This document shows, piece by piece, positions 1-39,920 of a stretch of 39,920 nucleotides of DNA (positions within the stretch are counted from its first letter, which is position 1; each line of letters begins with the position of its first letter). The stretch lies in assembly GCA_002695065.1 (NCBI GenBank), contig NZNW01000022.1, positions 1 through 39,920 of the forward strand. Direction: 5' to 3'. This stretch comes from Salinicola sp. Lineage in GTDB: Bacteria > Pseudomonadota > Gammaproteobacteria > Pseudomonadales > Halomonadaceae. The notes beneath the pieces were generated by a model. The model was not told the origin of the DNA. It worked only from the letters and a program-made list of their open reading frames with translations, and did not search any database. Made by a program: the position numbers and the translations under genes.

Positions 1-47
1 CAACCGATTATTTCAATCAAATCAACTGCTTGGCTTTCTTCTTCACT

Positions 48-72
48 GCCACCGAGAACCTGTCTCGGCGGC
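48..72 (-). other. Hairpin in the transcribed leader of the leftward stable-RNA promoter
   Basis: Arms at 48-57 and 63-72 pair over 10 bases (one G-U wobble) around a 5-base loop. They begin about 12 bases downstream of the -10 box, so they would form at the very 5' end of the transcript. No U-tract follows, so it is not an intrinsic terminator. It may be a leader or processing stem. Confidence 0.4.
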
Positions 73-83
73 AGCGGATGCGT

Positions 84-112
84 ACTTTACGGACCCGAAC
101 CGGACTTGGCAA
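84..112 (-). promoter_or_regulatory. Stable-RNA (probable rRNA operon) promoter, reading leftwards
   Basis: On the minus strand the -35 box TTGCCA (107-112) and -10 box TAAAGT (84-89) are separated by exactly 17 bases. The -10 is followed by a GC-rich discriminator, and an A-rich stretch at about 120-135 lies upstream like an UP element. This is the layout of rRNA and tRNA promoters. No coding frame lies between it and the window start. As I recall, an rRNA operon lies beside pssA in P. aeruginosa, which supports this reading. The RNA itself is outside the window, so the identity is inferred. Confidence 0.6.
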
Positions 113-180
113 GCGCTGATTGCAACTTTTTGATCATCCGGTCCGACACGCTCTCCCTCAGCCAACCTCCAGATACCACA

Positions 181-203
181 ACGCCCGCGCAGGGCGGGCG
201 TTT
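181..203 (-). terminator. Intrinsic-terminator-like hairpin downstream of pssA
   Basis: Perfect 8-bp GC-rich stem (181-188 with 194-201) with a 5-base loop, 28 bases past the pssA stop codon. The U-tract is weak on both strands. It would separate pssA transcription from the stable-RNA promoter that follows on the same strand. Confidence 0.55.
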
Positions 204-228
204 CGAAGCATGAGGCACTTATCGGGAA

Positions 229-1101
229 CTAGTCATCCTGGGCGTTCTGCCCGCCCGCTTCACTGCGACGCTTCTCTCGACGCGACTTGTTCAGACGTCC
301 CAATGCCAATATCGGACCCGACACGACATAGCAACCGAACAGCGCCAGCAGCATCACGGAGGGCTCGATGGAGATCAGTACGAACAGCAGCACGATCGCC
401 AGCAGGAACACGAACGGTACCGGCCCCTTGAAATCGATCTCCTTGAAGCTGTGGTAGCGCACGTTGCTGACCATCAATACGCCGGCAGCGGCGACCACCA
501 CGGTCATCAGTACCTTGAACCCCAACGACTCGGCATCGAAGGTGTGGAAGACCCATACGCAGGCCGCCACGATCGCCGCCGCCGACGGGCTGGGCAACCC
601 GACGAACCACTTCTTGTCGGTGCTGCCGATCTGGACGTTGAAGCGTGCCAGGCGCAATGCGGCACCCGCGACGAAGATGAACGCGGCAATCCAGCCGATC
701 TTGCCGATGTCCTGCAGTATCCAGGTGAACGCAACCAGTGCCGGCGCCATCCCGAACGAGACCATGTCGGCCAGGCTGTCGAACTCGGCGCCGAAGGCAC
801 TCTGAGTATTGGTCAGGCGAGCGACACGGCCGTCCAGCCCATCGAGCACCATGGCGATGAAGATGGCGATGGCCGCCTTGGCGTAATCGCCATTGATAGC
901 GGCAACGATGGAATAGAAGCCGGCGAACAGGGCCGACAGCGTGAACAGGTTGGGCAGCAAGTAGATGCCACGGCGGCGGATTCGCTTGCCGTTCTCGACC
1001 GTTTCCTCGATGACCTCGTCTTCATCATCGAAGAGGGGGGACGTCGCGCCGATCGTAATCGTTTCGGGCTCTTGCTCGTGGTGGCGGTCATCCTGCGTCA
1101 T
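229..1101 (-). CDS. pssA: CDP-diacylglycerol--serine O-phosphatidyltransferase
   Basis: 290-residue integral membrane enzyme that makes phosphatidylserine from CDP-diacylglycerol and serine, the committed step to phosphatidylethanolamine. The CDP-alcohol phosphotransferase signature is clear: D87, D90-G-R, A-R, G104, D108 and D112. Several hydrophobic helices follow. Residues 1-44 are a charged, acidic cytoplasmic extension before the first membrane segment. The ATG at 1101 has an AAAGGA Shine-Dalgarno about 9 bases upstream. It follows ilvC on the same strand but is separated from it by a strong terminator, so it probably has its own promoter. This is the long PssA type found in pseudomonads, not the unrelated phospholipase-D type of E. 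coli. Confidence 0.95.
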   Translation of the reverse strand: MTQDDRHHEQEPETITIGATSPLFDDEDEVIEETVENGKRIRRRGIYLLPNLFTLSALFAGFYSIVAAINGDYAKAAIAIFIAMVLDGLDGRVARLTNTQSAFGAEFDSLADMVSFGMAPALVAFTWILQDIGKIGWIAAFIFVAGAALRLARFNVQIGSTDKKWFVGLPSPSAAAIVAACVWVFHTFDAESLGFKVLMTVVVAAAGVLMVSNVRYHSFKEIDFKGPVPFVFLLAIVLLFVLISIEPSVMLLALFGCYVVSGPILALGRLNKSRREKRRSEAGGQNAQDD

Positions 1102-1148
1102 GGAAGCGAGTCCTTTAGTCGTTTGCGCTCGGGCCTATTAGCCGGATC

Positions 1149-1177
1149 ATTCTACAGCCTAGCGGGAATCGCGACAG
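1149..1177 (-). promoter_or_regulatory. Candidate pssA promoter
   Basis: Minus-strand -10 TAGAAT (1149-1154) with a 17-base spacer to a poor -35 CTGTCG (1172-1177). It lies between the ilvC terminator and the pssA start, where a promoter is needed. Only the -10 is convincing. Confidence 0.4.
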
Positions 1178-1203
1178 ATGCCCGCACGAAAGCGATGCCC
1201 GGA

Positions 1204-1243
1204 CAACAAAGAAACGGGGGCGCGACATGCGTCGCGCCCCCGT
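1204..1243 (-). terminator. Rho-independent terminator of ilvC
   Basis: Perfect 13-bp stem (1214-1226 with 1231-1243) closed by a 4-base loop and followed on the minus strand by TTCTTTGTTG. It lies 23 bases after the ilvC stop codon. Confidence 0.85.
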
Positions 1244-1266
1244 GCCAGCCCGTGATCGATCGACGA

Positions 1267-2346
<1,080 letters not shown>

Positions 2347-2405
2347 TCAGCGTTGATGGCCGCCGGCGCGGTCTGTCGCGGTGCGCGTCGTTTCAGCCTG
2401 ACGCC

Positions 2406-2434
2406 ACGATAAGCCAGGCAAAATATTGCGTAAA
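2406..2434 (-). promoter_or_regulatory. Candidate ilvC promoter overlapped by the IlvY operator
   Basis: Minus-strand -35-like TTTACG (2429-2434), 17-base spacer, -10-like TATCGT (2406-2411); each matches the sigma70 consensus at 4 of 6 bases. The -35 lies inside the palindrome at 2421-2445. A weak promoter whose -35 is covered by activator binding is what is known for IlvY control of ilvC in E. coli. Confidence 0.4.
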
Positions 2435-2467
2435 ACGCTATATTTGCAATGCGATATTTCGGAATAT
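2421..2467. promoter_or_regulatory. Tandem palindromic operator in the ilvY-ilvC divergent region
   Basis: Three overlapping AT-rich inverted repeats stand out in GC-rich DNA. The first has 11-base arms (2421-2431 and 2435-2445) matching at 10 of 11 positions. The second is a T-N11-A LysR box at 2444-2456. The third has arms at 2454-2458 and 2463-2467, ending 9 bases before the ilvY ATG. LysR-type regulators bind such T-N11-A motifs. Assignment to IlvY is by position and family. Confidence 0.7.
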
Positions 2468-2476
2468 GAAACGACC

Positions 2477-3361
2477 ATGGATTACCGCCCACTGAACCAT
2501 TTCCTGGCGCTGGCCGACCACCTGCACTTCGGCCGGGCCAGCGATGCCTGCCACGTCAGCCCCTCGACGCTGAGCCGTTCGATCCGCCAGCTCGAGGAGA
2601 CGCTCGGCGTCACGTTGTTCGAGCGCGACAATCGCCACGTCACATTGACCCGGGAGGGCCAACTGTTTCACGCCTATGCCCGGGAGACGCTGGAGCAGTG
2701 GCAGGCGATGCAGGCCACGCTGATGGCGGAGACCCGCGAGCTGGCTGGCGAGATCAGCATCTACTGCTCGGTCACCGCCAGCTACAGCTTCCTGTACCGG
2801 CTGTTGAGCGAGTTCCGCCAGCGTCATCCCCGCATCGAGATCAAGCTGCACACCGGCGATCCCGCGGACGCCATCGCTCGCGTCCAGGCCGAGAACGAAG
2901 ACATCGCCATCACCGCGCGCCCGCGCAGCCTGCCGGATGCGCTGGCGTTCAAGCCGCTGACGACATCGCCGCTGGTCTTCATCGCCCCTCGCGATGGCGC
3001 CGACTGGCTGCCCGCCACGCCGGAAACGCCAACCCCGTCGCAATGGAAGGACGTGCCGATGATCCTGTCCGAATCCGGCCTGTCGCGGGACCACGCCGAC
3101 ACCTGGTTCCGGGCGATGGGCGTCAGCCCCCGCATCTATGCCCAGGTGGCGGGCAACGAAGCGATCGTCAGCATGGTGGGCCTGGGTTTCGGCGTCGGCA
3201 TCGTGCCGCGCATCGTGCTCGACAACAGCCCCCTGCTGGATCGCATCATGATCCTGCCGGTCAAGCCGGAGCTGCCTCACTACGATGTCGGCCTGTGCGT
3301 GCTCAAGCGCCGCCTCAAGAGTGCGCTGATCGAGGCGCTGTGGGCGCAGCTCCCCAACTGA
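2477..3361 (+). CDS. ilvY: LysR-family activator of ilvC, IlvY
   Basis: 294-residue LysR-type regulator. The N-terminal winged helix (HFGRASDACHVSPSTLSRSI) and the stretch CSVTASYS in the effector domain match E. coli IlvY closely as I recall it, as do VSMVGLGFG and the C-terminal SALIEALWAQLPN. E. coli IlvY activates ilvC when acetolactate or acetohydroxybutyrate is bound, and represses itself. I chose the ATG at 2477 because it starts at the conserved MDxRxL-type N-terminus; an in-frame upstream ATG at 2426 would put the start inside the operator. It is divergent from ilvC and convergent with ilvH, and so interrupts what is a continuous ilvIHC order in pseudomonads. Confidence 0.9.
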   Translation: MDYRPLNHFLALADHLHFGRASDACHVSPSTLSRSIRQLEETLGVTLFERDNRHVTLTREGQLFHAYARETLEQWQAMQATLMAETRELAGEISIYCSVTASYSFLYRLLSEFRQRHPRIEIKLHTGDPADAIARVQAENEDIAITARPRSLPDALAFKPLTTSPLVFIAPRDGADWLPATPETPTPSQWKDVPMILSESGLSRDHADTWFRAMGVSPRIYAQVAGNEAIVSMVGLGFGVGIVPRIVLDNSPLLDRIMILPVKPELPHYDVGLCVLKRRLKSALIEALWAQLPN

Positions 3362-3386
3362 AACGTTGCATTGAAAGATCGGGAAC

Positions 3387-3422
3387 GCAAAACGCCCGAC
3401 GGAATCGCTTCCGCCGGGCGTT
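3387..3422 (-). terminator. Terminator between convergent ilvY and ilvH
   Basis: 14-base arms (3391-3404 with 3409-3422, one mismatch) around TCGC. On the minus strand the stem is followed by TTTTGCGTT, so it mainly ends ilvIH transcription. On the plus strand the U-tract is weaker but it can also serve ilvY. Confidence 0.8.
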
Positions 3423-3442
3423 GGTCTAGCGATGGCTCGTAT

Positions 3443-3934
3443 CTACAGCGTGAGCAGCTTGTCCCCGCGGGCAATGCCCGATACGCCGGTCCGCGCCACT
3501 TCCAGAATGCCGATCGGCGCCATCGCCTGGATGAAGGCATCCAGCTTGCCGGCGTCGCCGGTGATCTGCACGGTATAGACGCTCGGCGTGACGTCGACGA
3601 TCTGCGCCCGGAAGATATCCGCCGTGCGCTTGACCTCGTCGCGGGCCGCCCCCAGCGCCTTGACCTTCACCAGCATCAGCTCGCGCTCGATGTGGTTGCC
3701 CTCGGTCAGATCGACCAGCTTGACCACGTCGATCAGCTTGTTGAGGTGCTTGGTGATCTGCTCGATCACCCGGTCGTCACCCACCGTGGTCACGGTCAGC
3801 CGCGACAGCGACGGATCTTCCGTCGGCGCCACGTTGAGGGTTTCGATGTTGAAGTTGCGCTGGGAGAACAGCCCCACCACGCGGGACAGGGCGCCAGGTT
3901 CGTTTTCCAGCAGAATCGAGATGATATGGCGCAT
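3443..3934 (-). CDS. ilvH: Acetolactate synthase small (regulatory) subunit
   Basis: 163-residue ACT-domain regulatory subunit of acetohydroxyacid synthase. It stabilises the catalytic subunit and confers valine feedback inhibition. The N-terminal ACT fold starts MRHIISILLENEPGALSRVV and the C-terminal half is the IlvN/IlvH-type domain. Length equals E. coli IlvH. Its ATG overlaps the ilvI stop by one base (TGATG), indicating translational coupling and equimolar synthesis. Confidence 0.96.
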   Translation of the reverse strand: MRHIISILLENEPGALSRVVGLFSQRNFNIETLNVAPTEDPSLSRLTVTTVGDDRVIEQITKHLNKLIDVVKLVDLTEGNHIERELMLVKVKALGAARDEVKRTADIFRAQIVDVTPSVYTVQITGDAGKLDAFIQAMAPIGILEVARTGVSGIARGDKLLTL

Positions 3935-5658
3935 CAGGTCCGCTCCGTCTTCGAAAGCAACATGTCACGCATGGAGCCCAGCGGCACCTGCATCGGATAG
4001 ACGTGTTCGAACGGGTCGACATAGATATCGAGGAACACGAGCTCGTTGGTGTCGGCGAAGGCGCGTTCCAGTGCCGGCGCCAGCTCGTCGATGGTCGTCA
4101 CCTTGATCGCAGTGAAGCCGTAGGCCTCGATCAACTTGGCGAAGTCCGGCAACGACTCCATGTAGGAGTGGGCGTGGCGGGACTTGTAGTTCAGATCCTG
4201 CCACTGGCGCACCATCCCCAGCGATTGGTTGTTGAGGTTGACGATCTTGACGCCGACGTCGAACTGCTTACAGGTCGACAGCTCCTGCATCATCATCTGG
4301 AAGCTGCCTTCGCCGGTGAAGCAGACCACGTCGTCCTGCGGATAGCTGAGCTTGATGCCCATCGCCGCCGGGAAGCCGAACCCCATGGTGCCGAGGCCGC
4401 CGGAGGTAATGAAACGGTTGGGCTTGGCGAACTTGTAGTACTGCGCCGCGAACATCTGGTGCTGACCCACGTCGGTGGTCACGAACGCCTCGCCGCGGGT
4501 AGCGCGATAGACCGCTTCGATCACCTCCTGCGGCTTGAGCGCCTCGCCCGGTTTCGACGGCTCGTAGAGCTTGCCTTCGCGCTCGGAGCGCCAGCCGTCG
4601 ATGCTCTTCCACCATTCGCCCAGCGCCTCCGGATTGGCCGGCTCGCGACCCTGGACCAGGCTGATCATCTCGTCGATGACGCTGCCGGCCGCGCCGACGA
4701 TCGGCACGTCCGCGCGCACGGTCTTGGAGATCGAGCTGGGATCGATATCCACATGAACGATCTTGGCCGTGGGGCAGAACTTCGAGGTGTTGTTGGTGAC
4801 GCGGTCGTCGAAGCGCGCGCCGATGGCGACGATCAGGTCGGCGTGATGCATCGCCATGTTGGCCTCGTAGCTGCCGTGCATGCCGAGCCAGCCCAGCGAC
4901 TGGCGGTCGCCCTGCGGATAACCGCCGATCCCCATCAGCGTGGTGGTGATCGGAAAGCCGAGCCGCTGGACCAGATCGGTCAACGCCTCCGACGCCCGGC
5001 CGGTGACGATACCTCCGCCGGTGTAGAACACCGGCCGGCGCGCCTTGAGCATCATGTCGACGGCCTTCTTGATCTGGCCGCTGTGCCCACGGGTCACCGG
5101 GTTGTAGGAACGAATCTTGACCTTCTTCGGATAGACGTATTCGTAACGCTCGGTGGGCGCGGTCATGTCCTTGGGGATATCCACCACCACCGGGCCGGGT
5201 CGGCCGGTGGCCGCCAGGTAGAACGCCTTTTTCAGGACTTCGGGGATCTCGCTGGGGTGCCTGATCGAGAAGCTGTGCTTCACGACGGGCCGGGTCACGC
5301 CGACGATATCGGTCTCCTGGAAGGCATCTTCCCCGATCAGATGGCTGGCGACCTGACCGCACAGCACCACCATCGGGATCGAGTCCATATAGGCGGTGGC
5401 GATGCCGGTGACGGCGTTGGTCGCGCCGGGGCCGGAGGTGACCAGCACCACGCCGGGCTTGCCGGAAGCGCGGGCATAGCCGTCGGCGGCATGGGTCGCG
5501 GCCTGCTCGTGACGAACGAGAATGTGTTGAACGCTATCCTGGCGAAACAGGGCATCGTAGATATGCAACGCCGCGCCGCCCGGATAGCCGTAGATACGCT
5601 CGACGCCTTCGTCTTTCAGAAAGCGGGCGATCATGTCGGCGCCGGAAAGTAATTCCAC
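3934..5658 (-). CDS. ilvI: Acetolactate synthase large (catalytic) subunit
   Basis: 574-residue ThDP- and FAD-dependent enzyme that condenses pyruvate with pyruvate or 2-oxobutyrate. N-terminal ThDP half: YGYPGGA, then RHEQAATHAADGYARASG with the catalytic Glu. C-terminal ThDP motif: GEGS ... NLNN, with Glu in place of the usual Asp, a form I also recall from pseudomonads. It ends WLSKTERT-like (MLLSKTERT), as do other IlvI proteins. I chose the GTG at 5658 because GGGGAG lies 8 bases upstream and the product then starts like E. coli IlvI and has the same length (574). The frame stays open upstream to 5709. A long structured leader precedes it. Confidence 0.96.
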   Translation of the reverse strand: MELLSGADMIARFLKDEGVERIYGYPGGAALHIYDALFRQDSVQHILVRHEQAATHAADGYARASGKPGVVLVTSGPGATNAVTGIATAYMDSIPMVVLCGQVASHLIGEDAFQETDIVGVTRPVVKHSFSIRHPSEIPEVLKKAFYLAATGRPGPVVVDIPKDMTAPTERYEYVYPKKVKIRSYNPVTRGHSGQIKKAVDMMLKARRPVFYTGGGIVTGRASEALTDLVQRLGFPITTTLMGIGGYPQGDRQSLGWLGMHGSYEANMAMHHADLIVAIGARFDDRVTNNTSKFCPTAKIVHVDIDPSSISKTVRADVPIVGAAGSVIDEMISLVQGREPANPEALGEWWKSIDGWRSEREGKLYEPSKPGEALKPQEVIEAVYRATRGEAFVTTDVGQHQMFAAQYYKFAKPNRFITSGGLGTMGFGFPAAMGIKLSYPQDDVVCFTGEGSFQMMMQELSTCKQFDVGVKIVNLNNQSLGMVRQWQDLNYKSRHAHSYMESLPDFAKLIEAYGFTAIKVTTIDELAPALERAFADTNELVFLDIYVDPFEHVYPMQVPLGSMRDMLLSKTERT

Positions 5659-6079
5659 TGGTGAGTCTCCCCTGGAAGTTCGAGTGCCGCTTCGCGGTTC
5701 TGGTGACAAACCGGGTTCGTGAATGGTTGGCGCAATCCACGAACACGAAGCTCAATCACGGCGATACGCCGCTGCCGACGGTTGAACGTCGACGCCTGAT
5801 GCCATTTCCTGGCGTCCTGGGCCCGGGGTGGGGACCCGCACTCTTAGGAACCGCTGGCGCCGTGGCGCCGACAGCTCCTGACACGGCAGATCGCCGTGTC
5901 GGGGTTGGCGGGAACAGGCGTTTGGCCCGCGCCCTTCTTTCCTCAGAAAGATATCCTTCGACAGGCGGGTAGAGGTCGCTCGGAACCTACCCTTCACGCA
6001 GCGGCCGGGGATCACCCGTGATTGGCTGCGCCCGCAATCAGGAACCGCCTAGATTCCACCAGCGCCCAGGGACTGTCAA
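5659..6079 (-). promoter_or_regulatory. Long GC-rich structured leader / upstream region of ilvIH
   Basis: About 600 bp separates ilvI from the divergent MFS gene and holds no convincing gene. On the ilvI-sense strand it contains consecutive hairpins: a perfect 8-bp stem at 5880-5887/5893-5900, and a GGCGCC-AC-GGCGCC palindrome at 5856-5869 flanked by GCTG/CAGC. A G/C-run segment lies at about 5818-5840. A consensus -35 TTGACA lies at 6074-6079, but the matching -10 positions are poor. I found no leader peptide rich in Ile, Leu or Val and no hairpin with a U-tract, so classical attenuation is not evident. Confidence 0.35.
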
Positions 6080-6266
6080 CCTCCAGCGCCCTCAGCCAGG
6101 GGGCAAGCGAGCATGTCGCCTCCGTGCTGCGAATGGCGCCGACTAAAGTTGGAGCGCTTTGCGCAGCGCCCTGCTGGCATCGCTGCTGTACTGAACTCGA
6201 GACTGCATCGGGTTCAAAACGCTGATTGATGAGCTCGTGGACAAATCCACTTATGGAGTAACGCGC

Positions 6267-7610
6267 ATGTCCCCCATCGTGAAATGGTCCGCGTTCGTGG
6301 CCATGGCAGGCTTTCTCTTCGGTTTCGATACCGCCGTGATATCCGGTGCGGACAAGCCCATTCAGGAACTGTGGGGGCTGAGCGATCTTCAGCACGGGCT
6401 CTTCATCATGTCGATGGCGCTATGGGGGACGGTCCTCGGCGCGATCTTCGGCAACTGGCCGACCGACCGGCTGGGCCGGCGGGCGACGCTCTTCATCATC
6501 GGCGTGCTCTACTTCGTCTCCGCGGTCGGCTCGGCACTGGCCACCGATCCGTTCTGGTTCTCGTTCTTCCGCCTGATCGGCGGCTTCGGGGTGGGCATGT
6601 CCTCGGTCGCGGCCCCGGCCTACATCTCCGAAATCGCACCGGCCGAGAGGCGCGGCAACCTGGTGGCGCTCTACCAGTTCAACGTGGTGTTCGGCATCTT
6701 CATGGCCTACGTCTCCAACGCCATTCTCGGCAGCCTGCTGGGCGACGACGCCTGGCGCTGGATGGTGGGTGTCGAAGCCGTACCGGCTCTCGTCTACACC
6801 CTGGCGCTGCTCAAGGTGCCGGAGAGCCCGCGCTGGCTGATCCTCAACAAGGAGGACACCCTCGCTGCCGCCGACGTGCTGAACCAGATCGACCCACAGC
6901 GAGACACCCGGGAGCAGATCGAAGAGATCCAGGCGGCCGACCGCGAGGACAACAAGGTCCACTCGCGCTTCTTCTCGCGCCGCTATCGGCTCCCCATCGT
7001 TCTGGCCTTCCTGATCGCCTTCTTCAACCAGTTCACCGGCATCAACTTCGTCCTCTACTACGCGCCGCGCATTCTCGAGTCCGCCCAGTTGGGGGATAAC
7101 GCTGCCCTGCTTTCGACTGCCGGCATCGGCTTGATCATGGTGATCTTCACCATGATCGGCATGGCACTGATCGATCGCTTCGGCCGGCGGACGCTGATGT
7201 ACATCGGTTCGGTGGGCTACATCATCTCGCTGTCGATCATCTCCCATGCCTTCTTCACCGATAACCTGGGCGGCGCGCTGATCCCGTTGCAGCTGTGCCT
7301 GTTCGTCGCTGCCCACGGCATCAGTCAGGGCACGGTGATCTGGGTCTTCATCTCCGAAATCTTCCCCAACCGCGAGCGGGCACGCGGCCAGTCTCTCGGC
7401 AGCTTCACCCACTGGTTCTTCGCCGCGGTCATCACACTGGTGACGCCATGGGTGCTGGGGGTCTTCAACGGCGGCCCGGTGTTCGCCTTCTTCGCCTTCA
7501 TGATGGTGCTGCAGATCGTCTTCGTCGCCTTCCTGATGCCGGAGACCAAGGGGATATCGCTGGAGAAACTGCAGCAGAAGCTGTCGCCGCAGGGGGAATC
7601 AGGGCATTAA
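6267..7610 (+). CDS. Sugar-porter family MFS transporter
   Basis: 447-residue, 12-helix inner-membrane symporter of the sugar porter family (XylE, GalP and AraE relatives). Signature motifs are present: FLFGFDTAVISG in helix 1, DRLGRR after helix 2, PAERRG after helix 4, PESPRW at the end of helix 6, NQFTGINFVLYYAPRI in helix 7, DRFGRR after helix 8, and PETKG at the C-terminus. A proton-coupled monosaccharide substrate (hexose or pentose) is likely; which one cannot be told. I prefer ATG 6267 (GGAG 8 bases upstream) over a GTG at 6237. A small hairpin, GTGGA-CAAA-TCCAC at 6237-6250, sits just before the ribosome site. No sugar catabolic genes lie nearby. Confidence 0.9.
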   Translation: MSPIVKWSAFVAMAGFLFGFDTAVISGADKPIQELWGLSDLQHGLFIMSMALWGTVLGAIFGNWPTDRLGRRATLFIIGVLYFVSAVGSALATDPFWFSFFRLIGGFGVGMSSVAAPAYISEIAPAERRGNLVALYQFNVVFGIFMAYVSNAILGSLLGDDAWRWMVGVEAVPALVYTLALLKVPESPRWLILNKEDTLAAADVLNQIDPQRDTREQIEEIQAADREDNKVHSRFFSRRYRLPIVLAFLIAFFNQFTGINFVLYYAPRILESAQLGDNAALLSTAGIGLIMVIFTMIGMALIDRFGRRTLMYIGSVGYIISLSIISHAFFTDNLGGALIPLQLCLFVAAHGISQGTVIWVFISEIFPNRERARGQSLGSFTHWFFAAVITLVTPWVLGVFNGGPVFAFFAFMMVLQIVFVAFLMPETKGISLEKLQQKLSPQGESGH

Positions 7611-7637
7611 AAAGCCCGTGACGCTGGCGTCACGGGC
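7606..7637 (-). terminator. Terminator between convergent MFS gene and clpB
   Basis: Perfect 10-bp stem (7614-7623 with 7628-7637), loop CTGG. On the minus strand it is followed by TTTTTAA, so it terminates clpB. On the plus strand it begins 3 bases after the transporter stop codon but lacks a U-tract. Confidence 0.8.
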
Positions 7638-7731
7638 GGGAAACGGTCAGGACGCGACCGTAGCTTCTAGAAAATGGTTTCCAGGAAGGTGGAGTGACGG
7701 TCGGCCCGACACATCTCGTCGGGCCGAGCCG

Positions 7732-10317
<2,586 letters not shown>

Positions 10318-10383
10318 ATCTTTGCCTCCAGGAGCCGGTTCAGGTCATGGCCCGGCGGCTCGGTTATTCATTAGTTGACACTT

Positions 10384-10411
10384 AAATGGAGGTATGTTGG
10401 ATCTTTTCAAG
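10384..10411 (-). promoter_or_regulatory. Sigma32 (RpoH) heat-shock promoter of clpB
   Basis: Minus-strand -35 CTTGAAA (10405-10411) matches the RpoH consensus at every position. After 13 bases comes CTCCATTT (10384-10391), against consensus CCCCATNT. It lies 66 bases upstream of the clpB ATG. ClpB is a core RpoH target in gammaproteobacteria. Confidence 0.8.
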
Positions 10412-10502
10412 CGAGGCGAATGAAAAATTCGCCGCGACGGAACGCCACAGACGAATGAAATTCATGGAAAGAGAGCGCGAACCTGGCGACAGTGCGGGCG
10501 AG

Positions 10503-11309
10503 TCAGCGCAGCCAGATCATGCTGGCCATGCGTCCGGTGCGGCCGTCATCGCGGCGATGGGAGTAGAAACGGGATTCGCAGGCCGTACAGAAATGACCGC
10601 CGCTGATCGATAGCACGCCGACACGCTCCAGACGCAGTCGGGCGAGCCGGTAGAGATCCGCCATGTAATGTCCCAGCCGATAAGGGCTGCGCTCGAAAGC
10701 GATCTCGGCTTCCGGCTGCATGGCGACGAAGGCTTCGAAGACTTCCGGGCCGACCTCGAACTGGGCGTTGGAGATCGCCGGCCCCATCCATACCATCAGC
10801 TCTTCGGGATCGACGCCCAGGGCCGCCACGCTGGCCTCCAGCACGCCGCCCGCCAGACCGCGCCAGCCAGCATGAGCCAACCCGACCCGCGTTCCCTGGC
10901 GATCGCAGAAGAAGACCGGCAGGCAATCCGCGGTCAGGATCACGCAGGCGTGGCCACGGTCGAACGCCACCGAGGCGTCGGCCTGGGGCGGGTGCTGCCG
11001 ATATCCGCCCTGGTAGCTCTGCATGACGCGTGCACCATGCACCTGGTCGAGCCACAACAGCGGCCGTTCGTCGCCGACCTCGGCAACCAGCCGATCCCGG
11101 CAGCGAACCACGGACTCGGGATCGTCCCCGACGTGGGCCGCCGGGTTGAAGGCGGCGAAGTCGCCACGACTGGGCCCGGTCTCCCGCGTGGTGACGAGGG
11201 CGCCCACGGTGCTCGGCGCGGGCCAGTCCGGCAGCAGCAGGGTCGGCGCGTCGCTCGTCGAGGTCTCGGGATCGTCCGTCAGCGTCGACGAACACGAGGG
11301 TGAATGCAT
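10503..11309 (-). CDS. pgeF: PgeF/YfiH-family (DUF152) peptidoglycan editing / purine nucleoside phosphorylase protein
   Basis: 268-residue member of the YfiH (laccase-like, DUF152) family. E. coli YfiH has been described as removing wrongly incorporated residues from peptidoglycan precursors; relatives act on purine nucleosides and have a Zn/Cu-type site. The conserved ligands are visible: His in DQVHGA, Cys in LTADCLPV and His in LAHAGWRG. I chose the ATG at 11309 rather than TTG 11312: it overlaps the rluD stop by one base (TGATG) and has GGAGG 7 bases upstream. The rluD-pgeF-clpB order matches pseudomonads. Confidence 0.9.
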   Translation of the reverse strand: MHSPSCSSTLTDDPETSTSDAPTLLLPDWPAPSTVGALVTTRETGPSRGDFAAFNPAAHVGDDPESVVRCRDRLVAEVGDERPLLWLDQVHGARVMQSYQGGYRQHPPQADASVAFDRGHACVILTADCLPVFFCDRQGTRVGLAHAGWRGLAGGVLEASVAALGVDPEELMVWMGPAISNAQFEVGPEVFEAFVAMQPEAEIAFERSPYRLGHYMADLYRLARLRLERVGVLSISGGHFCTACESRFYSHRRDDGRTGRMASMIWLR

Positions 11310-12265
11310 CAATCGGCCTCCTGATCCTCACGCAGCGCATCCAGCAACAGCAGCATGTCGTCCGGTAGCGGCGCCTTGCACTCGACCGGCGCCCCGCTGA
11401 CCGGATGGTCGAAGCGCAGCTTGTGGGCATGCAGCGCCTGCCGTGGAAACGTCCTCAGCAGCGTTTTCAGTGACTCGCCCGCGCCCGCGGGCAGCTTGAG
11501 TCGCCCACCGTAGACCGGGTCGCCGATCAGCGGATAGCGGACGTGTGCCATGTGCACCCGAATCTGATGCGTCCGCCCGGTCTCGAGCCGGCAGCGAACA
11601 TGGGTGTGGCCGCGAAAGCGCTCGTTGACGCGATAGTGCGTGACCGCCGGCTTCCCCGAGGCGGTCACCGTCTGACGCTGACGATCCTTGGGGTGGCGCC
11701 CGATCGGCGCATCCACCTTGCCACCGGCGGTCATCGCGCCGACCACGATGGCGTCGTACTCGCGCGATACCGTCCGCGCCTGCAACTGGGCCACCAGCGC
11801 GGTCTGCGCCGTCAGCGTCTTCGCCACCATCATCAGTCCGGTGGTGTCCTTGTCGAGACGGTGAACGATCCCCGCCCGCGGAACCGCCGCCAGCGGCGCA
11901 TGATGATGCAGCAGGGCGTTGAGCAGCGTGCCATCGGGGTTGCCGGCGGCAGGATGCACGACCAGCCCGGCAGGCTTGTCGATCACCATGACGTCGTCGT
12001 CCTCGAACACGATCGACAGCGGGATCGCCTGAGGTTCCCAGCGAGTCTCTTCCTCGAGCCGGGTGTCCAGCGCTAGCCGCTCGCCGCCGATCACCTTATC
12101 CTTGGGCCGGGCCTTCTCTCCGTCGACCGTCAGTTCCCCCTGCTGAATCCAGCTCTTGAGACGCTCTCGCGAGAAGTCGGGGAACATTTCGGCTGCGGCC
12201 TGGTCCAGACGTCGCCCGGCCAGACGATCGGGTACGCGCTCGTCGCGTTTGAGGATGTCAGCCAT
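11309..12265 (-). CDS. rluD: 23S rRNA pseudouridine(1911/1915/1917) synthase
   Basis: 318-residue pseudouridine synthase that modifies helix 69 of 23S rRNA. An N-terminal S4 RNA-binding domain (about 14-75) is followed by the RluA-type catalytic domain. Its HRLDKDTTG motif contains the catalytic Asp, and [13 protein letters not shown] is conserved. The stop overlaps the pgeF start, so the two are cotranslated. It is divergent from bamD, as in many gammaproteobacteria. Confidence 0.96.
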
Positions 12266-12291
12266 ACGTGGGGATCGGTTCCGTTTCGCCG

Positions 12292-12334
12292 GTGCGTTTC
12301 GTCAGCACGTTTCGTGAGTGCGTTTCGTCAGCAC
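12292..12334. repeat. Direct repeat in the rluD-bamD divergent intergenic region
   Basis: The 17-mer GTGCGTTTCGTCAGCAC occurs perfectly twice (12292-12308 and 12318-12334), 26 bases apart. Each copy has GTGC/GCAC ends, and a related CGTTTCGTGA lies between them. The core CGTTTCG occurs four times at 12282-12328. It lies where rluD and bamD promoters must be. It could be a binding site pair or a local duplication. Confidence 0.6.
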
Positions 12335-12411
12335 AAAGGTTTGCTTTATAGTGAGTCGGATTCGGCGGATTCTAGCACGGCCGCCAAGGAATGGTTGATA
12401 CGAGGATGATG

Positions 12412-13224
12412 ATGCGATTTTCTGCGCGATGTTCCGCTCTGGCCGCCCTGTTGCTGGCAGGCGCACTGCTCGCTGGCTGCGCCAGCAACGAGCCTGCCCC
12501 CGACCTGCAGGAGCAGGATCTCTATAAGCAAGCCCAGAGCTCCCTCGATGCCGGCCGCTACAGCACTGCCGTGACACAGCTGGAGACTCTGGATACGCGA
12601 TTCCCCTTCGGCCGTTACGCCGAGCAGGCGCAACTCGAACTGATCTACGCCTACTATCGAGTCGAGGACTGGGAGAAGACCCGCGCCGCCGCCAGCCGCT
12701 TCATCCGCCTCCACCCGGATCATCCCCAGGTCGACTACGCCTACTACATGCGCGGCCTCGGCGCCTATCAGGCGGGCCGCTTCAGCCTCGAGAGCATGGA
12801 GCTGATCGATATCTCCAAGCGCGACCTGGGCGCCTCGCGTGACGCCTACGTCGATTTCGGCGAACTGGTGCGTCGCTTCCCCGACAGCGCCTATGCGCCG
12901 GATGCCCGCCAGCGCATCATCTACCTGCGCAACGTCATGGCCCGCCACGAACTGCAGGTGGCCGACTTCTATCTGCGCAAAGGGGCCTATGTCGCGGCCG
13001 TCGAACGTGGCCGCTGGGTGATCGAGCACTATCCCAAGTCAACCGCCACCCGCGACGCGCTGGCGGTGATGGTGGAAGGCTACCTGGGGCTGAACATGCG
13101 AGACCGGGCCGAGACCGTGCTGCAGACGCTGATTCAGAACGATCCCGACAACAGCCAGCTCGACGGCGATACCTTCGTGCCCAAGCACGTCGATGTCGAC
13201 CCGCCGCTGACGCTCAAGGGCTGA
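12412..13224 (+). CDS. bamD: Outer membrane assembly lipoprotein BamD
   Basis: About 270-residue lipoprotein of the BAM complex that inserts beta-barrel proteins in the outer membrane. A signal peptide ends in lipobox LAGC, giving acylated Cys about 23 residues in. The mature part is five TPR-like repeats (from SSLDAGRYSTAV on, including DAYVDFGELVRRFPDSAYAPDA). Several in-frame ATGs exist (12391, 12406, 12409, 12412). I chose 12412 because GAGG lies 6 bases before it, while the AAGGA before 12391 abuts that ATG. It is the essential BAM lipoprotein and here sits alone, convergent with nadE. Confidence 0.95.
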   Translation: MRFSARCSALAALLLAGALLAGCASNEPAPDLQEQDLYKQAQSSLDAGRYSTAVTQLETLDTRFPFGRYAEQAQLELIYAYYRVEDWEKTRAAASRFIRLHPDHPQVDYAYYMRGLGAYQAGRFSLESMELIDISKRDLGASRDAYVDFGELVRRFPDSAYAPDARQRIIYLRNVMARHELQVADFYLRKGAYVAAVERGRWVIEHYPKSTATRDALAVMVEGYLGLNMRDRAETVLQTLIQNDPDNSQLDGDTFVPKHVDVDPPLTLKG

Positions 13225-13230
13225 AGCCGC

Positions 13231-13250
13231 GAGCTACGAGCTACGAGCTT
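13231..13250. repeat. Short tandem repeat after bamD
   Basis: GAGCTAC GAGCTAC GAGCTT: two exact 7-base units and a partial third between the bamD stop and the terminator. Confidence 0.7.
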
Positions 13251-13257
13251 AAAATCG

Positions 13258-13293
13258 AAAGCGCCGCTTGCTGACAAGGCAAGCGGCGCTTTT
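13258..13293. terminator. Bidirectional terminator between convergent bamD and nadE
   Basis: 14-bp perfect stem (AAA + 13261-13271 with 13279-13289 + TTT) and a 7-base loop. TTTT follows on the plus strand, and the A-run at 13251-13260 gives U's on the minus strand. Confidence 0.88.
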
Positions 13294-13318
13294 CGTTGGC
13301 TCCAAAGCAGAAGAAATT

Positions 13319-14959
13319 CTAGCTCCCCGGCTGCCAGCCGTTGACGATGGGATAACGACGGTCGCGGCCGAAGCCCCTGAGCGTGACCCGCACCCCGACC
13401 GGCGCCTGACGCCGCTTGTACTCGCTGCGATCGACCAGCTTGACCACCTGATAGACGTCGTCGCGCTCGAACCCGGCCTCGATGATCGCTTCGGCACTCA
13501 TGTCGCCCTCGATGTAGCGCTCGAGAATCGCGTCCAGCACGTCGTATCCCGGTAGCGAGTCGCTGTCCTGCTGATCCGGCGCCAGCTCGGCAGACGGCGG
13601 CCGAGTGATCACCCGCTCGGGAATCGCCGGCTCCTGCGCGTTGCGCCAGTTGGCCAGGCGATAGACCCAGGTCTTGTAGACATCCTTGAGCGCATTGTAG
13701 CCACCGACCATGTCACCGTAGAGCGTGGCGTAACCCACCGCCATCTCGCTCTTGTTGCCGGTGGTCTGGACCATCAGGCCTTTCTTGTTGGAGATCGCCA
13801 TCAGCAGCACGCCGCGCACGCGGGACTGCAGGTTCTCTTCCGTGGTGTCCGCCGCCAGCCCGCTGAAGCTCTCGGCCAGCGTCTCGGTGAACGCTTCGAC
13901 CATCGGCGCAATCGGCATGACTTCGTAACCGACGCCGAGCATTTTCGCCTGTTCGGCGGCATCGGCCTGGGAGATCTCGGCGGTATAGTGATACGGCATC
14001 ATCACCGCATGGACCCGATCCGGCCCCAGCGCGTCGACGGCGATCGCCAGCGACAGCGACGAGTCGATACCGCCGGAGAGCCCCATCACCACGCCCTTGA
14101 AGCCACTCTTGTTGACGTAGTCGCGCAGGCCCGTGACCAACGCGCAGTAGAGATTCTCCTCGGCGCCGGGCAGCGGCTCGCGCTCGCCGGGCTGGGGCTT
14201 CCAGCCGCCCGCCTCGTGGGTGAAACGAACCGGCATCAATCCGACCTGCCAGAACGGCGCCCGCACGGCGACCTCGCCGGCAGCGTCCAGCACCAGCGAA
14301 CCGCCATCGAACACCAGTTCATCCTGGCCACCGATGGCGTTGACGTAGACCAGCGGCTTGGCCACTTCACGCGCCCGTGCGGCAAACAGGCGCTCGCGCT
14401 CCGCGGGCTTGTCGAGATGAAACGGCGAGGCGTTGAGCGTCACCAGAATGTCGGCACCGGCTTCGGACGATTGGCGCACCGGCGCACCATCCCAGAGATC
14501 CTCGCAGATCAGGATGCCGAGCCGGGCGCCCCGGTGCCCGATCACCAGCGGCTCGCTCCCGGGCTCGAAGTAGCGATCCTCGTCGAAGACCTGGTAGTTG
14601 GGCAGCGCCTGCTTGGCGTATTCACCCCGCCATTCGCCGCCCAGCAGGATCCCCGCCAGATTGCGACGTTCGCCATGCCGCATGCCCGGATAGCCGACCA
14701 CCACCAGCGTCTCCGGCGCCATCTTGCCGATCTTGCGCGCCATCTCTGTCAGCGCGTCCTGCAGGCGCGACTCCATCGCCTCGCGCAGCAGCAAGTCCTC
14801 CGGGGGATAGCCGGTCAGGAAGAGTTCGCTGAACACGACCACGTCCGCATCGTGCTCGATGCGCGCCTCGCGTACCGCCTCGATGGCCGCCGCGGTATTA
14901 CCGGCGATGTCGCCGACCATCGGGTCCAGTTGGGCCATCACCAGGGTCAGGTCTTGCAT
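13319..14959 (-). CDS. nadE: Glutamine-dependent NAD+ synthetase
   Basis: 546-residue two-domain enzyme that amidates deamido-NAD+ to NAD+ with glutamine as nitrogen donor. The N-terminal nitrilase-type amidase (1-250) shows the Glu-Lys-Cys triad at E45 (FSELFLTGYP), K116 (YAKQALP) and C152 (ILICEDLWD). The C-terminal synthetase has the P-loop SGGIDSSLS. The ammonia-only E. coli form lacks the first domain. It lies between bamD and thiO, the position that in P. aeruginosa is held, as I recall, by pilS-pilR. Confidence 0.97.
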   Translation of the reverse strand: MQDLTLVMAQLDPMVGDIAGNTAAAIEAVREARIEHDADVVVFSELFLTGYPPEDLLLREAMESRLQDALTEMARKIGKMAPETLVVVGYPGMRHGERRNLAGILLGGEWRGEYAKQALPNYQVFDEDRYFEPGSEPLVIGHRGARLGILICEDLWDGAPVRQSSEAGADILVTLNASPFHLDKPAERERLFAARAREVAKPLVYVNAIGGQDELVFDGGSLVLDAAGEVAVRAPFWQVGLMPVRFTHEAGGWKPQPGEREPLPGAEENLYCALVTGLRDYVNKSGFKGVVMGLSGGIDSSLSLAIAVDALGPDRVHAVMMPYHYTAEISQADAAEQAKMLGVGYEVMPIAPMVEAFTETLAESFSGLAADTTEENLQSRVRGVLLMAISNKKGLMVQTTGNKSEMAVGYATLYGDMVGGYNALKDVYKTWVYRLANWRNAQEPAIPERVITRPPSAELAPDQQDSDSLPGYDVLDAILERYIEGDMSAEAIIEAGFERDDVYQVVKLVDRSEYKRRQAPVGVRVTLRGFGRDRRYPIVNGWQPGS

Positions 14960-15052
14960 GAGTACACTCGTCTCCAGACAGATGTGGCGCTCGGGCGCCT
15001 CGTTGGCTGCCGCTCATTTTCGCGCATGCCGTGGGGGGAGGCAAAACCGGCG

Positions 15053-16138
15053 TCAGTCCGACAGCCGGTAGGGCGAGGGGTCGACGATGGGTTCGCAGCC
15101 GATCAACTGGTCGACCAGCAGCCGAGTGGCGGCCGGCGCCAGCACCAGGCCGTTGCGGTAATGGCCGGCGTTGACGTGCAGCCCCTCGAATCCGGGCACC
15201 GCCCCGATCCGCGGCACGCCATCCGGCGAGCCCGGACGTAGACCGGCCCAGTGATGCTCCACCGGACAGTCGGCCAAGGCGGGAACGATGGAGAGTGCAC
15301 TTGCGTGCAGCGACTCGAGGGCTTCCGACGTCGTCTGCTTGTCGAACCCGACCTCTTCCAGCGTCGACCCGGCCAGCACCCGGCCATCTCCCCGCGGGAT
15401 CAGGTAACGCCCATCCTTGAGCACGACCCGCCCGACCAGCCCCGGCGGCGCCTTGAACAGGATCATCTGGCCCTTGACTGGGCGCACCGCCAGCTCGATG
15501 CCGATATCCGCCAGCAGCGCTCGCGACCAGGCACCGGCGCAGACGACGGTCTGCCCTGCACGGATCGTGCCTTGCGACGTCGCGACGCCCCGGATGGCGT
15601 CCTTGTCGCGAATCAGCGCCGAAACCTCGCACCGTTCGTGGAGGCTCACCCGCGGCATCTGCAGTAGCCGCTCGCGCAGCGCCTTGCCCAGCCGCGGGTT
15701 GCGAATGCTGCCGAGGGTCGGCATCCACAGCGCGCCATCGAAGCCCGGTGCCGCGCTCGGCTCCTTGGCGTAGAGCGCATCGGCATCGATGCGCGTCAGC
15801 GGCTTGGCGACTTCCCGCGCCCAGGAAAGCGCTGCCTCGACATCGTCGACGCGCAGGTAGAGCAGGCCCTTCTGGCGATACTCGGGATCGATGCCGGTCT
15901 CCTCGAGCAGCCGCCCGGCCAGTTCGGGATAGCGCCCCTCGGACCAGCTGGAGAGCGCCGAGATCGCCCTGGAATAGCGCCACGGGTAGAGCGGCGAGAC
16001 GATACCGCCGCCGGCCCAGGAAGCCTCGCGGCCACACTCGCCGCGCTCGACCAACGCCACCGAATGACCGGCGTCGGCCAGTTGTAGCGCCGTCATCATG
16101 CCGATGACGCCGCCACCCACGATCAAGAAATCCTGCAT
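15053..16138 (-). CDS. thiO: Glycine oxidase ThiO (FAD-dependent, DAO family)
   Basis: 361-residue flavoprotein of the D-amino acid oxidase family. ThiO oxidises glycine to the imine needed for the thiazole ring of thiamine. The N-terminal dinucleotide-binding motif IVGGGVIGM is at the start; the C-terminal HHWAGLRPGSPDGVPRIG and NAGHYRNGL are typical of the family. I chose ATG 16138 (MQDFLIVGGG) over 16174, which would add 12 residues before the fold; neither has a strong Shine-Dalgarno. The gene is divergent from the fimT-like gene, with 59 bp between. thiO next to fimT is also the P. aeruginosa arrangement. No thiG or thiS is nearby. Confidence 0.9.
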   Translation of the reverse strand: MQDFLIVGGGVIGMMTALQLADAGHSVALVERGECGREASWAGGGIVSPLYPWRYSRAISALSSWSEGRYPELAGRLLEETGIDPEYRQKGLLYLRVDDVEAALSWAREVAKPLTRIDADALYAKEPSAAPGFDGALWMPTLGSIRNPRLGKALRERLLQMPRVSLHERCEVSALIRDKDAIRGVATSQGTIRAGQTVVCAGAWSRALLADIGIELAVRPVKGQMILFKAPPGLVGRVVLKDGRYLIPRGDGRVLAGSTLEEVGFDKQTTSEALESLHASALSIVPALADCPVEHHWAGLRPGSPDGVPRIGAVPGFEGLHVNAGHYRNGLVLAPAATRLLVDQLIGCEPIVDPSPYRLSD

Positions 16139-16197
16139 TCGGTCGATATCCCGGCAAAAGGGCGATTCTACCATTCGCCAGCCATCCGGACCGCATC

Positions 16198-16764
16198 ATG
16201 CCCCCAACCCAAGGCCCCGAGCCGGCTTCCTGTCGCCAGCGCGGCTTTACCCTGATCGAGTTGATGATCTGCGTGGTGATTCTCGGAATCCTGGCGTCCT
16301 GGGCGGCACCCGGTCTCGCCAATCTGAGCGCCAGAATGACGCTCGACAGCGAAGTGGACCGGATATGGCAATTATTGAGACGGGCGAGGCAGGAAGCCGC
16401 CAGCAGCGGGCAGCCAACCTGGCTCTGTCCCACCGGGGATGGGACGAGCTGCAGCGACAATGGTCAGTGGGACGATACCTTACTGCTGTTCATCGATGGC
16501 AACGGCAATGGCCAGCCGGACAGTGACGAGCGCGTGCTCGCGGTGAGTCACCCCAACGGCAATCAGGTCAGCATCACCGCCAACAGCTTTGCCCAGGGCC
16601 TGGGATACACGCCGCTGGGATTCACGCGAGGACGACAGTTCGGGACCTTCACGCTCACCAACCCGGCTGCGGCCCGTGGAGGCCATGAGATCGTCGTGCA
16701 CTTTGCCCGCATCCGGCTCGACACGGTCGATGCCACCGACCCAGGCGGCAAGAACTCGACCTGA
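16198..16764 (+). CDS. fimT: FimT/GspH-type minor pseudopilin
   Basis: 188-residue type IV minor pilin of the FimT/FimU/GspH class. Prepilin cleavage site RG|FTLIEL with Glu5 is at residues 15-21, after a 16-residue leader, followed by the hydrophobic N-terminal helix. The C-terminal half has the GspH-like beta domain, with one Cys pair (LCPTGDGTSC). FimT/FimU-type pilins join the priming complex with PilV, PilW, PilX and PilY1. The gene faces pilE (10-bp gap, convergent), opposite to the other pil genes here. Whether it equals FimT or FimU cannot be settled by eye. Confidence 0.85.
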   Translation: MPPTQGPEPASCRQRGFTLIELMICVVILGILASWAAPGLANLSARMTLDSEVDRIWQLLRRARQEAASSGQPTWLCPTGDGTSCSDNGQWDDTLLLFIDGNGNGQPDSDERVLAVSHPNGNQVSITANSFAQGLGYTPLGFTRGRQFGTFTLTNPAAARGGHEIVVHFARIRLDTVDATDPGGKNST

Positions 16765-16774
16765 CGGGCCAGCT

Positions 16775-17200
16775 TCAATCGCAGCTGCCGGGTGCCGGCG
16801 TTCGACTCCCCTGGCTGTCCAGACTGATGACATCGCACGCTTCGCTGGTGCGGCCATCCGCTCGGCTGGCGGTAATCGAGTAGCGCTGGCCGCCGTCGTC
16901 GATCGCCACGGTCAGACCGTATTGGGCAGTGCCACTCTCCGGTGACTGGCTGGGAGAGAGACCCAGTGTCGAAGGTGCGACGGCGTCGCTGGTGTCCTCC
17001 CCGTAGCGATAGGTCTGCGAGTAGCGCCGCTCCAGGTTCAGTGCCAGGGATTGCATCGCCGCCTGGGCGTCCCGCGCCTGTGCCTGCTCGACATAGCGGA
17101 GATAGCTCGGGACGGCGATGGCCGCCAGAATCCCGACGACCGCGACGGCGATCATCAGTTCGATCAGGGTGAAACCACGAGTCCGCGATAGTCTATCCAC
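16775..17200 (-). CDS. pilE: PilE-like type IV minor pilin
   Basis: About 141-residue type IV pilin-like protein with prepilin site RG|FTLIELMIAVAVVGILA and Glu5. The C-terminal region has a Cys pair (EACD ... GSCD) that probably forms the D-loop disulfide of pilins. Start is GTG: 17209 overlaps the pilY1 stop (GTGA), while GTG 17200 has GGAG 8 bases upstream, so I prefer 17200. It is the last gene of the pilVWXY1E run, the position PilE holds in P. aeruginosa. A role as minor pilin in the priming complex is more likely than as the major subunit. Confidence 0.87.
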   Translation of the reverse strand: MDRLSRTRGFTLIELMIAVAVVGILAAIAVPSYLRYVEQAQARDAQAAMQSLALNLERRYSQTYRYGEDTSDAVAPSTLGLSPSQSPESGTAQYGLTVAIDDGGQRYSITASRADGRTSEACDVISLDSQGSRTPAPGSCD

Positions 17201-17205
17201 ATCCG

Positions 17206-20200
17206 TCACTCCAGTTGGCGCCAGGTCACTCGGCCGAGTCGCATGCTGTTGAGCGGGGTCTCGGCGATTGTCACGGGAGACCCTCCACCAGTGCTTGCAC
17301 TGATTTTCATCTCCTGCGTGCCGTCCTCTTTGACGAGCACTTTGGGGGTGAATATCGCGCCGTCAGTTGCGACACCGATCGGAACGTAACTGCCATCATC
17401 GTCACTGGACGGGTAATAGCTGTCCTGCTCATCGACTTTCCCGTCGCCGTTGACGTCCAGCACCGGTGTCGGGAAAGCCGAGCCGTACCAGGCATTCAAC
17501 TCGTAGAGATAACCGGCGTCCTCGGCGCCGCAAACGCCATAGCCCGGGATCAACGATGAGAACAGAATCCGGTTGCCGCGCAGCGAGGGACCATCGACGA
17601 CCCGTTCGGTGCCGGCAAAATCGAGATACCAGCCGTTGTCCGGATAGCGGCTCGTGTCGATGTCATCGAGATATCGCACCATGGTGGAAGTGGCATCCTG
17701 GTGGTCGAGACTCGTCTGGTGAAAAGCGCGTCCGGCCAGATCGGCACGTGTCAGCGTGTCGCCCCTGGCGACGCCATCCACGAAGTCCCTCACCGCATAG
17801 AAGCTGTCGGATGTGCCGCGGTCCTGAGTGGTGGGCAAACCGTAGTTCTCCTCGCCGCCGGTGCCGAACAGCACCATCAGCCCGCCATCCGGATGTCTGC
17901 CGACCTCCAGTGTCGAGGTCATCACCTGATGCTCACCCTCTCTGACGCCGCTGAAAAGCTGATGGATACCTCCGTCCCAGCCGGCCGGATCGGTGGAGGA
18001 GAGATCGAAGCGCCAGATGTTGCCCTGCAGGTCCGCGCCGTAGGCCAGGTCGACCCGGCCATCCTCGTCGCGGTCCACCAGGGAGACGGTCGCCATGCCG
18101 TTGTCGCCGCTGTTGGCGGCAGCGCTCGGTATCAACCGCACCACATCCGAATTCGACCAGCGCCCCCCGGCGCCCCCATCGACGAAGAGAATGTAGAGAC
18201 TGGCCTTGCCGGCATCACTGGCGTAGCCGTTGCCGACCACGACGGCGAAACGCCCGTTTTCCATCCGGACGATACTGGGCTGGTTGTAGATGTAGCCGAG
18301 TTGCTGGTCCTCCTCGCCAAACACGGCGGCGTCATCGGCGGGGGCGTACTCCCAGAGCGAGAGAGCGCTGGCATTCGACTCGCTGAAGCGGGTCGGATCG
18401 GTCACGTCGAGTGCGAACAGCCCCTTGCCGCCGGATCCCAGGCCGCTCGTCAGCAGCGAAAACCAGGCGCCGGTGCCAGTTTCGCCATGACGGGCATCCA
18501 GCACCGTGGGACTCCCGTCGACGTAGTAGCGATGGCTGTAATCGGGGTCGGCGAGTTCGGGCAACTGCTCGACCAGAACTCCAGGCACGTAGGCGAGGCG
18601 CTCGACCCCGGTAGCCGCGTCGAAGCCGTGGAGCATGCCATCGTTGCCGCCCACGTAGAGCATCTGGGTCCGAGTGCGCCGGGCCGTCCGGAATGCGGCA
18701 TAGCTCGTGTCGCCCTCGTCGGGCACGTGGTAGGTGTTGGGCACACCGACGAGATACGGTCGGGAACCGATGAAATCACCGAGCTTGGCGCCGTCGCGGC
18801 CATTCAGCCAGAGCCGGTCACGCAGACTGCCCCCGTTACGCTGCTCGTTGTCGGTATCGCCGCGGATGTATCCGACCAGTTCCCGCGACCGCTGGGGCAT
18901 GTCGAGGCCGGCTCCCTCCAACGCGGTGGTCGTGAAGGGGATCCCCGCCCCCGTGGCAGGATCCCGGGTGATGATCTGGCGATTGGCCGGCGACGGTAGC
19001 TGGCTACGGGCACTCCACACGCTGCTGATGGCGCCATCCTCTCCAAGCTTCACCGCCTGGACATCGCCGGACCAGCTGTACTGGTTGTTGTAGAGCGTCT
19101 GGAAAACATAGTCCTCGACCGCACCGTCGTAGCCGACGGTCACGCCGGCCCCCGTGCGGTTGGTGTTTTCCAGCACCTGGTCCAGCAGTTCGCGCAACGT
19201 ATCCGCCAGCTCGCCAATACGGTTGACCTCGAAGTAGGCACCGGGAGAGCCGTCTTCGCGGCGGCTGTCGTTGCCGTACTTGGCAGCGTAATAGAGCGGC
19301 GTCTCCAGCTCCTGCCCCGTGTTGCCCGCCACCCGGTAGGTGGCGGTCGTGGCCGGGCTGCCGCTACAGGGGGCACTGGGCGGGCAGAGCGATCCGGGAT
19401 AATTGTTGGTGTAGCTATTGATGCCGGTATGGACGCTGAAGCCGTCGCTCTGTCGAACCACGATCCGGTCGGCGTCCTCCCCGGTGCCGTAGCGCCCGCT
19501 GGTGCCGCTGAGAATATAGCCGAGACCGAGCGTGTGAGACGCCGCGGCGCGGGTCACGCTGGTGGTAATCGAGAGACGCTCGTCCGAGAGCACATAGCTC
19601 AGACGGACTTCCGCATCGAAATCGTAATCGCCGCCAAACTCCGAATCTTCCCAGTCGACCAGAAAGCTCCCGCTCGACCCATCGGACGCCTGCGACTCGA
19701 CGAGAAAGTTGACGATCGCGCACTTGCCTCCCGCCGTGGTGTTGGAGCAGGCGGGGATCAGGGAGACGGACTTGCCGGCCCCGATGGGTATCGACACGAG
19801 CGGTACGTTGGACGCGAGCTGCACCGCATAAGTATCGATCGGTTGGCCATCGTTCCCGTCGGGGCCGCGGATGACGGTATCGTGATGGGCGAAGCGCGCC
19901 AGTCCGGCCACGCTGTAGCCACCTTCCAGGCCCGGCGCCGTGGGGCAGAGCCCCCTGGCATCGCTGAGCCCGGCAAGCGTCTTGGCCGTGCAGAACTTGT
20001 CACTCTCGGTGCTGGCGCTGGCGGGGGTCTGGCCGATGAAGTATTCCCCGGAAATTCCCTCGGCCGTGCCGACGGCATCGGTCTGAGCACGAATCTGCCC
20101 GGCGGAGACCGGTGACGAACCGGGTGCACCTAGATCGTCGTTGTCGAAGGATATCTCGCTGGCGTTGACCAGCAGCAACGAGTGCGCGGCACACCACTTG

Positions 20201-21522
20201 CCGGAGAGGTCGTTATCCCAGGCGGGCGACGTCAGCCCCGGAATGTAACTGGTCTCGACACTGCCGGTACCAACGGAAAACTTTTTCGTTGGCGACTTCT
20301 CGCCACCCATGTAGCGCAGCGCCTCGAGGGTAATCTCGCCGAAGGGGTTGCCCCAGTTGGAGCAGCTGCCGTTGTCGAACGAGCTTCTTCCCCAGGGACA
20401 GTTGTCACCTGAACTCGAGTTGTAGTTACTGTCCTGATAGCTGTATTTCGCAATCTTCAGCGCGTCGAGGTTGCTGACGATCCCCTTGTGATCATTCTCG
20501 AATACGCCAGTGGCGGCACTGAACTCACGACCGAAACCTTCGAAATTCGCCCTCAGCACTCCACCTTGCTTATTGTTCTCGTACGAACCTGTCAGCAGGC
20601 CGAAATCGATATCATTGGCGTAAGCATGCAGGAGCCCCGTTGGTTTCGAATAGAGGGAATCGGGGTACGAGTTACAGTTTTCACTCCCGCCCGACGTGGC
20701 ACAGACTTCGACCCTGGCCCGATATTCCCGGGAGCCATGCGACATCCTGTAGGGGAAATCGCCCCAATTCTGGCGTTCACCCCGCCAGGGACACTGCCAC
20801 TGTTCCGTACTCGCCCATTGGGGCCAGCCTACCTTGCCGCCATTCTCGTTACCTGTGGCAACGCGGATCAGCGGAGGATCGTTCACCCTGCCGGAGTCTA
20901 TATTTGCCCGTGGGTGGTACGTCGTATTGCAGAACGTGACCGCGCTGGCGCCGTTGAAGGGCGTGTTCTTGTTGATGACGCTCTTGTCGGAAATGATTTT
21001 ACTGAAGCTGTGGGAGTCCATCGGCAGGAACGCGCGCTCCAGCACCGTCGTGCCCGTGGCGTTGTCTCGGTACCTCTTGCCGCCATACAGCGCCTTGCGG
21101 ATGATATCGATCCGGGTCATTGTCGCCCAGTTGAGCAGGTTTCCGCTCCAGGATGGCTTCCCGTTGCAACTGAACTCACCATCGCCCGGTACACCGTTCC
21201 CGTTCCCAGTATTACCGATACGCCTGAATGCCCCACCGTCCAGATGGCTGTCATAGTCGTAGCAGCCCCGGCTATCGAAATAGCCGTAGTATTCGATGTC
21301 AGGGCGGTAGGTGGAGTCGATCGCTCCGTCGCCATCGAGATCGGACCAGTCGGTGTAGGCTTTCGAATACCAGTTGTGATCGTTGGAAAGCACCAGCATG
21401 CTGCGTGGTGATGTCTCGGCTTGCGCGCTCAGTGGCGGGTAGTGCGGCACATCGTCCGCCGCCCACCCCTGATTCGCGCCCATCAACAGCAAGCCGCCCA
21501 GCGCCCAGCCCTTAATAGACAT
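17206..21522 (-). CDS. pilY1: PilY1-like type IV pilus tip adhesin / assembly factor
   Basis: 1438-residue secreted protein. A signal peptide (MSIKGWALGG..., cleavage after AA near residue 22) is followed by the family opening MLVLSNDHNWYSKAY. The C-terminal PilY1 beta-propeller contains YVGGNDGMLHGFDA near residue 960. A calcium-binding loop DRDEDGRVD near residue 1150 precedes ADLQGNIWRFDL. Two more EF-hand-like loops occur: DLDGDGAID near the N-terminus and DVNGDGKVD near residue 1355. PilY1 binds Ca2+, caps the minor-pilin tip and regulates retraction and adhesion. I chose ATG 21522 (GGAGG 6-7 bases upstream); the open frame extends 50 residues further up inside pilX. It overlaps the end of pilX by 11 bases. 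No pilY2 follows. Confidence 0.93.
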   Translation of the reverse strand: MSIKGWALGGLLLMGANQGWAADDVPHYPPLSAQAETSPRSMLVLSNDHNWYSKAYTDWSDLDGDGAIDSTYRPDIEYYGYFDSRGCYDYDSHLDGGAFRRIGNTGNGNGVPGDGEFSCNGKPSWSGNLLNWATMTRIDIIRKALYGGKRYRDNATGTTVLERAFLPMDSHSFSKIISDKSVINKNTPFNGASAVTFCNTTYHPRANIDSGRVNDPPLIRVATGNENGGKVGWPQWASTEQWQCPWRGERQNWGDFPYRMSHGSREYRARVEVCATSGGSENCNSYPDSLYSKPTGLLHAYANDIDFGLLTGSYENNKQGGVLRANFEGFGREFSAATGVFENDHKGIVSNLDALKIAKYSYQDSNYNSSSGDNCPWGRSSFDNGSCSNWGNPFGEITLEALRYMGGEKSPTKKFSVGTGSVETSYIPGLTSPAWDNDLSGKWCAAHSLLLVNASEISFDNDDLGAPGSSPVSAGQIRAQTDAVGTAEGISGEYFIGQTPASASTESDKFCTAKTLAGLSDARGLCPTAPGLEGGYSVAGLARFAHHDTVIRGPDGNDGQPIDTYAVQLASNVPLVSIPIGAGKSVSLIPACSNTTAGGKCAIVNFLVESQASDGSSGSFLVDWEDSEFGGDYDFDAEVRLSYVLSDERLSITTSVTRAAASHTLGLGYILSGTSGRYGTGEDADRIVVRQSDGFSVHTGINSYTNNYPGSLCPPSAPCSGSPATTATYRVAGNTGQELETPLYYAAKYGNDSRREDGSPGAYFEVNRIGELADTLRELLDQVLENTNRTGAGVTVGYDGAVEDYVFQTLYNNQYSWSGDVQAVKLGEDGAISSVWSARSQLPSPANRQIITRDPATGAGIPFTTTALEGAGLDMPQRSRELVGYIRGDTDNEQRNGGSLRDRLWLNGRDGAKLGDFIGSRPYLVGVPNTYHVPDEGDTSYAAFRTARRTRTQMLYVGGNDGMLHGFDAATGVERLAYVPGVLVEQLPELADPDYSHRYYVDGSPTVLDARHGETGTGAWFSLLTSGLGSGGKGLFALDVTDPTRFSESNASALSLWEYAPADDAAVFGEEDQQLGYIYNQPSIVRMENGRFAVVVGNGYASDAGKASLYILFVDGGAGGRWSNSDVVRLIPSAAANSGDNGMATVSLVDRDEDGRVDLAYGADLQGNIWRFDLSSTDPAGWDGGIHQLFSGVREGEHQVMTSTLEVGRHPDGGLMVLFGTGGEENYGLPTTQDRGTSDSFYAVRDFVDGVARGDTLTRADLAGRAFHQTSLDHQDATSTMVRYLDDIDTSRYPDNGWYLDFAGTERVVDGPSLRGNRILFSSLIPGYGVCGAEDAGYLYELNAWYGSAFPTPVLDVNGDGKVDEQDSYYPSSDDDGSYVPIGVATDGAIFTPKVLVKEDGTQEMKISASTGGGSPVTIAETPLNSMRLGRVTWRQLE

Positions 21523-22048
21523 AGCGAGCCTCCAGGCGCTGCACGGCACGACCGCCCGGCCCGAATCCGACACTGAACACCCGGAAGAAGTAACGCTGCT
21601 CGGTAGTTTCTTCCGCCTGTCCCTTGACCGCGGGATCCACCTCCTGATAGCCATCCACCAGCGACGGCACAATGCAACCGATCATGTAGCGCGGAGCAGG
21701 CACGAAATCGCCGCTGGCGCTGCTATAGAGCGTGAAGTCGGCAACGGCTCCTGCCCTCTCCAATGATTGCCAGTGAGCGTCATTATCGAGGCCGTCCCGC
21801 GTCGTGATGTTGTAGCGCTCCCCTCCCGCGTTGCAGAACAGTCCCAGATCCCCGCTGCCATCGATGGCGAGTTCGGCAGAGCGCAACCCGGCCTCGGCGG
21901 CCTGGAACGCCATCTGTCGTGCCGCCTCGTTCGCCGAGAGCTGCTGCTGCACACGGGTCGAGTCGCTGATGGCGAGTGCCAGCATGGACACCAACGCCAC
22001 CATCACGAGGGTCACCAGCAGCGCGGCCCCCCGTTGATTGGCAGGCAT
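21512..22048 (-). CDS. pilX: Minor pilin assembly protein PilX
   Basis: 178-residue PilX: short N-terminus QRGAALLVTLVMVALVSMLAL, the PilX_N signature, which lacks the canonical FTLIE but keeps RG|A. SANEAARQMAFQAAEAGLR continues the N-terminal helix. ATG 22048 overlaps the pilW stop by one base (TGATG). The open frame upstream to 22144 is inside pilW. PilX is part of the PilVWX-PilY1 priming subcomplex. Confidence 0.9.
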   Translation of the reverse strand: MPANQRGAALLVTLVMVALVSMLALAISDSTRVQQQLSANEAARQMAFQAAEAGLRSAELAIDGSGDLGLFCNAGGERYNITTRDGLDNDAHWQSLERAGAVADFTLYSSASGDFVPAPRYMIGCIVPSLVDGYQEVDPAVKGQAEETTEQRYFFRVFSVGFGPGGRAVQRLEARYVY

Positions 22049-22830
22049 CACCGGACGGTCTCCGGAAGGTTGCGAAGGGCGATGGTCGTCTCCAGGCGCG
22101 TGCGTGCGCGCCCGTCCTCGAAACTGACGGTTTTGCCTCCCCATGCGAAACTCTGGACGTAGCGCTCGCCGGTAGACTCCGCCGATGCCAGGATCAACGC
22201 CAGTCTGACCGCCCTGACCGTGGTCCAGTTGGCGTGTTCCCGCGGCTGGAAGGTATTGGAGTCATCGAGATACTCCCAACGCATCGCCTCCACGTCGTTG
22301 AGCAGAGGCAGCGAACGACGCCTCTCGCCGGCGGAGAACGAAACCCGACAACGCAGCGTGTGGTCGTCGAGATAAAGCCTGGCAATGGCGATCGAATCGG
22401 CGTCGCTGCCGTCAGCGGATGGGAAAGGCGTACCGTCGCAATGCGTCAGCGGCTGACCGCTCAGTCCGGCGGCACGATAACGAACCCATATTTCGCCATC
22501 CTCGTCGGCGGCGACCAGCTGGCCGGCGGCAAAGGAGGGCATCTGGTTATCTTCCGCTGGCGTAAAACCGGGGAACAGCAGGCTCAGGTCCTCCCAGCGA
22601 TCGCTGTAGCCGGAGAGCCAGACCTGCTGCTGCACCACGCTCAGCGCGAACCGACGGGCATCCTGCACGTCTTCGTTGGCCACGGAGGTCTGATAGCTTC
22701 TGCGGCTGGATAGGGTATAGCTGGTCACCATGAGCACCAGCATCAGGCCGATCAACATCGCGACCATCAGTTCGACCAGCGTGACGCCTCGCTGGCGGGC
22801 CGGGGGAAATGCCGGGGCGCGGCGACTCAC
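22048..22830 (-). CDS. pilW: Minor pilin PilW
   Basis: 260-residue minor pilin with prepilin site QRG|VTLVELMVAMLIGLMLVL and Glu5, followed by a large C-terminal domain with two Cys (THCDG and LRCRV). Start is GTG 22830, with GGAG 8 bases upstream, overlapping the pilV stop by four bases (GTGA). The frame stays open upstream to 23409 but that is inside pilV. PilW is the usual middle gene of pilVWX. Confidence 0.9.
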   Translation of the reverse strand: MSRRAPAFPPARQRGVTLVELMVAMLIGLMLVLMVTSYTLSSRRSYQTSVANEDVQDARRFALSVVQQQVWLSGYSDRWEDLSLLFPGFTPAEDNQMPSFAAGQLVAADEDGEIWVRYRAAGLSGQPLTHCDGTPFPSADGSDADSIAIARLYLDDHTLRCRVSFSAGERRRSLPLLNDVEAMRWEYLDDSNTFQPREHANWTTVRAVRLALILASAESTGERYVQSFAWGGKTVSFEDGRARTRLETTIALRNLPETVR

Positions 22831-23375
22831 AATACCGTCTCCACCCGCAGGCAGCCGCCATCGGCCATTCCCGAGGCGTCGGCATCCTGCGGGCGGCAGG
22901 TCGCACGAGGGTCGCCGTCGGGGAGTCGACGCCAGACGATGGCGAGTTCGGCTTTCAGCAGGTTGTCGTCCAGCTTCAGGATCTTCAACTGCGCTGAGGC
23001 ATGGGGGAGCTGATCGCGCAGCGACGTTAACCAGGCCGTGATCAGGTCGCACAGCCACTGATTGGGGCTCGAGCAACCGGCGGGGGCGCCATCGCTGATC
23101 CCCACTCCCTCCGACGCCACCCGGTCCGTTCTCAACTGCTCGATCAGGTTGCCGCTCATGGCGACTGCCGCCGAGCTCCAGCGGACCTCGACCTCCTCCC
23201 GCTGGGTCATCAGTTGCAGCGCACCCACGCCAAGCAGAGCGATGCTCAGCACGAGCAGCGCGATCAACGATTCGATCAGGGTGACGCCCCGCTCGTTTCC
23301 TCCGGGACGAACGCGGGATCGCGGCGAGAGGCGATGCGGCTCGAAAGTGGGGCACCGGGGCTGATTGGCGGACAC
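22827..23375 (-). CDS. pilV: Minor pilin PilV
   Basis: Type IV minor pilin of about 182 residues with prepilin site ERG|VTLIESLIALLVLSIALLG and Glu5. Several Cys (AGCSS, LCDLI, TCRPQ, GCLR) probably form disulfides. The start is uncertain. GTG 23375 has CAGGG upstream but gives a 30-residue leader; ATG 23450 gives an even longer, 55-residue leader. A GGAGG at about 23305 precedes the cleavage site without a usable start codon in range. It is the first gene of the pilus run, 133 bp downstream of ispH on the same strand. Confidence 0.85.
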   Translation of the reverse strand: MSANQPRCPTFEPHRLSPRSRVRPGGNERGVTLIESLIALLVLSIALLGVGALQLMTQREEVEVRWSSAAVAMSGNLIEQLRTDRVASEGVGISDGAPAGCSSPNQWLCDLITAWLTSLRDQLPHASAQLKILKLDDNLLKAELAIVWRRLPDGDPRATCRPQDADASGMADGGCLRVETVL

Positions 23376-23432
23376 GCGAGACCCTGCAGCGAGTTCGCAA
23401 CCGCCGCAAGAGGCGGTCGACAAGGGTTCGGG

Positions 23433-23458
23433 AACCAGCCGCAACCGCATGGCTGGTT
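23433..23458 (-). other. Hairpin between ispH and pilV
   Basis: 8-bp perfect stem (AACCAGCC 23433-23440 with 23451-23458), 10-base loop that contains an in-frame ATG (23450). No U-tract follows, so it is not a clear terminator. It could occlude the upstream pilV start. Confidence 0.35.
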
Positions 23459-23508
23459 ACATTCGTTTACCCTCTATCGACCGAGAACCGAGGAAATTTA
23501 ATCGGCGA

Positions 23509-24465
23509 TCAGCTGGCGCTGGTGATCACGCGTTCGCGGAGTTCCCGCGGCATGGAGAAGGTGATGGTCTCGGCGCGTCCGGACAGCTCTTCCGGCACGC
23601 TGGCGCCGAGCGTCTGGAGCTTGTCGATGACGCCCTTGACCAGCACTTCCGGGGCACTGGCACCGGCGGTGATGCCGATGGTGCCGATACCCTCGAGCCA
23701 GGCGGGATCGATCTGTTCGGCGTCGTCGATCAGGAAGGCCGGCGTGCCGACGCGCTCGGAAAGCTCGCGCAGGCGGTTGGAGTTGGAGCTGTTGACGCTG
23801 CCTACGACCAGTACCAGGTCCGAGTCGACGGCCAGCTCGCGGACCGCGTCCTGCCGATTCTGGGTGGCGTAGCAGATATCGTCCTTGCGCGGCCCCTGGA
23901 TCTCGGGAAAGTGCTCGCGCAGTGCATCGATCACCTTGGCGGTGTCATCCATCGACAGCGTGGTCTGGGTGACGAACGCCAGCCGCGAGGGATCGCGTAC
24001 CGGCAGCCTGGCGACGTCTTTCTCGTCCTCGACGAGATAGATCGCGCCGCCATGACTCTCATCGTAGCGCCCCATGGTGCCTTCCACCTCCGGATGGCCG
24101 GCGTGGCCGATCAGGATGCACTCCTGCCCGCGCTTGGCATAGCGCAGCACTTCCATATGCACCTTGGTCACCAGCGGGCAGGTGGCATCGAAGATCTTGA
24201 GGCCGCGACGCTCGGCCTCCTGTTGCACGGCTCGCGAAACGCCGTGGGCAGAGAAGATCACGATGACGTCGTCGGGGATTTCGTCGAGCTCCTCGACGAA
24301 GATCGCCCCCCGCTCGCGCAACGAATCCACCACGAAGCGGTTGTGGACCACTTCGTGGCGCACGTAGATGGGCGGCCCGAAGACATCGAGCGCGCGATTG
24401 ACGATGTCGATGGCACGATCGACGCCGGCGCAGAAACCGCGGGGATTGGCCAGCTTGATTTGCAT
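23509..24465 (-). CDS. ispH: 4-hydroxy-3-methylbut-2-enyl diphosphate reductase
   Basis: 318-residue [4Fe-4S] enzyme of the MEP pathway that converts HMBPP to IPP and DMAPP. Cluster ligands C12 (PRGFCAGV), C96 (DATCPLV) and C198 (ICYATQNRQ) are present, as are the substrate-binding H41, H74, H124 and catalytic E126 (GHPEVEGT). Together with ispB in this window it supplies isoprenoid precursors. The ispH-fkpB-lspA-ileS-ribF-murJ gene order is widely conserved. Confidence 0.98.
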
Positions 24466-24509
24466 AATGACCTCGCTTGATACGCTCGGGTGTCGTGGTG
24501 AAGATCGGC

Positions 24510-24977
24510 TCAGTGAGTCGTGGCGGGCTTCACGTCCAGGATTTCCACCTCGAAGGTCAGGGTACGCCCTGCCAGCGGATGATTGAAGTCGACCTCGACA
24601 TGGCGTTCGTCGACGCTGGCGATCACGCCGGGCAGTTCGCCGCCGGCGGCATCGGCGAATGACATCACCGTGCCGGGTTCCACGGCCTCCTCGAAGGCGT
24701 CACGGGCGAGGCGCTGGACGTTCTGAGGGTTGTGCTGGCCGAAAGCGTGCTCAGGGGAGATCTCGAAGGCACCGGTATCGCCCGCCGCCATGCCCTTGAG
24801 CGGCGCCTCGAACCCCGGCGGCAGATTGCCGTCGCCGAGCTGGAACGTCGCTGGCTGCTTGTCCCGCGTCGAGTCCACCACCTCGCCATCCTCGAGTTTC
24901 ACCGTGAAGTGCAGCGTGACTTCCATGCCGTCGCCGACGCGGTAGTCGTGATCGTGCTGGTGGCCGTTCCCGCTCAT
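24510..24977 (-). CDS. fkpB: FKBP-type peptidyl-prolyl cis-trans isomerase, FkpB/SlpA type
   Basis: 155-residue cytoplasmic FKBP/SlyD-like isomerase. Core motifs: [18 protein letters not shown], then GFEAPLKGM and PEHAFGQ at the insert-in-flap domain, and [18 protein letters not shown] near the end. A His-rich N-terminus (HQHDHD) could bind metal. The start overlaps the lspA stop by four bases (ATGA), with GAGG 6 bases upstream. Confidence 0.93.
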
Positions 24978-25606
24978 GAGTCACCTCGGGTCGAAGAAGA
25001 GTCAGTCGAAGAAGATTTGTCAGCCGAAGAAGACCTGTCAGCCGAACCAGGGTTGTCAGTCGAAGAAGGTCCGTCCTTGTCGGCGGCGTGAGAGCCCTTA
25101 GGTCGACGCGAGTCGAGCAGCGACTGCAGAATCAGGCCGATCGCACCCAGCGTGATCGCCGTATCGGCCAGATTGAACGCCGGGTAGTACCAGCCGCCCC
25201 AGTGAAACGACAGATAGTCGACCACGTAGCCGTGCACCAGTCGATCGTAGAGATTGCCGATGGCACCGCCGATCACCAGCGTCAGCGAGATCGCGGTGAG
25301 CGTCTCGCCGCGTTTCAGTCTCGACAGCCACACGGTCAGACCGATACTCGCACCGATGGCGATGAGCGCGAACAGCCAGCGCTGCCAGCCCGCGTGCTCG
25401 GCCAGGAAACTGAAGGCGGCACCGGTGTTGTGCAGCAGCGTCAGGTTGAAGATCGGCAGCACTTCCAGCGGCCGACCGTAATCGAGATGCGCCGAGGCCA
25501 GCGCCTTGATGCCCAGATCGAGCACGATGACCACCAGCGATAGCCACAGCCATCGCAGCGGGCGGTGCATCCGATCGGTGGCGGGGCGGGAAGCGGAATC
25601 AGGCAA
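24974..25606 (-). CDS. lspA: Lipoprotein signal peptidase (signal peptidase II) with repetitive C-terminal tail
   Basis: 210-residue inner-membrane aspartyl protease that cleaves signal peptides of diacylated lipoproteins such as BamD in this window. There are four membrane helices, and the catalytic Asp pair is in NLYDRLVHG and FNLADTAI. I chose TTG 25606: GAGG lies 8 bases upstream, it overlaps the ileS stop, and the resulting MPDSASRP start resembles pseudomonad LspA. ATG 25570 is the alternative. The usual family length is about 165. Here about 45 extra residues follow the last helix, mostly a tandem hydrophilic repeat. Confidence 0.93.
24989..25075 (-). repeat. 18-bp tandem repeat encoding a D-x-S-S-S-(A/T) tail of LspA
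   Basis: In the LspA frame GAC codons recur exactly every 18 bases (25075, 25057, 25039, 25021, 25003). They give units [24 protein letters not shown] and a partial DSSST. The units differ mainly at positions 2-4. Confidence 0.85.
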
Positions 25607-28448
25607 AACGGCGTACCTCACCCGGGCCATCCGGCAGGTTGGCGATGGAACGCGCCGACAGCGTCGGATGATCGGGATTGGCGCCGACGTCCGGCCGCCG
25701 TTCCCAACTGCGCTCGTCCTTCTCATACGGACTCATGCGCACCGCGACCTTGAGACCCTCCAGCTCGGTGGCCCTGGCATCGCCCGCTTCCGCCAGCGGC
25801 GCGAGCGTGGCTTCGGAAGTGATCAGCACGAAGCGCAGTTCGTCCTCGAAGCGGGACAGCAGCGCATTCAAGGTGTCATCGACGTAGAGCGTCACCTCGC
25901 TGTCCAGCGCGCCCTTGATGGTGCCGGCGTTGCGCGCATCCTCGAGCTGCTTGTTGACCGCCTGCTTGACCGCGATCACCTGTTCCCAGAACTGCCGCCC
26001 CATCTCGGCATTTTCAGGCAGCTGGCTCAGCCCGTCGTAATAGGTCTCGAGATGCACGCTCTCGCCCCGCTCGCCGGGAATGTTCTCGTAGATCTCCTCG
26101 GCGGTGAACGACAGGATCGGCGCGACCCAGCGCGCCAGCGCCTCGACGATATGATAGAGCGCGGTCTGGCAGCTGCGGCGCGCCAGCGAATCGGGCTGGG
26201 TGGTGTACTGGCGATCCTTGATGATATCGAGATAGAAACCGCCCATGTCGCGGGCACAGAAGTCGTGCACCTGCTGGTAGACGTCGCGGAATCGATAGTC
26301 GGCATAGGCCTGCTGGATGCGCGCCTGCAGCTCGGCGGCGCGATCCACCGCCCAGCGATCCAGCGCCAGCATGTCGCCGAAGGCCACGGCGTCGCGACCC
26401 GGCTCGAAGCCGGTCAGGTTGCCGAGCAGGAAGCGCGAGGTGTTGCGGATCCGCCGATAGACATCGGCGGTGCGCTTGAGGATCTCGTCGGAGACCGCCA
26501 TCTCGCCGGAGTAGTCGGTGGAAGCGACCCACAGCCGCAGGATATCGGCGCCCAGCTTGTCCATCACCTGCTGCGGCGCGACCACGTTGCCCAGCGACTT
26601 GGACATCTTGCGGCCCTTCTCGTCGACGGTGAAACCGTGGGTCAGCAGCGACTGGTAGGGCGGATGGCCGTCGATGGCGCAGCCGGTCAGCAGCGACGAA
26701 TGGAACCAGCCACGATGCTGGTCCGAGCCCTCGAGATAGAGATCCGCACGCGGCCCGACGTCGTGGCCGAGCGGATGTGAACCGCGCAGCACGTGCCAGT
26801 GGGTGGTGCCGGAATCGAACCAGACGTCGAGAGTGTCGGTGACCTTCTCGTAGGCGTCGGCCTCGTCGCCCAGCAGCTCGCTCGGCTCGAGCTTGAACCA
26901 GGCTTCGATGCCCTCCTGCTCGACGCGGCTTGCCACCGCCTCCATCAGCTCGACGGTGCGCGGATGCAGCTCGCCGCTCGCCTTGTCGAGGAAGAACGGG
27001 ATCGGCACCCCCCAGTTGCGCTGGCGCGAGATGCACCAGTCGGGGCGGTTGGCGATCATCGAGTGCAGACGCGCCTGGCCCCAGGCGGGGATGAAGCCGG
27101 TGGTGTCCACGCCGGCCAACGCCTTGTCGCGCAGTGTGCGGCCATCGGCGCCCTCGAGATCCATGCCCACGAACCACTGGGCCGTGGCCCGGTAGATGAC
27201 CGGCGTCTTGTGGCGCCAGCAGTGCATGTAGCTGTGGGTGATCCGGTCGTGGGCCATCAGCGCGCCGGCTTCTTCCAGCTTGGCGACGATCTGCGGGTTC
27301 GCCTTCCAGATCATCTGGTCGCCGAACAGTGGCAGATCGTCGGCATAGACGCCGTTGCTCTGCACCGGATTGAGAATCTCGTCGAAGCTCATGCCGTAGG
27401 CACGGCAGGTGTGGAAGTCATCCTCGCCGTAGGCGGGCGAGGAGTGAACGATACCGGTACCGGCGCCCAGTTCGACGTAGTCGGCCAGATAGATCGGCGA
27501 GAGCCGGTCGTAGCCGCTCGCGAGCGCCGCCAGCGGATGGCGGAAGGCGATGCGATCGAGACGTTCGCCCGGAGCGGTGGCGATGATCTCGCCGCTCAGG
27601 CCGAAGCGTTCCAGGCTCGATTCGACCAGCTCCTCGGCCAGCAGCAGCAGACGCTCGCCGGTGTCGACCAGGGCGTAGACGAACTCGGGGTGCACGTTCA
27701 TCGCCTGGTTGGCCGGGATGGTCCACGGCGTGGTGGTCCAGATCACCGCCGCCGCCGGCTTGGCCAGCGAATCCAGTCCGAAGGCCGCCGCCAGCGCGGC
27801 ATCGTCGACCGCCGGAAAGGCGACGTCGATGGCGTCGGACTGCTTGTCCTGGTACTCGACCTCGGCTTCGGCCAGCGCCGAGCCGCAGTCGAAGCACCAG
27901 TTGACCGGCTTGAGTCCCTTGAACACGTAGCCGCCCTTGACCATCTCGGCCAGGGCCCGGATCTCGCCCGCCTCGTTGGCGAAATTCATGGTCAGGTAGG
28001 GATTGTCCCAGTCGCCCTGGACACCAAGACGCACGAAGCCTTCCTTCTGCACCTCGACCTGGGCGGCCGCGTACTCGCGGCAGAGCGCCCGGGCCTCGTC
28101 CGCCGGCAGGTGCTTGCCGTGGGTGGTCTCGACCTTGTGCTCGATCGGCAGCCCGTGACAGTCCCAGCCCGGCACGTAGGGGGCGTCGAAGCCGGCCAGG
28201 TTCTTCGACCTGACGATGAAGTCCTTGAGCAGCTTGTTGACCGCATGACCGATATGAATGCTGCCGTTGGCGTAGGGAGGACCGTCGTGGAGCACGAACC
28301 GCTCGCGCCCCCGACGCGCCTCACGCAGCTTGGCGTAGAGGTTCATATCGTTCCACTGCGCGATTCGACCGGGCTCCCGCGCCGGCAGGTTGCCGCGCAT
28401 GGGGAAGTCGGTCGAGGGCAGATTCAGCGTGTGCTTATAGTCGCTCAT
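25599..28448 (-). CDS. ileS: Isoleucyl-tRNA synthetase with a cysteine-less C-terminal zinc-ribbon remnant
   Basis: 949-residue class I aminoacyl-tRNA synthetase charging tRNA-Ile, with an editing (CP1) domain. The HIGH motif is at 65-68 (GSIHIGH) and KMSKS near residue 614. E. coli IleS ends in a zinc-binding peptide with CPRC and CGRC, its ligands 20 residues apart. Here the aligned positions read D911-E-R-S914 and S931-A-R-S934, with the same spacing and conserved flanks (W, DVG, and the terminal RRFA against RKFA). All four Cys are absent. The gene lies between ribF and lspA as in most gammaproteobacteria and overlaps the lspA start. Confidence 0.97.
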
Positions 28449-28461
28449 GGCTTTTTCGGTC

Positions 28462-28627
28462 CGCTCGGGGCTAATGTCGTGGCGCTCAAGACTGATGTCA
28501 TGGCGCTCAAGCTGTACTTTTGCCGCTCAGGGCTGTGTTCATAACGCTCAGGCTGTGTTCGTGCCGCTCAAGGCTGTGTTCATGCCGCTCAAGGCTGTAA
28601 TCGTGCCGCTCAAGGCTGTGTTCAGTC
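28462..28627. repeat. Tandem 20-21 bp minisatellite between ribF and ileS
   Basis: Eight units, each with the core CGCTC, start at 28462, 28483, 28504, 28524, 28545, 28565, 28586 and 28607 (periods 21, 21, 20, 21, 20, 21, 21). The consensus on the plus strand is close to CCGCTCAAGGCTGTGTTCGTG. The array fills the gap from the ribF stop to the ileS ribosome site. Units near ribF are the most alike; those near ileS are more diverged. Confidence 0.9.
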
Positions 28628-29758
28628 GTCTTCGGAACCGGTGGGCGCCGCTTGCGCGGACGCGCCGGGGTTCGACGGTTCGGGTGGCAGCGGTGCCGAG
28701 GCGAGCGGAAACCGTGCCTGAGGCAACGAGGCGGCACAGAGTCCGCTGGCTGCGGCCTCGACCTCTGCCGGCCCCGGCTCGGAAACCGACGAGCCCGCCT
28801 GCCGCGCCGCCTGCGCGAAATAGTGGCGGGCGTTGTCGAGATCGCGATGGATCTGCGCGACCAGCGCGTCGAATTCGTCGAACTTGGCTTCGCCGCGCAA
28901 GCGGGCACAGGGAACGACGGTCAGCGTCTCACCGTAGAGGTCGAGCTCACGGTCCAGCAGGTGCACCTCCAGCATCGGCCGATCGGCACCCACCGTGGGC
29001 CGCCAGCCGATGTTGGCCGCGCCAGCGACCCACTCGCCATCCGCCAGCCGGGTAGCGCAGGCGAACACCCCGCGCAGCGCCATGGGTCGCCGGGTCAGCG
29101 GGATATTGGCGGTGGGCGCACCGATCGTGCGACCCAGCTGGCGGTCGCGGACGACCCGCCCCTGGTAACCGTAAGGCCGGCCCAGCATCCGCGCGGCCTG
29201 GAAGAAATTGCCACTGGCCAGCAGCGTGCGTACCCGGGTACTGGAGACGCGCTCGTCGTCGAGGGTGAAGGTTCGGGTATGCTCGACCGCGAAGCCGCGC
29301 TCGCGCCCCACCGCCTGCAATAGCGTGAAGTCGCCGGCTCGGTCGCAGCCGAAACGGAAATCGTCGCCCACCACCAGATGCTTCACCTGCAGACCGTCGA
29401 TCAGTACCCGCTCGATGAACTGCCGGGCGGTGAGGCTGCGCAAGGCATCGTTGAACGGCAGGCACAGGATCCGGTCGGCACCGTGGGCCTTGAGCAGGGC
29501 GACCTTGTCGCGCAGCCGGGTCAGGCGCGGCGGCGCCTGATCGCCGGCGAAGTACTCGCGCGGCTGGGGCTCGAAGATCACCACCGTGACCGGCAGTGCC
29601 CGCGACCGGGACAGCGCCTGCAACTGCTCGAGAATCGCCTGGTGCCCAAGATGCACCCCATCGAAGTTGCCGATGGTCGCCACGCAGCCGGGCATGTCCC
29701 CTTCCCGATCGCCGGGACTCCCGGGCGGCAGATTGTGCAGGCCTCGGATCAGTTCCAT
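28622..29758 (-). CDS. ribF: Bifunctional riboflavin kinase / FAD synthetase
   Basis: 378-residue enzyme that phosphorylates riboflavin to FMN and adenylates FMN to FAD. The N-terminal adenylyltransferase domain has GNFDGVHLGHQ (about 31-41) and VSSTRVRTLL. The C-terminal riboflavin kinase domain has GRVVRDRQLGRTIGAPTANI. Start ATG 29758 has GGAG 8 bases upstream. The usual family length is about 310. Here some 60 extra residues, rich in Ala, Pro and Ser, follow the kinase domain and end in SEDD. The stop codon lies at the edge of the minisatellite. Confidence 0.95.
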   Translation of the reverse strand: MELIRGLHNLPPGSPGDREGDMPGCVATIGNFDGVHLGHQAILEQLQALSRSRALPVTVVIFEPQPREYFAGDQAPPRLTRLRDKVALLKAHGADRILCLPFNDALRSLTARQFIERVLIDGLQVKHLVVGDDFRFGCDRAGDFTLLQAVGRERGFAVEHTRTFTLDDERVSSTRVRTLLASGNFFQAARMLGRPYGYQGRVVRDRQLGRTIGAPTANIPLTRRPMALRGVFACATRLADGEWVAGAANIGWRPTVGADRPMLEVHLLDRELDLYGETLTVVPCARLRGEAKFDEFDALVAQIHRDLDNARHYFAQAARQAGSSVSEPGPAEVEAAASGLCAASLPQARFPLASAPLPPEPSNPGASAQAAPTGSEDD

Positions 29759-29831
29759 AGGGTCTGCTCCCGTTTCAGCACGGACCGTGTTGCCTCGAAG
29801 AGCATCAGTATAAACAAGGGTCTCTCCCCTA

Positions 29832-31463
29832 TCAGCCGTGCAGGCGGAAGTCTCTCAGACGGATGCCGCTGAGCGCCAGCCAGCCAAAATAGATGACCGA
29901 GCCGCCGATCACCAGTGCCGTCAGAACCCCGGCGCGATGCAGCGCGCTCCAGGTCACCCAGGTGTGCCAGTCCGGCGAGAACCACCACAGCGCGGCCCCC
30001 ATCAGCAGGCAGCCGCCGACGACCTGAATGGCGTAACGCCCCCAGCCGGGCTGGAATCTCAACACGCCCTGACGGCGCAGTCCCACCCCCAGCAGCCCGG
30101 CATTGAGAAACGCCGACAGTGCCGTGGCCAGCGCCAGCCCGGCATGCGCCAGCGGCACGATCAGTGCCAGGTTCATGACCATGTTGGCGAACATCGCCAC
30201 GATGCCGATCTTGACCGGCGTCTTGGTGTCCTGGCGGGCAAAGTAGCCCGGCGCCAGAACCTTGATCAGCATGAACGCCAGCAGCCCCAATGCATAGGCC
30301 CGCAGGCTGCGCGCGGCCATGACCACATCGTGGTCGGTCATCGCGCCGTAGTGGAACAGGCTGACCAGCAGCGGTTCGGCCAGCAGTATCAGCGCCAGCG
30401 CGGCCGGCAGCCCGATCAGCAGCACCATCCGCAACGCCCAGTCCAGCATGCGCGCGAAATGTTCCCGGGATTCGTCGGCATGGCGCTTGGAGAGCGCCGG
30501 CAGAATCACAGTGGCGATGGCGATCCCGAACACCCCCAGCGGCAACTCCACCAGCCGATCGGAGTAGTAGAGCCAGGAGACACTGCCGGAAACCAGGAAC
30601 GATGCCAGCACCGTATCCAGCAGCAGGTTGATCTGCGAGACGGAGACCCCGAACAGCGCCGGGGTCATCAAGCGCAGAATGCGCCGGACGCCGGGATGCC
30701 TGAACCGCGCTCGCGGACGCGGCATCAGCCCCAGCCGGGCCAGAAACGGAAGCTGGAACAGCAGCTGGGCCGCACCGGCGATCAGCACCCCCCAGGCCAG
30801 CCCCATGGCCGGATCGTCCATCCAGGGAGTCAGCCACAGCGCCGCACCGATCATGCAGACGTTGAGCAGCACCGGCGTAAAAGCGGGTATCGCGAAGCGT
30901 TCCCAGGTGTTGAGCACGCTGCCGGCAAAGGCCGTCAGCGAGATCAGCAATAGATAGGGAAAGGTCAATCGCAGCATGTCGGCGGTCAGGGCCAGCTTGC
31001 CGGGATCCGCCTTGAAGCCGGGAGCGAAGAGCCATACCAGCCATGGCGCGGCGGCGATGGCCAGCGCGGTGATCAGCGCCAGTACCACGCTGAGGCTGCC
31101 GGAGACGGCGTCGAGCAGCTCGCGAACCTCGGCCCGGGTGCGCCGGGTGGCGTACTCCGAGAGCACCGGTACGAAAGCCTGGTTGAATGCCCCTTCTGCG
31201 AACAGGCGGCGCATGAAGTTGGGAATCTTGAACGCCACGAAAAACGCGTCCGCACCGCTACCGGCGCCCAGCAGCGCGGCGATCACCACATCTCTCGCCA
31301 GGCCGAGCACGCGTGACAGCAGCGTCATCGTGCTGACGACCATGCCGGAGCGCAGCAGGCCGCAGCGCGAAACCGGGGTCGCGGTCCCCGCCTCCACCGC
31401 CTCCACCGCGTCGGCCGCCGTCGCCTTGTCCGCCGTCTCTTCCGCAGGTCCGTGTTCGCTCAT
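29832..31463 (-). CDS. murJ: Lipid II flippase MurJ (MviN)
   Basis: 543-residue MOP-superfamily protein with 14 predicted membrane helices that flips lipid II across the inner membrane for peptidoglycan synthesis. Family motifs seen include TLLSRVLGLARD, AFFVAFKIPNFMRRLFAEGAF and QAFVPVLSEY. About 35 acidic and Ala-rich residues precede the first helix. The start at 31463 has no strong Shine-Dalgarno, and a shorter start at the M of MVVSTMTLL is possible. It precedes ribF by 73 bp on the same strand. Confidence 0.96.
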   Translation of the reverse strand: MSEHGPAEETADKATAADAVEAVEAGTATPVSRCGLLRSGMVVSTMTLLSRVLGLARDVVIAALLGAGSGADAFFVAFKIPNFMRRLFAEGAFNQAFVPVLSEYATRRTRAEVRELLDAVSGSLSVVLALITALAIAAAPWLVWLFAPGFKADPGKLALTADMLRLTFPYLLLISLTAFAGSVLNTWERFAIPAFTPVLLNVCMIGAALWLTPWMDDPAMGLAWGVLIAGAAQLLFQLPFLARLGLMPRPRARFRHPGVRRILRLMTPALFGVSVSQINLLLDTVLASFLVSGSVSWLYYSDRLVELPLGVFGIAIATVILPALSKRHADESREHFARMLDWALRMVLLIGLPAALALILLAEPLLVSLFHYGAMTDHDVVMAARSLRAYALGLLAFMLIKVLAPGYFARQDTKTPVKIGIVAMFANMVMNLALIVPLAHAGLALATALSAFLNAGLLGVGLRRQGVLRFQPGWGRYAIQVVGGCLLMGAALWWFSPDWHTWVTWSALHRAGVLTALVIGGSVIYFGWLALSGIRLRDFRLHG

Positions 31464-31588
31464 GACGCGCCGTCACTCACTCCAGGAAATCTCTCATCGC
31501 GCGCTTCGCTGCCCCTGTGGCGATCTCGAGTCGGTGCTCTCGAGACCCTGGCTTCGGTGCCGCGACCTCGACGCCCGTGTCACGAAAG

Positions 31589-31636
31589 GCGGCCACAAGA
31601 AATCGCCGGGAGCGATTTCTGGCGTCGCGCAGCGAG
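31589..31636. repeat. Nested inverted repeats in the murJ-rpsT intergenic region
   Basis: An outer pair GGCGGCCAC (31589-31597) and GTGGCCGCC (31628-31636) encloses a 9-bp perfect hairpin (31598-31606 with 31612-31620, loop CGGGA). GGCCACA recurs at 31667. There is no U-tract and no coding frame. The structure resembles a repetitive extragenic palindrome. Its copy number in the genome is unknown from here. Confidence 0.5.
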
Positions 31637-31671
31637 GGCCAGCAGGGTGGCCGCCATGGATGGCAGGCCAC

Positions 31672-31697
31672 AAAAAAACCGGCCGAAGCCGGTTTTT
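31672..31697. terminator. Terminator downstream of rpsT
   Basis: 10-bp perfect stem AAAAACCGGC/GCCGGTTTTT with tetraloop CGAA, 17 bases after the rpsT stop. Seven consecutive U's follow on the minus strand. Confidence 0.92.
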
Positions 31698-31714
31698 CGT
31701 CAAGCGCGTCCGGC

Positions 31715-31981
31715 TCAGGCAGCCAGCGCCTTAATTCGCTTGTTCAGGCGACTCTTGATGCGCGCGGCCTTCTTCTTGGACAGGGCGTCCTTGTCGGCGA
31801 TGCGATCGATGACCGGCTGAGCGGCCTTGAACTCGGTGTTCGCCTGCGCCTGATCGCCAGACTGGATAGCCTTGATCACACGCTTGATATAGGTACGCAC
31901 CATGGAACGCTGACTAGCGTTGAGCTTGCGGCGGTCTTCCGCCTGACGTGCGCGCTTGCGCGCCTGCTTGGTATTCGCCAC
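31715..31981 (-). CDS. rpsT: 30S ribosomal protein S20
   Basis: 88-residue primary 16S rRNA-binding protein, rich in Lys and Arg (ANTKQARKRARQ ... RSMVRTYIKRVIKAI), same size as E. coli S20 (87). Start is GTG 31981, with a near-perfect AAGGAG 6 bases upstream. A longer frame from 32011 would add 10 non-conserved residues. E. coli rpsT also uses a non-ATG start (UUG), which is linked to its translational autoregulation, so the GTG may matter here too. Confidence 0.97.
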   Translation of the reverse strand: MANTKQARKRARQAEDRRKLNASQRSMVRTYIKRVIKAIQSGDQAQANTEFKAAQPVIDRIADKDALSKKKAARIKSRLNKRIKALAA

Positions 31982-32068
31982 CGTCGACTCCTTGGAGATG
32001 TTGACAGTCAATTCTGTAAGTTAAATCACCCAGGACAGCCTCGAAACCGCTTCAGGCAACCCTGAATG

Positions 32069-32143
32069 ATTCGGCCGAATGTTCGATGGCCCCCAAATCG
32101 GGAAGCGTCTCGGAGCCATCTTAGACTGCGATTCAGGCAGTCT
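32069..32143. other. Inverted repeats between proB and rpsT
   Basis: A 12-base perfect palindrome ATTCGGCCGAAT (32069-32080) and a 7-bp stem (32123-32129 with 32137-32143, 7-base loop) lie in the leader between the predicted rpsT promoter and its GTG. No U-tract. Possible leader structures for S20 control. Confidence 0.35.
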
Positions 32144-32171
32144 TAACGGGCCATGTCTGAGAGGATGCGGG

Positions 32172-32200
32172 ATTCTATCACAGGGCCCATGGGGTATCCA
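32172..32200 (-). promoter_or_regulatory. Probable rpsT promoter
   Basis: Minus-strand -10 TAGAAT (32172-32177), 17-base spacer, -35 TGGATA (32195-32200, 4 of 6). The -10 is followed by CCCGC, a GC-rich discriminator typical of stringently controlled ribosomal genes. It gives an unusually long rpsT leader of about 180 bases. Confidence 0.5.
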
Positions 32201-32226
32201 GCAGCAACTGACAATTCCGGATCGTT

Positions 32227-33363
32227 TCAGATCACCACCAGATTGTCGCGGTGAATCAACTCCGGCGCTTCCATGTAGCCCAGGATCTCGGCGATGCGCC
32301 GGCTGGGTTGTCCCACGAGCCGAGAAGCGTCGGCGCTCGAGTAATTGACCAACCCCTTGGCCACTCGCACGCCTCGCTCGTCGACACACACCACCATGTC
32401 TCCGCGTCGAAAGGCGCCCTCCACCTGCTTGACCCCCACCGGCAACAGGCTCGATCCCTGGCCACGCAGCACCTTGACCGCACCGGCATCCAGGGTCAAC
32501 GTGCCGCGCCCCTGCAGCTGTCCGGCAAGCCAGCGCTTGCGAGCCGCCAGCGGCGCGTGATCTGGGTAGAGCAGTGTTCCCAGCGACGCGCCCTCGAGCA
32601 GCCGGGTCAGCACCGCCGACTGGCGCCCGCTGGCGATCGCGGTGACCGCGCCTGACCGCGCCGCCAGACGTGCCGCCCGCAACTTGGTCGCCATGCCGCC
32701 TCGGCCCAGCAGACCCCCGCCACCGGCGACCGCATCGAGGCCGGGATCGTCCGCCCGGGCCTCGTCGATCAGCCTGGCATCGGCGTTGTGACGCGGATCG
32801 GCGTCGAACAGCCCCTCCTGGTCGGTGAGAATCAGCAGCGCATCGGCCTCGAGCAGGTTGGCGACGAGCGCGCCCAGGGTGTCGTTGTCACCGAAGCGGA
32901 TCTCGTCGGTGACGACGGTATCGTTCTCGTTGATCACCGGGATCACGTCGAGCTGCACCAGGGTACGCAGGGCGGAGCGCGCATTCAGATAGCGCTTGCG
33001 ATTGGAGAGATCGTCGTGGGTCAGCAGCACCTGGGCACTGCGCAGGCCATGGCGGGCGAAATGCGTTTCGTAGCACCGGGACAGCCCGCTCTGGCCGACG
33101 GCAGCGGCAGCCTGCAGCTCGTGCACGGAGGTCGGCCGCGCGTGCCAGCCCAGCCTGACCATGCCCTCGGCGATGGAGCCGGAGGAGACCAGCACCACCT
33201 CGACGCCGCGACGATGCAGCTCCGCCATCTGGTCGACCCAGCCACCGATGGCCGCGTCGTCGAGCCCGCGCCCATCGTTGGTCAGCAGCGCGCTGCCGAT
33301 CTTGACCACGACCCGCTTCGCGCCTTCGAGGACACCGCGCCCCATACGTTCATCCGTCGCCAT
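32227..33363 (-). CDS. proB: Glutamate 5-kinase
   Basis: 378-residue enzyme, first step of proline synthesis. The N-terminal amino acid kinase domain (about 10-265) has [25 protein letters not shown] and FGDNDTLGA. The C-terminal PUA domain (about 285-375) has [18 protein letters not shown]. Start ATG 33363 (MATDERM) has GGAG 6 bases upstream; the frame is open to 33405. It follows obgE by 38 bp on the same strand. Proline is a compatible solute in halophiles, so regulation by proline may matter in this organism. Confidence 0.96.
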
Positions 33364-33401
33364 CTCACTCTCCGCCCGACATGCCCCGACCCACGGTTGG
33401 C

Positions 33402-34686
<1,285 letters not shown>

Positions 34687-34706
34687 CATACAAGGTCCGT
34701 GACGTC

Positions 34707-34964
34707 TCAGGCGGAGACTACACTCACGAACTTGCGGTTTCTCGGGCCTTTCTGCTCGAACTTGATGACGCCGTCATTCAGTGCGAACAGCGTGTGGTCC
34801 TTGCCGATACCCACACCGCTACCCGGATGGAACTTGGTGCCGCGCTGACGGACGATGATGTTGCCGGCCGTAGCCTTCTGTCCACCGTACAGCTTGACAC
34901 CCAGGCGTTTGGATTCGGAATCGCGACCGTTGCGCGTACTACCGGCGGCCTTCTTATGAGCCAT
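34707..34964 (-). CDS. rpmA: 50S ribosomal protein L27
   Basis: 85-residue L27, N-terminus [20 protein letters not shown], which reaches the peptidyl transferase centre. The Gly/Ser segment [14 protein letters not shown] is conserved. It follows rplU by 32 bp in the usual rplU-rpmA operon. The N-terminus needs no proteolytic extension removal, unlike in Firmicutes. Confidence 0.98.
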
Positions 34965-34996
34965 GGCGAATACCTCTCTCTGGGGGAATGTCCCGC

Positions 34997-35308
34997 TTAA
35001 GCGGAGATTCCGGTGATCTTGACTTCAGTGAACCACTGGCGGTGGCCCTGACGCTTCATGTGATGCTTGCGGCGGCGGAACTTGATGATCTGCACCTTGT
35101 CGCCGCGGCCGTGAGAAACGATCTCAGCGGACACCTTGGCGCCGCCGACCAACGGAGCGCCGACCTTGATGTCGTCACCGTCGGCGACCAGCAGGACCTG
35201 GTCGAATTCCAGGGTCTCGCCGGTCGGCACTTCCAGCTTCTCGAGCTTGAGTGTCTGACCTTCCTGCACGCGGTATTGCTTACCGCCACTCTTGATAACA
35301 GCGTACAT
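34997..35308 (-). CDS. rplU: 50S ribosomal protein L21
   Basis: 103-residue L21, start [18 protein letters not shown] and C-terminal [16 protein letters not shown], identical in size to E. coli L21. First gene of the rplU-rpmA operon, with a strong promoter about 140 bases upstream. Confidence 0.98.
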
Positions 35309-35445
35309 AACTCTTTCTCCAGGGCTTTTGGAGCCTAAGCTCGTCGGCCAAGCTCATCGGTACGGATCGCTCTTTCATCGACCTGCGTCGAGTGGTGCCC
35401 CTTCCGGCAACCATCTGACAGGGAGCATGATGAGTTGGGCGGCGG

Positions 35446-35474
35446 ATTATAACGATTGCAGCCAAACCAGGCAA
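35446..35474 (-). promoter_or_regulatory. Strong sigma70 promoter of rplU-rpmA
   Basis: Minus-strand -35 TTGCCT (35469-35474), exactly 17 bases, perfect -10 TATAAT (35446-35451), followed by a GC-rich CCGCCGCCC discriminator. It predicts a leader of about 130 bases before rplU. Confidence 0.8.
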
Positions 35475-35557
35475 GCCTTTGCGGTACCGACGCGCTACTG
35501 ACATCCACCGATGCCGGCGCCGGCGCGAAACGCGGGTCCGTCGCCGCGCCTCGTCGG

Positions 35558-35586
35558 TTGACGCACCTGTAGGCGCCACCTAGCAT
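35558..35586 (+). promoter_or_regulatory. Probable ispB promoter
   Basis: -35 TTGACG (35558-35563, 5 of 6), 17-base spacer, -10 TAGCAT (35581-35586, 4 of 6), about 60 bases before the ispB ATG. It is divergent from the rplU promoter; the two -35 boxes are 83 bases apart. The rest of the 345-bp intergenic region shows no gene. Confidence 0.6.
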
Positions 35587-35653
35587 ACCCCCTCACATCG
35601 CCTCTCTCGGCCCGACTCAGAGCGGCCCCACCCGATTCATTGACAAGCCGACC

Positions 35654-36628
35654 ATGCAATCCAACGCTGCATCCATCCATGCATCGGTGGCTGAGGACTT
35701 CGCCGCCGTCAATCGTACGATTCTCGATCAGTTGGCGTCGCGAATCCCGCTGGTCGAGACCATCGGCCAGTACATCATCGAGAGTGGCGGCAAGCGGCTG
35801 CGCCCGTTACTGGTGCTCCTGGCAGCGCGCGCGCTGGACTACCCCGGTGACAAGCACATCACCCTGGCGACCCTGATCGAGTTCATGCACACCTCCACGC
35901 TGCTGCACGACGACGTCGTCGACGAGTCCAGCCGGCGGCGCGGCAAGGCTACCGCCAACGACACCTGGGGCAATGCGCCGTCGGTGCTGGTCGGCGACTT
36001 TCTCTACTCGCGCTCGTTCCAGATGATGGTCGAGGTCGGGTCGATGCGGATCATGCAGGTACTCTCCAGCGCCACCTGCGTGATCGCCGAGGGCGAAGTC
36101 CAGCAGTTGACCAATATCGGCAATGCCGACATCGAGGAGTCGGATTACTTCGATACCATTCAGGGCAAGACGGCCATGCTGTTCGAGGCGGCTTCCCACA
36201 GCGGCGCCATTCTCGCCGACGCCAATGCCGAGCAGGAGCAGGCGCTGCAGCTCTACGGCCGTTACCTGGGGCTCGCGTTCCAACTGATCGACGACCTGCT
36301 CGACTACCAGGGTGACGCCGACACCATGGGCAAGAACGTGGGCGACGATCTCGCCGAGGGCAAACCGACGTTGCCGCTGATCCACGCCATGCGCGAAGGG
36401 ACGCAGGAGCAGTCCGAGCTGATCCGCCAGGCGATCACCGACGGAGGCCTGGAACGGCTGGCGGACGTGCTGGCGATCGTGCGCGAAACCGGCGCTCTCG
36501 ACTACACCCAGCGTCGCGCCGAGGAGATGGCCGAGAAGGCCCGTGCACAGCTGGAGATCCTGCCGCCAAGCCCTTATCGCGACAGCATGGAAACACTGAC
36601 GCGGGTGGCCGTCGAGCGTGACGTCTAA
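35654..36628 (+). CDS. ispB: Octaprenyl (polyprenyl) diphosphate synthase
   Basis: 324-residue trans-prenyltransferase that makes the ubiquinone side chain from IPP and FPP. First Asp-rich motif D86-D-V-V-D90 in LLHDDVVDES; second motif in FQLIDDLLDYQGD; GGKRLRP binds IPP. Chain length (C40 or C45) cannot be told by eye. It is divergent from rplU, the widely conserved arrangement. ATG 35654 has a weak Shine-Dalgarno. Confidence 0.96.
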   Translation: MQSNAASIHASVAEDFAAVNRTILDQLASRIPLVETIGQYIIESGGKRLRPLLVLLAARALDYPGDKHITLATLIEFMHTSTLLHDDVVDESSRRRGKATANDTWGNAPSVLVGDFLYSRSFQMMVEVGSMRIMQVLSSATCVIAEGEVQQLTNIGNADIEESDYFDTIQGKTAMLFEAASHSGAILADANAEQEQALQLYGRYLGLAFQLIDDLLDYQGDADTMGKNVGDDLAEGKPTLPLIHAMREGTQEQSELIRQAITDGGLERLADVLAIVRETGALDYTQRRAEEMAEKARAQLEILPPSPYRDSMETLTRVAVERDV

Positions 36629-36646
36629 AAGGCAGCACGATCGGGG

Positions 36647-36674
36647 TTGCACCACGCCCTTCGATGAGTATAAT
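36647..36674 (+). promoter_or_regulatory. tRNA-Pro promoter
   Basis: -35 TTGCAC (36647-36652), 16-base spacer, perfect -10 TATAAT (36669-36674), about 46 bases upstream of the mature tRNA 5' end. It begins 18 bases after the ispB stop. Confidence 0.75.
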
Positions 36675-36720
36675 TCACCTCCGTCGAACAGCCCCAAACG
36701 GCACGAATCGACGATTTGAT

Positions 36721-36797
36721 CGGAATATAGCTCAGCTTGGTAGAGCGCTGCCTTCGGGAGGCAGAGGTCGTAGGTTCGAATCCTGCTATTCCGACCA
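36721..36797 (+). tRNA. proK: tRNA-Pro, anticodon CGG
   Basis: 77-base tRNA with CCA encoded. The acceptor stem CGGAATA pairs perfectly with TATTCCG. The anticodon stem CTGCC/GGCAG encloses loop TTCGGGA, anticodon CGG (reads CCG). The T-arm has GGTTCGAATCC. C at position 1 and a proline anticodon fit bacterial tRNA-Pro. A promoter and a terminator flank it, so it is a single-gene unit. Confidence 0.95.
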
Positions 36798-36808
36798 CCG
36801 TATTGCGA

Positions 36809-36843
36809 AACGCCCGTTCAGGCCCTGCCTGGCGGGCGTTTTT
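36809..36843 (+). terminator. tRNA-Pro terminator
   Basis: 8-bp stem AACGCCCG (36809-36816) with CGGGCGTT (36833-36840), extended by an inner CAGGC/GCCTG stem, and followed by TTTTT. Confidence 0.88.
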
Positions 36844-37171
36844 ACGTCTGGCCCGGCGTGGCCGTCCAGCCTCGACCGCAACGCTCCGCGCAGCGCCTCT
36901 TGCGCCCCGGCCGCGTCTCGCGCGGAAGCGCTCGACCGCCGGCCCCACCTAAGAAGCATGGGCAAGCGTGGCCACACTCCCTAAAGTGGTACAGGAGAGG
37001 GATAGAGGAAGCTCTCCGGAAGGCCTCGGGGAACCCCAGCCTGGACAGGGTGGCGCCGAGTCGAACACGCCTGCGCCTTGCGGAGACGTCGCTCGGGCCG
37101 AATCCCGCCTCTCGCCACCAGCGCTTGCCAGGGACCTGTCCGCTACAGGCATGCCCGCCAGGAGAATTCTC
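36844..37171. other. Intergenic stretch without a recognisable gene
   Basis: 328 bp between the tRNA terminator and a small exported-protein gene. Open frames here are GC-rich shadows without Shine-Dalgarno or recognisable composition. A CCAC/GTGG inverted repeat at about 36972-36988 encloses TAAAG, but there is no convincing promoter. Confidence 0.5.
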
Positions 37172-37513
37172 ATGTTCACATGGCTTCGCACCACCACCAT
37201 CACGCTCTGTCTTGCCTTGGCCAGCGTCGCCCAGGCCAGCGCACAGGAGAGCGAGCCACCGCCCCCCTGGCCGGCGAAAGCCATCGAGGCGTCCCAGGCC
37301 CAGTGCCGCGCCAATATCACCGCCAGTGGCATCGAAGGGCCCAAGGTCGAGCGCTACTGCGAATGCGCCACCAAGGCCCTGCAGGCGCGTTTTTCCGCCG
37401 CCGAGGTCCGCAAGATGCAACGCGACTACGATCCAGGCGATCGCGAAGACAGCCGCCCCCCAGAGCTCGACAAGACCCTCGACCAGTGCTCGCCGGTCCT
37501 CGAGTCCCAGTAA
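37172..37513 (+). CDS. Small exported protein with conserved-type cysteines, unknown function
   Basis: 113 residues. A clear Sec signal peptide (MFTWLRTTTITLCLALASVAQASA) leaves about 89 mature residues. The mature part is hydrophilic with four Cys (AQC, YCEC, DQC), placed to form two disulfides, and a helical middle (ATKALQARFSAAEVRKMQRD). No catalytic motif is recognisable. ATG 37172 has AGGAG 7 bases upstream. The frame is open far upstream but only the signal-peptide start makes sense. Likely periplasmic. It is not clearly cotranscribed with the next gene (224 bp gap). Confidence 0.75.
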   Translation: MFTWLRTTTITLCLALASVAQASAQESEPPPPWPAKAIEASQAQCRANITASGIEGPKVERYCECATKALQARFSAAEVRKMQRDYDPGDREDSRPPELDKTLDQCSPVLESQ

Positions 37514-37737
37514 ACGCCGCCTTTGTTCACCTCCCGCATCCGCGATGCGATTGCTGCAGCCAGAGGAGCGAGCCTCGCGGGCCCACCCGAGCCGCCAGCG
37601 TGCTATCGGGCGTCGCTTGGGCGGCGATGCCCCCACGGGCGCGGGTGCTTGACAATTCCTCGCGATCGACTGAACTCCAGATAGCGGCTTTCTCAGAAAA
37701 CTTAGCCGCCCCACGATTCGCAAGGAGAAGGATTCTC

Positions 37738-38487
37738 ATGCCAGCCATCACCGCAACTCGCGCGCTTCGCATGGCGTTGTTCGGCCTGACCGTCGGCTGT
37801 TTCGCCGCCAGCGCCCTGGCGGCACAGAACATCCCCAACAACCTGCGCGGCACCATTACCGCCGTCAGCGACGACGGCATCACCGTCGAGTCCATCACCG
37901 ACGGCAGCAGCCACCGGGTGACCATCGGCGATGACACCCGACTCGCCGCCGTCAGCAAGAGCAGCCTCGACGAAATAGAAGAAGGAACGTTCATCGGCAC
38001 CGCCAACCTGCCCGGCGAGGACGGGCAGCCGGCGAAAGCGCTGGAGATGGTGATCTTCCCGGAATCGATGAAAGGCACCGGTGAAGGCGACTACCCCTGG
38101 GATATGCCGCGTGGCGCCACCGAGGGGGGATTCGGCGGTGAAAAACTGGGCGGCAGCGGCAGTGGCTCGACCATGACCAATGGTACCGTCAGTGCCACCG
38201 ACGGCGGTGGCGAGATGGGCGGCGCCCCCGGCGGCTCGACCATGACCAACGGCACCGTGAACCGTGCCGCCGACGAAGACGGCATGATGACGCTGACCGT
38301 CGACTACGGCGATGGCAGCAAGCAGATTCTCGTGCCGAGCGATGTGCCCACCGTGAAGGTCAGCAAGGGCTCCATGGACGATCTCGAGCAGGGTGCGGCG
38401 GTCTTCGTCGCCGGAGACATCACCCAGGATCCGATCGAGGCCAAGGCGGTGATCGTCGGGCTCGACGGTACCGTGCCCCCGATGTGA
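37738..38487 (+). CDS. Exported DUF5666-like beta-barrel protein with duplicated GSTMTN motif
   Basis: 249 residues with a signal peptide ending at ASALAAQ. Two related beta-rich halves flank a Gly-rich centre: VTIGDDTRLAAVSKSSLDEIEEG in the first and ILVPSDVPTVKVSKGSMDDLEQG in the second. The centre carries GTGEG ... PWDMPRGA and two copies of GSTMTNGTV about 26 residues apart. As I recall, relatives have one GSTMTN motif and are often labelled 'metal ABC transporter permease' by automatic pipelines. It has no membrane helices beyond the signal, so that label is wrong. Function is unknown; it is probably a periplasmic OB-like protein. ATG 37738 has AGGAG upstream. Confidence 0.8.
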   Translation: MPAITATRALRMALFGLTVGCFAASALAAQNIPNNLRGTITAVSDDGITVESITDGSSHRVTIGDDTRLAAVSKSSLDEIEEGTFIGTANLPGEDGQPAKALEMVIFPESMKGTGEGDYPWDMPRGATEGGFGGEKLGGSGSGSTMTNGTVSATDGGGEMGGAPGGSTMTNGTVNRAADEDGMMTLTVDYGDGSKQILVPSDVPTVKVSKGSMDDLEQGAAVFVAGDITQDPIEAKAVIVGLDGTVPPM

Positions 38488-38535
38488 ACCACTGCCGCAG
38501 CCGGCCACGCCCCGCTGGCCGCTGACGAGACTCGC

Positions 38536-38763
38536 TCAGCCGTCGTCGCGCACCTCCTGCCGGCGACGCTCCCTGTTGCGCCGATAGCGCCGGACCAGCG
38601 CCAGCCAGCCGGCGGCAGCCAGCATCGCGGCAAGCGTCGCGCCCTGCCACGGTCTCGCGGCATCCCCCAGCACGGTCTCCAGCGTGATGATCAGGATGAA
38701 CCCCGCCGCCTGGCTGGCGATCGCGATGCGCCGCAGACCATCTCTTTGCCTTGTCCCCGCCAT
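38536..38763 (-). CDS. Small two-helix membrane protein, unknown
   Basis: 75 residues: a basic N-terminus (MAGTRQRDGLRR), helix 1 (about 13-32, IAIASQAAGFILIITLETVLG), a short loop DAARPWQ, helix 2 (about 40-57), then a strongly basic tail RRYRRNRERRRQE. ATG 38763 has GGAGG 4-5 bases upstream. The frame is open to 38835. It is convergent with the DUF5666-like gene and divergent from rapA. I do not recognise a family. Confidence 0.55.
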   Translation of the reverse strand: MAGTRQRDGLRRIAIASQAAGFILIITLETVLGDAARPWQGATLAAMLAAAGWLALVRRYRRNRERRRQEVRDDG

Positions 38764-38861
38764 GCCCCCTCCTCGAGCCCTGGATGGACGCCGGCGCAGT
38801 GTAACGCCGTTGACCGGGCATGCCGAATCCTTCAATGCTTAAGGCCGACCCCGGTTTAGGC

Positions 38862-38867
38862 TAGAAT
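38862..38867 (+). promoter_or_regulatory. Candidate rapA -10 box
   Basis: TAGAAT followed by GCG, 49 bases before the rapA ATG. The -35 region (TTAAGG at 38839-38844, 17-base spacer) is poor. Confidence 0.3.
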
Positions 38868-38916
38868 GCGTCGCCCATTCGATCCGTTCCCGCAGCGTAC
38901 ACACGACCGAGGCACC

Positions 38917-39920
38917 ATGAGCGATTTCTCTCCCGGCCAGCGTTGGATCAGCGACGGCGAAACCGAGCTCGGGCTCGGCACCATCCTCACCGTCGATGCA
39001 CGCAGCGTTACCGTGCTGTTCACCGCCAGTCAGGAAACCCGCACCTATAGCGCCCGCCAGGCCCCATTGACCCGGGTGGTGTTCGGGCCCGGCGATCGCA
39101 TCGATACCGCCGACGGCGGCCAACTGACCGTCGAGCGCATCGAGGAACGCGATGGGTGCGTGATCTATCATGGCCGGACCGACGACGGCGCGGCCGTGTC
39201 GCTCAGCGAAGCCAAGCTCTCCGACAGCATGCGTTTCCACCAGGCGCAGGACCGCCTGCTGACCGGACAGGTCGATCGCAACGACTGGTTCGAATTGCGC
39301 TACCGCTCGCTGCATCACCACCAGCGTATCGCCCGCAGTCCGGCGCTGGGGCTCGCGGGACCCCGTATCGATCTGATCCCGCACCAGCTGTACATCGCCG
39401 ACGAGGTGTCACGGCGTCACGCGCCCCGCGTGCTGCTTGCCGACGAAGTCGGGCTGGGCAAGACCATCGAAGCCGGGCTGATCCTGCATCGCCTGCTGTT
39501 GACCGGACGCGTCGACCGCGCCCTGATCCTGGTGCCCTCCAGCCTGACCCATCAGTGGCTGATCGAACTGCTGCGCCGCTTCTCGCTTTCGGTCACCCTG
39601 CTGGACGAGGCCCAGAGCGAGGCATTCGACGAAGAGAACCCCTTCGAGAGCGGCCAGTGCATCCTGGCCAGCCAGGAGTGGCTATTCGCCAATCCCCATC
39701 GTCAGCGCCAGATCGAGGCGTGCCAGTGGGACCTGCTGATCGTCGACGAGGCACACCACCTCGACTGGTCGCCGCAGGCCGAGGGACCGGGCTATGCCTG
39801 CATCGAGAGACTCTCGGCGCGTATCGCGGGCCTGCTGCTGTTGACCGCGACGCCGGAGCAGATGGGACTGGAGAGCCATTTTGCCCGACTGCGCCTGCTC
39901 GATCCCGATCGCTACCACGA
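38917..39920 (+). CDS. rapA: RNA polymerase-associated ATPase RapA (HepA), 5' part
   Basis: First 334 residues, cut by the window end; the family length is about 970. RapA is a Swi2/Snf2 ATPase that recycles RNA polymerase. The N-terminal Tudor-like domains start GQRWISDGETELGLGTI, as in E. coli (GQRWISDTESELGLGT). Motif I is LLADEVGLGKTIEAGL, the DEAH box IVDEAHHLDW, and motif III LLTATPEQMGLESHFARLRLLDP. ATG 38917 gives the family-typical N-terminus. No stop occurs in frame before 39920. Confidence 0.96.
   Translation, partial: MSDFSPGQRWISDGETELGLGTILTVDARSVTVLFTASQETRTYSARQAPLTRVVFGPGDRIDTADGGQLTVERIEERDGCVIYHGRTDDGAAVSLSEAKLSDSMRFHQAQDRLLTGQVDRNDWFELRYRSLHHHQRIARSPALGLAGPRIDLIPHQLYIADEVSRRHAPRVLLADEVGLGKTIEAGLILHRLLLTGRVDRALILVPSSLTHQWLIELLRRFSLSVTLLDEAQSEAFDEENPFESGQCILASQEWLFANPHRQRQIEACQWDLLIVDEAHHLDWSPQAEGPGYACIERLSARIAGLLLLTATPEQMGLESHFARLRLLDPDRYH

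Follow-up and report, generated by a model that had tools for sequence, protein, structure and literature searches.

According to an excerpt of PMC4861432, which cites Glasfeld 1996, aminoacylation by type 1 isoleucyl-tRNA synthetase (IleRS) requires its C-terminal zinc peptide. The ileS gene of a Salinicola sp. raises the question of what becomes of this module when none of its cysteine ligands remains. The window, i.e., the whole stretch of DNA analyzed (39,920 nucleotides), carries ileS with ribF on one side and lspA-fkpB-ispH on the other, and the nearest named record to it (88%) is Salinicola halophilus. The encoded enzyme is a type 1 bacterial IleRS. It matched the IleS equivalog model TIGR00392 with 895 bits (cut-off, 621), its best structural matches were 1qu2, 8wnf, and 8c9e, and it scored 840 and 738 bits with the type 1 structures 8c9e and 1ffy, respectively, versus 309 bits with the type 2 structure 8c9d. 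A type 2 (eukaryote-like) identity was rejected, as the protein scored closer to type 1 sequences.

The original prediction held that all four Cys of the C-terminal ribbon were replaced with their spacing kept, and the alignment bore this out. D911, S914, S931, and S934 align to the Cys columns of the intact rows (37 rows, with 32 from Halomonadaceae and 5 from the outgroup, plus 98 class-level rows), and the window tail is homologous to intact tails with the ligand spacing unchanged (Table 1). There is no shifted Cys set in the tail; residues 906 to 949 contain no Cys, and H927 is the sole His. All 74 rows of the family set have R913, V921, G922, R933, and N937; residue 920 is D in 70 of them and E in 4, and W915 is present in every row of the ligand-column alignment. 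The solved type 1 enzyme of P. megaterium reads EKCERCW...LCTRC, and that of S. aureus reads EKCERCW in the alignment. The profile PF06827 (zf-FPG_IleRS; family cut-off, 21.3 bits) gave no match in the window protein at E values up to 0.1. In a search of 30 genomes, it scored 33 to 43 bits on 13 intact IleS tails, 28.2 bits on a tail reading CSCC at the four ligand positions, and a subthreshold 14.3 to 17.6 bits on six CSCS tails; no IleS tail from the seven four-loss genomes was among the matches listed, which extended to an E value of about 0.86. The window IleS has neither the four Cys of zf-FPG_IleRS nor the C-terminal Cys4 motif. This motif is a usual feature of type 1 IleRS and not its whole definition, and the remainder of the window enzyme is type 1.

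Table 1. Features of the ileS gene and its Cys-free tail, in window positions
Feature	Position	Strand	Basis
ileS, type 1 isoleucyl-tRNA synthetase, 949 aa	25599..28448	-	Translation, genome search, TIGR00392
C-terminal part, residues about 826-949, ancestry in part of the family unlike that of the enzyme body	25602..25973	-	Trees, identity profiles
Cys-free ribbon tail, residues 906-949	25602..25733	-	pN/pS 0.075, 17 Salinicola genes; Cys scan
D911 = Cys1 position, codon GAC	25716..25718	-	Sequence, alignment
S914 = Cys2 position, codon AGT	25707..25709	-	Sequence, alignment
E916-R917, in place of His-His after RCW	25698..25703	-	Alignment
S931 = Cys3 position, codon TCG	25656..25658	-	Sequence, alignment
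S934 = Cys4 position, codon TCC	25647..25649	-	Sequence, alignment

We searched 275 Halomonadaceae genomes for the IleS tail, obtained a match in 269, and then read the high scorers and controls. Depleted tails were present in at least 46 of the 275 genomes, a count that includes the frameshifted assembly G013, in which the letters DERSWE and SARS are visible. This is a lower bound because G033 is CSCS at 59.9 bits, below a gap at 75 bits that is not a clean divider. Across genera, the ligand positions form a graded series of CCCC, CSCC, CSCS, CSTS/CSSS, and DSSS. CSCC was found in G034; CSCS in ten Vreelandella-group genomes, Halotalea and one congener, G033, G178, and G179; CSTS in G174 and G176; CSSS in G023; and DSSS in Salinicola, in 8 of 10 genomes of the Kushneria-like genus g15, and in G025. 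The genomes searched included 17 Salinicola congeners, and all 17 full Salinicola proteins that were read carry the D/S/S/S pattern. Among 110 IleS proteins from 30 genomes and 80 named contigs, with some overlap, 20 were DSSS, 3 were CSCS, and 87 were CCCC. The predicted replacement of all four Cys thus stands for Salinicola; as one event it does not, since three-, two-, and one-Cys forms exist.

One Salinicola assembly (G013, L178; a single contig) has an ileS broken by frameshifts, probably assembly errors, with the knuckle letters still visible. Such frameshifts are what a sequencing or assembly artifact would draw on, and this explanation is hardly credible for the pattern as a whole: it is clade-wide, the 17 other Salinicola proteins and further states of the series agree in independent assemblies, and the same codons show synonymous variation.

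The intact motif prevails elsewhere. Among the 223 other Halomonadaceae genomes with an IleS tail match, all 69 that were read (29 plus 40 lower-scoring ones) were CCCC, and Chromohalobacter sarecensis (L051) has an intact Cys4. At the order level, the cut-off was reached by 62 of 390 genomes; of these, 44 lay outside the family, none of them above 60 bits, and 12 of 12 tails read from order members outside the family were CCCC. At the class level, 106 of 114 genomes had an IleS at the cut-off, and the 100 tails read, a number that excludes the window itself and five genes ending before the tail, comprised 98 CCCC and two variants, G663 (0.4 Mb; CSCS) and G692 (CSDS). The latter (G692:C2:66665-66823, L415) comes from a gammaproteobacterium that is the only representative of its order among the genomes searched; because its family is unrelated and H916 is retained, it looks like an independent loss. 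CSCS was found in 3/3 genomes of 0.3 to 0.4 Mb from one other family (G663, G759, and G760), which, judging by size and kinship, are probably the insect symbionts Evansia and Portiera. Both are described as insect symbionts grouped with Halomonadaceae (excerpt of PMC4122945), and ages given for the Portiera lineage reach 111 Myr (excerpt of PMC7821994). By its IleS body, G663 is placed with G034, a CSCC genome (support, 96; long branch). Adaptation to a halophilic life as such, which had been offered as a reason for the loss, is not favored, as the 69 Halomonadaceae genomes keep Cys4 and CSCS also occurs in the symbiont-like genomes.

The tail is under strong purifying selection and is not decaying. 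In 17 Salinicola genes, pN/pS (a sum over pairs, with no correction for multiple hits or kinship) was 0.149 for residues 1 to 825, 0.244 for residues 826 to 905, and 0.075 for residues 906 to 949, with values of 0.015 for knuckle 1 (residues 910 to 922) and 0.032 for knuckle 2 (residues 927 to 938). Residues 911, 912, 914, 916, 931, and 934 are constant in these genes, and the Ser914 codon is AGT in 7 and AGC in 10, with the residues themselves hardly varying. When ligands disappear from an enzyme that is otherwise conserved, a loss of function is usually indicated, and we therefore weighed decay, in which the role of the tail is gone and the ligands have drifted off. This is very improbable. 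It is contradicted by the pN/pS of the tail, which is half the body value, by knuckle values about 5 to 10 times lower, and by one motif kept in 17 Salinicola genes with varied codons. The CSCS tail is also retained in the 0.3- to 0.4-Mb genomes, which supports its use, since unused parts are unlikely to last there. The same constraint argues against a paralogue that relaxes selection, and the proposal of a second ileS fell on both counts: none was found in the genome (96% complete), where six further matches were fragments of other class I synthetases with 23 to 37% identity, and the tail is held more tightly than the body. The lspA reading frame, open to position 25726 (window positions 24974 to 25726, minus strand) and so continuing upstream for 156 bases from its likely start at 25570, overlaps the ileS tail. 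This overlap was rejected as the source of the constraint because synonymous sites vary (pS of 0.46 in the tail and 0.68 in knuckle 1), and it is for this reason unlikely to be coding.

Because the module persists without Cys ligands under strong purifying selection, the best reading is a zinc-less C-terminal FPG/IleRS ribbon of a type 1 IleRS, with the Cys4 replaced stepwise and the ribbon still serving tRNA-Ile. We consider this reading fairly probable, with the order in time, the absence of metal, the retention of the fold, and the charging function as parts that we infer. Polar residues would have taken the Cys places one after another with the spacing unchanged, Cys1 to Asp being the last step, and the change from His-His to Glu-Arg beside Cys2 would have accompanied the loss of Cys2. 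Hydrogen bonds and Arg-Glu/Asp pairs probably do the work of the metal in holding the two hairpins, and the module would keep its usual job of helping IleRS hold tRNA-Ile. The window IleS would then be a zinc-independent (C-) form in which the ligand Cys were replaced while the protein was presumably in use. The earlier idea of a fold kept without metal by polar or ionic contacts gains support from the Cys-free persistence of the module under selection; the ribbon would be metal-free or at least Cys-free. We found no published report of loss of the Cys4 motif within type 1 IleRS in the open-licence literature searched.

Structure prediction gave results that depended on the alignment. With a mixed 50-row alignment, AlphaFold2 modeled residues 901 to 949 at pLDDT 82 to 93 (whole model, 67.2; pTM, 0.51), and with a 4-row alignment of variants only, the pLDDT was 28 to 47 for about residues 907 to 949. 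The low values from variants only indicate that the Cys-bearing rows may be the source of the confident fold. Alignments to type 1 IleRS structures, judged by the first and last aligned residues only, ended at or near residue 942.

The family alignment also bears on the order of ligand loss. Ser914 and Glu916 are present in all 35 variant rows and in 0 of 98 class-level intact rows, and Ser934 is present in 34 of 35. Position 931 is Cys in 16 variant rows, Ser in 17, and Thr in 2; at position 911, 19 of these rows have Cys and 16 have Asp. Since Ser914 is common to all 35 variant rows, Cys2 was probably lost first, together with the change from His to Glu, and the probable order thereafter is Cys4, Cys3, and Cys1. 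The Cys2 and Cys4 positions are likewise Ser in the CSDS tail of G692, which suggests that an essential metal site gives up its ligands in a recurrent order, Cys2 and Cys4 going before Cys1.

Many species keep Cys1 and Cys3 in CSCS forms, and these tails retain the subthreshold PF06827 scores given above, as would fit intermediates that still bind zinc through other ligands, with DSSS alone being zinc-free. We regard this as quite unlikely, and it would cover the intermediates only, as the window tail has no Cys and a single His. Another alternative is that the Cys4 zinc site turned into a hard oxygen-ligand site (Asp911, Glu912/Glu916, and Ser) for Mg2+, Ca2+, or Na+/K+. Each ligand position does hold or adjoin an acidic or hydroxyl residue, and these residues are constant in the 17 Salinicola genes. 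However, in CSCS, CSTS, and CSSS, no more than two or three of the four positions carry an oxygen side chain, and the knuckle 2 acid, E932, is found in 17 of 35 variants and gives way to Ala in all 16 DSSS rows, leaving no acidic ligand set that is constant. A hard-ion site is therefore unlikely.

The metal-free ribbon, our preferred reading, does not follow the ancestry of the enzyme body throughout the family. For residues 1 to 780, a single clade of the 27 variants among 52 rows was rejected (AU p, 1e-9; quick tree, LG+G4). Residues 826 to 949 without the Cys columns placed all 35 variants on one side (SH-aLRT of 95, on few columns and long branches), and with residues 826 to 905 alone, the variants fell in several groups. 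When four Vreelandella-group CSCS genes were compared to eight intact ones, mean identity dropped from 93% in the first 150 columns to 59 to 67% in the last 125, and the neighbors RibF, LspA, and FkpB were 80 to 85% identical in the same comparison. In some Vreelandella, the ancestry of about 115 C-terminal residues conflicts with that of the body and the flanking genes. The ileS bodies of genus g15 (L147 to L151, L156 to L158, L170, and L024) lie in three places of the tree, and their flanking genes form one group (support, 91). Together, these trees and profiles suggest that ileS and its C-terminal part have seemingly been exchanged repeatedly by recombination within Halomonadaceae, although convergence of the knuckle residues is possible and the C-terminal trees rest on 80 to 120 columns. 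Codon identity was 0.39 to 0.72 in all comparisons and yielded no date for a transfer. Differences at residues 842, 849, 876, and 880 were rejected as compensation for the lost ligands; the variants carry the common gammaproteobacterial letters, and it is the intact Halomonas group that changed. In the class survey, this pattern is therefore evidence of ancestry.

We additionally examined the ribosomal proteins L31 and L36. Type A L31 has four Cys, and type B was Cys-free in the 12 variant genomes read, with LDISSASHPFYTG versus LDVCSNCHPFYTG in type A, a Cys-to-Ser change as in IleS. Type B L31 was assigned to 36 of 46 variant genomes versus 16 of the other 223 genomes in which the IleS tail was matched (Fisher p, 3e-23, which ignores kinship); it was read in 12 of the 36 and 1 of the 16, and the remainder were typed by match number and E value. 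A tree of 58 rows gave only 2 to 4 independent contrasts (median sign test p, 1), too few independent origins for a test of association beyond kinship. No type B L31 was found in 9 of 10 variant Vreelandella genomes or in G023. In genus g15, all 10 genomes have by score only type B L31 (5 read, all Cys-free). The only L36 in its four-loss genomes G031, G169, and G173 (L282 to L284) has 41 residues and two Cys, without the first Cys and the His, and two CSTS genomes of g15 have a 37-residue, three-Cys L36. The usual L36 ligand set is C-C-C-H. G000, G004, and G009 retain a four-Cys L31 and a three-Cys L36. No zinc-uptake gene was recognized by eye among the open reading frames near the Salinicola L31B gene. 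In G223, an intact-tail Vreelandella-group genome, a type B L31 that still carries two Cys adjoins a second L36 (G223:C1:434919-435322, L254), resembling a zinc-regulated operon. The L31/L36 pattern hints at zinc sparing, and kinship explains much of the association. A broader account is possible, if somewhat doubtful: a mobile zinc-free allele of the C-terminal module may have arisen near the base of Halomonadaceae and been swapped by short-tract recombination under native ileS bodies, as part of a zinc-sparing remodeling of translation that went furthest in g15. In Vreelandella, the tail would have been swapped in between a native ileS body and a native lspA.

The change is not part of a general loss of zinc ribbons, a possibility that was rejected because each of the 17 variant genomes tested retains one or more PF06827 matches above the cut-off and because of the Cys retained in L31 and L36 of G000, G004, and G009. 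The matching open reading frames have MutM/Nei length (273 to 340 aa; named by length only), with 26.3 bits in G000. Of the 35 variants, 32 retain the Cys/His cluster of the IleS body (C185, C188, C410, and H413), so zinc may still be present elsewhere in the enzyme. Four IleS proteins of genera g7 and g4 (L159, L165, L166, and L177), about 60% identical to that of the window, have S, G, C, and T at these body positions. The tRNA-Ile(GAU) gene was read in 14 of the 30 genomes searched, with Salinicola represented by G004 and the window genome absent. Its acceptor, D, and anticodon arms are identical in the 9 variant and 5 intact genomes and its T-arm differs; no change accompanying that of the tail was seen outside the T-arm in these 14 genomes.

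Within one family, IleS tails thus run in a natural series from four Cys through three, two, and one to none, and the role of zinc in the fold, in tRNA contact, and in the response to zinc supply is therefore testable with natural enzymes. The pattern suggests that a zinc-free module may pass between species, and the label "zinc-binding," transferred from E. coli to such IleRS tails, is probably wrong.

Excerpts of several reports describe comparable systems. Type 2 IleRS (PMC4861432) is also without the C-terminal Cys4 but has other sequence elements, whereas the window enzyme is type 1. In E. coli GluRS, a natural zinc-free pZBD gives activity equal to that of the wild type (PMC4381286). This domain is, like the IleS tail, a zinc-binding, tRNA-side synthetase domain that many bacteria keep ligand-free; however, it belongs to another enzyme and may also be deleted, whereas the IleS tail is constrained more tightly than the body and survives as a graded series. 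The zincless finger of Nei/NEIL1 does the job of a zinc finger with the hairpin retained (PMC3188539 and PMC9266487). It is the counterpart of the Fpg zinc finger, and PF06827 is named for Fpg and IleRS, an analogy drawn without an alignment. The aligned positions in Nei/NEIL1 are highly variable; in contrast, Salinicola IleS has fixed spacing, W915, R913, and R933, and its knuckles hardly vary. Ribosomal protein S4 occurs in C+ and C- forms with reported horizontal transfer (PMC3087516), and S4, L31, and L36 (PMC13343924 and PMC5912738) resemble IleS in that a single translation protein exists in forms with and without zinc. These ribosomal forms are often paralogue pairs or whole-gene transfers, whereas in IleS it was the sole copy that changed, and exchange seems to have involved the C-terminal part of the gene rather than the whole.
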